DNA of 64,000 bases from Halichondria panicea (Eukaryota; Porifera; Demospongiae; Suberitida; Halichondriidae), in the NCBI RefSeq assembly GCF_963675165.1, contig NC_087383.1, forward strand, positions 4,122,979 to 4,186,978. The letters are read 5' to 3'. The position numbers and the translations under genes were made by a program. The notes below the pieces were generated by a model that was given only the letters and a program-made list of their open reading frames with translations, was not told where the DNA came from and did no database searches. Of the stretch, positions 1 through 64,000 are shown piece after piece (position 1 is the first letter of the stretch; each line of letters starts with the position of its first letter).

Positions 1-1383
1 TCCTTATATTAATCCCACGCTGAAAGTGCTGCTTTGTATAATTATACTCTCTCCTTCACAAAATGGTGTTGGTACATGTACGTACGTCATGTGATTACAG
101 TTGCTTAATTAAGTTTCTTGGCAATTTTGAGAGGCCACTAATAGCAAGAGTTCATAAGTTCATAATAAAAGAGAGGGAGTATCTAACGTAGCATAACATG
201 TATTTGGAAAGTAACGTAACTTCTTGCTTTGCTATTTGCCTCGAGGCAGAAAAAATGTAATTGGCCAAATCATTAGTTGATAACGCGTTTCAGACAGGGT
301 GTAACGTTACACTCTGAATACATTTGATGGAAGGTAACGATATGCTCGATATACTCTCTCTCTTTTATTATGGACTCTTGACAGATTGTTGTCAGCTAGA
401 GCTAGAGGAGGAATGTTTGTGCTCAAACTTCAAATTTTACTTTAATGACCCCTTTACCTGTCAATATCAATTGCAATGTTGTTTGGGAGCAGATCTTTAC
501 CAAATACATATTATGTTTTCATACCTCCTAGATTGAATGAGAAGAAGTCCAGTCCTCTAGACAGTATCAGAGGGCCTCCCTCGTTCCTATACCATCCACA
601 GAGGTGAGAGATACACATGTGCAGTACAAGTTTAGAATATTCAGTGGCCTTTAATCAAAATAGATCTACTATTTGCTAGGCATTACTTTTTTGCTAGTGA
701 GCTGCATTTCAGAGCATTTAGCAATTGATCATGTATATACTGTATGATCTATGCTCTGAATAGCCGATCTGATAGTGTACGTACTGTGTGATTGCAGCTG
801 TATGTACACATACGCTACTATCTCTTTATAATAGTTATTGCAACAACCCTGATAGCAGATGCCTATTTAATACCTAACTACAGTCCAACTTTAGATTACC
901 TTTATCTCAAAGTGGGAGAATACTGTTAAATTTCATTGCCAGATGTTCTGTAGTTGACTGTACATGCACGTCACTATTGTATGTCGAGTATTCTCCACCT
1001 GGCAGCAACTTATTGATGTTCCCCTATCAGGTTGAGGAGAAGAGTGAAACCATTCGATGTCTAGAGGATGACCTGCTGAGGGAGTTGGAGCAGAAGCTGC
1101 TCGAGAGGTCTCAAATCATGGACCTGGGTGTCGTGGCTGAGCTGTAGTGAGAATTGGAACTGGCCAACAGCAAGGCAGGTGTGAGTTTAGTATATTTGTA
1201 TATGTATTATGTATACATTCGGTGAACACTGTATAATTTATGCATGTACCTGCAGTACATGTAACTACTGTACAGCTGTTTGCATTATAGACCTTGCTAA
1301 ATCATTTACTGCATTACCACAAAACCACCATACAATGTTGCTATGCAAATAAATAGTATAAATACATGTACATGCATGTAGTA

Positions 1384-1582
1384 CCGTATAGCGGGTAATT
1401 TTCGTGGGGCAAAATATTCGTGGTTTTCGTGGTTGGTGGTCTAACCAGGAATATTTTACCCACGAATGAAGCGACCTTGCCTACAATCCAAGCAGCAACC
1501 ACGAAAATATTATTACCCACGAAATGTCTCAATATTGCTGAACCACGAATATTTTGTCCCCCGAAAATTACCCGCTATACGG
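1384..1582. mobile_element. TA-flanked MITE (199 bp)
   Basis: Terminal inverted repeats of about 42 bp start CCGTATAGCGGGTAATTTTC on both strands, and the element is flanked by TA on each side (1382-1383 and 1583-1584). The duplicated block at about 38.48 kb has the unoccupied site with a single TA, so this is a real insertion made after the two blocks separated. TA duplication is typical of Tc1/mariner-type elements. There is no coding capacity. Confidence 0.85.
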
Positions 1583-3830
1583 TATAGTAATGATGGCTTC
1601 TAGAACTAGACTATACAAAAATAGCAGAGGAGGTTGGCCACGCATCATCAATCATGTGAAATTCCTAAGGTCTCTGCTCACGTTACCATAGATACCGAAT
1701 AACTGTAATATAAAAAAGTTATGGATACTCTTGCTTTGCTGACTTGTAACACCAGACTAGCTGTGTCTGTTGTCTGGCTGGACCAAGATTAGCTAGACTA
1801 TAGGGTAGAGTATAGTTCAGCGGTGCTGTATGTAGCTTGCATTGTACTGGCTGGCAAGAATCTAGTAAACACTGTATGCACTGATAACTCGCCAGAATAG
1901 AGGGGATCGCTGGGGATCGGGTTGGTTAATGAATACTTTATATTCAAAGTAGCCAGAGAGATACATAAATGTCAGTCTCCAATGATCGTGCAACACCATC
2001 TAGAAGTTTACATAGAAAATCCTTGTCAATTTCTGTGCCAGCTCAGCAAAAAAAGTGGTGCACGTGATCGTCTCCAACCTCCTCTGCAAAAATTGGGTCA
2101 AACAGAACAATTTTCAACAGAATAGGCATGAGCTTGCCCCCCCCCCCCCCCCAAAGAACCTACATTGTAAATGTATGTATATAGTCAGTCAAATCGTTAC
2201 AAGCATTGATATAGGTGTGGCTTAGTGGTTAGAGCGAACCAGGGAGGATTTGATGTGGAGAAGGGCCAGCAACACCTTGTGCTGAGACTACTTGCATGCT
2301 GAACGAAAAATTGTTACGCTAAGGAACCTGCAGATGGCTGACTCGCTCACTGTGGTATATCGGTTTGACCAACAATTCCGAACATATTTCACATTTCTCG
2401 TATAAGCAGCAGGCTTAAACTATCTTTTGTGATATGTCAGTGCTTGATGACCTTTGCAGTACTTCGTACTAACAGTTTCTTCAGCCTTCACACTGCTTTC
2501 CATACATTCAGTGGACAGATTAATAGCTACATGTATATCATATCTGCTGGTATATGCAAGCTAGTCCCCGCCCATTCTCCATTTCAGATCCTCACCATAA
2601 TTTGTATGTGAGTTTCCATACCACCAAGAGTAGATCGTGAGAGCAGTTACTATAATATTGATACCACCTTATAGCGGATAATTTTCGAGGGTCTCACAGA
2701 TTATCCATTTTTGTAGCTTGCAACATTGTATGGTATTTTGCAGCTGTACCACTACCATGCACATGACGGTTGCATTACCTGTGTGTGTGTGTAGTGTACA
2801 TGACCATCATGCAATCTATTACCCATGCAGTCTGCTGTGCAGCTAGGAGAGACGTGTGATGGAGGAAGAGCTCAAGAAGGCACTGTGTAGACATATTCGA
2901 GTGCTACGAACAACAGGTGATAAAAGTGGTACAGTATACCTTTACAGATTATGGCATACAATGCATCTATGTACATTACTGGACTAGACTGTTAACCATA
3001 ATTATTTTGCTGAAAAACGCTTGCGATTATGCTGAATCAGCAGACATTTTATTCAATTAGTAACTTTCCATGGCCGGTTATTGAACAGTTCTCTAAGTAA
3101 TGTTTATCATATTTTCCTGCTCTTTTGCATAGTTTGAGGCTGAGTAATGAACTCGTACGCCTTCAAAAAGTGCAGGTAAGAAATGTGATTATCGGAACTG
3201 AAGTTGTGGTCAAATAGTTGAAAGTATGTACTCACTGCACGAAGGAATGGGTGTTTCTAGTATACATTATATATACCACATTACTGCTGGTGAAAACCTT
3301 TGTACGAGCAGAAAACATGACCCTTTGCGATCTAACTATTGCGTTCTGGCAAGGATCGTGTGTATTTTCATTTAGTCTAAAAAGTTGCGACCATCGAAAA
3401 GTTTGCGTATGTTTGATGCTCGTAGTAATACAGTAGAACTTATATACACTCAATGTACCCCCCCCCATGCACAGAGAGTTCTTCCTGCGAGCATCGACAG
3501 TGGACCCCCCGGACAGAAAGCTGGGTATCGACGAGTATTCTGACGTGACCCAGACCATGCTCACCAAACTACATCAGTCAGTGTCCATGGAGATATGCTC
3601 CACCCACTCTGTGAGTCTCCACCTACGTACTGGAGAGCAGTTAATAGCATGCTTGTGTTGTGCGCTTAGAGCTTTAATATAGATTGTCAATGTAAATAGA
3701 ATTTGTGCTTTCAATTCCTAGTCCATTTGGGTACATTGGGGTGTCAGGGTATTGATGCTAAGAGCTTCGTATGTCTCTTGTCATCGAATACTACTGGAAT
3801 CCCTACTAGAATCAAACATCTATGATTATC

Positions 3831-4140
3831 CATCAACATGTCCCAATAATTGCTCTGGCACGTACTTTTGTCCACGTTTTGACTGAAGCTCAGACTCTAC
3901 TACTATAATCTAGACTTAAACAATTAAAGTGTGAGGCTATTTTGCCCCAATCTTACCTGTTAACGTTACGCCCTATAATAATGTCCATCAACATGTCCCA
4001 ATAATTGCTCTGGCACGTACTTTTGTCCACGTTTTGACTGAAGCTCAGACTCTACTACTATAATCTAGACTTAAACAATTAAAGTGTGAGGCTATTTTGC
4101 CCCAATCTTACCTGTTAACGTTACGCCCTATAATAATGTG
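3831..4140. repeat. 155 bp direct tandem duplication
   Basis: Two adjacent near-identical 155 bp units (3831-3985 and 3986-4140), each starting CATCAACATGTCCCAATAAT and ending in CTATAATAATGTC or TGTG. The corresponding region at about 42.1-42.26 kb has one unit only, so the duplication arose in copy A after the block was copied. It lies between two kinesin-tail exon remnants. Confidence 0.9.
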
Positions 4141-4531
4141 AACATTATTTTTTACTCGTTCAGGTTCAGGTTCAGAAATGTTGTGTTTGAGATCACATCA
4201 GGCAGATAGAGAAGGTGGAGCTGGTCCTCCAGGTGAGGGTGTGTGTGTGCGTACAGGTATAATTAAGTATGTAAAGTGTTTAAAGTTCACGAGCTGTACT
4301 GTCTTGTGTCAGGTATAGTGTTGGTATGCTTGTACGGTGTATGTAAGTACATGTGTTTACAAATACATGCATTCTTTGTCTTATAGCAGTTGAAGTGTTT
4401 CACTGCCCTCTCTTCTCCCCACACAGGACCTCCTTCAGCTGCAATACGAGGGCCTAGCAATCATGAAGATGTTTGAGACGGTCAAATTGAACGTTAATCT
4501 GCTCATTTTGCTTATGAACAAAAATCGCTAA

Positions 4532-4879
4532 GCGTTATATTGTATTTCCTGTATTCATGACAATTTTATGTACGTACAGTGCATGTACTCTCTGTGACAC
4601 TGTTTAAAAGCGAAACCATCATTATTGCTGTGCTATTGACCATTAATTTCTAACTTGATTTGTTTAGGTAGTGGTTAAGTAATGTGCCTATTTCTGTCTT
4701 CTGTGCACTAACCGTTCTCAAAGCATTTAAATTGTCATTGAATAATGTAGTACGTACAAAAGTAAATCATGCATGGTTGAGATTAAATAATAGTTAGACT
4801 ATAATTATACATGATTTAGCATTTAAATTATCATTGAATAATTATGGCAGAATAAAATCAAGTAAAATCATGGTTGATA
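4532..4879. other. Intergenic gap between convergent genes
   Basis: AT-rich sequence between the end of the kinesin-tail remnant and the stop codon of NLR-A. A short stretch (CATTTAAATT.TCATTGAATAA) occurs twice, near 4728 and 4820. No gene is seen. In copy C the equivalent interval is enlarged by about 700 bp. Confidence 0.6.
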
Positions 4880-7800
4880 TCAGATTGCCACGTAAATCTC
4901 AGGCAGTCCATTTCTCTTTCTCTCTTTGTTAGCGTCCCTGAATACTATCTCGATACAGGATCTTAGGTGATAAGGTATCCACAATCGTGTCAGTTCAGGG
5001 CAGTGGGTGGTTAGATGTCTGGCAAGTGTCTTCATTCCATCTTCTGTTATTGAGTCATTACCTTCAATGTACAGTGTTGTAATCTTGTTAATCAGTCCAG
5101 TTGATAGCTCCTCGATACTCTGATCAGTCAGATTACAGCGACTCAAGTTCAATGTTCTCAGAGTCTTATTGACTGCAAGTCCAGCAGCAATGTGACGACA
5201 GCTAGTCACTGTGTTATAAGACAAATAAAGAAATTCGAGGGCATTCAGAAGTTGATAGAGGGCAGCTCCATTGTCCTCTGATATTGTTAGTGAACAATTG
5301 GTCAGGTGCAGTCTCTTTAATGATGTGTTAGTTGACAAGGCCTCACAGATATACCTCAGTTCAGTGTTACCAATAATATTGTGTGACAAATAAAGGTCTT
5401 TAAGAGTAGTGTTTGTGCTCAGTAGTCGAGGGAGTGCTCCGTGATTGTTGAGAGATAGTGAGCAGTTGGAGAGATTGAGATACTTTAATGATTTGTTAGT
5501 TGACAAGGCCTCACAGAGTGCGCTAAGCCCACTATTGCCAATGGCATTATAAGACAAAGATATTGAACTAGTGTTCTTGATCACCTCAGCGATGTGGTGT
5601 ATCCCATCTTCATGAATATCATTATAATGAAGATTAAGACTAATCTCGAAGGGACACTTGGAAAGTCCTCGGGCCAGAAATTTACAGCCTTGGTCACCAA
5701 TACAGCAATTTTCGAGGCTAAGTGTGAATCCATTACTGGTGTTGGAACAAGCTGATACGAAATATCCAACAGAGAGGCAGTCAATGGGATTCATTGTAGT
5801 GAAATTAAGATCTAGATCATGATTAAGAAGTGTGGCCATAAACACACAAAGTGACGAGTCTTCAGCTTCGTACAAACAATTGATGAGGGACAACAAGAGA
5901 GGTTTTGGCTTAACATAAATATCATTATCATTTATCTTATTCTCACTTTTGACAACCTTTCTGACCAGATCAAAAACAGATGTTGGAAATGGACACAAGA
6001 ATCGAGGTAGCTTGCTGAGGATTGGTCTACTAGTTCTCAGTTTGGTGACACCAGCATAAAACTGGAAGACTGCGCTGAATCGAGGATTACCAAACAGCTT
6101 CTGAAATACAGAAATTTGGTTCCTGGGAGACATGAGAGAGATGTGGATTGCTGCTAGTAACTCTTGAATAGACAGGTGGAGAAAGCAGTAGTAAACCAGA
6201 TGACCATCGCTAATGATACTGGGAACAGTTTGTAATAATCCAACTTTTGAAATCTCCTTCGTAATGCGAAGAGCGGCCAAATCATTGTCAGTAAATGTCA
6301 CTTTGTCTTTTTCAATCCCATAATATGCAAGTTGACACATTTGTACGGACGGTGTTTTGATTTCTGAGGGCAGTGAGTGTGGAAATGTGATGTCTCCCAC
6401 TGAAGTGGTTTTCCCCAACCTATCCTGGAGGTATCTCTTGAGAGTGCTCTGGACAGCAGATGTGAATATCCCGTGGTTGGATGTTGGGAGTGAGTGGTTA
6501 TCAGAAAGGAAGCAATTAACGACAATGGACGCATTGAGGGGGAGGTAGCAGCTACCTTCTACCACTGGGTTCTCTCGAATTCTTTCCAGTAGAGTCTGCA
6601 CAGCTTGTGAGTCACCTTTCAAACACTCAGTGAAATACTGTTCTAGTTCATGAGGAGTGAACCCCAACACCTCCACCCTGGACGAGACTAGTGGGTGGAG
6701 CTCAGCCGAGGATGACGGTCGAGATGTTACAATCAAGGCGGATTCGTGTAGCGGACTTTCTCGTGACATATCTGGTCGGATTAGTTTGTTGATGATGGAG
6801 TCTCTAGGGAGGTCAGAAGGAAGCTCGTCCCATCCGTCTAGCACCCACAGTACACCTTTGCCATACAGTGATTTTATTACTGCCTCTGTCTCATTAGCCA
6901 CGGCCGTATCAATGCAGGGAAGTATGTCAGCAATTTTCTTTGCTTCTCTAACGAGGGGATCTCTCAGTCTCACGAGGATTGCAATATCGAATTCTTGGAA
7001 CAGTTTTCCTTTTGCCCACTCCTGACAGATGTGTAGAGCAAGGGTGCTTTTGCCAGAGCCTGGAGCTCCTTCAATCAACACAAAGTTTCGTCTATTTCTA
7101 ATCTCTGAGAAAATATTTATCAAGTTAACCGGAGACTTTTGAAGTAAAATATCGTCAATTTTTCCTGTGATTGATAGTCTAAAAAATTCATCATTGATTT
7201 TTCCTCTCTGAATTTCCTCCTTCTGAATCATGGCCAGCTTGAAGACTTTGTTTGTTGGGACGGGAGGCCATTGTGTGACTGATGTGGATACTTGTGTTCT
7301 GTAGCGACTTTGTAGGTAGTCCCTGTACGAGGACAGCTTGTGATTCAGCAGAACCCTCTCTCGGGAGGGGGGACACGAGGTGATGGAGTCTGGGGAAACA
7401 AAACAATAGGTGAGTACCATTCCTGGTAATATAGTATTATCTCAATAATTGTACGCGAAGCAATAAAATAAGTTGACTGCCCCTTATTTGGTTGCAATCA
7501 CTCCCACAACGTATGGTACCACAATGACCACACTCTCACATGACAGACTCACATTTGTCAGACAAGTACTTGCACACTCGAACAGCAACGTCTCCATTGA
7601 GCAGAGAGAGTATGATGAGTAGCAGAGCTTGGAAGGTGGCTTGTAGTTGGTTCTTGTTCTGCCAGTATTCTAGGGCAAGCTTCATTCCGGCTTGAGTGCG
7701 GTTTAGACGTGTTTTAGCCTTCACTTCGCTTACGTCAGTTTTCTGTCCAGGTGATAGCTCCAGCTTTTCAAGATAATCATCAGTGTTATCGAAACATGCT

Positions 7801-8026
7801 GCTAACTCGGGTAGATCTGGTTCCTTTATTGCTGTATTGAGCTGCTCATCAGTCAGTTTCATTTCTGTCTTCAGATCGTCAATTGTGAGCTCTGAAAATA
7901 GATAAGCAAGCACACAAGGTTAGCAATCACCAATGAGGGTTTTAAGATGCTTTAGCAATCATTGGGTTTAACCTTTATAGTAAACATGACACTCTTTATA
8001 CCTTGGTTCTGCTCTTTAGTGGCCAT
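4880..8026 (-). CDS. NLR-A: death-like / NACHT / LRR receptor, intact
   Basis: Three exons read on the minus strand: 8026-8002 (starts MATKEQNQ), 7891-7553, and 7389-4880. The joins keep frame (phase 1 at both junctions) and GT-AG ends, giving 957 aa. The N-terminal exon (residues about 9-121) has a death-fold pattern: LAACF, the W of ALEYWQNKNQ, and a helix-rich end. The NACHT domain follows: Walker A GAPGSGKST near residue 230, Walker B-like VLWVLDGWDEL near 305, and IVTSRPSS as sensor. The last about 350 residues are leucine-rich repeats (LSLSYNAIGNSGL type). Family knowledge: such proteins are cytosolic pattern receptors that oligomerise through NACHT, and sponges carry many of them. The gene is head-to-head with the methyltransferase at 8192. 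The ligand is unknown. Confidence 0.88.
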
Positions 8027-8191
8027 TCCAGCAAATAAATCTGTGCCTTGCAGCTCTCTGAGTCTGAAAATCTAAATTAAATTGGGTGTTGACTTGCAAA
8101 GAAAAGTGGGTGTATCTCAGATGCCAAATAGAGATAAGCTTACGCCCACTTTTCTTTGCATTTACCAAACCCACCAAAGACTGTGTTGAAA
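8027..8191. promoter_or_regulatory. Bidirectional promoter with 19 bp inverted repeat
   Basis: Only 165 bp separate the NLR-A start codon (8026, -) from the methyltransferase start (8192, +). The middle holds an inverted repeat: TGCAAAGAAAAGTGGGTGT at about 8094 and its reverse complement (one mismatch) ending at about 8160, with inner TATCTC/GAGATA arms. The same sequence is kept in copy C (about 46.90-46.97 kb). A shared regulatory site, or a cruciform or hairpin in the 5' UTRs, is an inference from position and symmetry. Confidence 0.55.
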
Positions 8192-8959
8192 ATGTCAGCA
8201 GAACCTGAGAAGTATCAACACTTTAATGCAAAGACCTACTTGCAGAGAAGATTTGTTGCTCCCAATGGCATCATTGATGAGGAGAGAGGAGTGCAGCCAT
8301 TTTACCTCCAGTGCTACCACCACTTTTACCAAACGTTCCATAGCTCTTGGGATCCCACTAAAGCAAGGCTTCTCGAGCTAGGTGGTGGACCCGTAATCTA
8401 CCCTCTCATAAGTGCTGCACCATATTTTGCCGACATCACTTTCGCTGACTTTTCCAAACGGAATCTCGAACAGGTGGAGCTCTGGGTAAATAAAGATGCT
8501 GAAGCTCATGATTGGACTCCATACTTTAATCACATTGTGGGATCATTAGAGGGCAAGGTTGGTGAATCACAAAGTCGAGTGACATCGCTACGATATAAAA
8601 TCAAGACGATTGTAACATGTGATATTCTCAAAGAAGACCCCAACGGAATTCTCGATATTGGTGATCGTTTTGAATGGTTTGATGTCATCTCTTTCAACTT
8701 CTGTTGTGAAGTCGTATGCAAAACGATTGAGAGCTATCAAGAAACGCTTCTACGACTATGCAAGCTGGTCCGACCCCAAGGATACCTAACTAGCCTGATT
8801 TCGCTGGAAGAGAGCTGGTATATTAATGGAGAGGAGAAGATGTTTAATTTGGGTCTTACGTTTGAAAATGTGACGAGCTCTTTCAAACAAGCTGGATTTT
8901 CGGTCGAGTTTAGGCCACTCCAAGTGATACTCTGGTTTCTGGTCCTGAAGTTTTTCTAA
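8192..8959 (+). CDS. NNMT/PNMT/TEMT-type SAM methyltransferase, 3' end disrupted
   Basis: 255 aa from the ATG at 8192; an upstream in-frame ATG at 8156 lies in the promoter hairpin and is less likely. It resembles the class I methyltransferase family of nicotinamide, phenylethanolamine and thioether N-methyltransferases. Seen: FNAKTYLQRRF near residue 11, the SAM-binding LLELGGGPVIYPL near 60, ADITFADFSKRNLEQVELW near 80, FDVISFNFCCE near 170, and LCKLVRPQGYLTSLI near 200. The true C-terminus appears displaced: after VEFRPLQ the frame runs into a foldback insertion and stops with WFLVLKFF, while an open stretch matching the expected end (DVFPIPNEAQNI...AIAFVVGRKT, stop 9287) lies at 9192-9287. 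The product may be inactive or altered. The substrate cannot be told from sequence. Confidence 0.8.
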   Translation: MSAEPEKYQHFNAKTYLQRRFVAPNGIIDEERGVQPFYLQCYHHFYQTFHSSWDPTKARLLELGGGPVIYPLISAAPYFADITFADFSKRNLEQVELWVNKDAEAHDWTPYFNHIVGSLEGKVGESQSRVTSLRYKIKTIVTCDILKEDPNGILDIGDRFEWFDVISFNFCCEVVCKTIESYQETLLRLCKLVRPQGYLTSLISLEESWYINGEEKMFNLGLTFENVTSSFKQAGFSVEFRPLQVILWFLVLKFF

Positions 8960-9190
8960 TTGCAAGCGGGCGGGCGGCTTTTCTCATTATGTCATTATCA
9001 ATTTTTCACCTTATGAATCTCATTATTTTTCAAATGAATATCATTATCACACTATTTTGTACCACATGGACCATTCTGCGCATGCGCAGTAGAAATAATG
9101 AGATAGAAATCCAATAATGAGATAGAAATCCAAGAATAAAATCTGATGCGGGCGGTGGACCAGAAACCAGAGTATCACTTGGAGTGGCCT
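8912..9190. mobile_element. Foldback insertion in the methyltransferase 3' end
   Basis: A 34 bp inverted repeat (8912-8945 and 9157-9190) encloses about 211 bp containing an imperfect direct repeat of AATAATGAGATAGAAATCC and the self-complementary TGCGCATGCGCA. The left arm begins inside the coding sequence (GGCCACTCCAAGTGATAC), so the right arm is an inverted copy of gene sequence plus inserted sequence. It separates the ORF from its likely last codons at 9192-9287. The mechanism (hairpin template switching or element insertion) is open. Confidence 0.7.
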
Positions 9191-9191
9191 T

Positions 9192-9287
9192 AGTGATGTA
9201 TTCCCAATTCCGAATGAAGCTCAAAATATTCTCAATGATTGTAAAGCAATTGCTTTTGTGGTGGGGAGAAAGACTAATAGCAAATGA
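9192..9287 (+). pseudogene. Detached C-terminal coding piece of the methyltransferase
   Basis: Frame SDVFPIPNEAQNI followed by LNDCKAIAFVVGRKTNSK and a TGA stop. It has the shape of the last strand of the NNMT-type fold (hydrophobic strand followed by a short basic end) and lies directly downstream of the inverted arm. A splice from the upstream exon that restores this frame was looked for; no clean GT-AG pair in the right phase was found. Confidence 0.55.
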
Positions 9288-9395
9288 ATGTTTAATCTTC
9301 CATCGTAGCTAGTACTTTTGTCTATACATGTACTTCATTTTTTTGGGCTATACAAACATGATAATTTATATAGAGATACTGTATCTACTTCTAAA
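9288..9395. other. Short non-coding gap
   Basis: AT-rich sequence after the methyltransferase end and before the TTA-flanked MITE. Nothing recognisable. Confidence 0.5.
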
Positions 9396-9398
9396 TTA

Positions 9399-9680
9399 GG
9401 CCATGCAAAGTCAATTTGTAGTTTCTCAGGCTATTGTTCCTAAAATAGCAAGCCGATTGATGCATTTGTTTATAATAATGATATTCATAGAATTTTAATT
9501 GAAACACACCCCTAACTTCCTCAATAAGCGGAAGTGCATAATTTTTACTAATTAATTTTAGTCATAATTATATTCATGACCAAAAACCATACAAATTTAT
9601 CCTCTTAATTTGAGGTCACGTGATATTTATAATTTCCAAGCGCGAGGGCCTGAGAAACTACAAATTGACTTTGCATGGCC
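9399..9680. mobile_element. TTA-flanked MITE (282 bp)
   Basis: Terminal inverted repeats of about 33 bp beginning GGCCATGCAAAGTCAATTTG on both strands, with TTA directly on each side (9396-9398 and 9681-9683). A 3 bp TWA duplication is typical of PIF/Harbinger-type elements. A solo end of the same family lies at about 10551-10583. Confidence 0.85.
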
Positions 9681-9989
9681 TTACAGCACCATGCGAATTG
9701 ATCAACCATCGCAAAGTTCGCAAAGAATGTATACAGTACATGTACAATTGATATAATTATGATAGCCTCTTGGAAACAGCTACTATATAGTAGATCTACT
9801 CTACGTTCTTATAGCTCAGCGCCAAACTAAAATTATGGTTTTTTTGTGCGCCACTGGAAAATCATAATTAGCGCTGTAATTAAAAGAAAGACGGTATGAC
9901 AAACTCAAGCATGCACAGCTAGATCGAATATATGAAATACAGCGGTCCGCTAAAATAATTATGCCTTTTAGTGTACTGTGTGCCTGCAT

Positions 9990-10500
9990 GCATGAGTAAG
10001 GGCCGAATACATTCAAATTGAAGAACAATACCATTGATCATAGCTAGGATTGAGAACAAGAGTGCATGCACCAATAATGTTTTGCCACTTTTGTCGTAAA
10101 GGCAACCCACTGCATGTATTATATTGGCAGAGTTGAGTGCAAGAACTATAGCTAAGCGGCAGAGTCAGCTCAAGATTGACAAGGGTTTAATTAACAACGA
10201 TATAGACAATTGTAACAACTGACAAAACAGAGACATACATGCACCAAAAACAAGAGAAATGCGCAGGGTCTCTTTACAGCTATTGTTAACTAAGTAAACA
10301 ATGTACATGTACGCAAATAATAACACATAATTATACCATCCAGTTGATCATAAGTAGATCTAGTATAGCAATGTTTTTAAAGCACTTGCACACGTAAGCC
10401 TGACATAAGCGAAGCAATAAATATTAGTTGATAACCGAAATACACAGCCCAGCAAAGAAACGGTATTGGTCTTTGAACGCATCCTGCAGATGTCCAGTAT
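9990..10500 (-). pseudogene. Decayed fragment of the beta-helix receptor family (minus strand)
   Basis: The reverse complement of about 10000-10110 matches the receptor gene near 15784-15870 (CGACAAAAGTGGCA.AAC, then CTCTTGTTCTCAATCCTAGC). The reverse complement of about 10425-10500 matches about 15625-15690 (CCAATACCGTTTCTTTGCTG). The pieces are in gene order on the minus strand with AT-rich sequence between them and no intact frame. It is a dead inverted paralogue of the intact gene at 12436. Confidence 0.75.
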
Positions 10501-10596
10501 CAGTTTTACTATACTGGACTCATGTTGACTAGAAAGCTAGCTATAATTAAGGCCAAACAAAGTCAATTTGTAGTTTCTCAGGCTATTCCTAAAATA

Positions 10597-11023
10597 CCGT
10601 ATAGCTGGTAATTTTCGTGGGGCAAAATGTTCGTGGTTTTCGTGGTTGAAGCATATATAGATAAACCATAGTCTCGCCATACATAATTATGAATTGGTAT
10701 GGTGACTATATATTATAGCCAGGTTTTCACATCGAGTTCTGGAAATTCGGAACGATGGCATTTCCAAGAAAAAAATGTACTGCAAAAGGGGCGTCGTTTA
10801 TACAATTGTCCATGCACCATTGCTAAAAGACGACTGGCTACCAGGCTACATTGTATTACTGTACAGTTGATTGTACAATCAGGCACTCTAAAATTAAGAT
10901 CAATACTATAATAATAATCATATAGTATATGGCCCGGGAGACTATAATATGATAAACCATACTTAGTCTACCATAATTATACTATAAAAATTAAGCCCCT
11001 CAGAAATTTCGCGCTATATACGG
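10597..11023. mobile_element. Probable TA-flanked MITE (about 427 bp)
   Basis: The left end, CCGTATAGCTGGTAATTTTC followed by GTGGGGCAAAATGTTCGTGG, matches the 1384-1582 family. The right end reads GCGCTATATACGG in reverse orientation. TA is found on both outer sides. The interior is unrelated to the short family member and AT-rich. The right arm match is short, so the limits are moderately secure. Confidence 0.55.
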
Positions 11024-11079
11024 TAATTATTAACTGTGTTGGCATAATAATTATAGTCCCAAAGTTTACTCCTGTTAAA

Positions 11080-11640
11080 ACAACTGTCGTGGATCAGCAA
11101 GCTTGTTTGTTTATCGAATGTTTCTGCTGAAATTGTTTGCTCTTTTGTTTTGCCTTTGGGAAGCTATATTATAATGATGTCATGTAGTAATTGTACGGTC
11201 TCATGCAGAAACGTACTTTTTCATTTCACAGTTCCCATGCCACGAGTGTCTCTGATGATACTATATAACTACTGCATGGCACTGACAGTTGGACCTACAC
11301 TATAGATCTATATAAAGTAATATACAAGTATATAAGTCTGTCGTCTTCTATACAATGGAGACTATAAGCTTATGGGTTTGAATATGCATTATATACCCGC
11401 TAATTTTCTTCCTGTTTACGTAGCTGTACCTCCAATGCTTTGACAGTCCACGAACACACTAGCTCACAGCATGTGTTCGATTTGCTGAGAATAAATGAAC
11501 CAGCAGATTACATGTAAAGTCTATAATTATGGAAAAAATCGAGCTAATGTTCAATTCCATCCAGGGTGCATTATATGCTGGGCTGTATTTCGCGTATCGA
11601 CTCAGAGCTTCTCTTATATCTTTATACGTTTGCATGCTTT
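11080..11640 (+). pseudogene. Decayed fragment of the beta-helix receptor family (plus strand)
   Basis: Three pieces match the 3' half of the receptor gene in order: 11095-11165 against about 15030-15105 (CAAGCTTGTTT..TTTATCG, TTTTGCCTTTGGGAAG), 11235-11370 against about 15310-15430 (CACGAGTGTCTCTGATGAT, GTTGGACCTACA), and 11425-11625 against about 15480-15695 (TGTACCTCCAAT, CATCCAGGGTGCATT). Frames are broken throughout. Together with the minus-strand fragment it shows at least two earlier copies beside the intact gene. Confidence 0.75.
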
Positions 11641-11649
11641 GAATAATTA

Positions 11650-12435
11650 TGCTATACATGTACATGCATGCATGCACCAGCTTGGTATCACCTGCAGAGC
11701 TCAGTATAATTATTTATGGGCTTCTTCTGCATGGTATCACTGCATGTATATAGTATACTAACACGGTCGTCTAGATCAGTTCTACTATATAGACTGTGTA
11801 TTATAGTGCAGCAGTCGGTATTAATATCCTCCACGTCTATAATACTTACATTATAGGTATTTTGGTAGATCTAATAATTTCCTATAGTGTATGGATTTTG
11901 TGTAATTCTATAGATTCCTACACTGCACGGGAAATTTTGCACTATCTTTTGTTAAGTATATACGTTTGCAGGAAACACGAAATATATTTCTCAGGAAAGG
12001 TGCAGATTTTTAAGCCTGCATGCACTGTAGCAGGAAATGTAAGGCATGTCATTGTGCTTACATCACATGTCAGTATAATTATAGTCAAATTTGCTCAGTC
12101 ATAATTATATAACATCACATTTTTGATTGAAGTAAACATTATACAATCCCAAGTTTGATACTGTCAAGTCCATAATAATTATAAGATACGTTTGTGTCTC
12201 TACAATCCCTATATATACATGACTGTATGTGTGTTTTAGACTAGATTATCGTGAAAAGAGAAAGAAAACATGAAAATGTTGAATTAGTTATTTATGAAAG
12301 CTATATAATCTAATCTAAAGTTGACCTGTTACAAAGCTGTAGTGGGGAATTATCAGGCCCTTTAGTATATATCTATATAACACCTACAGACTAGCTAGTT
12401 GTGACAAAATAATTATATAGTAGTATACACAAGCA
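11650..12435. other. AT-rich 5' flank of the receptor gene
   Basis: No gene seen. The sequence is rich in ATAATTAT and TATATA motifs and TGCATGCA runs. It presumably holds the promoter and 5' UTR of the gene at 12436, but no specific element can be assigned. Confidence 0.5.
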
Positions 12436-15400
12436 ATGGCTAGCCTACTTCTTTTTGCCGTCATTTTTAGCCTTTACTTTGGTCCCTCGTTCACCACTAA
12501 CAAAGACTGGAACTATCTGAATGTTCCTTGCAATGAAGGAAATGTATCCTTTGAAGCATTGAGAACTGTAACTAGCAAGACAGATATACACCTGGATCAC
12601 TGTACATTTAATCTGAGGTCCCTACTAAATATTTCAGACATAAACGACCTTCGTATTATTGGCAGTGGTGATGGAACAGTGATTAACTGTACAAGTGGCA
12701 ATGCTGGTCTATTGTTCACAAGGATTACTAACCTTTTGTTAGAGAGTTTGATTATACGCAATTGTGGAGTAAAAGTGCATGGTGATGATGGGTTGCAACT
12801 TGCTAGCGTTCAAATCGTGGAAGGTAAAAAAGTAACCATCATGAATGTGACTATAGAAAATGGTACAGGAACTGGTTTATCTCTTGTCAACATTAAGGGT
12901 GCTGTGATGGTTGAGAATTGCATATTTCGCCACAATCTATATTATGTAGATCGAATGTATCGTGCTGGGAATACTATATATAATGACTTTACCCAAAGAG
13001 GTGGAGGTATGCAAATAATTCTTGGAAGCCAAATTATTAAAAAACACTGCAATAGTACATATAGCATTCAAGGGTGCCAGTTTTTGTACAATTATGCTTC
13101 CAGTGGGGGAGGTCTATTTGTTATGATTTCTCATGCAAATAACAATTGTGTTATTATTGAAAATAGTACCTTTACTGAGAATAGATGCCAAAATGGTGGA
13201 GGCGGAGTACAGTTTGGCTATGCAGTTCCTCGTCATCGTTTCTCACAAAAAGTAAAAGCAAACTTAATTATATTCCAAAACTGTATGTTTAAAGGCAATG
13301 CAGCTGGGTATGGTGGAGGAGCATCAATATTCTCTTCTTTGCATTTGAAAAACATGATTAAGCTGGAAGATTGTTTATGGACTAGAAATACCGCCACTAA
13401 ACATGGAATGGCCCTTGATATTGCTACTGCTCCTTGGGAGACATATAATAGGGCTGATGATTTTCCTAATCTTACACCTACGTTCAGATGTTGTAGTTTT
13501 ACAAACCATACTCATTCTGCTTTTCTCAGCAGCCCGAAAAGTGTTTTCACCGTAACAAGATACCAGGTAACTTTTGAGGGGGAAATACTTTTTGAAAGAA
13601 ATAATGGTACTGCAATTGAGGCCACATCAGCTGAACTGAATTTTGCTAAACAATCAAATGTTAAATTTATTAACAATCAAGGAATCGACGGTGGGGCATT
13701 GAGATTGAAAGGAGTATCCATGATGATTGTTCAGAAGTATTCTACGATTTTGTTTTGGAAAAATAGGGCTGTGAAAAGTGGAGGTGCCATATACGTTGAT
13801 TCTTCTGACAGACTTTCTGAGCCTTTTTGTTTTATTAAGACCAAAAGCATCAAAAACCAAACTTTCTTCATATTCAAAGATAATACAGCAGGTTTTGAAA
13901 ATTCTCGACAAAGAGGTGACTCAATATATGCTTCATCTATTTTGCCCTGTCTTGAAAGATGTTCACATGATTTTCTATATAACGTGTCAGTGCCAGAAGC
14001 GTTAGAATGCATGGGTAACTTCGTATTTGAGGCAGTAAGTTCTAGACGACAGCTTATCTCTGCACCACATCATTTTTCAAGAATTGATTTAGCGAGTGAG
14101 CAAGATTCAATGTGTATGTTGTTTATGGTGAATGAAACAATTTACTCAAACCAGAATTACGTTGTGATGAATGTCGAGGACTGTATTGATATGCACGGAT
14201 GTTTGAAAGCCATACCTGGCAAAACTACCAAGATACCTCTTAAACTAGTGGATGAACTTTGTGGAGAAGTTATTTTTCATATATCAGTAGAAGTGTTGAA
14301 TTCAAACAATGGAAGTATATTTATTGATTCAACACACTCAATAATTACCAACAATTTTATCACAATATATGGAAATCCAAATGACTTCGGCACTTTACAG
14401 TTTTCTGCTCCTGGAGTATCTTGTGTCAAACTGTCTGTCAAATTAGATGATTGCCCCCCTGGTTATATACATGATAATATCAGTAAGAGTTGTGTGTGTT
14501 CTTCGGCTACACTATTAAGCTATGATGGAATTGAGAAGTGCAGCGAAACTAACTTCACAGCGTACGTACATCATGGGTATTGGTTGGGATACACCATTAA
14601 TAAGACTAAGACACAACAGGACCGCTTAGCTTCTGCGATATGCCCCAAAGGTTTTTGCATCACTACATTTTCCTCAGCTGAACACCCACTAACAAATGTA
14701 TCTTTGGACGATTTGAGCCCATACATATGTAACGAAAAAAGAAAAGGCATTATTTGTGGCAGTTGCAAAAAACATAACTCTGCATATTATCGCTCTTCTT
14801 CATTCTCATGCAAACCCAATAATTTGTGCTACCTGGGATGGTTATTCTACATTCTGTCCGAGATAATTCCGGTAACTGTTTTGTTCTTTATTGTCATTTA
14901 CTTCAACTTGTCATTCACATCTGGTGCCTTGAATGGTGTTATTTTCTTCATGCAAATAATAGATACTTTTAAAATCGATGGTGAAAACTTTATACAATTC
15001 ACTAAAGAAGTAAAACAACTGGCACGGATTCACAAGCTTGTTTATCGTGTATTTCTACTCAAATTTGTTGCTCTTGAAGAAGCTTCGTTTTGCCTTTGGG
15101 AAGGTGCTACTGCCCTTGACATGCTAGCGTTTAGGTATGTCACTATCGTGTACAGCTTGTTTCTAGTAATTGTTGCCGTCATCTTTCTAAAGAAATGTAC
15201 ATTCCGACTTCGCTGTTATCAGGTATCGAAACATTTAAAAAACGAACAGCTAAACTTGAAGCATTCCATACTTAATGGACTGTCAGCATTTCTGGTGATG
15301 AGTTACTCTGAATGCACACGAGTGTCTCTGATGATTCTAACTACTGGAACACTGACCGTTGGACCTACAACTAAACAAAAGTTTGAGCCTGTCGTCTTCT

Positions 15401-16131
15401 ATAATGGAGAGTATTCCTTCATGGGTAAAGAACATTTGAAGTATGCGTTGCCAGCCCTTTTCTTCCTTTTTACGATTGTAGTTGTACCTCCAATACTTTT
15501 GATTGTCTACCCACTGTGTTACAAACTGTTCGCTTTGCTGAGGATAAACGAATCAAAGTGTGTCCAAATTACATGTAAGGTCATTCCCTTAGAGAAAATC
15601 AAGCCGATGTTCGATTCCATTCAGGGTGCATTCAAGGACCAATACCGTTTCTTTGCTGGGCTGTATTTCGTTTATCGACTCGGTGCTTCTCTTACCTTTT
15701 CGTTCCCAAGTGCTTTGAAAACATATTACACTGCAACTGGTGCTCAGTTGATATTCATGTTGATGGTACATGCAGTGTGTTGTCCTTACCGACAAAAGTG
15801 GCACAACGTTTTGGATGCCCTCTTGTTCTCAATCCTAGCCATGATCAATGCAATATCGTTCTTCAATTATAAACGTAATCAATCGGATGTAACGTATTTA
15901 GCAGGAGTTCAATGCATACTAATTTTGCTTCCATTGGTATATTTGGTCATATATACCACATACAACATCTATTTGAAGATTAAGACTGCCATGGCCTCAT
16001 GCTCAAAAAGAAACGATACAGAAGACGAAGATCACGATTTAAATGGGATTTTAGATATAGTGGATGCAAGAATTATCGAACAAGAAGATGTTGGGGAAAC
16101 AAATGATTACATGTTACTGAAAGCGAAGTAG
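12436..16131 (+). CDS. Receptor-like protein: beta-helix ectodomain, multi-pass C-terminus
   Basis: 1231 aa in a single exon. The start MASLLLFAVIFSLYFGPSF is a typical signal peptide. Residues about 30-550 are repetitive, with short hydrophobic strands and NC-type turns (IENCIFRHN, IENSTFTEN, FQNCMFKGN) next to G-rich loops (GGG, GGGG). This is the pattern of a right-handed parallel beta-helix of the pectin-lyase type, with many N-glycosylation sequons. A Cys-rich stalk follows (CPPGYI near 673, then CVC, GIICGSCKKH). From about residue 798 there are eight or nine hydrophobic segments (FYILSEIIPVTVLFF, IVYSLFLVIVAVIFL, FFLFTIVVVPPILLIVYPL, LIFMLMVHAVCC, CILILLPLVYLVIYTTY), then an acidic cytoplasmic tail (DTEDEDHD). 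I do not recognise a named family. It is most like large uncharacterised multi-pass surface proteins of sponges and cnidarians. Being intronless beside two decayed paralogues, it may belong to an expanding family. A sensing or adhesion role is inference. Confidence 0.85.
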   Translation: MASLLLFAVIFSLYFGPSFTTNKDWNYLNVPCNEGNVSFEALRTVTSKTDIHLDHCTFNLRSLLNISDINDLRIIGSGDGTVINCTSGNAGLLFTRITNLLLESLIIRNCGVKVHGDDGLQLASVQIVEGKKVTIMNVTIENGTGTGLSLVNIKGAVMVENCIFRHNLYYVDRMYRAGNTIYNDFTQRGGGMQIILGSQIIKKHCNSTYSIQGCQFLYNYASSGGGLFVMISHANNNCVIIENSTFTENRCQNGGGGVQFGYAVPRHRFSQKVKANLIIFQNCMFKGNAAGYGGGASIFSSLHLKNMIKLEDCLWTRNTATKHGMALDIATAPWETYNRADDFPNLTPTFRCCSFTNHTHSAFLSSPKSVFTVTRYQVTFEGEILFERNNGTAIEATSAELNFAKQSNVKFINNQGIDGGALRLKGVSMMIVQKYSTILFWKNRAVKSGGAIYVDSSDRLSEPFCFIKTKSIKNQTFFIFKDNTAGFENSRQRGDSIYASSILPCLERCSHDFLYNVSVPEALECMGNFVFEAVSSRRQLISAPHHFSRIDLASEQDSMCMLFMVNETIYSNQNYVVMNVEDCIDMHGCLKAIPGKTTKIPLKLVDELCGEVIFHISVEVLNSNNGSIFIDSTHSIITNNFITIYGNPNDFGTLQFSAPGVSCVKLSVKLDDCPPGYIHDNISKSCVCSSATLLSYDGIEKCSETNFTAYVHHGYWLGYTINKTKTQQDRLASAICPKGFCITTFSSAEHPLTNVSLDDLSPYICNEKRKGIICGSCKKHNSAYYRSSSFSCKPNNLCYLGWLFYILSEIIPVTVLFFIVIYFNLSFTSGALNGVIFFMQIIDTFKIDGENFIQFTKEVKQLARIHKLVYRVFLLKFVALEEASFCLWEGATALDMLAFRYVTIVYSLFLVIVAVIFLKKCTFRLRCYQVSKHLKNEQLNLKHSILNGLSAFLVMSYSECTRVSLMILTTGTLTVGPTTKQKFEPVVFYNGEYSFMGKEHLKYALPALFFLFTIVVVPPILLIVYPLCYKLFALLRINESKCVQITCKVIPLEKIKPMFDSIQGAFKDQYRFFAGLYFVYRLGASLTFSFPSALKTYYTATGAQLIFMLMVHAVCCPYRQKWHNVLDALLFSILAMINAISFFNYKRNQSDVTYLAGVQCILILLPLVYLVIYTTYNIYLKIKTAMASCSKRNDTEDEDHDLNGILDIVDARIIEQEDVGETNDYMLLKAK

Positions 16132-17075
16132 GAAAGTGTCAACAATTAATATTCTCACGCAGTATATATATAATTATACATAATAATAATGCATAATTAT
16201 AATTATTACGCATACATTATACACATACAATCACTACAATCACTGTATTTGTGCTTCACATGCAGTAAAATTCGTAAAAATTATGTCATCACAATGCACA
16301 TGTCTCTTCATACAATATTGAATGTTAGCTATACATTTCTAAATCTGCTAGTCTAGTCTGTTTTAATTATATTCTGTGACAGTATTGCACCCTAGCTAAG
16401 CGGAGAATAGAAATGAACAACAAAACTTGGAGAGAAAGTTGCAATAAATTGAAAACATTACTACAATTCCTTAAATGCAGCGATAATGTTCCAATTGTGG
16501 TATTGGGAAGCAAAAAGTAGAAATGTGAATGGAATATTCAGTATTCGAATCACGAAGAACAATAATTATTATTAGGGGATCAAGAGAATGACTCCATTGA
16601 CATAATTATAGTTTTTTGGTATCTTGTTACTGCATACGTGTAGCTATATATATAGAGGGTGTGCATGTGGCCGTTTGGATCAGCTGGAAAAACAAGCATA
16701 ATTATGATTTGGTGAATGTAAATATGAGCCACATGCTTGTGATAATTATATACAACAAATGATTATGCCTATATAAACATGCATGCATGCATGTGTGAGG
16801 AAGACTTGAAATTTCATTTGGAAATAGCTATAATAGCATGCAGTATACATGTAGCCTCCGAGTTGTCTTTTTAAATAACGCTATAGGTCGCCAACTAGGC
16901 ATTTTGCAAGAACAACACACTTATTAGTTAAAGTTACTTCACTTCATGATGAATGTATTGCTGGATATTCTTGACAAATTTTATAGTGTGTCAATTTTTT
17001 ATTGGACTATAGCTACAGGATCATCAGGGTCTATGTATGCCAATAACTGTGCCCCCCCTCCCTTTTTACACACAG
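16132..17075. other. Intergenic AT-rich region
   Basis: No gene found. Frequent ATAATTAT, a (GCATGCAT) run near 16780, and no long frame. The last 30 bases form the pyrimidine tract and CACAG acceptor of the laminin-G exon at 17076. Confidence 0.6.
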
Positions 17076-18040
17076 GCCTCACCACTGTCACCAGGTGTTC
17101 GCTTCATGGGTGAGGGTTACAGACACTTTACCGTGGCTCAGCGAGTGGAGGAAATGGCTATTGAATTCAGAACATCTCAACTCCTACAAGTCAACACTCA
17201 GGTATAATGTAATGTGGTTCACATTAAGCAACTATTATATAATTATAGAGAGTTCATATTTATCTTATTGCTGTGTTAATTCTGTTCCTGTGACTATACT
17301 TTGAGTTGTCATGATAACCTCAACTGCAAGTATAGTACAATAATTATTATTATAGCTCTTATATAATTGTAATTATGGTGTCCTTCATTAATTTCCTGCA
17401 ACCTCCATTCGCTCAGTATCTATATCACACTCGAGTGAGGCTGGACTTGGTTCCTACACTTTTGTGTCTGCCACGCCAATCGATGGCACACCGTCGTCAT
17501 AGCAAAATGAGTATAGTTATAAATATAACTTATATGCCTGGCTATCACAGTACATTTGCATCGTTTCTGCAGCTGCTGTATATACATTTTGCAAGTACGT
17601 ACCATCATCCAAAGCTATTATATACACTTGCATTTCCAAATACACACGTATACCACCTAGTGCAGGTGGGAACATGCATCTCCCACTGATTATAGTGCAC
17701 TCTCCAGCTCAACACTGACTGTGGACGATGAGGCCATAAACCCCCTGGTCTCAGGAGGATCCCCACAGGCCTCCTGGTGGGCGGGTCACCTGATCAGACC
17801 AGTGCCGTGGTGGGAGAGAGTTTGAGAGGATGTGTGAGGAACTTGCAATATTTATAACGGATAGTGAGGAATACTATAGCTTACTCTAGAACAACCATGC
17901 ACCCACCATTTGAACTTACCCTAATGAAACCTCTAATTTATAACGAACATCTTATACATATAATTGTAGTGCAAGTTGCCTCGAGTCTTACAATAACGTT
18001 GCCACTTTCAACACTGACTCATACCTCCAATTATGTAAGT

Positions 18041-18214
18041 TACGGTGGCCGAGAAGGGTCATTAGAAACAACCGCACGCGCTTTATGTACCTACCGCGAG
18101 CATTTATATTTAAGCGCGTGCGGTCAATGGAAACTCTACGCTCGCTTAGAATTGAAGCGTGCGCGGTTCATTGTGGCGGTAGGCGGAGGCGAGTGGCCCG
18201 TTTTGGCCACCGTA
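18041..18214. mobile_element. GC-rich MITE in a laminin-G intron
   Basis: Ends TACGGTGGCC / GGCCACCGTA, flanked by GTAAGT on both sides (18035-18040, 18215-18220). The interior contains a strong second hairpin (ACCGCACGCGCTT / AAGCGCGTGCGGT). Its GC content stands out from the AT-rich surroundings. No coding capacity. Confidence 0.7.
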
Positions 18215-18802
18215 GTAAGTCTCCTTTTTTTTAGCTCATCCATACATGCATTGTTGAGGTTTTATACCAAATGCTTATTGTGTGTTGTCTTTGCAGTGGA
18301 CAACTTTGATGGTGGAATCAGCTTCTCGTTCTCGCTGCCTTTCCGTACCATTTCCTGTTCCGGACTACTCCTCTACTCCCACATCGCTCTCGAACTACTC
18401 AATGGAACAGTGAGTCCACATGCAGTCATTTCAGCATATATTATAGTAGCTTAGGTGTTGACCTCAAATTAAAGTTAGACTAAGTCTAGTCTGCAAAAAG
18501 AACAATAAAAAATCGCTGCATTACGCTTTTTCTTTTACTAGCTATTTAATTTCGTGTGTGTATTATTATAGGTGCAGTTTGTGTTTGACAATGGTCCCAT
18601 GGAGGCGGTGGTGGAGTACACGCCCCTAGCCCTGCCCACCTGTGTGATAACGAGTGGCATACCCTCTGTGCTGAGAAGGATGGTGTGAGAGGTGTGCTAA
18701 TCGTGGACGAGGGGGACCCTGTCAGTGTCTCCGCCTGCTCCCCCCACCCCAGCTTCAGGGCCGTTAACATCAACGACCCCCTCTATGTTGGGGGTATGGC
18801 TG

Positions 18803-19665
18803 GTGAGGGCTCATTGATTGCCACTACTGTCATTGTATACTTAAAAAAACGAATGTTTATTGCACAATTAATATGAAGAGCTATAATTATCTGTTATAAT
18901 AATTACAATAGCTATTTAAACCATTTGCTGTATCATTTGCGGACAAAAAAATCAGCATATCAATTTTGTGAACAGGAAAAATTATCACAATTAAAAAAAA
19001 GTATTACATCTATCTACAATCAAGCTGTGTATGTACCAGTCTCTGCCAACTATCTCCAAACTACCCTAGACTGTCTCAGATTTAGTTCTATCACCCCTGT
19101 CCCAAAAAGAAACTTGCTATTCACCTCATATATCCCTGATTTTCAACCTTGCTGCTCTTGAGCGGGTTTATTAAGCTCCAATAAAGCTTGGGCAAGCCTT
19201 AAAGGCTTCAACTACTGCTAAATAATAGTAAATCCTGAGCAGAATCAGCTTTGAACAAGAAAAGTTCTAGAAAACTAATAGATTATGAATGACAGTCCAA
19301 CAAGTGGGCGGGGCTCACTTACTAGACACACTATAACTACTAGTGCAGCCACATCCAGAACTGTGCAGTGATGCTACTGCATGCTGGTCTATCTGGGACA
19401 CCACAGTACTCACATCTTCCATGTAGGAAAACTTGTATTCATTGTTGTTTTTGCACTGAAAATCAGATTCACGCTATTAATTGTTGTCTCAGAGTCTGCA
19501 TGGGCTTAAATTATTGTGAATAAATGTGCCTCCTTCAATGGCAGCAGGGCTGTAACAGGCCCATATTTTTTTTCCTAAATCGGGAAGTTGGCACCAGTCC
19601 TATGCATTCTTTTAGACATTACTAACTTTCATGCTTTAGAAGTCCAAAGGCTGCTTGTAGTATCC
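18803..19665. other. Intron start, no gene
   Basis: AT-rich, with A-runs near 18945-19000. No supported frame. The sequence at about 19636-19662 (AGAAGTCCAAAGGCTGCTTG then TAGTAT) recurs in similar form at 24749-24775 and 43205-43232, and may be a subterminal motif of the element. Confidence 0.45.
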
Positions 19666-19670
19666 ACATC

Positions 19671-19671
<1 letters not shown>

Positions 19672-19709
<38 letters not shown>

Positions 19710-20180
19710 TTTCAGTAAGTGCTGAACAAAAATGAATAAAGAACTGAGTATACTAGTAAGGAATAGAGCACACTGCCAGTCTTTGACTTCTTAAAAGTCT
19801 AGCTGGAGTACGTACTATACTACAAATAAGGATTTTTAATTAAATTAAATAATACAATTGAAGCAAGGGCAAATCACATGATAAGTACATAGTTTGTCTG
19901 GGTCAAAATTTGTATTGAAATAATCCCAGACGAAATTGAAGAGGAGTCTCTCTATTCTCCGGTACGGCATTTCCAGATCCAGGCTTGGCATTGCATTCCA
20001 AAGGCATACTACTCTATTGAAGTAATAGTGTCGTGTTTTGTTCAATCTGGTGAAATTGTGTGACAGTTTTAGGTTGCTACCGAGCCTGGTTGATGTAGTG
20101 ACAAAGTGAACATGGTCGCGTATGTTGAAATTATCTTGGGGCTGCTTTAGGTGTTTGACTAGGAACATGATATCCCCAGC
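19672..20180 (-). mobile_element. 5'-truncated LINE (non-LTR retrotransposon) 3' end
   Basis: On the minus strand a 107 aa frame (20168-19845) has the typical C-terminal end of a LINE reverse transcriptase ORF: NIRDHVHFVTTSTRLGS, RLNKTRHYYFNRVVCLWNAM and LLFNFVWDYF. Downstream on that strand lies about 165 bp of 3' sequence and then an (AAT)n tail (the (TTA)n run at 19673-19705). It lacks the 5' bulk, as usual for truncated insertions. Compared with 43.2 kb it interrupts the repeat that flanks the transposase gene. Confidence 0.75.
19673..19705. repeat. (TTA)n microsatellite, LINE tail
   Basis: About 11 perfect TTA units at the 3' boundary of the minus-strand LINE fragment. CR1/L2/I-like elements often end in such short repeats. 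Confidence 0.85.
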
Positions 20181-20184
20181 TCCA

Positions 20185-20450
20185 GCCAGTGAGAGTTTTA
20201 TTAGCCCTAGGGCTTGAGGGCTTCTAAGTCATGTAGAAACTAAACAGTGTCTAAGAATTTTATATCATAGTGTCTAGATGGATTTGCTCCTAGCCATGAA
20301 TTGTTATCTAATCTTTGCTACATGATTGTAAGTGTTTCTCTATAAGTGAAGTACATGCATGATTGTCTAGTACACAATTTTCTAAATTGGATAGAACACT
20401 TCCTCTAACTAATCAAATTGCACTATTTATGGCTATATAAGAACATGCTC
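20185..20450. repeat. Dispersed repeat upstream of the transposase, also at 43.25 kb
   Basis: Starts AGTGAGAGTTTTATTAGCCC and ends near TTGGATAGAACACTTCCTCT plus about 30 bp. It aligns along its length with 43246-43470 (AGTGAGAGTTCTACTAGCCC ... TTGGATAGAACACTTCCTTT), with small indels. Its position just before the transposase start suggests the element's 5' region or promoter. Confidence 0.8.
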
Positions 20451-20505
20451 TAACATTACATAGATAGTTTGTCTTCTAAACCTAATAGTATATAGATCTG
20501 CAACA

Positions 20506-23029
20506 ATGTCCCTACTTCCATCTATAGGTGAAATATCTCAACAGCACAAACGTCGAAAATTACAGACCTCATCCCTTCTCTCTTCTTACGAATCACTGGC
20601 TTCAATCGACCTCAACACATGGAGCACACTCAATAAGTTGAGCAGAGAAGTGAAAGAATCTTGGTTGGTAGCTAAGTTTGGGTTTGTACTTGTGAATGAG
20701 GTGTGCCTTTTACTGCGTTCTATCTCTGGCAAATGTTACTGATTCCGAAAAAAAAAATATCTTGTGTAACTGTGACCTCTCTCTACCTGGTGTCCAACAG
20801 GAAAGTATAGAAATGGTGGCTGAATTTGTCGATAACCACTGCCCACACCTTGTACGATTTACTCCGAATAACTACCCTCCATTGTTGACTCCACCCACAA
20901 ACACCTGTTTTGACTGTGACCGACCATTGGTGTCTAATCATTCTTGCCATGTGAGTTTTTTATTGGCTAAACTATTATTTTTATCCTAAACAATATTTTC
21001 AGATAAAGTGTTACTCTCTGAATGGTTTTGTCAGAGGAAGAAAGTGTACGCTAAGGTGTAAAGCTTGCAACATAACTTATAACTATGCTCACTTTGGAAA
21101 CAAGTCTGAGAATGGATTCCGTATGTACCCCCAAACTCAAACATATGTTGAAGTGTCTGACACCGTTTATTTTTCAAGGGATTTGTTGGAGTGGCAGTGT
21201 AGCCTTGCGTAAGTGAACAATGTTTAGTACTTATAGCAAAACTGTTTCATGAATAAATAATGTCCATCTCAACATAATTATTTGTCCTGTAGTAATCACT
21301 CTTGGGTTTCCTTTCAAGGGTTTGCTGAAAGTTACAATACTGCTTTAGAGATACCACCAGATGAAGGTATAAATAGAGAAGCAAATAATTTATGTCTATA
21401 GATAAATAATGGTGTTCAAGTACAGAGCTTAGTCCCTATATTGTTGGGGAAGCCTTCTATAATGGAGAAGTGGAGAATGAGTTGAGACGAGTCAATAAGA
21501 TCGACTATCGTTTCCATAAAGACAGTGAGAGAGAGGAGTGTATGGAAAGGATTGAAGAAGTAAGGCGGCAATCTATATACCACCACAAAGAAGACACGTG
21601 TACTGCTGAATGCAAGAAAAGAGGTAATTATAGTGCATGACTGTATAATTATTATTGAACCCAATAGGTTGTGGTCAACTGTGGGTTACAGATGGAATTT
21701 GGAAGACTGTTTTCCCACACTGCATGTTCAAAGTTGAGGTGATGGATGGCAACTTATTCATTTCCACAAACATTATAGTTACATTGTAATTTGTAATTTC
21801 AAAACCTTTGCAGCAAATCAGTGATGGAATTCCAGCTCTCAATTTACCTGATGTGTGTACAAACTCCCCAATTCGCAATAAGGCGTTTTGCGAGGAACAC
21901 TGTCTTTTGCTACAGAATGAAGCTCCTGATGTACCTATTGATCTGAGACAGTTTCTCAAATATTGTGGTGCTCAAGCAGTTGGTAATTTAAGATACAGTG
22001 GTACAATTATTTACTTACACGATTTAATTAGAAAATGAAGAGGAGTGTGAGGGTGACACTGATACTGTTGATGCAGTTGTGAACTCTATTAAAGTCAATA
22101 CAAACCAATTTGGAACATCTGCTACCACCTCACAAGGTATGTAATTATGTAGAATTCTCTATTACTTTTATTGAACTTTATCCTAGGTACTGCAGCTTTA
22201 ATTGAGAAGCATCCTGAACTAGTACGAAGTACTGTGTATGATGACCCTAATGAACGAGTTTGCAGGAAAGATACGGGTAAATCCAAACGGTTGAGGAAGT
22301 GGTCTAGAGGGCACCAATTTGTCATCAGAGGGGGTGGTCATATTGACACTTGGCAACCATTGTACAGGTACACGCCATGCATTCACATGACCCTTTTTTC
22401 CTGCATGTATACATTTTAGCATAATAGCTACATTATACTGAACTGTAATAGCTAGTGCCTATAATTATAAGTACTAACCCTCCACTGTTGACATGAATAG
22501 AAACTATGCATGTATAAAACAAATGCACTCTATATATAATTTATATATACCTATATATAGGTCTGAATCGCCATCACAAGTTTTCTTAATTTTGATTCAA
22601 TGGCTGCTGTCTCTAGCTAAGTCTCGTGGTGGTATTGGGAAGCCTATCTCATTGGCCTATGACAACATGTGCAATTTAGCAAAGCTGAAGGCTGCTCGTG
22701 CTCCTCTACCATTTACTCCGCCATTGGACCGTTTGTGGCTTGATGTCAACAAAATCATCGATGTGTTTCATTTTCAAAACCATGTGTCTCCAGATTGTAA
22801 ATTAAAGTTTTCTCCTGCTGAACTGAAGAGCGAGAATCCTGACTTCAATACACAGGCTGGGGAGCAGACATTTGTTTGGGTACATCGGTTTAGTCACATT
22901 CTGTGCTCAATGAACAAGGTTCACCACCTTTTTTATCTCCACCGAATGGTGTTAAGGCGAAACGAGTATACCAGCAAGTGCTATGCTAGAGGAAAAAAGC
23001 CAATTCTCCCAAAAGGAACTGCAAAGTAA
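20506..23029 (+). CDS. KDZ-type transposase with N-terminal zinc-binding module
   Basis: Likely start MSLLPSIGEISQQHKRRK. Exons read by eye: 20506-about 20700, 20801-20950, 21003-21208, 21293-21366, 21426-21623, 21668-21738, 21814-21982, 22032-22136, 22187-22367 and 22561-23029; only the first junction (20700/20801) is doubtful. The N-terminal part has a Cys cluster of the CxC type found with KDZ transposases (CFDCDRPL, KCYSLNGFVRGRKC, RCKAC). The catalytic half shows PISLAYDNMCNLAK, IIDVFHFQNHVS and AGEQTFVWVHRFSHIL, matching the D/H/E core pattern of Kyakuja-Dileera-Zisupton RNase H-fold transposases. The middle (GCGQLWVTDGIWKTVFPHC) may supply the first acidic residue. The product would cut and join DNA. 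No internal stop is seen in the catalytic exons. The family call is from memory of motifs, not a search. Confidence 0.72.
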
Positions 23030-23820
23030 CTGTTTTAGAAGTAAATTGTTTTGCATTGCTTATACATGTGAATGTGTTGAGATATACATGCAGTCACCTA
23101 ATTAGCAATTACTATCACTTTACTTTATATGATACCTATATACGACTAGAAAAACATTTGCAATGTGAAAAATTGCTAGGATTGGCCAGGGGAACCACAA
23201 AAAAGCGTGGAAACAAGAAATCCGACGAGAGCATAACTCCAATCCTTTACAACGTCAATCACATGTACTGGTAGTTTTCCCATGTTTTCCCAGCCAATAT
23301 GCCACGCAATTTTTACTCAGTGGTGTGATGACCAATCCCTATATATTTATTATACATCCATTTTGGAATGTGCGGGCATATAATCATGATGATTTGTGAT
23401 GAATTGATGTTCCTAATACATGCAGTGTTGAGCACAGGTACACACAGTCCATGCGTAGTAACATGCACGGACCGTACTGGTGACCTGCATGGAATGATTT
23501 GGTGGATGTTCAATGCGCATTGAGTGTCTAGTGTGGACAGGCCTTTAGTCAGTCAGACAACGAGCGGTGAAACGTCGAAATAGTGCAATTTTTAAAATGG
23601 CAATATTCATACGTTCATGGATTATGAAATGAGAGATACAAAGAGAGAAAAGGCTAAATAAACTATCTGTCCATTCAGTTTTGATGTGGCCTTTCCCTGC
23701 AGAGATAAAACAGTTTGAACATGAGTCAAAATAAGTGAAATATTGCTAAACACGGGCAAACCCACTGCCAATCCTATGTAAAACCTACTGATCTAAGTTG
23801 ATTGTAAATATTGGCTGTAT
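23030..23820. other. Gap between the two element genes
   Basis: No supported gene. A frame at 23151-23274 (EKHLQCEKLLGLARGTTKKR, GNKKSDESITPIL) could be a small exon of either gene but has no clear splice partner. It presumably contains the terminator of the transposase and the promoter of the next gene. Confidence 0.4.
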
Positions 23821-23849
23821 TAAATATTGAAGTGGTGGGTGTAGATATG

Positions 23850-26800
23850 TTTGAGAAGGGCGGAGTTTACGACTCATGTGCATGACCGCTGTGCGCAGCA
23901 TCTAAAACAGTGTCTCTCTAGCACACTAGTACTGCAAGCTGCTTGTGCACATAGATCGATCAATTCAATGAGGCTAGTGCAGGAAAACCACAGCATTGGC
24001 TACTGGAAAGAAAAGAGTGGTCCTGCCAGAAAATTCTATAAGCTTACAAATTTCAGTTTGAGGCTATTGAAGCATGTCCGAGCACCAGAGGAGCTACCAC
24101 ATTTTTCTGGATTTGTAGTGGAAGTGACCCAAAAGCAGAGGTACCGTGGTGAAGTAAACGAAAGTTCAAGCGATATCTCAAAAGGGTAACGAATGCATGC
24201 ATGCATTTTTGCTTATTCAGTTATTTATTGTATAATACAGGTTGGCATTCATACCATGGTACAAGATACCCAACACAGAACAACTTCTGCAATATCTCAG
24301 TCCTGCTATTCCGTCAGGGGCATTATCTTCACAACTCTCACTCTCTCAAACAAAGTCATTATTGATGCAGCTGTGTCAAGAGTTTTTTGAGTAAGCTATA
24401 TTTTTTAGTGTAAGGAATCCATGCAATGACTATAAGTATTATAATTATACCTGTGATGATTTTACTGCTACATCTAGACACTAGTTGATAGTATTTATAT
24501 ACATGGGAAGTATACGTACATGCATGGGAAAAGCGCCTCAGAGCAGGTATATATACTATGGGACTTATAGTATATACGTATGTATATACCTGCAATTTAC
24601 TTATAGTACACCTATATATATAGTAATCCTTTGTCAAGTAATATAATTATAAAGTCAAGCCTTGAGGGCAAGGTTTGCACATGCATGCATGCGCACTATA
24701 GTATCTAGACACTTGCACTCACTGTTTTGTCACTGTCCATGTGATTTAGAAGCCCTTAGCCACTTGTAGTATACCCTCGCTATTAGTTGTACTATATTTT
24801 GGCATGTGACTTTCATTGTTTGTGCAATTTGCTATAGCCATTGGATCACTTTCCACATGTCTTGTTACTATACATGCTGTGTCATTCCCCCATTGTGTTT
24901 TGCAATCCATTCACTACAAGTACCTGTATTTGGATATGTTATGTTCTATCTTCAGTGTGCATGAATTTACAAATTCATATAATTATACATGCACAATATA
25001 CTTTTCAATATACCTTTCAATTGTGCACTCTTATTAAGTCTCCCGTACCCCCTTATATAATTATACCTATTATGTGTTTAGGTGATTTCTCTCTTGGATG
25101 CTAATAAATTAAGTAGCTACTACTGTACAGCCATTTTTACCATGAGATAGTTCTTAACTTTCTAATAGCTAATATACAAAAAACAAATCGAACTATAATA
25201 ATGAGTAATCGAAATACTGTATATTAAGTAACATTGAAGGCCATTACCTATAAGGATTACAAACACATACATTATGATTAATATGCATGCATGCACATGA
25301 ATTATAGGAATGAAGACAGTGATGCAGATGAGGATGACACAGAGCCATCACGATACCACCCTGTATCTTGCACTGGGCTTCAACCTGATTCTAAAGTGTT
25401 TGTATTTGGACCTGAGTTCCAAATTGAGGAGGATGGTGCAGTAATTTCTCAAGAGAACAGCAGTACATTTGGATTGATGCCATCCTTCAGAAATTGCAGC
25501 GGACCGTGAACTCTCTACCACCAATTCCAAATCCTACTCTTCAGCACCTACATACGATTGTCCGAGGAATGCACAGCATCTCTGGAGACAATGTTTTCAG
25601 TGGATTGTTCCTTTTAGGCAAGTTCTGATCAGCTAAGTGCATGCATGCATTACATGATCCAATTTGCTGAAAGCATATAATTATACTACTACCTTTTCAA
25701 CTGTAAGTAATTAAACCAGTACGAATTGAGTGTTATAGCAATACTTTTCTGCCCTTAATAAAAGGTTGGAAATACTTTATATACATAATAATACCTTAAT
25801 TATATAGCAACATTTTCTAGGCACTTATATTTCATGGAATGGCCTCTAAAAACATTTCTTTGCACAATGTTTGAATGCCGCTTACCTGAAGCCACGCTTT
25901 AATCTTTGCAAGTTATAGCTAATAATTTTTGTGGATTTAACTTTTGTAGGATTGCTAACCCACGAAATCAGCAACAATTATATATAAGCCCTTCGAAAAT
26001 GTTGCGCTATACGGGAAGGAGGGGATTGTTCAGTGTATCATAATGCATGATTATAGTGCTAACTATACTGCATGGATGCATTTGCAGCATCTTCCGTGCA
26101 TAATTATGACTATATAATTATATATAGGTGCAGGAATTATGTCAATGCACTATGAGGCCATCATAGCACGATGTGGATCTATTGGTATGGCAATAGCTAC
26201 TAGCGCAATCAGCAGAGGCAAGACCAATTGCGCAAAGCTTGCTATTGCGATGTGTGGAAACTATCCCAAAGGATGCGCAGGCTATCTCACTGATAGTATG
26301 GCAAGGGGTCACTTGAGTGGCAGTCTTCCATTTCTGTACGATGATCCCAGCAGCGATACTGTCTTGAAGCCCCTCCTCATGAATTCATTTGGTGGGACAG
26401 AAATAGGTACTAAGAAGGCACAGTTTTCTGCCAGGTGTTCTCCCATCGTCACGTGCAATGAGTTCGTTATGGAAAAATTGGCTCAAGCAGATGATCGGTT
26501 AGTACATGCGGACATGGTGGGAGGATCCCATATTTTATACAGGAGGTTCCAATGTATATAAATAATTATACATAATTATACATTTGCATAATAATATTAT
26601 AGTGATTACATGCAATTATATAGGTACATGGCCAGAGCAATTTTGGTGCCATTTGTGTTTGAAGCTCCTCCAATGAGAGTGGACACCCTTGATACCATTC
26701 TAGCAGAAGCTCATAGGGCACTGCCGGAGGCAATATCCATTGGCTACTGGTTGAAGAATCTACCCCAAAACCTACTCTATGAAACGGTAGAGAAAGTACA

Positions 26801-29800
26801 GGAATCTGTTGAAGGGAAGATGGACGGCAGGCTGGCGATGCAGTATGCTCTATATCTACTGTGTGCAAAAGAGGTATAATTATTATGTATAATAGTGACT
26901 TACAATAATGCTTGCTTTCATACTTAATTGTTCACTCAATTGTAGATTTCTGATAGGGCTGGGTGCAGTGAGGTGACATCTGATCACATTTGGGATCACT
27001 TTCAGAGTGCGATAGTACCGGCTATTTGCAATTGGCAAATTGGAGAGAGTGACACAAATGAAAAAGCTGAGAGCAACAACTTGGGAAAACTCTTGCACAA
27101 AGGTCTTCAAAAGGCCCTAATTTCTGACGAGCATATGTCCGAGGTGCGTGCATGCATGTGTGCACATTTGACATACTGCATATTATATATAATATATAGT
27201 CCTGCTATTTGTGCAGTTTCTGAACTGTGTCACCCCAAATGTGAATTACCACCTGAAAAACACAAAGGACATGGTTCAAGGAGCAGCCATTCGACTCCAG
27301 GTTTTCTTAAATTACCTAGACAGCCATGGAATTCCTCATGCTTCGCACAAAGTCATTCGAAGGAAGACAAAGAAATGCAAAAGATGTGCTCCCAGAAAGC
27401 GCCAGTATTTCCTTCGAAAGGATGTGGTAGTCTGCTCAAGGAAAATAAGGAGAGAGTTAGCAGAATGCAAAGGGTGCATCTGTATACCCAGAGATCAGCT
27501 AAAGGAAGGATTTATCGAAGCCTTTAAGCACAGTAAGCCCGATTATTGGTAAATTACATCTTGCGCATGCATGCATATAAAATATTATAGTCTGTCAGAC
27601 GTGCATGCATAGGTATACCAATTTATTCTAGTGTTCCATGCATGCATGACTGTGAATATGGCTGATCAATTTGCATACATATATATAGAATCTTCAAGAA
27701 GCTCTACCGACAAACATAACAATTCAGAGGGTTCAAGGGATCAACTAGATGACTCAGGTATATTATATTATACCATCATGCAACTAGTTGGAGCATGCAA
27801 GACTATACCAACCCACAATCTTGTTTTCGAACTTTTTGTTACTTCAGTGCGCATGCTCTTCCAACCCTACTCTTCCCCATTTTTTCACAAAATGTTTTTT
27901 GCACTTGTTTGTACCCTTTTTACTGCATGCATGTATTATACAGTTGTGTCATGCACGTCATTATAAGGAGATGTTCATTGTATATAATCATAGGCATCCA
28001 CATTGAAGACGAATTTACGGATGACACACAGTTATCAGGTTAATAATGATGCATGCAATAATTATATGCTTGCATGTAAAGTATTACTATAATTGCAGGT
28101 GAACCACTAGAACACAATATTGATTATAAAGAACAACAGCCTTGGTTCTTTTATGAAGGTTTGTATTATATTGCAGGTCAAAATTATAATTAGCACGCAT
28201 GCATGCATGCATGCAGATCTCAGTGACAATGAATTTTATTCTCTCCTTGGTGAGCACTACCTCGAAGAGCTTGAGGACCAGTTGGATCCTACGTCTCATC
28301 ATGAGCAACAAGAAGAGCCAGCTCCTCCAAAGAAGAAGACAACACTAAAAATAGGTATATACTTATAGTATTATTATTACTGTATAATATGAAGAACATA
28401 ATTATTATAGGAACTCCGAAGGAATTTGAAGTGCAGTCTACCCCCCAACAAAGACTAACAATATCATCAGCCAATCCATTAGGTATGTCAGTATACTGTA
28501 GTGATATTGAGGTGCAAAATTTCCTTTTTCGAAGGCAAGGCAGTTAATGAGAAAGTTAAAACGGGCCATGGACGCACCGGTATATATACACATGCTAAGC
28601 TAGCTATTGGTAATTGTGGTTTCCTATGACTATTCAGAACACCCAAACATTTCTGCTGAGGGCTCTGCATGTAATTTATATATAATTATATATACCCACA
28701 AATACGATTATTTTAATTATATAAAATTATGTCATATTTTATATACATGGATGCAGTGCTATGTCATTATCCTCTCACACCTGTCCGTCTCCATCGACTA
28801 GGAGTTACACCACCAAGACAGAGGCAATTAGGTATGGTGTATATATTATACATTATAGCTAATTTTTGCTGTTTTTGTGGGCCCCGTAGACTGGCCGTAG
28901 TATAGTTTGCCGCCTTGACTATCTGCTATTATAACTTGCAAAACATATATTATTATTAATGGGGCTGGAGGTGATTCTGATAAGCATGCCGGAGTTAATA
29001 ATTACTCCTGATGATTCAAAGAAATAATGCCCTGCACATACTTTTATCCTGCACTCTCAGTGCAAAAGAAGCGTCCTGTTTCGGTATCACTGACAAAATT
29101 GTATGAAAGAATTGGAGTAAGTCCTGCCAGATTGAGTGGCCATGCACGCAGAAAAGCAACATCTACTACAGTTGTGGTAAGAAGGAACCTGTTAACAGAA
29201 TTGGCCAAAGTGAAGTTGGGCGTTAAAAAAGGTAGCTATAAATATATAATAAATAACATGCATGATGCACTTAAAAACATTGTGCAAATTGTATTCAGAC
29301 AACAGTAAATGTCTCGCTGAATTCAAAGCAACTGGCAAGCAAAGTAAGATGCATGTCAAGTGCCTGCATGTATTGTGCATGTATTATACTATGTTTTTTA
29401 TATATGCTATAGGCTTTAAAGTTATCATAATTATATACTCACATGCAGACAAATCAAATTATGCTGCCAAGAACAGAAGCAAAACCAAAATTGCTAGTAA
29501 ACCACGATCGCCTGCAAATACCAGAAGTAAAACAAAACCTGCTAGTCAACCACAATCTGCCAAGATATTGTCTACCAATGGTGCCAAAAGAAAAAAGAAC
29601 TGTGCTAATAAACCGCAAGGCAAATCTGCTGTACAAGTTGCAATTGTAGGAGGTAATTAGATAATTATTATGTGCTGACAAACAATAATTATATATAGTG
29701 CATGCATGGCATGTAGTGATATAATGTAATTATATTGACTCGGGCAATGCATATAAGTGTATATGATAAATGCAAGTGGCACTTATTTCCATGTATATGT

Positions 29801-29983
29801 TTTGATTGTGCAGAAGACAAGGAGCAATGCCCTAAGTATGTATGCGTATACAAAAGAGTGCCTCGTGCTTCAACCATGATTGCTTGTCACACATGTGACC
29901 AATGGTTCCACATCAAGTGCGTATCGTTATCACAAAAAGAAGCTGGGAAGATAGCACAGTGGCATTGCAGCAAATGCATGTAG
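23850..29983 (+). CDS. SF3/DUF927-like ATPase with basic tail and C-terminal PHD finger
   Basis: Many small exons in a row on the plus strand: about 23850-24187 (KQCLSSTLVLQAAC, LLKHVRAPEELPHFSGFVVE); 24241-24390 (LAFIPWYKIPNTEQLLQYL); about 25308-25620 (acidic start; IWIDAILQKL, LHTIVRGMHSISGDNVFSGL, with a frame change near 25440); 26129-26499 (ATPase core); 26623-26874; 26945-27142; 27217-27550; then short acidic or Lys-rich exons to 29660; and a last exon about 29814-29983. The core has a degenerate P-loop, SAISRGKTNCAKLAIAMCG, an acidic Walker B-like LPFLYDDPS, and SPIVTCNEF as sensor, resembling viral or plasmid primase-helicase (SF3/DUF927) ATPases. The end is a PHD-type C4HC3 finger (ACHTCDQWFHIKC, WHCSKCM). 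The start codon is not identified. I infer replication or target-binding help for the adjoining transposase. Confidence 0.55.
24400..25300. other. Intron-like gap inside the ATPase gene
   Basis: About 0.9 kb AT-rich stretch between the exons ending near 24390 and starting near 25308. It holds the motif AGAAGCCCTTAGCCACTTGT (24749) also seen near 19636 and 43205, suggesting a nested repeat fragment. No gene. Confidence 0.4.
29814..29983 (+). CDS. PHD finger exon (3' end of the ATPase gene)
   Basis: The last exon encodes CPKYVC, ACHTCDQWFHIKC and WHCSKCM, then a TAG stop. The eight metal ligands are in C4-H-C3 order with the aromatic (W) two residues before the H, as in PHD fingers that read histone H3 tails. 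The spacing of the first Cys pair (four residues between) is longer than usual. On a mobile element this would suggest chromatin-guided targeting. Confidence 0.75.
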
Positions 29984-30340
29984 CTAATACTTAATTTTGC
30001 CTGCATGAACTCAATCTATAATAACAGTTATTGTATCTATTATTTAGGTATATAATAATATTATAGTGTTTTGTGTGCTAGTATAGCATGTTGTTTTATG
30101 TATTATGTATATACAATCGAAATGAATGATATCTTGATACCATTGTGATAATAAGTTTTATGGGGGAAGGGTGGTTTTTATGTAGTTACATGCATGCATG
30201 CATGGCTATAATTATGGGGGGAAGGGGTTGTCTATATAATTATAATACCAGTGCATGTTATCATGAACATAATTATACATAATTATTATGCATGGCCGAG
30301 GGCCCTGTGAGGTGCATGCATCATGGGGTTGCCAATAAAA
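29984..30340. other. 3' flank of the ATPase gene
   Basis: AT-rich, with CATGCATGCATG near 30191, G-rich patches near 30160-30230, and AATAAA at 30336. No gene. Confidence 0.5.
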
Positions 30341-30343
30341 GTC

Positions 30344-31440
30344 TGTCAATATATAGTATAAACTAAATTTGTGATCATTCTGTCAATTGTGAACGCTTAT
30401 ATCAAACGTATATACTATATTATATAATTATATAGTATAAACTAAAATTTAATTTGTGCATGATCATTCTGTCAATTGTGAACGCTTATATATCAAACAT
30501 ATAATTATACTATATATATAGTATAAACTAAATTTGTGTGATCATTCTGTCAATTGTGAACGCTTATATCAAACGTATATACTATAGTATAAACTATATA
30601 TATAATTATATAGTATAAACTAAATGTGTGAACATTCTGTCAATTGTGAACGCTTATATCAAACGTATATATATATATAGTATATATATAGTATAAACTA
30701 AATTTGTGTGATCATTCTGTCAATTGTGAACGCTTATATCAAACGTATATATAGTATATATATAGTATAAACTAAATTTGTGTGATCATTCTGTCAATTG
30801 TACGCTTATATCAAAAGTATATATAGTATATATATAGTATAAACTAAATTTGTGTGATCATTCTGTCAATTGTACGCTTATATCAAAAGTATATACTATA
30901 GTATAAACTATATATATAATTATATAGTATAAACTAAATGTGTGATCATTCTGTCAATTGTGAACGCTTATATCAAACGTATATATATATATAGTATAAA
31001 CTAAATTTGTGTGATCATTCTGTCAATTGTGAACGCTTATATCAAACGTATATATAGTATATATATAGTATAAACTAAATTTGTGTGATCATTCTGTCAA
31101 TTGTGAACGCTTATATCAAACGTATATACTATATAGTATAAACTATATATATAATTATATAGTATAAACTAAATGTGTGATCATTCTGTCAATTGTGAAC
31201 GCTTATATCAAACGTATATATATATATAGTATATATATAGTATAAACTAAATTTGTGTGATCATTCTGTCAATTGTGAACGCTTATATCAAACGTATATA
31301 TATAGTATATATATATAGTATAAACTAAATGTGTGAACATTCTGTCAATTGGGAACGCTTATATATCAAACGTATACCTTACATGATTCCACAAATAGAA
31401 ACTAATTAATTTTGTGAACATTCTGTTAATTGTGAACGCA
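30344..31440. repeat. AT-rich tandem array, 14 units
   Basis: Fourteen units of about 73-90 bp share GTATAAACTAAATTTGTGTG followed by ATCATTCTGTCAATTG and TGAACGCTTATATCAAACG, separated by variable (TA)n spacers. The conserved ATTCTGTCAATTG core starts near 30377, 30467, 30544, 30634, 30714, 30788, 30860, 30948, 31017, 31091, 31183, 31263, 31339 and, degenerate, 31419. Several spacers are self-complementary (TATATAATTATATA). The array sits between the PHD exon and the next laminin-G exon. Confidence 0.93.
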
Positions 31441-31786
31441 TAATAATAAAGGAAAAATGTTGAATTTTCTACATAATATTACTTTCATGCAATAGAGATC
31501 TATATATGCATGTATTTATCATACACATAATGACATAATGATATAAATACGCTATATAGATATACACTATACATGTCTATCAGTTTGCATAATACCACTA
31601 TATATAGGCTATAGAGAATTGGAGACAACTCAAGTTCAGGTAGATTCTTCACCAGTCCTGATAGCAGTAGATCTATATCATGATTGTGATAGTGTGATAG
31701 TATCACAATTTATGCCCCACCAAAAAACCGTCCACAAATCAAACAGTGTATCATTTAAACGTTGATGTGTTTCTTTCTTTCTGCAG
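31441..31786. other. End of the 13 kb intron
   Basis: No gene. A small inverted repeat GATTGTGATAGTGTGATAGT / ACTATCACAAT-like lies near 31680-31710. Ends in the pyrimidine tract TTTCTTTCTTTCTGCAG, the acceptor of the laminin-G exon at 31787. Confidence 0.5.
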
Positions 31787-32144
31787 CTACTGTTCGTAGA
31801 CGTTTCACATCTCAAGCTCCCTCGTTCCAAGGTTGTATTGCAAACCTCTACCTGAGTCAAGGGGAGGAGGTCCCAGCTAGGAGACTGCTGCTGGCTCAGG
31901 CAGTGGAGGGGAACAATGTGGACCATAACATTTGTAGCCTGTAATCTCAGACTGAAACTTTGTATAAACTATAATTATAGCGGGTAAATTTCATGGCGTA
32001 AAAATTTTTTACCTTGAATGTGTGAGTATATATCCACACCTGCATGTCCACCATTAATGCTTATTCATTAACGACCTTTTTTGGGGAGTAATATAATGGT
32101 TGTGTAATGTGCCAACATAATATAAATTAAAATCATGGTCGAGG

Positions 32145-33420
32145 TTAGAATGCAAGCACAACAATCTCAGGCAGTCTACTTCTCTTCCTATCTTTCTTAG
32201 CGTCCCTGATTACTGTTTCGATACAGGATCTTAGGTGGTCGGGTATGTACAATAGTGTCAGTTCAGAGCAGTGGGTGGTTAGATGTCTGGCAAGGGTCTT
32301 CATTCCATCTTCTGTTATTGAGTGATTACCATCAATGTACAGTATTGTAATATTGTTGATCAGTCCAGTTGATAGCTCCTCGTTACTCTGATCAGTCAGT
32401 TTACAGTCATCCAAGTTCAGAGTCTTATAGACTGCAAGTCCAGCAGCAATGTGACGACAGCTAGTCACTGTGTTACCAGACAAAAAAAGATGTTCGAGGG
32501 AATTGTTTGTATTCAGAAGTTGATAGAGGGAAGCTCCATTGTCGTCTGATATTGTTAGTGAGCAACTGTGCAGGTCTAGGTTCTTTAATAATGTTTTAGT
32601 TGACAAGGCCTCACAGAGTGTCTAAGTCCACTGTTACCAACACAGATATTGAACTAGTACTGTTCCTTGATCACCTCAGCGATGTGGTGTGTCCCTTCTT
32701 CATGAATATCATTATTAGATAGATAAAGACTAATCTCGGAGTGAGAGTTGGGACTCTTGGAGAGTCCTCGGGCCAGAAATTTGCAGCCTTGGTCACCAAT
32801 AGAGCAACTTCCGAGGCTAAATGTGAATCCATTACTGGTGTTGGAACAAACTGATGCAAAATATGGTTCAGCGGCAGGACCCTCTCTCGGGAGGAGGGAC
32901 ACGAGGTGGTGGAGTCTGAGGAAACAAAACAATAGGTGAGTACTATTCCTAGTGATAGTACTATGTTAAAATAATAGATAATTGTATGTGTGTAACAAAA
33001 GCGACAGTTTCTTATGTTGCAATCACTCCCACAACGTATGGTACCACAATGACCACACTCTCACATATGACAGACTCACATTTGTCAGACAAGCATACTT
33101 GCACACTTGAACAGCAACGTCTCCTTTGAGCAGGGAGAGTAAGATGAGTAGCAGAGCTTGGAAGGTGGCTTGTAGTTGGTTCTTGTTCTGCCAGTATTCT
33201 AGGGCAAGTTTCATTCCGGCTTGAATGCGGTTTAGACGTGTTTTAGCCTTCACTTCGCTTACGTCAGTTTTCTGTCCAGGTGACAGCTCCAGCTTTTCAA
33301 GATAGTCATCAGTGTTATCGAAACATGCGGCTAACTCAGGTAGATCTGGTTCCTGTATTGCTGTATTGAGCTGCTCATCAGTCAGTTTCATTTCTGTCTT
33401 CACATTGTCAACTGTGAGCT
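32145..33420 (-). pseudogene. NLR-B: NLR pseudogene with the NACHT domain deleted
   Basis: Reads as a death-like exon (33420-about 33080; ELTVDNVKTEMKLTDEQL) followed by an exon whose first codons (PPSRE, about 32900) are fused to the start of the LRR part (ASVCSNTSNGFTF, about 32850). About 1.65 kb that encodes NACHT in NLR-A and NLR-D is missing. The junction near 32870 has a short homology (TTCAGC). The LRR part is broken again near 32615, and a 2 bp insertion near 33093 shifts the death exon (KYACLTNVS). The exon-1 region is replaced by an inverted-repeat element. A clear relic. Confidence 0.85.
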
Positions 33421-33908
33421 CTGAAAATAGATAGCAAGCACACAAGGTTAATTGCATGCCAGTCTCATGAATTAGCCGCCCTTCCTAAGTGAGAGACCTA
33501 GGAAGGGCGGCTAATTTGTGAGACTAATCAACAAGCTGAAAGACATCATGCAAGACAGCTTGCCATCAATAGAATCATGTCAGGGAACACTCCAAAACAC
33601 CCAGCTATAAGAAGCCATCATCTATGATTAAAAGAAGTTATATCCAGGACCATGCATGTACCACAGCAGAAGAGCCTGAGGCCTCCTTTTACAATAATGG
33701 ATCTATATACGTATAAAGTGGACCGTACATGCATGCTACATGCAACAAAGGCCAGCTATTGAGAAGCCTGGCCAAAATCTCACCCGCCCTGTGTTCGACT
33801 GTGGGAGGGAGCAGCTCAATACATGGTCGCAAAGCAGCTAGGCTAAACGCACAAGTTAGTTTTATTCTCTGTTTTACGTTTTAATAATCCATTCTCGTTC
33901 ACACAGTT

Positions 33909-34500
33909 AATGTGCATGTGACGCTCATTCAACTCCAAAATGATCTTGTTGTTGCCAAACCAGTTCAAGATACGACAAGAAATGAAGATTTTGATGAGCT
34001 CGAGCATTCTTCCTCATTAGTGTTCACACCTGAGTTTGCCAATGTGGTCAATGTCGATGGGATTGAGAATTAAAGACAACAAGGTGTTTGTTATTTGGAA
34101 GTGGCAGGTGCTACATCCACAAGACAAGACGGTAATAATAGTGAGGGGAATTGCTGTTTGTTTTTCCCGGACTATTCAGACGCAGAGTCTGAAACAGTCA
34201 CACACCATACCTTTCAAGGTGATCGGATGTATTAAGGAAAAACTATCCAAAAGTACTCTGAAAAGCAAGTGTACTTATTGACGAAGGTGTCCCTGTACAT
34301 ATATATAGAAGTACATGTTGAACATGACAATCCTGTGACTGCAATTGCGTTGTAGACGGTTCCTTTGGATACGTAGTGAAGGAAGTACGGGATGCTGTGT
34401 ACGATGCCCTCGTAAGGAATGACATTACTGTTGTAACATTCAAGTGGGTCAAATATGTCAGTGACTGGTATATACCGTATGGGCCCAGGGTTTTTTTTGC
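33909..34500 (+). pseudogene. Decayed coding fragment, possibly HIRAN-like
   Basis: After a CACAG acceptor-like site at 33907 a frame reads VNVHVTLIQLQNDLVVAKPV and ends in LVFTPEFANVVNVDGIEN then stop. Further on, in changing frames, FKVIGCIKE (34207), EVHVEHDNPVTAIA (about 34300) and VDGSFGYVVKEVRDAVYDAL (about 34355) resemble the layout of a HIRAN-type domain (conserved DNPxxxxAI, then a GY strand). Several stops and frame changes show it is not a working gene. The identification is weak. Confidence 0.3.
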
Positions 34501-35169
34501 TAACATAACAACGAAAGGTGTATGGCCGTCAAATTAATGTTGAAGTACACATTAAGTACTGTTATCGCCTAACCTAATTTTGCATTGATCAATTTCCAAT
34601 GACTGCATTAATTTAATTGTATAACACTCGCACGACTATAAACAATCATGTTCTAATAGCATTGTTCACCACTCATGTTCATTTTTTGTTGTATATTTCT
34701 ATTGAAATTCGACCAAGTGCAGCAATAACATGCATCATAATTATACACGTATTAATAGCTGTTAGCCATGAATATAATGCTCATGATTATCAATGTCTAA
34801 TTTATAAATAGTTGTGGTCAGTTATATTGCAGTAACTTGTGAGGGAGGATGATCAACTGGCACATTGTAGTATATATTCGCACATACATCAAATGAAGGC
34901 ATTTGGGTAATAATTGATGGCAACGAGGGATCCATTCGTTTGGGAGAACTTTCCTCCAATTTTACTTGACGGTGTGAAGTGTAAAATGTGCCCACCATAT
35001 CTCTGAAGAAGCATTCCACATCTCACATCTTCAGTTGTGGAAGCTCTTGAATGCTTGATATCTCCTCAGTGCAAGTGAGAGAGATCTTTATAGCAGTTCA
35101 CTCCACCGTACCTGTGTACCCATGGTTAGGCTCTTGAATCAGCCGCCCTTCTCAAGGTCTCTCCCCCCT

Positions 35170-35227
35170 TAGCCTCGAATCCAGGCCGATTAAAATACGT
35201 ATTTTAATCGGCCTGGTCTCGAGGCTA
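35170..35227. mobile_element. 58 bp palindromic mini-element, 9 bp target duplication
   Basis: Near-perfect palindrome TAGCCTCGAATCCAGGCCGA ... CGAGGCTA with a central ATACGTAT. Flanked by CTCCCCCCT on both sides (35161-35169, 35228-35236). The same 58 bp sequence occurs in reverse complement at 36526-36583. It shares its ends with the RecQ-carrying elements at 47604 and 56393. Confidence 0.85.
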
Positions 35228-35280
35228 CTCCCCCCTAGGTAGGAAGGGCGGCTAATTTATGAGACTGGCATGCAATTAAC

Positions 35281-35640
35281 ACAACGGCAACAGGCAATGA
35301 TTAGCAAAGGTTAAGTGCTTCGCGCCTCCTCTGGTGTTTTCCAGTGGGTTGAAATCGATGCTAGGGTGTGGCTATATTTACCTTATTTTAGGACGTGACA
35401 TTTAAGCAGAGTTGAGTTTTCACTCTCCGATTGCCATGTATTAAGTGTGCCCCTCTGGAGAATTATTGTTTTGCTTTGGTCCAAATAATTCAGTATAGGA
35501 AACAGAAGTTGCAATTTCTGCCATTATGATTCTACATGGAGGTCAGAGTTTACAATGGCTGCTGCTTCAGGCAGCACAGCTTTTACTGTACTTTTATGAC
35601 TCTTGTAGGTTAATAAATCAATAGCGCTATAAATCAGTGC
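35281..35640. other. Gap before the kinesin motor remnant
   Basis: No gene. A stretch near 35360-35400 (GATGCTAGGGTGTGGCTA..TTACCT) resembles 48750-48790 and so belongs to the duplicated kinesin block. Confidence 0.45.
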
Positions 35641-35654
35641 TAACTCATAAATTG

Positions 35655-36109
35655 GTTAAGTTGTCTGAGGAGCCGATTTCCCTCTCCCAAGATATTTACC
35701 AGCTCATTGAGATCGGGGAGAGTAAGTCACTATCACTTGTGCACCTTTGTGAACCTGTCTGTCTAATGTGATCACCCTGTAGCCAGGTTAATGGCCCAGT
35801 CTCCATATAGGGTTGGTTCATGCAACCTGTGTTAGCATGTCACCTCTTTATTACAGCCACTGTTAGTATGCCCTAGTGTGACCTCTCAGCCTTAGCCTTG
35901 TGTGTACATGTACATGCACGCTGCCTGCATGTGCACCTGATGTGCTGGTAATGTGTATAATCTCTTCTGCTCAGAGAACCAGACATTTGGATCTCTACCA
36001 ATGCCAATATAAGCACAGCTCCAGATCACACACAATATTCAAGCTGACCATTGAAAGCAGGGTTAGAGATGAGGAACTCAGTGATGGCACTATCAGGGTG
36101 GCCTCTCTG
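35655..36109 (+). pseudogene. Kinesin motor domain exons (CENP-E/kinesin-7-like), decayed
   Basis: Exon 35655-35721 reads LSEEPISLSQDIYQLIEIGE, matching the stretch before switch I in kinesin motors. Exon 35975-36109, after a CAG acceptor, reads NQTFGS, then after a frame change SSRSHTIFKLTIESRVRDEE and DGTIRVASL, ended by a GT donor. SSRSH is the switch I motif of kinesins, and FKLTIESR is closest to kinesin-7/CENP-E. A 2 bp insertion near 36000 (TCTCT) breaks the frame, and no switch II (LVDLAGSE) exon is seen next. So this is a relic, but it explains what the downstream coiled-coil copies once were. Confidence 0.72.
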
Positions 36110-36324
36110 GTGTGTGGGTTGGGCAAGTGTGTGCGTATACAGCTGTGAGTAAATTCTTGACTGATTGACGTCTGCACTGCTCCCAGGGTACATGCATGTA
36201 TAATGAATATACAGGTTGGTTGTTCTGTTGAAGTAAACTTTATGACCACTTTGAGCAGCTATAATTATAAGCACTGCAATTAATAATTATGTCCCTGGTA
36301 ATCTGCTCTTTCAGTGTCTACTAA

Positions 36325-37062
36325 CAGGGCCGTAAGAACCAGGGGGGCTGGGGGGGGGCAACTGCCCCCCCACTCTGAAAACCTGGGGCGCAGAGCCCCC
36401 CTGGTTTTCAGAGTGAAATGGGGTGGGGCACTCCTCTGCAGAGTCCAGCAGATCACAGTCCTGATATTATATTTAGTGCCTTTTAATCTAACCACACTGG
36501 TTAAATGCATGTGCATGGTTTGTTGTAGCCTCGAGACCAGGCCGATTAAAATACGTATTTTAATCGGCCTGGATTCGAGGCTAGATTTGTTGCAACAACA
36601 CTGTACAGTAACTAAAGTAAGTTAATCCACATGCAGCTGAAATTTATATTTATATAGCTAGAACTCACTATGGCACAATATTCATTCTTTTTCCTCTTCA
36701 GTATACCTCAGCCTGCCCATGATGAAGAAAGTATAGGACCTTCTTCTTACGAAGCTCGATGAATCCCCAGCATCTATTCTATACTTTATATACACAAGTT
36801 TTGCTAACTGACTTTGAAGCAGTTGCTCGTGACTTTGCTTCCACGTCGAATAAACTATTTTGCTATAGCTCTCACATGCAGATTATTTCATTTATGTATC
36901 TTTCTCCTGTTATCTCTGAGAACATACAAAATGTAAAAAGTTTGCCTCCGGCGGGGCGGGAGGGGAAATTTCCCCCTCCCGGACCCACCCCATGCGTCGC
37001 AAGGAGAGGGTCTATTCCTTTTTTCTGCCCCCCCTCACCTAAAAAATCTTCTTATGGCCCTG
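36325..37062. mobile_element. CAGGG-family element, 5 bp target duplication
   Basis: Ends CAGGGCCGTAAGAA / TTCTTATGGCCCTG (one mismatch), flanked by ACTAA on both sides (36320-36324, 37063-37067). It contains G/C homopolymer blocks and a nested 58 bp palindromic element. Shares the CAGGG start and 5 bp duplication with elements at 47031, 51645 and 63137. Confidence 0.8.
36526..36583. mobile_element. 58 bp palindromic mini-element, second copy
   Basis: Exact reverse complement of the copy at 35170-35227. Flanks GGTTTGTTG and GATTTGTTG agree in 8 of 9 bases, consistent with an older 9 bp duplication. It is inserted inside the CAGGG element 36325-37062. Confidence 0.8.
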
Positions 37063-37339
37063 ACTAATTAATAATTTATATTGGAGCTATTTTCTCTTCT
37101 GTCACTTGCAGTTGCACCTCGAGGGGTAGCTCAGAGTTCGGACCAACAGCTGTGATGAGTCAAGCGCTACCAAAGGTGAGCTCAATCAGTTTCAGAGTAC
37201 AGTCAATCGTTGTAACCAAGTGATGTCTGGTGTTTTATTGGTGAGCATTTTTAGTTAGTTATGTGGTACGAATAAAATTATAGTACATGTATTTCGTGCT
37301 TGTGCACAGTTCAATTCCAAATGCTTTACAATTCTCATT

Positions 37340-40300
37340 CTCCTCACAGCAGCTGTTCAGATGGAGGACCGTGTGTCCGAGTCTTCTCTCACGTGACACT
37401 GCATCCCACCAGCCCTTGTCTGAAGCCCCTCCCCCACAACCTCCTCTCTCGCTTTTGCCCCACTCAAATCCTCAACCAAGTCCGTATCTTTTGCTCCAAG
37501 ATCATGTGACGAGTCCTTCAAAGTGCACTCCTACCAAGTTCATGAAGTTCCTCAATGAGCAGGAGGTGAGAGGAGGAATGTTTATACTCAAATATCAGAT
37601 TTTACTTTAATGACCCTTTACCTGTCAATTGGATCAATTGAATGTTGTTTGGGAGTAGATCTTTACCAAATGCATATTATGTTTCATACCTCCTAGATTG
37701 GCAGTGAGAAGAAGTCTACTCCTCTAGACAGTATCAGAGGGCCTCCCTCGTTCCTATACCACCCACAGAGGTGAGAGATACACATGTGCAGTGTTTAGTG
37801 GCCTTAAATAGATCTACTATTTGCTAGGCATTACTTTTTTGCTAGTGAGCTGCATTTCAGAGCATTTAGCAATTGATCATGTATCTGATGGTGTACTGTG
37901 TGATTGCAGCTGTATGTACATGTACGCTACTATCTCTTTATAATAGTTATTGCAACAACCCTGATAGCAGATGCCTATTTAATACTAACTACAGTCCAAC
38001 CTTAAGCTCTCAAAGTGGGAGAATACTGTTAAATTTCATTGCTTGCCAGATGTTCTGTAGTTGACTGTACATACACGTCACTATTGTATGTCGAGTATTC
38101 TCCACCTGGCAGCAACTTATTGATGTTCCCCTATCAGGTTGAGGAGAAAAGTGAAACCATTCGATGTCTAGAGGATGACCTGCTGAGGGAGTTGGAGGAG
38201 AAGCTGCTCGAGAGGTCTCAAATCATGGACCTGGGTGTCGTGGCTGAGCTGGAGTGAGAATTGGAACTGGCCAACAGCAAGGCAGATGTGAGTTTAGTAT
38301 ATTTGTATATGTATATAATTATGTATACATTCGGTGAACACTGTATAATTTATGCATGTACCTGCAGTAACTACTGTACAGCTGTTTGCATATGCTAAAT
38401 CATTCACTACATTACCACAAAACCACCATACAATGTTGCTATGCAAACAAATAGTATAAATACATGTACATGCATGTAGTATAGTAATGATGGCTTCTAG
38501 AACTAGACTATGGAAACTAATACAAAAATAGCAGAGGAGGTTGGCCACGCGTCATCAATCATGTGACATTCCTAAGGTCTCTGCTCACGTTACCATAGAT
38601 ACCGAATAAATGTAGTTATGGATACTCTTGCTTTGCTGACTTGTAACACCGGACTAGCTGTGTCTGTTGTCTGGCTGGACCAAGATTAGCTAGACTATAG
38701 GGTAGAGTATAGTTCAGCGGTGCTGTATGTAGCTTGCATTGTACTGGCTGGCAAGAATCTAGTAAACACTGTATGCACTGATAACTCGCCGGAATAGAGG
38801 GGATCGCTGGGGATCTGGTTGGTGAATACTTTATATTCAAAGTAGCCAGAGAGATACATAAATGTGACAGGGCCTAGGAAAACAACCCTTATGGAGCAAA
38901 CTAATAATGTTCAGTATGCTACAAAGTAAAATATTTAGAGCTATTTTAGAATTTTGGTTTTCTTTCATAAGAAGTAACTTCAATATCTCCTCTAACTTAA
39001 AAAAAAATTTTTTTATTTGAAATTTTTTTTGTATAGCCGTTACAAGGCAGCCATTGAATTTTTTCATGCTGTTCTTGTATGCGGATAGAACTTAGAACAT
39101 TACTTTCTCAAAACGGTAGGTCAATACTGTCCCCCTTTCACCCGAAAATATTTTGGGGTAGGAAGGTGTAAAGTGAGTGATATTGTAATCAATTTGAAGC
39201 TTAAGCACTGCTTTATTATGCCTCGAGGCGTAGCCGCACGAGGGATACGGTAAAGCTGACTGTGTGTGTGTCTGTGTGTCTGTGTGTCTGTGTGTCTGTT
39301 CCAGCTGTAACTGCTCAACGGTTGCAATGCGACGAAAACTAACAGCTTCTATAGGCTTCTAGCCACGTTCTCTTGGATTTTGATTCGTGGATTAGCAAAC
39401 TAAAGCTTCTTTCTCGAGTTATGGCTAGTTTGACTCACATTGAAGGCTGTTGCAGTCTCTTCAGAATCTTTCATAGCATCATCTGTCCGCACAAACTTTC
39501 TATTCAACATATGAGTTAGCCTTGCACTAAAGCGCTAGCTTTTTGTTAGCTACAAGACTCAGAAAATACCTGTTAAAACAGCTAGCTAGCAGTAGCCATT
39601 TGTGAAATTGATCTCTTTGGACACACCCTTTAATTATTCCTATGGATGTAATGCGCATGCGCGCTCATTCCCCAGATCCAGATCCTCCTGGCAGAATCAT
39701 ATTTTTCTTGAGGGCCTGGTAAGCCACAAAACACTACTATAGATAACAATATGTATGTACACAAGTCTTTTCTTCTTAAATATTATAATTATACACTGCA
39801 TGAACTACAGATCCAATTTTCTTCTTTCTTGACGTCCTGATATTAAAGCCACATAATACAACAATAGATGCATGTAATAAGTCTTTTCTTCTCAGTGACT
39901 TTATATAGATAAGCTAACTTTATGAAATAATTATGCACTTCCGCTTATAATTAATTGAAAACAAAATCTTCTTCTTTGTTGCTTCCTAGATCCTTGAGGT
40001 CCTGGTATAACAGCCACAAAACACAACAATGATACCATAATTATACAATTGCAAGTCAGTTTTAGACAGATTATTTTATACACTTTTCCTCTTCTATACT
40101 TTCTCTTCTATACTTTTGAACGAAAGCAAATCATGGCGAGAGGCATTAGCACAGCGCCAGCTTGAACACTAGTTTAATTAAGCAATAAAATACAATTAAT
40201 TAGTTTGCTCCATAAGGGTTGTTTTCCTAGGCCCTGTCACAAATGTTGCCTTCAGTCTCCAATGATCGTGCAACACCAGCTAGAAGTTTACATAGAAAAT

Positions 40301-42645
40301 CCTTGTTAATTTCTGCGCCAGCTCAGCAAAAAAAGTGGTGCACGTGATCGTGTCCAACCTCCTCTGCAAAATAAGGTCAAACAGAACAATTTTTCAACAG
40401 AATAGGCATGAGCTTGCCCCCCCCCCCAAAAAAAAGAACCTACATTGTAAATGTATGTATATAGTCAGTCAAATCGTTACAAACATTAATATAGGTGTGG
40501 CTTAGTGGTTAGAGCGAACCAGGGAGGATTTGATGTGTCTATCAACACCTTGTGCTGAGACTACTTGCATGCTGAACGAAAAATTGTTATGCTAAGGAAC
40601 CTGCAGATGGCTGACTCGCTCACTGTGGTATATCAGTTTGACCAACAATTCCAAACATATTTCACATTTCTCGTATAAGCAGCAGGCTTAAACTATCTTT
40701 TGTGATATGTCAGTGTTTGATGTCCTTTGCAGTACTTCGTACTAACGGTTTCTTCAGCCTTCACACTGCTTTCCATACATTCAGTGGACAGTTAGTAGCT
40801 ACATGTATATCATATCTGCTGGTATATGCAAGCTAGTCCCAGCCCATTCTCCACTTCAGATCCTCACCATAATTTGTATGTAAGTTTCCATATATACCAC
40901 CAAGAGTAGATCGTGAGAGCAGTTACTATAATATTGATACCACCTTATAGCGGAGAATTTTCGAGGGTCTCGCAGATTAGCCATTTTTGTAGCTCGCAAC
41001 ATTGTATGGTATTTTGCAGCTGTACCACTACCACAGACGGTTGCATTACCTGTGTGTGTGTGTAGTGTACATGACCATCATGCAATCTATTACCCATGCA
41101 GTCTGCTGTGCAGCTAGGAGAGACGTGTGATGGAGGAAGAGCTCAAGAAGGCACTATGTAGACATATTCGAGTGCTACAAACAACAGGTGATAAAAGTGG
41201 TACAGTATACCTTTACAGATTATGGCATACAATGTGCATCTATGTACATTACTGGACTAGACTGTTAACCATAATTATTTTGCTGGTGAAAAACGCTTGC
41301 GATTATGCTGAATCAGCAGACATTTTTATTCAATTAGTAACTTTCCATGGCCGGTTATTGAACAGTTCTCTAAGTATTGTTTATCATATTTTCCTGCTCC
41401 TTTAGTTGAGGCTGAGTAATGAACTCATACGCCTTCAAAAAGTGCAGTTAAGAAATGTGATTATTGGAACTGAAGTTGTGGTCAAATAGTTGAAAGTATG
41501 TACTCACTGCACGAAGGAATGGGTGTTTCTAGTATACATTATATATACCACATTACTGCTGGTGAAAAACCTTTGTACGAGCAGAAAACATGACCCTTTG
41601 CGATCTAACTATTGCGTTCTGGCAAGGATCGTGTGTATTTCATTTAGTCTTTGCGATTTCATTGTTGCGACCATCGAAAAGTTTGCGTATGTTTGATGCT
41701 TGTAGTAATGCAGTAGAACTTATATACACTCAATGTACCCCCCCCCCCCCATGCACAGAGAGTTCTTCCTGCGAGTGGACCCCCCAGACAGAAAGCTGGA
41801 TATCGACGAGTACTCTGACGTGACCCAGACCATGCTCACCAAACTACATCAGTCAGTGTCCATGGAGATATGCTCCACCCACTCTGTGAGTCTCCACCTA
41901 CGTACTGGAGAGCAGTTAATAGCATGCTTGTGTTGTGCGCTTAGAGCTTTAATATGGATTGTCAATGTAAATAGAATTTGTGCTTTCAATTCCTAGTCCA
42001 TTTGGGTACATTGGTGTGTCACGGTATTGATGCTAAGAGCTTTGTATTTCTCTTGTCATCGAATACTACTGGGAATCCCTACTAGAATCAAACATCTATG
42101 ATTATCCATCAACATGTCCCAATAATTGCTCTGGCACGTACTTTTGTCCACGTTTTGACTGAAGCTCAGACTCTACTACTATAATCTAGACTTAAACAAT
42201 TAAAGTGTGAGGCTATTTTGCCCCAATCTTACCTGTTAACGTTACGCCCTATAATAATGTGAACATTATTTTTTACTCGTCCAGGTTCAGGTTCGAAAAT
42301 GTTGTGTTTGAGATCACATCAGGCAGATAGAGAAGGTGGAGCTGGTCCTCCAGGTGAGGGTGTGTGTGTGTGCGTACAGGTATAATTAGGTATGTAAAGT
42401 GTTTAAAGTTCACTGCCTTGTGTCAGGTATAGTGTTGGTATGCTTGTACGGTGTATGTAAGTACATGTATTTACAAATACATGCATTCTTTGTCTTATAG
42501 CAGTTAAAGTGTTTCACTTCCCTCTCTTCTCCCCACACAGGACCTCCTTCAGCTGCAATACGAGGGCCTAGCAATCATGAAGATGTTTCAGAGGGTCAAA
42601 TTGAACGTTAATCTGCTCATTTTCCTTATGAACAAAAATCGCTAA
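37340..42645 (+). pseudogene. Kinesin-like tail pseudogene, copy C
   Basis: Same exon order as copy A with more kept: about 37350-37565 (open frame with SPSKCTPTKFMKFLNEQE, GT donor), 37697-37771 (IGSEKKSTPLDSIRGPPSFL), about 38138-38257 (ETIRCLEDDLLRELEEKLLE, LGVVAELE then TGA), 41130-41160 (MEEELKKAL), about 41410-41450, about 41756-41885 (DPPDRKLDIDEYSDV, HQSVSMEICSTHS) and 42541-42645 (DLLQLQYEGLAIMKMF to TAA). The TGA after VVAELE is followed by in-frame ELELANSKAD and is shared with the 63.7 kb fragment, so it predates the duplications. Interrupted by the inverted-repeat element at 38.87-40.24 kb. Confidence 0.6.
38866..40242. mobile_element. 1.37 kb inverted-repeat element in copy C
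   Basis: About 40 bp inverted ends: TGTGACAGGGCCTAGGAAAA followed by CAACCCTTATGGAGCAAAC, mirrored at 40200-40242. Copy A (about 1968) has the site without it (ATAAATGTCAGTCTCC), proving insertion. The target duplication is unclear (AAATGT is near but not flush on the right). The interior has a (TGTGTC)n patch near 39265-39300 and no gene. Confidence 0.85.
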
Positions 42646-43682
42646 GCGTTATATTGTATTTCCTGTATTCATGACAATTTTATGTACGTGCAGTGCATGT
42701 CTCTCTGTGACACTGTTTAGAAAGCGAAACCATCATTATTGCTGTGCTATTGACCATTTCTAACTTGATTTTAGGTAGTGGTTAAGTAATGTGCCTATTT
42801 CTGTCTTCTGTGCACTAACCGTTCTCAAAGCATTTAAATTGTCATTGAATAACGTAGTACAAAAGTAAATCATGCATGGTTGAGATTAAATAATAGTTAG
42901 ACTATAACTATATACATGATTTATACCTTGTAAACGGGTACGAATTTGTAATTAACGCTAAATTAAGTACGCGCTGCTAATAATAAAACGCAATTAAAAA
43001 AGTATGAATCTCATTCAAAAAAAAATTTTTTTTCTTTTTTCTTTTTTCTGATGTACTTTTGTATAATGTAATGCATGTACTTTTGAGAGTATGCTAAGCA
43101 AGCTAGTCCGCCAAAATTAGTACCCTAAAAACAGAAAAATCTAAAAACGCTAAAATTACTACCCGTCTATATTATATTAATAGTAGTAACATTAAGGTAC
43201 TGGGTAGAAGCCCAAAGCCAAAGGGCTGGTTGTAGTATTCTGAACGTATAGTGAGAGTTCTACTAGCCCTGAGGACTTCTAAATCATGTGGAAACTTCCT
43301 AAACAGTGTCTAAGCATTTTAGATCATAGCAACCATGAGTATCTAGCCAATCAGTATACCTAATCTTTGCTAATGATTTTCTAAGTGAAGTACGTAATTT
43401 TCTAAGTAAGTACATGATTTTCTAAGTTGGATAGAACACTTCCTTTAGCCAATCAGATTGCGGTATTTATGTAAACATGATAATTATAATCAACAATAAT
43501 TATTATTATAATTATTATTGTATTCACTGAAAATGTACATACAGTATTGCTGTTGTGCTATCCCGGCATTATAACAACCTTTAATTTGTTTTAGGTAATG
43601 GTTGTGTAATATGCCAACATAGAATTTAAATTGTCATTGAATAATTATGGCAGAATAAAATCAAGTAAAATCATGGTCGATA
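42646..43682. other. Enlarged gap between the kinesin tail and NLR-C
   Basis: Compared with copy A, about 700 bp extra begins near 42925. It holds a weak MITE-like pair (AACGGGTACGAATTTGTAAT near 42950; AAAATTACTACCCGTC near 43150) and then the transposase-upstream repeat (43203-43470). No gene. Confidence 0.5.
43203..43470. repeat. Second copy of the transposase-upstream repeat
   Basis: Aligns with 19636-19662 (GAAGCCCAAAG..GGCTGGTTGTAGTAT) and, without the intervening LINE, with 20185-20450 (AGTGAGAGTTCTACTAGCCC ... GATAGAACACTTCC). No coding sequence follows, so it is a deletion derivative or solo end of the element that carries the KDZ-type gene. Confidence 0.75.
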
Positions 43683-46600
43683 TCAGATTGCCACGTAAAT
43701 CTCAGGCAGTTCATTTCTCTTTCTCTCTTTGTTAGCGTCCCTGAATACTATCTCGATACAGGATCTTAGGTGATAAGGTATCCACAATCGTGTCAGTTCA
43801 GGGCAGTGGGTGGTTAGATGTCTGGCAAGTGTCTTCATTCCATCTTCTGTTATTGAGTCATTACCTTCAATGTACAGTGTTTTAATCTTGTTAATCAGTC
43901 CAGTTGATAGCTCCTCGATACTCTGATCAGTCAGATTACAGCGACTCAAGTTCAATGTTTTCAGAGTCTTATTGACTGCAAGTCCAGCAGCAATGTGACG
44001 ATAGCTAGTCACTGTGTTATAAGACAAATAAAGAAATTCGAGGGCACTCAGAAGTTGATAGAGGGCAGCTCCATTGTCCTCTGATATTGTTAGTGAACAA
44101 TTGGTCAGGTGCAGTCTCTTTAATGATGTGTTAGTTGACAAGGCCTCACAGATATACCTCAGTTCAGTGTTACCAATAATATTGTGTGACAAATAAAGGT
44201 CTTTAAGAGTAGTGTTTGTGCTCAGTAGTCGAGGGAGTGCTCCGTGATTGTTGAGAGATAGTGAGCAGTTGGAGAGATTGAGATACTTCAATGATTTATT
44301 AGTTGACAAGGCCTCACAGAGTGTGCTAAGCCCACTATTGCCAATGGCATTATAAGACAAAGATATTGAACTAGTGTTCTTGATCACCTCAGCGATGTGG
44401 TGTATCCCATCTTCATGAATATCATTATAATGAAGATTAAGACTAATCTCGAAGGGACACTTGGAAAGTCCTCGGGCCAGAAATTTACAGCCTTGGTCAC
44501 CAATACAGCAATTTTCGAGGCTAAGTGTGAATCCATTACTGGTGTTGGAACAAACTGATGCGAAATATCCAACAGAGAGGCAGTCAATAGGATTCATTGT
44601 AGTGAAATTAAGATCTAGATCATGATTAAGAAGTGTGGCCATAAACACACAAAGTGATGAGTCTTCAGCTTCGTACAAACAATTGATGAGGGACAACAAG
44701 AGAGGTTTTGGCTTAACATAAATATCATTATCATTTATCTTATTCTCACTTTTGACAACCTTTCTGACCAGATCAAAAACAGATGTTGGAACTGGACACA
44801 AGAATCGAGGTAGCTTGCTGAGGATTGGTCTTCTAGTTCTCAGTTTGGTGACACCAGCATAAAACTGGAAGACTGCGCTGAATCGAGGATTACCAAACAG
44901 CTTCTGGAATACAGAAATTTGTCTCTGGGAAGACATGAGAGAGATGTGGATTGCTGCTAGTAACTCTTGGATAGACAGGTGGAGAAAGCAGTAGTAAACC
45001 AGATGACCATCGCTAATGATACTGGGAACAGTTTGTAATAATCCAACTTTTGAAATCTCCTTCGCAATGCGAAGATCGGCCAAATCATTGTCAGTAAATG
45101 TCACTTTGTCTTTTTCAATCCCATAATATGCAAGTTGACACATTTGTACGGACGGTGTTTTGATTTCTGAGGGCAGTGAGTCTGGAAATGTGATGTCTCC
45201 CACTGAAGTGGTTTTCCCCAACCTATCCTGGAGGTATCTCTTGAGAGTGCTCTGGACAACAGATGTGAATATCCCGTGGTTGGATGTTGGGAGTGAGTGG
45301 TTATCAGAAAGGAAGCAATTAACGACAATGGACGCATTGAGGGGGAGGTAGCAGCTACCTTCTATACCACTGGGTTCTCTCGAATTCTTTCTAGTAGAGT
45401 CTGCACAGCTTGTGAGTCACCTTTCAAACACTCAGTGAAATACTGTTCTAGTTTTTGTGGAGTGAACCCCAACACCTCCACCCTGGACGAGACTAGTGGG
45501 TGGAGCTCAGCCGAGGATGACGGTCGAGATGTTACAATCAAGGCGGATTCGTGTAGCGGACTTTCTCGTGACATATCTGGTCGGATTAGTTTGTTGATGA
45601 TGGAGTCTCTAGGGAGGTCAGAAGGAAGCTCGTCCCATCCGTCTAGCACCCACAGTACACCTTTGCCATACAGTGATTTTTTTACTGCCTCTGTCTCATT
45701 AACCACGGCCGTATCAATGCAGGGAAGTATGTCAGCAATTTTCTTTGCTTCTCTAACGAGGGATCTCTCAGTCTCACGAGGATTGCAATATCGAATTCTT
45801 GGAACAGTTTTCCTTTTGCCCACTCCTGACAGATGTGTAGAGCAAGGGTGCTTTTGCCAGAGCCTGGAGCTCCTTCAATCAACACAAAGTTTCGTCTATT
45901 TCTAATCTCTGAGAAAATATTTATCAAGTTAACTGGAGTCTTTTGAAGTAAAATATCGTCGATTTTTCCTGTGATTGATAGTCTAAAAAATTCATCATTG
46001 ATTTTTCCTCTCTGAATTTCCTCCTTCTGAATCATGGCCAGCTTGAAGACTTTGTTTGTTGGGATGGGAGGCCATTGTGTGGCTGATGTGGATACTTGTG
46101 TTCTGTAGCGACTTTGTAGGTAGTCCCTGTACAAGGACAGCTTGTGGTTCAGCAGGACCCTCTCTCGGGAGGGGGGACACGAGGTGGTGGAGTCTGGGGA
46201 AACAAAACAATAGGTGAGTACCATTCCTGGTGATATAGTATTATCTCAATAATTGTACGTGAAGCAATAAAATAAGTTAACTGTCCCTTATTTGGTTGCA
46301 ATCACTCCCACAACGTATGGTACCACAATGACCACACTCTCACATATGGCAGACTCACATTTGTCAGACAAGTACTTGCACACTCGAACAGCAACGTCTC
46401 CATTGAGCAGAGAGAGTATGATGAGTAGCAGAGCTTGGAAGGTGGCTTGTAGTTGGTTCTTGTTCTGCCAGTATTCTAGGGCAAGTTTCATTCCGGCTTG
46501 AGTGCGGTTTAGACGTGTTTTAGCCTTCACTTCGCTTACGTCAGTTTTCTGTCCAGGTGATAGCTCCAGCTTTTCAAGATAATCATCAGTGTTATCGAAA

Positions 46601-46832
46601 CATGCTGCTAACTCAGGTAGATCTGGTTCCTTTATTGCTGTATTGAGCTGCTCATCAGTCAGTTTCATTTCTGTCTTCAGATCGTCAATTGTGAGCTCTG
46701 AAAATAGATAAGCAAGCACACAAGGTTAGCAATCACCAATGAGGGTTTTAAGATGCTTTAGCAATCATTGGGTTTATCCTTTATAGTAAACATGACACTT
46801 TTTATACCTTGGTTCTGCTCTTTAGTGGCCAT
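43683..46832 (-). pseudogene. NLR-C: near-intact NLR with two frameshifts
   Basis: Exons mirror NLR-A: 46832-46808 (MATKEQNQ), 46697-46359 (death-like) and 46193-43683 (NACHT plus LRR). Nucleotide identity to NLR-A is very high by eye. One base is missing near 45761 (GAGGG where NLR-A has GAGGGG), which ends the frame soon after RLRDP. Two bases are added near 45364 (TCTATACC for TCTACC). The net shift is +1, so the three parts lie in three frames: GAPGSGKST is in the first, LWVLDGWDEL in the second and the LRRs in the third. Both lesions are in short repeats, so sequencing error should be excluded before calling it dead. Confidence 0.85.
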
Positions 46833-47007
46833 TCCAGCAAATAAATCTGTGCCTTGCAGCTCTCTGAGTCTGAAAATCTAAATTAAATTGGGTGTTGACT
46901 TGCAAAGAAAAGTGGGTGTATCTCAGATGCCAAATAGAGATAAGCTTACGCCCACTTTTCTTTGCATTTACCACACCCACCAAAGACTGTGTTGAAAATG
47001 TCAGCAG
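46833..47007. promoter_or_regulatory. Orphan copy of the NLR/methyltransferase promoter
   Basis: Near-identical to 8027-8201, including the 19 bp inverted repeat (about 46900-46966) and the methyltransferase ATGTCAGCAG (46998-47007). Homology stops right there and unrelated sequence follows, so the duplicated block ended three codons into the methyltransferase. If active it would still transcribe outward into the element at 47031. Confidence 0.8.
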
Positions 47008-47030
47008 GAGTCTTTTCTATCCTCTCTTCC

Positions 47031-48215
47031 CAGGGGCGTAGCTACCATTGTTTCCTGGTTGCCCAGAAACCCCCCCAGGAGCTGCTGAGAAAATTGGGCA
47101 GGGCTCCCCAATAATTGAAATCAAGCAGCCCTGCCCATCTTTTCATGCACGTGGCTGCAAATCATGTAGCACCGTGAATCGTTTCACTTTGGCTAGCTTT
47201 GTCTCAGCTAGCTAGCTAGCTACCTCAAACAAAGAAGACCAAGACCTAAGTTCTAGTATCAATCCTGCATGCTCCAGTATTCTCAGACTCACAACTTTAT
47301 TCGATATTCAGGAAGGACAAGTTTAGAACAATCTCAGCCACATGAAACCTCTCAGGTAAATGTAATGGTGCTCAGCTAGACTAGCAATACACAATTGACA
47401 CCTGCCTTTTAGAATGTCTATAGCTAGCTAGACTAGCTAGACAGTCTAGCTAGCTTCTCACAAACATGTAAAAAAAGTCATTACAAACAATGAGCAGTAG
47501 GTGTAACCAGAGTAGGTGTGCCCCAATCAAGAAAGTGTGGCACCGGAAGTGGGCGTGGCTAAAATTTCCCGGCGCTACCGCGCTGGTTTTTCAAAGGAAA
47601 CCCTAGCCTCGGTCCCAGGCCGATTTTTTTTTAATAGAACGAAGTTGAAAAATACGGCCTGGTATTGATTGTATCTGGGCGTGGCAGGAACCGGAAACTA
47701 AAGCAGAGATTCTTCACACTTTGTTTCCTGTCATATTTCACCGTATAAGTTTAATACCGTAATTTAGCTCCGTGTATGCTCTGAAGTAACTGAAATCTAG
47801 CCATAGATTATCTAGCTAGCTAGCTACTGCAAGTTTAAGTTGTTCAGATTAACGTATACATTGTCTGCTTCACAAGAAGGCCCCACTCTCATTGCAAAAC
47901 AGGCCCAGCTCTTGTCAGAAGGAAGAAACGTCTTTGCCATGGTTTTCAACATGATATGGCAAGTCTCTTGCTTTCACTCACTGCCCTTTGTGATGGACTA
48001 CAAACTAGTAGGTAGGACCAACACTGCCGGCCCATGTAGATAGGTGTGTTGTTCTTGCAAATCTCTCTGCTTCTTGTTTTTTGGTTCCTAACCACGCCCA
48101 GATACACGCCCAGATACAATCAACACCAGGCCTAGTTGTCGGCCTAGCTAGAAACAACTCGGGCTGGAATCGAGGCTAAGGAAACCCCTGTGTCAAAAGT
48201 CTGGCTACGCCCCTG
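47031..48215. mobile_element. CAGGG-family element (1.2 kb) at the duplication edge
   Basis: Ends CAGGGGCGTAGC / GCTACGCCCCTG, flanked by CTTCC on both sides (47026-47030, 48216-48220). It lies 23 bp beyond the point where the copied block ends and has itself been entered by the RecQ-carrying element 47604-48178. No gene of its own seen. Confidence 0.82.
47604..48178 (+). mobile_element. RecQ-fragment-carrying element, 9 bp target duplication (575 bp)
   Basis: Starts TAGCCTCGGTCCCAGGCCGA and ends ATCGAGGCTA; flanked by AGGAAACCC on both sides (47595-47603, 48179-48187). Subterminal CCAGGCC..TATTGATTGTATCTGGGCGTGG and its inverse are shared with 56393-57188. The interior (about 47860-48040) reads on the plus strand LIAKQAQLLSEGRNVFAMVF, then LPFVMDYKLVGRTN, a worn version of the RecQ-like piece at 56.4-57.0 kb; the Walker A codons are ruined here. 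A 9 bp duplication is typical of Mutator-like elements, and gene capture would make it Pack-MULE-like. Confidence 0.78.
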
Positions 48216-49353
48216 CTTCCCCCCCCCCCCCCCCCTGAGAAAAGGTTTGGCCGGCATACTAATTTGTCACCTGGGTAAGAATGCAGAATAGATCTACTCA
48301 GTTTATGGTAGACTACATGATAAAGAATGGATGTTCAACCATAAATGCACTTTGATTTTCACATACCCGTACCCCACAGACTAAAGTATTACAGCATTCT
48401 CGGGCTGGAAGATGGTGAGTTAATTTATTAGCCATAGATTATTGTCTGGTTAATCTGTTGGTGCCTTGTAAGCATAGATCATGTTCTCTGTTCCTTTGCA
48501 CAGTTTGAGGCTGAGAATGCTGCCCTGTCTGAAATGAACCCGACGTATTCAAGTTTTCAAGTAAGATTACCATAAGACCTTTAATTAAAACAAAACTTTT
48601 TTTAAATATTTACTAAGCCAGAGGTCGCTTCTTTTGGAGGTTGAAAAATTGTGTTAAAAACCTGATGTCGTATCTAATTATGGATAGCTCTACTCAGTCT
48701 ATACTTGCCTCGATTTCTAGCCGCTTAAAAACGGGGAGTTAGAATCTGTATCTTAATCAATGCTAGGGTGTGTGCCTACATTAGTTTACCTCCATTTAAT
48801 ACGCGACATTAAAAAATAACTGTCAACGCAGCTGTCGCTACTTTTAGAAATTTACCTAACCTCGAAGGTGTCCTCTCTGGTGAGTGGGTTGGGCAAGTGT
48901 GTGCCTACAGCTGTGGACATGTAATTATTCTTAGCCAATTCTTGAGAGGCCACTAATAGCAAGAGTATAATAAGAGAGAGAGAGAGTATCCAACGTAGCA
49001 TAACATGCATTTGGAAAGTAGCGTAACTTCCTGCTTTGTAACTAACTGATCAATCCTAGTTCCTGGAGCCCTCAGGACAACAAAACTCATTGTCATTAAT
49101 TAATGATGTGTTTCAGACAGGGTGTCACGTTACTTTCCGAATATATCTGATGCAAGATAGCGATGCATTCAAACTCTCTCTTTTACTATGAGCTCTTGAC
49201 TGATTGTACTGCTCCCAGGGTTCATGTATAAAGATGTTTAGGATCAAGTATGTATGGTCGACTTTAACTGAGCACTCTTGTATTAGCCATAGTTATAAGC
49301 ACTGCAATAATTATGTCCTTAGACAAAGAACTTGCATGTCTGTTTTTGAGGTA

Positions 49354-49739
49354 CCGTATATCTTCTAATTTATCGCCTCGGACACTTCTGACACTTTTCT
49401 GGGCAATTTTCGTTGTTCTAATACAACGGATACTCTGGTGCTTTAATATTACATTTGTCCGGACAATACCTTGAAAAGTTGAGTTACATTCATAGCCGGC
49501 CAGTAATACTTCGAGTGCTGGTTAGATAGCTTTGAGTAACTAGTTTTAGATAGCTAGTGCAACTATTCAGTCGCACACTGTTCTATTAAACTTAGCTAGC
49601 TCGCATGCAGCTGCTTGCTTGTTTTAATTGTTTCCAGACACTTCGCATGCTCTATATATGTTAAAAAATCTGTTCCAATTATACGCAGACAATTTACAGA
49701 ATAATTACCTTTTGTTCTAATAAATTATAACATATACGG
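49354..49739. mobile_element. TA-flanked MITE (386 bp) in copy D
   Basis: Ends CCGTATATCTTCTAATTTAT / ATAAATTATAACATATACGG, flanked by TA (49352-49353, 49740-49741). Related in its terminal CCGTAT to the 1384-1582 element. No coding capacity. Absent from the equivalent interval of copy C near 36.3-37.1 kb, which instead carries a CAGGG element. Confidence 0.75.
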
Positions 49740-51644
49740 TACTTGTATCTAGTAATCTGCTTATTCATTGTCTAACTAATGTATAAGTTATTGCATGAAA
49801 CTCTTTTCTCAACTTAAATCTTCTGTCATTTGCAGTTGCACCTCGAGGGGAAGCTCAGAGTTCTGGAGAATTGGACCAACAGGCTGTAGCGCTGAGCTCA
49901 ATCACTTTTAGGAGTACAATCAATATGTCTTTGAGCAGTATTGGTCTCCAGAGTTGAGAGAGCTGATATCATCACACTATATAGGGAAAGGTAAAGTTGT
50001 TTCTTATATAGTTTTGATCTAGTTGGTAGAAGATTCAGAAGACCTAACACCGTGTAGGCTTTAGCTGATAGTAAGCCTCTCCCATTTTCATATTCGATTG
50101 CACATAAAGCCCAAGATCTTTGTTTATCAGAGAGTACCTGCATTTCATGTGACTCATCAATAGCAACTGAATGCCATGGCCTATACCATTGATGCTCACA
50201 ACAAAAGCCCCTTGCTGGTACATTGCTAAGATGGTGGTGGGCATTTCAAGCAAATCAGCAATATGGGCGTGAGATTATTCTCTGATACGTTTGATGGTCA
50301 AACGCTGTGAAAATAGATTTTCTTTATGCATGATCCAGCAAGTGTGCATGTGGAGGGTTGGGCAGGTTGTCTAGAGGAGCAGAAGTTCATTTAGATTCGT
50401 TAAAGTGTTGTACACCAAGTGGTGTGTGGTGTTTTATTGGTGAGCATTTTTAGTTAGTTACATGTATGTGGTACGAATAAAATAGTACATGTATTTCATG
50501 CTTGTGCACAGTTCAATTCCAGTGCTTTACAATTCTCATTCTCCTCACAGCAGCTGTCCAGACGGAGGACCATGTGTCAGAGTCTTCTCTCACGTGACAC
50601 TGCGTCCCACCAGCCCTGGTCTGAGGCCCCTCCCCCATAACCTCCTCTCTTACTTTAGCCCCACTCAAATCCTCAACCAAGTCCGTATCTTTTGCTCCAA
50701 GATCATGTAACGAGTCCTTCAAAGTGCACTTCACTCGTACTAGATTCATGAAGTTCCTGAATGAGCAGGAGGTGAGAGGAGGAATGTTTGTGCTCAAATA
50801 CCAGATTTTACTTTAATGACCCTTTACCTGTCAATGTGGATCAATTGCAATGTTGTTTGGGAGTAGATCTTTACCAAATGCATAATAATTATGTTTTCAT
50901 ACCTCCTAGATTGGCACAGTGAGTACCGAGCAGCCGCATTTCATGGTGAGTTTTTGCAGTAACGTCCAGCAGCAATCCGTGCTAAACCAAATGGTCGGTA
51001 TATCGAGGTGGCCGTACTTTAGAGAGCCAGAATAGCGAGAGTCTACTGTACCTTTATTATAACTACTGTACCACTACCACGATACTGTGATGGTTGTATC
51101 TGTATACCTGTGTGTGTACATGACCACCATGCAATCTATTACCCAGTCTGCTGTGCAAGAGAGACTTGTGATGGAGGAAGAGCTCAAGAAGGCACTGGAT
51201 CGCTGTAAGGAGTTGGAGCAGAGCAGTGTGCCTGCAGTGGACGGGGTGGACATATTCGAGTGCTACAAAGTAACGGGAGAAGGAAGAGTACTTGAAACAG
51301 GTGATAAAGTGGTACAGCACCGTACGTATAGCGTCCTGGGTATAGTTTCCGTGGGCAAGCTAAACCTTAACGAATATTTATCACTCACGAAAACGTAAGC
51401 ATGGTTGACCGGAACGCATGCAATGCAGTGAAGCAAAGGCAATTTTTACACACAAAATCACTGCTGCACCATGCCTACGTTTTTGTCTCGGATTTTTCAT
51501 CCCACGAAAATGACCTGCTATTACAGTATGTACTGATTAAGGCTTAGGCAAAATACACAATACATGATGCCGATTGTGTCTAGAGACTATTGCCCGTTTT
51601 TTTTCCCATATAAAGGTTGCATTTCTGGTACTGTATCAGTTAGT

Positions 51645-51877
51645 CAGGGTTTCATCTAGTGGGGGGGGTGGTTCTTCCCCCCCATGTTGTAGAATAATGA
51701 CATCATCACATTAGTACTACATGTCACCACATTAGTTAACTAAAGGTAGATATCTCTACTGTGATGCGTTAGGTTAAGCATGGTGTAATCAATTTAAAAA
51801 TAAAAAAGTGGGCATAGCCAAACATTTTGTGACGCGCTTACGCACTCTCAAATCTCCCCCCCCTAGATGAAACCCTG
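51645..51877. mobile_element. CAGGG-family MITE (233 bp)
   Basis: Ends CAGGGTTTCATCTAGTGGGG / CCCCCCCTAGATGAAACCCTG (one base difference), flanked by TTAGT on both sides (51640-51644, 51878-51882). The interior is non-coding. Confidence 0.85.
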
Positions 51878-53167
51878 TTAGTGTATTAGAGAGTACAAGA
51901 ATGATTTGTCAGAACAATCTCATGTACCTCTTTGGTAAACATACACTAACTGTGTTGTACTGACTTTCATTGAATCACACTGTATCACACGTCACTCCCC
52001 TTGCAGCTGTACAATGAAGTACATAGCTGCGATAAAATCCTTCGATGTTGTGGATAGGCAATCAGCTGTCTACTGACCAGGTGTGTGTGGGCGGGGGGGT
52101 AGAATGGATTGTGCGCTCAATAAGTGATAATCCTTATTAGTTGCTTAAAACCTGATACACAATTTCAGTCAATCAATTTTTCCATGCCCCACAGAGACGT
52201 AACTTATAGCTGTGCTCCATTTACCTCGGCTGGAAAAAATGTGAGTCAATTAGTGACTTTCTATGACATTTATTCCCGGAACTGAATCATAATATGACTC
52301 TCACTGTTCCCCCCCACAGAGGGTTCTTCCTGCGAGCATCGACAGTGGACTCCCCGGACAGATAGCTGGGTATCGACGCATACTCTGACGTGATGAAACC
52401 AATCATCTGCATTAGTGTCCATGGAGATATGCCCCACCCACTCTGTGAGTCTCCACCTAGGTACTGGAGAGTGCATAGCAGATACTAATATACTTGTGTT
52501 TGTGTGCTTAGATCTTTAATACGGGCTGTCTATATACTAAATAGAATATAATTATGCTTTCAATTCCTGCGTACATTGGTGTGTCACGGTATTGATGTTA
52601 AGAGCTTCGTATGTCTCTCATCATTGATGTACTATTCTGGGAATCCCTCTACTATGATCAAACAACATGATAATCATCGACATGTGCTGTTAATATTATT
52701 GCTCTTGTACGTACTTTGTCCAGCTTCTACTACTAATCTATTTCAGAGTGAGGCTATTGACTTATTTTATGCCTCTATGTGTAACGTTAAGCGCTATGTT
52801 AACACTCCCCCAGGTTCAGAAATGTTGTGTTTAAGATCACGTCAGTGGATGTGAGCAAGTTTGAGGTGTCTGGTCGTTTCCTGGGCAGGTAGATAGAGAA
52901 GGTGGAGCTGGTCTTCCAGGTGAGGGGAGCAATAAAGGGAGTACTAATATAATTTTGTGTTATGTAGAATACATGCATTCTTTGTCTTATACCAGTTGAA
53001 GTGTTTCACTGCCCTCTCTTCTCCCCACACAGGACCTCCTTCAGCTGCAATACAAGGGCCTGGCAATCATGAAGATGTTTGGAAGGGCCAAAGTGAACGT
53101 TAATCTGCTCATCTTCCTCATAAACAATAATCGTCAGAGCGTTAAATTGGATTTTTCATTAGCATAA

Positions 53168-53387
53168 TATATTCATTGACAATTCACAGCAGTGCATTTG
53201 AGCATTGAATTATTTATATCATCTGCATGTACTATTGACACGTTGATTAACGACCTAATGTTCTAACATATACTATTATAGTACTTCGCTACTTTTCTCT
53301 AAATAATTAATATAAATGCAGCAATTTTCAAAAAATAATTTAAAATCATGGTCGACCATTGAATGCTTTTAGTAGTAACAAACAACA
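53168..53387. other. Gap between kinesin copy D and NLR-D
   Basis: AT-rich, no gene. It corresponds to 4532-4879 in copy A by position only; little sequence match is visible. Confidence 0.5.
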
Positions 53388-56300
53388 TTAGAATCCACGC
53401 ACAACAATCTCAGGTAGTCTATTTCTCTTCCTCTCTTTGTTAGCGTCCCTGAATACTGTCTTGATACAGGATCTTAGGTGGACGGGTATCCACAATAGTG
53501 TCAGTTCAGAGCAGTGGGTGGTTAGATGTCTGGCAAGCGTCTTCATTCCATCTTCTGTTATTGAGGCATTACTCCATATGTGCAGTGTTTCAATCTTGTT
53601 GATCAGTCCAGTTGATAGCTCCTCGATACTCTGATCAGTCAGTTTACAGGGACCCAAGTTCAATTTTTTCAGAGTCTTATTGACTGCAAGTCCAGCAGCA
53701 ATGTGACGACAGCTAGTTACTGTGTTTTCAGACAAATTAAGATATTCGAGAGAATTGTTTGTATTCAGAAGTTGATAAAGGGCAGCTCCATTGTCGTTTG
53801 ATATTGTTAGTGAGCAATTGCGCAGGTTCAGTGTCTTTAATGATGTGTTAGTTGACAAGGCCTCACAGAGTGTGCGAAGTCCACTGTTACCAATGGCATT
53901 ATAAGACAAAACCAATTCTGATATTGAACTAGTGTTCTCGATAATCTCAGCGATGTGTATCCCTTCTGTAGGTATATCATTATTAGAGTTGGGACACTTG
54001 GAGAGTCCTCGGGCCAGAAATTTGCAGCCTTGGTCACCAATAGAGCAATTGCTGAGGCTAAGTGTGAATCTATTACTGGTGTTGGAACAAACTGATGCGA
54101 AATATCCAACAGAGAGGCAGTCAATAGGATTCATTGTAGTGTGATCAAGATCTAGATTGTGATTAAGAAGATTAGCCACAAACACACACAGTGACGAGTC
54201 TTCAGCTTCGTACAAACAATTGATGAGGGACAACAAAAGGGGCTTCGGCTCACCATACTTCTTCTCTTTCTCAGTTTTGACAATCTTTCTGACCAGATCA
54301 AAAACAGTGGCTGGAACTGGACATAACAATCGAGGTAGCAAGCTGAGGATTGGTCTACTAGTTTTCAGTTTGGTGATACCAGCATAAAACTGGAAGACTG
54401 CACTGAATCGAGGATTCCCGAAGAGCTTCTGGAATACAGAAATTTGTTGCTTGGGAGACATGAGAGAGATGTGGATTGCTGCTAGCAGCTCTTGAATAGA
54501 CAAGTGGAGAAAGCAGTAGTAAACCAAATGACCATCGCTAATGATACTGGGAACAGTTTGTAATAATCCAACTTTTGAAATGTCCTTCGTAATGCGAAGA
54601 GCGGCCAAATCACCATCAGTAAATGTCGCTTTATTTTGTTCAATCCCATGATATGCAAGTTGACACATTTGTACAGTCTCTGTTCTGATTTCCGAGGGCA
54701 GTGAGTCTGGGGATGTGATGTCTCCCACTGGAATGGTGTTCCTCAACTTCTCCTGGAGGTATCTCTTGAGAGAGCTCTGGACCACTGATGTGAATATTTC
54801 GTGGTTGGATGTGGGGAGTGAGTGGTTATCAGAAAGGAAGCAATTAACGATGATGGAAGCATTGAGGGGGAGGTAGCAGCTACCTTCTACCGCTGGGTTC
54901 TCTCGAATTCTCTCCAGTAGAGTCTGCACAGCTTGTGAGTCACCTTCCAGACACTCGGTAAAGTACTGTTCTAGTTCATGTGGATTGAACCCCAACACCT
55001 CCACCCTGGACGAGACTAGTGGGTGGAGCTCAGCTGAAGATGACGGTCGAGATGTTACAATCAGGGTGGATTTGTGAAGCGGACGTTCTTGTGACATGTC
55101 TGGTCGAATTAGTTTGTTGATGATTGAGTCTCTAGGGAGGTCAGAAGGAAGTTCGTCCCATCCGTCCAGCACCCACAGTACACCTTTGCCATACAATGAC
55201 ATACATGTAATTGCAGTCTCTGTTTCATTAGCCATCGCTTTGTTTGTGCAGGGAAGTATGTCAGCAATTGTCTTTGCTTCTCTAACGAGGGGATCTCTCA
55301 GTCTCACGAGGATTGCAATATCGAACTCTTGGAACAGTTTCCCCTTTGCCCACTCCTGACAGATGTGTAGAGCAAGGGTGCTCTTACCAGAGCCGGGAGC
55401 TCCTTCAATCAGCACAAAGTGTCTTCTATCTCCAATCTCAGAGAAAATGTTAGTCAAGTTAACCGGAGTTTTTTTAAGTAAAATATCGTCAATTTTTCCT
55501 GTGATTGTTAGTTTAACAAATTCATCGTCGATTCTTCCTCTCTGTATTTTCTCCTTCTGAATCATGGCCAGTTTAAAGACTTTGTTTGTTGAGACGGGAG
55601 GCCATTGTGTGGCTGATGTGGATACTTGTGTTTTGTAGCAACTTTGTAGGTAGTCCCTGTACGAGGACAGCTTGTGGTTCAGCAGGACCCTCTCTCGGGA
55701 GGGGGGACACGAGGTGGTGGAGTCTGGGGAAAAAAACAATAGGTGAGTACCATTCCTAGTGATCTTAATACAGAATAGGTGTAATAATAGCAATTAAGTT
55801 GAAGAGTCCCTTATTTGGTTGCAATCACTCCCACACCGTATGGTACCACAATGACCACACTCTCACATGACAGACTCACATTTGTCAGACAAGTACTTGC
55901 ACACTTGAACAGCAACGTCTCCTTTAAGCAGGGAGAGTATGATGAGTAGCAGAGCTTGGAAGGTGGCTTGTAGTTGGTTCTTGTTCTGCCAGTATTCTAG
56001 GGCAAGTTTCATTCCGGCTTGAGTGCGGTTTAGACGTGTTTTAGCCTTCACTTCGCTTACGTCAGTTTTCTGTCCAGGTGACAGCTCCAGCTTTTCAAGA
56101 TAGTCATCAGTGTTATCGAAACATGCTGCTAACTCAGGTAAATCTGGTTCCTTTATTGCTGTATTGAGCTGCTCATCAGTCAGTTTCAATTCTGTCTTCA
56201 GATCATCAATTGTGAGCTCTGAGGGAATTCACCATTAAAAATAGTAATAATTTTGTAGCAGTGAGTCAGTGGACTCTAATATCTGTCTATGCACGTCATA

Positions 56301-57315
56301 TCAATAGTTGTTATACTACCAAAGGTGAAAGTGGTGTAGAACCATAGATGATATAGATATAGATCTAGTGCTGATGTCAGTATAGTAGAACCTAGCCTCG
56401 ATCCCAGGCCGATCCGTCTCCAATTGAACGCTAGGTCGCCTACTAGGCCTGGTATTGATTGTATTTGGGCGTGATCTGGGCGTGGTTTTTTAATAAATTG
56501 ACTCTGGTACAACAAAAAATGAATCCTCCAACAGTGGTCTTCAACAACAGCCTCTGGGGCAGTATACAGCAGGAAATACTTCCCAGAAGACACTTCTTTG
56601 GCAGTGGCAACCAAATTTTTGTCGATTCCTTTATTGCTACTGAGCTACTGAGGATGGCAGCAGAAACACCTCTATTGTTTAGACTCCTGCTTGGACAATT
56701 ATGAGTCTCATGACGAGAGATACAAGGGGAGAGACAATTAACAAGAACAACACTTTTGTCAACAGGAGGAGCCTTGGTCCTACCTAGCTTGTAGTCCATT
56801 AAAAAGGGTAGCAACTGATATAGCAGAGAGACTTGCCATACCCCGTTGGGAACCAGATAAACACGTCCCTTCCCTCAAACAGGAGCTTGAGAGCCTGGGC
56901 CTGTTCTGCCATGAGAGTGAGGCCATCTTGCTTCAAACAAACAACGCGTTGCATGCCATAGCTAGCTAGCTATAAATTGAGAACATGACACGGAGCTACA
57001 TTACTGTAAGTTTTACGGGAGTAAAATGCCTCTACGTACACCTTTAGTATTACAGAAAAAAACAGGAAACAAAATGTGAAGAATCTCTGCTTTAGTTTCC
57101 GGTTCCTGCCACGCCCAGATACAATCAATACCAGGCCGTATTTTTCAACTTCGTTCTATTAAAAAAAATCGGCCTGGGACCGAGGCTAAGTAGAACCAAG
57201 ATCTAGATCCCGAGCGAGCTAGATATAGGGCATGTGTCATGTGTAATTGTGTGTACTAATCTAACTGAATCATTCAAGGACTTAGATTACCTTGATTTTG
57301 CTCTTTAGCGGCCAT
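53388..57315 (-). CDS. NLR-D: death-like / NACHT / LRR receptor, intact
   Basis: Exons 57315-57291 (MAAKEQNQ), 56218-55880 and 55723-53388 join in phase 1 with GT-AG ends to give 899 aa. The death-like exon is nearly the same as in NLR-A. NACHT: GAPGSGKST, LWVLDGWDELPSDL, LIVTSRPSSS. The LRR part is shorter than in NLR-A by about two repeats (LVLSYNAIGNSGLRTLCEAL, LNLSENTVTSCRHIAAGL). A two-residue addition (TCM) precedes SLYGKGV. Intron 1 is 1072 bp, against 110 bp in NLR-A, because of the RecQ-carrying element. Clearly diverged from NLR-A and NLR-C along its length, so it is the oldest split among those three. Head-to-head with EFR3 at 57530. Confidence 0.88.
56393..57188 (-). mobile_element. 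RecQ-fragment-carrying element in NLR-D intron 1 (796 bp)
   Basis: Starts TAGCCTCGATCCCAGGCCGA and ends GACCGAGGCTA; flanked by AGTAGAACC on both sides (56384-56392, 57189-57197). On the minus strand the interior reads LTLMAEQAQALKLLFEGRDV followed by FIWFPTGYGKSLCY (about 56935-56815; PTGYGKS is a RecQ-type Walker A), a stop, then MDYKLGR, KSVVLV, and further on SGKYFLLYTAPEAVVEDHCW (about 56580-56520), which matches the RecQ-helicase Y.L.Y.TPE region. The captured piece is frame-broken. The element lies in the same orientation as the NLR and is removed with the intron. Confidence 0.82.
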
Positions 57316-57529
57316 TCCAACATGTACATCTAGTTTGTTTACTTGCCAGAGTTTGTTTACTTGCTTGGCTAGTTCCCTGCAGTGGACCACTCCCTTTAGT
57401 TGTGAGAGGGTGTGGTTGTTTAATAATTATTTCACATGCATCTGGCCAGCTCTACTGTAAAACCTCTGCTCTCACGTTAAGTTTACAGCTTGGTCTACTA
57501 TCAATCAAGACACAGAACTAGATCTAACT
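57316..57529. promoter_or_regulatory. Bidirectional promoter of NLR-D and EFR3
   Basis: 214 bp between the two start codons on opposite strands. The 19 bp inverted repeat of the NLR-A promoter is not present here. No core motif can be assigned with confidence. Confidence 0.45.
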
Positions 57530-60500
57530 ATGGCGACGTGCTTCTGCTGCCCCAAACCTCGCTACAAACGGCTGGTTGATGGGCTCTTCCCAGAGGACCC
57601 TCAAACACCCACACCTGTGTCTGCTAATATGGACAAGCTGCCCTGACCATCTGGACAATATTGGAGAGTACCTCACTCTGAGACTGCGTCGGAGCCTGCA
57701 AAGAGAGAGAAACGGGTTAGACGACTATTTCAGAGACGTACATGTACCTGTACAATGTCGACATGTTATGTATAGCTAGGGGAAAGTTATCGACCATCCC
57801 CATACGTACGGAACAGAAGATGATGTATATATGTGGCTGGGAACTTTAAATGTTATATCTATGATACAACTATAGTATCCAATGGCTTTCTCCCAAACGT
57901 GGTACAAAATACAATTTTCATGCCTCTCCCTCCCCCAGGCATGTGAGTGTGGCTCTGCAAGTGACGGAGAAGCTGCTGTCAGCCTGTGACTCACGAAAGC
58001 TCCAGTTGATTGTCCAGTTGATTGTGGATAGCTACTTGGATATACTGCATAATATGCTGGAAACGAGCAACACAGAACTGCATATCATGGCCACCAATTC
58101 GGTGAGTAGGGAGTGGGTGTGTGGTGTGTGTGGGTGTGAGTAGAGTGTGTGTCTGTGATAGTGCCGAGAGTGAACGTGCGTGTATGTGTGTGGGTGTGAG
58201 TAGCGAGTGTGAGTGTGAGAGTGTGGAAAGTGAACATACATGTATATATGTGGGTGTGTGTAGTGGCCATTGGCCAGGAGTGAGTGTGTGAAGTGAACTT
58301 GTTTATACAACACATTGACCCTTCCTCCGCACACACACAGTTTGTGAAGTTTACCGAGCGAGAGGAAGGGAACACCCCCTACCACAGACAGTACGACTTC
58401 CTCATCCACCGCTTTGCCTCTCTTAGCCTCACCAAGAATGTCGACGACGCCGATAAATATCACGAGTATGTGTACATTTACTGTTTTGAAATTAGTTTGA
58501 GTGGCCACAGGTCGAAGTGTTAGGTGTCATATTTTAACTGTACTGCCCTTAGGGTACTCTGCCACATGCATAACTTGTGATCACATTGCTTTCATCACCA
58601 ACTCCACCCCTCCCCACTACACCTCACACAGGACGCGGATGGCTGGGTTGCAAGGGCTGAGGGGAGTGATAAAGAAGATTGGTCGGCAAGACAACCTCCA
58701 GATGAACATTTGGGACCTAGATCACATGAACAAGATAGTGCCGCCCTTCCTCTTCAATATGCACAGTCACAGTGTCGCCCAGTCAAGGTATACTGTCTAG
58801 GAAAGTCACTACAATTTGCTTCAGTTCTACTTCTGGAGCACTAGCTAATACACATATTTCAATGAGTAAATGTTGATAGCCTCAGTCTGTATCAAACTTA
58901 CCTATTGATGGTCTTAGATAATTATGCAGTGTGTGCCAATAGTAACCTCCCTCCCACTCTGACAGAGAGTCTGGTGAGATCCAGCCTGTTGTGGAGGAGG
59001 GGGACAGTCTGGGGGGGTATTCTCAGGATAGTCTCACTGAGCTCATCACTTTTGCCGGACTCTCTCACATCGATAGTGTCCTCAAGCCAATACTGCAGTA
59101 AGTCAGTCAATGCCTCGTGTGCTTCGGTGCTACTTGTAGGCAAGGTGGTTTCCCTAATGTATATGTATACATTGTGCGTACGTAGGTGTTACAACACTGT
59201 ACTTGTAGGCAAGGTGGTTTCCCTAATAGGTGTAACTTAAATGGAACTGCATTCAGCAGGAGTTCATTAGGATTCTTATTGAACTCCTGATGTTAGTAAA
59301 GTGCTATGACCTATTGTACAATGTTGTCTCAGCAGGTCTAGTACTATGACAACCATTGTCTCATTTCCTGTGTATATACATGTAGTAACACTCCATTGCT
59401 CCCCTTGTAGACACTTTGACCTAAACAAACTATGGATATCGGACAAGGAATTCACAGCTGGTGTGTACGTCATTGTTGTGGAAGCCATGCAGGTACACGT
59501 ATATACATGCACTGGTGGCCAAGTGTTCTCACCATAGTGTATAGTGCATCATAAAAATACTTGTGGTCATACGATCGACTGTAAATTCTGACTTGACTGT
59601 CCACAACGGACTGTCAACAGTACAGTAGCCCTCATATAAAAGTTCCCGTTGCGTTTCAGTTGCACGTAACGTTCCCGTTTTTACGGAGTCAGAAAACGCT
59701 AACTAAACGGTAGCGTGTTATTCATAAACGCACCGTAATTACCTACACCGTTCTAGGAGAAAAAACGGGTGGAATTTGCTGAGTTAGCAATAATAATTTT
59801 TATTTATTCTGTATGTACTAAGCAAGCTACAAATGTACTAACTTCTCTAGTGTAATCCAGGGGCATACAAATAGCACTGGGAATACTGCAGAACTTACAT
59901 GCAAGGCTGGAAGAAGATGAGAAAGTTGGTAGTAGCAAGTCAACCGGATCTCTCAGTCTGGAATCTTAGATACAGCTACATTATATTATGATCTGATTGT
60001 ACTATTACTTTTGTTGAACACTTCATTATAAATTATACACTATCGTATACAATGTCCTGTATCATTAAAACATCATGTCAAATGAAGAATAACAAATTCA
60101 TGTACAGTGCTATAAATATAAATATAAATGTTCAAACTAAATGTCAGTAATTATTCTAACTAGATCTAGCTCGCCTTGACCTTGCTTCTTAGGGATTCTG
60201 TACTTGCTCCGTAGCTGTTTGTGAAGGATGAGGATTCTTTGTTTAGTAGAACAGTTCACCAGCTTGATTTCTTGGAACACACTAGCCAGCTAGCTACGGA
60301 GCAAATCATGCAGCTACACGTGCGAACGTTATTTCAGAATTAAAACGGTTATTTCCGTACCGTATTAAATTTTAATGAGCTGGCTTCCGTTTTCATTCCG
60401 TTTCTACGAGAACCGTTGTACGCAAATTGAACGGTACGAACGGGAACTTTTATATGAGGGCTACTGTATTTCGTTGCTCTCTGCTTTATTCTGTTGTGTA

Positions 60501-63095
60501 ACATTGATAGCTTTCAGGTCCAACATACTCCGTCACTTTCTGAACAGGATTGTTTATTCAAGCATTTCAATTGTACCCTCCAGTGTCCACTTACAGTGTA
60601 GACATGTACCCCCCAGTGTACATTATCTTATCCCCCCACAGCCCCCCAGTGTACATTATCTTATCCCCCCACAGCCCCCAGTGTACATTATCTTATCCCC
60701 CCACAGCCCCCAGTGTACATTATCTTATCCCCCCACAGCCCCCCAGTGTACATTATCTTTATCTTATCCCCCACAGCCCCCAGTGTACAGTATCTAACAC
60801 GTACCCCCACAGCCCCCCAGTGTACATTATCTTATCCCCCATAGCCCCCCAGTGTACAGTATCTTATCCCCCACAGCCCCCAGTGTACAGTATCTAACAC
60901 GTACCCCCACAGCCCCCCAGTGTACATTATCTTATCCCCCACAGCCCCCCAGTGTACAGTATCTTATCCCCCACAGCCCCCAGTATACAGTATCTAACAC
61001 GTACCCCCACAGCCCCCCAGTGTACATTATCTTATCCCCCACAGCCCTCCAGTGTACAGTATCTAACACGTGCCCCCACAGCCCCCCAGTGTACATTATC
61101 TTATCCCCACAGCCCCCCCAGTCTTATCCCCCACAGCCCCCCAGTGTACAATATCTAACACGTACCCCCACAGCCCCCCAGTGTACATTATCTTATCCCC
61201 CACAGCCCTCCAGTGTACAGTATCTAACACGTGCCCCCACAGCCCCCCAGTGTACATTATCTTATCCCCACAGCCCCCCCAGTCTTATCCCCCACAGCCC
61301 CCCAGTGTACAATATCTAACACGTACCCCCACAGCCCCCCACTGTACATTATCCACTGTACATGTACCCCCACAGAGACAGGATCGGTACAAGGCCGTCC
61401 AGTCGCTGGTGGACCACCTGGATGCCAAGGTGAACTGGATGCCAAGGTGAAGGAGACTAAACAAGGGATCCTCGGCACACTCTCTAAGTGTGTTGCCGTG
61501 GCAGCAGACAGCTCTCTAGGTGAGTCTCCATGGTAAAGTACTTGTATGGTTTCAACACTATTTTTGGGCCATTTTCTAAAGAAGGCTATACGCATTTATT
61601 CTTCATACGTAGATGCTTTCATAGCTGTTATTAAAGTTTCTGCATGACTGTACATGTATGTTTTGACACGGTTTAATTCCACGCTTTAATTACATTACTT
61701 AGCTTGTGTCCACTCATGCAGGTCCGTCTGTACTGGATATATTCCGTACACTGGTCCGCCACCTCCGTATCTCCATAGAAACTGTTTCAGAAGGCCCCTC
61801 TGACCTCACGTCCTCTCTGACCCGTCAGCAATCCATCACTATCATGCACTGTGGGGGAGTTTGCAGGAGTCCTTCCTGACTATCACAAGCCAGATATACT
61901 GGGGCTCATCAACTCTTATGTACCCGTGGCCTCAGGGGGTCTTGATAGCGGAGCCACCACTGGACTGTCTGTACATCCTCTGGCAGCTCAGGACACTCAA
62001 AACAGGTGAGAATGATATTTTAAAGCAGTTGCTTCATTTAGCTATTTGTGTACATGTATGTGTTTAGTTTCCTGTCATAAACACTGTTTGTACATGTACG
62101 TGTTCTCTGATTCTGGTGCCTTCGTGAATCCTGTTTATAGCAGTAACCTTTGAGTAGTTATACTTATTGTCCATATACATCAGAATTTATGGCAGTAAAC
62201 CTCCGAGGACGAGGGCGAAGAGAATGATCTGCTTATAATTATGTGACCATGCACAATAGACTGCATGCTTCCATAATTGTATTCTCTCCTTTATTATGCA
62301 GCCCCATGTTGACTACCTCCCTGGTCAAGTGTTTGAGGGCGGTGGCTGACACCTTTCACGCATCAGTGCTGGAGACTGCGTTCCCAGGGCAACTGTTTGC
62401 CTCCCTCGTCCAATTGCTCCTCATACGAGAGCCCATCACACAGGCCCTACTCTGGCATCGTCTCGTAGATCACCATGCCAATAAAGACAAGATTCCTCTC
62501 AACACGTGCGTGGATGTGTGTGTGTGTGTGTGTGCACCTTGCTATGTTCAGTGTGCATTTGAGGCGTACTAGATTTTATTTGTCAGTTACACAGGTCCAT
62601 ATGAGCTTTTGTCTTAACTTTCACTATAATTATATACAATCATATGTGCAGTGCTTACAGCTACATGTACGTGTATTTCCTTGTGCAGTGATTGGGTGAG
62701 TCTGGAGGCTGTCGGGCTCTCACTGGGTGTGGTTTTGAAAGGATTCATCTCTAAAACAGTCAACTCTCTCTTCACCAATCTCCTGGAACTGGCCAAAGCT
62801 CTCTGCACTAGCCCTGCTAACACACTCGCTTTCTACCAACTCGTATTTCTCCTGACACTGGAATTCTCTCATCAAGGGCTCTCAGATATACTGGTCTTCC
62901 TACACCAGCTGCAAGAGCTTGCTGTGAAGGAGAAAGGCCTTGAGGCACATCACAGAGTGGTGCTACATACTACAGTGGCGGGTGTGCTGTATCTAGCATC
63001 CAAGATTAGTCGAAACGAGGTACTCAAGATGCACATCGATGGAGTGATTGCTAAGAGGAGGGAGCCAGCTCCAAAGGCTATGGTGGGACATTGGG
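57530..63095 (+). CDS. EFR3: EFR3 homologue (PI4KA plasma-membrane scaffold), frame-damaged
   Basis: The start ATCFCCPKPRYKRLVDGLFP matches the EFR3 N-terminus with palmitoylatable cysteines. Exons: 57530-about 57747; 57939-58101 (VALQVTEKLLSACDSRKLQL); 58341-58465 (FVKFTEREEGNTPYHRQYDF); 58632-58787 (RMAGLQGLRGVIKKIG, NIWDLDHMNKIVPPFLFNM); 58966-59097; 59411-59492 (FTAGVYVIVVEAMQ); 61376-61519 (RQDRYKAVQSLVDHLDAKV); 61722-62005; 62302-62505; 62689-63095. Family role: palmitoylated anchor that brings PI4-kinase III alpha with TTC7 to the plasma membrane. Three lesions: about 20 bp lost with a frame change near 57645 (MDKL joins PDHLDNIGEYL), a 17 bp tandem duplication at about 61427-61460 (CTGGATGCCAAGGTGAA twice), and a one-base-type shift near 61847 before FAGVLPDYHKPD. 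Either a pseudogene copy or assembly error. The 3' end continues beyond 63095. Confidence 0.8.
58102..58340. repeat. GT-rich simple-sequence intron of EFR3
   Basis: Imperfect (GTGTGTGGGTGTGAGTA)-like repeats through about 58110-58290, ending in CACACACACAG, the acceptor for the next exon. Non-coding. Confidence 0.75.
59623..60466. mobile_element. TA-flanked element (844 bp) in an EFR3 intron
   Basis: 28 bp terminal inverted repeats CAGTAGCCCTCATATAAAAG followed by TTCCCGTT, flanked by TA (59621-59622, 60467-60468). The interior repeats ACGTAACGTTCCCGTTTTTA and related ACGGT-rich pieces near both ends. No transposase frame, so non-autonomous. Confidence 0.85.
60606..61375. repeat. Minisatellite of 3' splice-acceptor-like units
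   Basis: About 22 units of roughly 24-36 bp, built as CCCCCCAGTGTACATTATCT followed by TATCCCCCACAG, with a variant ACAGTATCTAACACGTACCC. Two 161 bp higher-order blocks repeat (about 61044-61204 and 61205-61365). Each unit ends in a pyrimidine tract plus CACAG, and the real EFR3 acceptor (CATGTACCCCCACAG, 61375) is itself the last such end. Long open frames across it are a product of the repeat and not genes. Confidence 0.92.
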
Positions 63096-63660
63096 GTGAG
63101 TGTGTGTGTATGGGGGGCAGTCTTCTAAAGGGTGAGCAGGGTGTCATATAGGGGGGAAGGGGGATATCCCCCTCTAACTCCAATCCCCCTAAAATTTACA
63201 TTTAGGTACTAGTCGGAGTTCATAGCTGGCAATTTTACATACTAACAGCAAGAGCATACTAACAGCAAGAGTTTACTAACAGCAAGAGTTCATGATAAAG
63301 GTCTATTATGAACTCTCTTGCTAACAGTTGACCTTTTTTTGGCAAAATTTTTTAGTCACTTTTCTTATTACCCTCTCTATTTTAAAATTTTGTATGACAC
63401 CCTGGTGAGTATGGGGCAGTCTTGTACATGTGTGGGGGACGGTATTGAGGGTTGAGTATACCTACCAGATCACGAAACTCCTGAATGGGCGGGCGCAGGA
63501 GTTGTTCTAAAAATCATAATTATTTTGCTTTGTTGACCCTTTACCCGTCAATTTGGTAACGATCATCACATGCATATACTAATTACAATGTTGTTTGCAT
63601 GGGAGTACATCTTTACCAAATGCATTAATTTTGATGTGTTTTCCTTTTACCTTCTAGAGT
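63096..63660. other. Downstream part of an EFR3 intron or intergenic
   Basis: Begins with the GTGAGTG donor of the EFR3 exon. It contains the CAGGG-family MITE 63137-63404, and after 63480 it resembles the kinesin-tail blocks (TGAATGGGCGGGCGCAGGAG like TGAATGAGCAGGAGGTGAG near 50758). No gene. Confidence 0.5.
63137..63404. mobile_element. CAGGG-family MITE (268 bp)
   Basis: Ends CAGGGTGTCATATA / TGTATGACACCCTG (nearly complementary), flanked by GTGAG on both sides (63132-63136, 63405-63409). The interior has three direct repeats of TACTAACAGCAAGAG near 63238-63290 and an inverse copy (CTCTTGCTAACAG) near 63312. Confidence 0.8.
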
Positions 63661-64000
63661 GGTAGTAAGGTCATCTAGACATGGAGGAGAAGCTGCTCAA
63701 GAGGTCTCAAATCATGGACCCGGGTGTCATGGCTGAGCTGGAGTGAGAATTGGAACTGACCAACAGCAAGGCAGATGTGAGTAGTTTTAAATTGGTATGT
63801 ACACAAGCACACTGTTTCTGTGGTACATGTATATCAGACTAGTCTTACAGGTTGCAGTAGATTTATTGTGTCATATCCGCGAGGTACCGGTGTAAGCAGA
63901 TGTTACATGTACGTGCCCATTCATATCTCTCATGCTAGAGGTTTGGGGTCACGTGACTGCGATTAGATTTAGGGTGAGTACGGAAAGAGGGGCCACTGTG
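63660..64000 (+). pseudogene. Kinesin-like tail fragment, copy E (cut by window end)
   Basis: Positions 63680-63780 match the coiled-coil exon of copies A and C (EEKLLKRSQIMDPGVMAELE then TGA, with ELELTNSKAD after it). It has the same stop codon at the same place. No other exon is seen before the window ends. Confidence 0.65.

Follow-up and report, generated by a model that had tools for sequence, protein, structure and literature searches.

A mobile element within a laminin-G intron of the sponge Halichondria panicea carries two genes. The sequence of gene 1 supports its assignment as the transposase of a DNA transposon of the Kyakuja-Dileera-Zisupton (KDZ) class, and gene 2 is predicted to encode an ATPase with a C-terminal PHD finger. 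The ATPase-PHD protein is most likely a transposition accessory and perhaps a chromatin-guided target selector. To the full reading, in which gene 2 is a dedicated accessory of a KDZ transposon and its AAA+/SF3-like ATPase, joined to the PHD finger, directs insertion, we assign a probability of about 0.6. All positions are those of the window, the whole stretch of 64,000 nucleotides that was analysed (contig NC_087383.1, 4,122,979 to 4,186,978, forward strand).

The laminin-G intron extends over 18794-31786 and the mobile element, at 18922-31752, is nested within it. As described in an earlier note on this DNA, the bounding laminin-G exons join in phase (junction 18793/31787), the joined protein giving a Laminin_G_2 match across the junction with E 1e-10, and the intron is filled by two co-oriented multi-exon genes (the exons of gene 2 being predicted by eye) and a tandem array. 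The element and its edges are composed as follows.

18922..31752, plus strand: transposon, 12,831 bp; first and last bases identical across 8 two-ended copies
18914..18921, no strand: left target-site duplication ATTTAAAC, single in two empty sites
31753..31760, no strand: right target-site duplication ATTTAAAC, single in two empty sites
18928..18944, plus strand: left sub-terminal inverted repeat, pairing at 14 of 17 positions with the right repeat
31730..31746, minus strand: right sub-terminal inverted repeat, partner of the left repeat
19674..20187, no strand: insert of ~514 bp, in the window copy and copy C1:9.05, missing in five other large copies compared
~30350..31376, no strand: tandem array near the right end, period ~74

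Two paralogous copies of the laminin-G intron lack the element, each with one ATTTAAAC. Together with the ATTTAAAC duplication and the shared ends, these empty sites support the large transposon that the earlier note had suspected, and they contradict, within this genome, the conserved host position without an empty site that it had named as the opposite case. The comparison of insertion edges between loci that it proposed yielded both the termini and the 8-bp target duplications. Duplications, empty sites and shared ends show that the element was mobile in the past.

In family A, to which the window copy belongs, seven gene-bearing copies were compared, plus the ends of one on C17. The 8-bp duplications are perfect in six of the eight two-ended copies and differ between copies. 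Matching duplications are absent from the remaining two, as well as from three of the four two-ended copies of family B, in which the sole matching duplication, ATGCATGC, is a motif recurrent in this DNA. The sub-terminal inverted repeats start at nucleotide 7 in both families and match at 15 of 15 positions in family B and at 14 of 17 in family A, the latter value being reached by none of 20,000 random stretches of equal length. The copy at C1:9046573-9062445 (C1:9.05) is 99.4% identical to the window element over 7.7 kb. Several copies at C1:15-17 Mb have common flanks and may be segmental duplicates. None of the family A copies examined has both genes open: in the window copy gene 1 is open and gene 2 is broken, with a frame break at ~25499/25500, and in copy C1:9.05 gene 1 is interrupted within its last exon and exon 8 of gene 2 is read in two frames. 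Three short copies (C4, C10 and C11) moved without the ATPase exons; because their own gene 1 is broken too, mobilisation in trans may account for them. Family A shows no clear excess of exon over intron conservation, its copies being too young.

The transposase gene was delimited as follows.

20506..23029, plus strand: gene 1, putative KDZ-class transposase with CxC5 zinc cluster; 10 exons, 605 aa, open

Its ten exons are separated by nine GT-AG introns and contain zero internal stops. The CxC5 profile (PF18718) matches with 57.2 bits against a cut-off of 26.9 (E 2.4e-15). The KDZ domain (PF18758) reaches 34.4 bits in family C, over the cut-off of 26.6 (E 2.3e-8; two exons joined by eye), and stays below it in window exon 10 (19.8 bits, E 6.9e-4) and in family B (22.4 bits, E 1.1e-4). 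Exon 10 is 66% identical between families A and B, and TDGIW-, YDNMC- and EQTF-like motifs, candidates for the DDE catalytic residues of an RNase H fold, are retained in families A, B and C (by eye; SIDGNW in family C). The KDZ-type transposase of the earlier note is thus borne out by the CxC5 match and by the KDZ domain over cut-off in family C.

For gene 2, the following parts were predicted.

23968..27531, plus strand: 5' part of gene 2 (overall 23968-29983), candidate SF3/DUF927-like ATPase exons
23968-24185, 24241-24390, 25309-25499 and 25500-25617 (GC donor), plus strand: predicted ATPase exons
26128-26497, 26624-26873, 26946-27143 and 27217-27531, plus strand: predicted ATPase exons, continued
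26202..26225, plus strand: Walker A-like SAISRGKT, Ser replacing the first Gly/Ala
26325..26348, plus strand: Walker B-like LPFLYDDP
26439..26459, plus strand: SF3 motif-C-like SPIVTCN
27690..29655, plus strand: linker of small, mostly phase-1 exons, predicted by eye
29814..29983, plus strand: last exon, PHD finger and stop (PF00628 E 1.3e-8)

Weak matches suggest that the 5' part of gene 2 encodes an SF3/DUF927-like ATPase. Residues invariant across five ATPase sequences are GK in Walker A, a single D in Walker B, N in motif C, and a D.R. One member of a sister group of ATPases weakly matched the primase/helicase family phrog_8841 (E 6.7e-5) and DUF927 (E 0.006). The DUF927 profile scored 13.5 and 16.7 bits in two sister ATPases, below its cut-off of 22.6, and gave no match for the window ATPase, the family B pieces or the family C pieces, nor any in a search of the genome. 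Compared with the PDB, the ATPase profile found 5dgk, 'Active helicase', as best match at E 0.11, which we take as a lead. A sequence match to IstB, TnsC or MuB above chance was not found, a 'DNA transposition protein' family appearing at E 0.93. The SF3-like label given in the earlier note is suggested by the motifs and the weak profile matches, with no SF3/DUF927 profile match over the curated cut-off. An AlphaFold2 model of the ATPase core exon alone was set aside (mean pLDDT 48.6). Viral contigs were searched with six peptide patterns each for gene 1 and one sister ATPase, a search that detects close relatives only, and yielded no relative.

The PHD finger proposed in the earlier note is confirmed: PF00628, with a cut-off of 24 bits, scores 35.2 in family A, 30.7 in family B and 27.7 in family C, and the Cys4-His-Cys3 ligands are present in family A (by eye). 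The closest solved structures include CFP1, PHF2, Spp1, TAF3 and BPTF, of which CFP1 and TAF3 are readers of methylated H3K4. By similarity, the gene 2 finger is most like H3K4me readers, and such binding is predicted. The small, phase-consistent exons predict that ATPase and PHD finger belong to one protein; the fusion of an ATPase to a chromatin reader, as the earlier note had it, is favoured by these exons. We consider it rather unlikely that the PHD exons form a separate third gene, apart from the ATPase gene. The three short copies, which lack the ATPase exons, do retain the three PHD-side exons tested, ungapped and 98.6-100% identical to the window, but these copies are young and their gene 1 is broken, so the retention may be chance, and the linker exons are phase-consistent all the way from the ATPase to the PHD finger (by eye).

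The earlier note had called for a genome-wide search for other loci with the same gene pair, and such loci were found. Among the matches listed, a gene-1 relative lies within 10 kb of 16 of 17 ATPase loci in this genome, so the two genes do not as a rule occur apart, as they would in the outcome it had named as unfavourable; the 0.06 expected by chance is too low, because loci were taken as independent and the copies at C1:15-17 Mb may be segmental duplicates. Of the 16, the locus at C1:15661896 owes its pairing to the gene 1 of a neighbouring family B element, not to its own. The sole ATPase locus without gene 1, on C12, is a member of the sister group and is counted in both ATPase lists. Conversely, an ATPase is near 15 of at least 24 gene-1 loci and nine have none nearby, again among the matches listed. 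Loci were collapsed by hand to one coordinate each (17 ATPase loci from 33 matches, at least 24 gene-1 loci from 125), and the gene-1 relatives are a lower bound, with 72 of 124 candidates scored. All eight CxC5-matching loci are near an ATPase (lists compared by eye), and an ATPase partner is missing at all 27 loci of canonical KDZ type in this genome, hand-collapsed from 53 matches with one coordinate per locus. The trio of transposase, ATPase and PHD finger recurs in three divergent families.

Sister ATPases and MULE/ZSWIM transposases form head-to-head pairs at 10 of 14 loci; counted by ATPase, ten of 17 loci are so paired, each of them divergently. The two totals, 17 and 14, were hand-collapsed from 33 and 20 matches, one coordinate per locus, with two C9 pieces among the 20 taken as one locus. 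Such pairing speaks for the ATPase as a module of transposition rather than a passenger by chance.

As a dedicated accessory, the ATPase would assemble on target DNA or on the complex of transposase and ends and, once assembled, would license or direct insertion, and the PHD finger would link this complex to histone H3 tails, those of H3K4-methyl type by similarity. The working mode would be like that of IstB, TnsC or MuB, except that chromatin, not DNA sequence, would be what is read; the resemblance is one of logic only. PMC11208146 presents these three as dedicated AAA+ regulators of site choice for bacterial DDE transposases. The substituted Walker A of the window ATPase, and the nine loci without ATPase among the gene-1 loci, weigh against this reading, as do the broken genes of the family A copies examined, the short copies that moved without the ATPase exons, the DUF927 scores below cut-off, the two-ended copies of families A and B that lack matching duplications, and the absence of a clear exon-intron contrast in family A. 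It appears improbable that the ATPase is instead a replicative helicase, the element being copied via replication, as proposed for SCC-type elements that have DUF927 helicases, and the PHD finger providing chromatin access. Its best, albeit weak, matches are indeed replicative (phrog_8841, DUF927 and 5dgk, as above), and PMC10061031 draws a parallel between Cch and DUF927 helicases and refers to a title according to which SCCmec may be replicative; however, the pieces scanned with Pfam, all from outside the linker exons, contain no primase or polymerase, the 8-bp duplications are consistent with ordinary KDZ insertion, and a robust helicase is hard to reconcile with the Walker A substitution of family A. 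Still less probable is a captured anti-silencing accessory acting outside the reaction, with a histone-binding PHD finger and an ATPase that remodels or evicts a silencer. Sections of PMC12730594 describe fungal KDZ elements with TET/JBP genes thought to aid escape from silencing, and sections of PMC12477816 describe Ectocarpus giant transposons, KDZ included, often with accessory genes mostly of unknown function, but the ATPase is tightly paired with two unrelated transposase classes, and a role in transposition fits at least equally well. A pair of ordinary host genes within a long intron and no mobile element, a picture that the multi-exon structure might suggest, is contradicted by the empty sites, the duplications and the dispersed copies with identical ends, and deserves practically no weight.

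We return to the preferred reading, a KDZ transposon with an ATPase-PHD accessory. Sub-terminal inverted repeats are shared with Zisupton of platyfish, whose length, near 11 kb, is also similar. Like KDZ/Zisupton elements, the present one has a KDZ-class transposase with a CxC zinc cluster, 8-bp duplications (in the section of PMC12730594 concerned) and a multi-exon transposase gene (in that of PMC9297572); it differs in its second gene, an SF3-like ATPase plus PHD finger, and in a transposase of 605 aa compared with up to 1400 aa reported in the same part of PMC9297572. That large KDZ elements can carry accessory genes is already known, and the fungal TET/JBP and Ectocarpus giant KDZ elements likewise have a second gene, whereas the present element has an ATPase-PHD protein as its accessory. 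Neither PMC12730594 nor PMC12477816 uses the words ATPase or PHD in its main text. In agreement with the earlier note, no description of an ATPase-PHD partner of a KDZ element was found in the open-access literature searched, with Repbase outside the search. RAG-like transposons (RAG1L-RAG2L) also combine a transposase with a partner that has a C-terminal PHD finger, but RAG2L is a kelch protein and their duplications are almost always 5 bp, according to part of PMC7204232. The 8 bp found here, and an ATPase as partner, differ from the RAG-like pattern.

The element would thus be another transposon with a PHD partner, beside the RAG-like elements. With transposase, ATPase and histone reader combined in a single element, the idea of insertion guided by chromatin could be put to the test, and the association of one ATPase family with unrelated transposases might find its explanation. 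Bacterial transposons are well known for their AAA+ target selectors; to our knowledge none has been described for animal DNA transposons. As a tentative and rather doubtful extension, animal DNA transposons may rely on an SF3-like ATPase family dedicated to the regulation of transposition, taken up by KDZ-CxC5 elements, where it would be joined to a PHD finger, and by MULE/ZSWIM elements, with histone marks steering insertion in a manner comparable to Tn7/IS21 with their AAA+ protein. Among MULE elements, Rehavkus shares a PHD finger and a minisatellite ahead of the 3' end, and MULE-Co a second ORF, unknown, as described in part of PMC6446971; both differ from the present element in transposase class, and it is the MULE/ZSWIM elements of this genome that carry the sister ATPase. 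A PHD-like finger at the transposase end of the MULE/ZSWIM elements was seen at one of the three loci inspected.

The genome searched spans 131 Mb over 39 contigs. In the window, two exons of a laminin-G gene can be spliced in phase across 18793/31787, and a Laminin_G_2 match in the joined host protein spans this junction (E 1e-10). The features between these exons are as follows.

18794-31786: laminin-G gene intron, containing a tandem array and two genes in the same orientation
gene 1: 10 exons with 9 GT-AG introns, 605 codons, no internal stops
23968-29983: gene 2, with the PHD exon at its 3' end

The intron content is a mobile element. A second copy of its family (family A), C1:9.05 on contig C1, aligns with the element from window position 18922 through the right end; with its own 3.6-kb insert excluded, identity is 99.4% in the initial 7.7 kb and 97.7% in the following 4.3 kb. 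The first and last bases are identical in seven family A copies; an eighth two-ended copy, found on C17, is a derivative of 684 bp in which both ends remain, with other DNA between them. Perfect 8-bp duplications were found in six of these eight copies, all differing in sequence.

window copy: ATTTAAAC
C10 copy: GGTTGATT
C11 copy: CGATTCCA
C4 copy: TCATCTGT
C6 copy: ATGCTATC
C17 copy: GAACAGTT

The two remaining copies, C1:9.05 and C1:12.3, showed no perfect 8-bp duplication. Two paralogous, uninterrupted laminin-G copies match the host flanks fused at one duplication, with 97% and 86% identity, and ATTTAAAC occurs once in each; they are empty sites. Sub-terminal inverted repeats start at nucleotide 7 of the element ends and match at 14 of 17 positions in family A, as well as at 15 of 15 in the divergent family B; none of 20000 random stretches of equal length was as good as the family A match. 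Used as queries by themselves, the two ends had 20 and 11 matches in the genome, including fragments that belong to one copy. The upstream laminin-G exon (window ~18560-18660) is read in two frames that switch at ~18640. The exon border may therefore lie elsewhere, or this copy of the host gene may itself be damaged.

Transposase, ATPase and PHD finger occur together in all three divergent families of this genome, A, B and C, with the genes co-oriented in A and head to head in B and C. A gene-1 relative lies within 10 kb of 16 of the 17 ATPase loci (0.06 expected assuming independent loci). Conversely, an ATPase is nearby at 15 of 24 gene-1 loci, a list that is a lower bound, and at none of the other nine. 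Three of these nine are the family A copies on C4, C10 and C11, in which one common internal deletion removed the ATPase exons and retained gene 1 and the PHD exons. Since each has its own duplication, these copies moved after the ATPase was lost; as each of the three also has a broken gene 1, they may have moved in trans and do not tell whether the ATPase is needed.

Gene 1 matched the KDZ-transposase cysteine cluster CxC5 with E 2.4e-15, and all eight CxC5-matching loci lie near an ATPase. Its last exon matched the KDZ domain below the cut-off (E 6.9e-4); the homologous stretch was over the cut-off in family C (E 2.3e-8) and below it in family B (E 1.1e-4). At canonical KDZ-domain loci, an ATPase of either group was found within 20 kb in 0 of 27 cases. 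TDGIW-, YDNMC- and EQTF-like motifs are present throughout the three families and would, by inference, supply the acidic catalytic residues. The 8-bp duplications agree with those of Zisupton (PMC12730594). The window element is a KDZ-class element with transposase, ATPase and PHD finger, inserted with 8-bp duplications.

The ATPase-like core of gene 2 has Walker A-like (SAISRGKT), Walker B-like (LPFLYDDP) and motif C-like (SPIVTCN) sequences; the Walker A equivalents are GEVNRGKT in family B, GNVSLGKT in family C and GESGTGKST in a C12 member of the sister ATPases, a separate related group. Pfam scans of the window, family B, family C and sister ATPases gave no model over cut-off. Weak matches of sister ATPases to DUF927 (E 0.006 and 0.06), of one sister to a phage primase/helicase family (E 6.7e-5) and of the ATPase profile to PDB 5dgk, 'Active helicase' (E 0.11), are mutually consistent. 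A comparison of DUF927 helicases with Cch, a protein of SCC elements, has been drawn (PMC10061031). 'SF3/DUF927-like AAA+' is therefore the best label, as a putative assignment. The last exon of gene 2 matched a PHD finger with E 1.3e-8; among the closest solved structures are CFP1, PHF2, Spp1, TAF3 and BPTF, known H3K4-methyl readers.

The predicted ATPase-PHD protein would regulate transposition, most likely through target site choice or licensing, with a histone reader replacing a sequence reader. AAA+ partners act in this way for IS21 and others (PMC11208146). Alternatively, the ATPase might be a replicative helicase, gene 2 might be an anti-silencing passenger, or the PHD finger might be encoded by a separate gene.

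The sister ATPases form a multicopy group of their own (17 loci; canonical Walker A in those read). A MULE/ZSWIM-type transposase gene lies within 10 kb of 10 of the 17, divergent in all ten, and a sister ATPase is present at 10 of 14 MULE/ZSWIM-type transposase loci. Head-to-head pairs occur at the following three loci and at seven further ones.

C2:7738194-7741508: sister ATPase and MULE/ZSWIM transposase, head to head (L038)
C9:2868376-2871217: sister ATPase and MULE/ZSWIM transposase, head to head (L039)
C12:1781827-1786145: sister ATPase and MULE/ZSWIM transposase, head to head (L024)

Given this pairing, two unrelated transposase classes share one travelling ATPase family. Among the three loci inspected, a PHD-like finger was seen at the transposase end of L038, below the cut-off (PF00628, 19.7 bits against 24, E 8.5e-4) and outscored by an unrelated zinc-finger model, likewise below cut-off; in L039 and L024 no such finger was found.

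KDZ elements that are large, or that carry accessory genes, have been described in fungi and algae (PMC12730594, PMC12477816), and a PHD partner in RAG-like elements (PMC7204232). In the open-access literature searched, no KDZ element with an ATPase-PHD partner was found.

Among the family A copies examined, none combines an open gene 1 with an open gene 2. In the window copy gene 1 is open and the frame of gene 2 is interrupted once, in exon 3, at a site where the family B frame continues and the length of C1:9.05 is different by a single base. In C1:9.05, gene 1 is broken in its last exon and exon 8 of gene 2 is split over two frames; gene 1 is also broken in all five remaining large copies. 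In the gene 1 exons of the C11, C10, C4, C6 and C1:12.3 copies, many frame breaks come from a net gain of 2 or 4 bases, an odd spectrum; in the one exon inspected in detail, the gained bases repeat adjacent ones.

A 514-bp insert (window 19674-20187) is common to the window copy and C1:9.05 only. The minus-strand ORF there (19845-20228) resembles by eye the final part of a LINE-type reverse transcriptase gene; a Pfam scan of it gave no match. The 3.6-kb insert of C1:9.05 (C1:9054253-9057846, L010), with inverted ends CACTGTTAAAAATG...CATTTTTAACAGTG, is apparently another DNA transposon. Tandem arrays lie near the same end in families A (window 30350-31376) and B (~22431-23381 of the joined loci L012-L014); for Rehavkus MULEs, a minisatellite ahead of the 3' end has been reported (PMC6446971). 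Elsewhere in the window, several large minus-strand ORFs (4880-7441, 43683-46245 and 53388-55793), by eye NACHT-LRR receptor-like, are mutually very similar and apparently recent duplicates.
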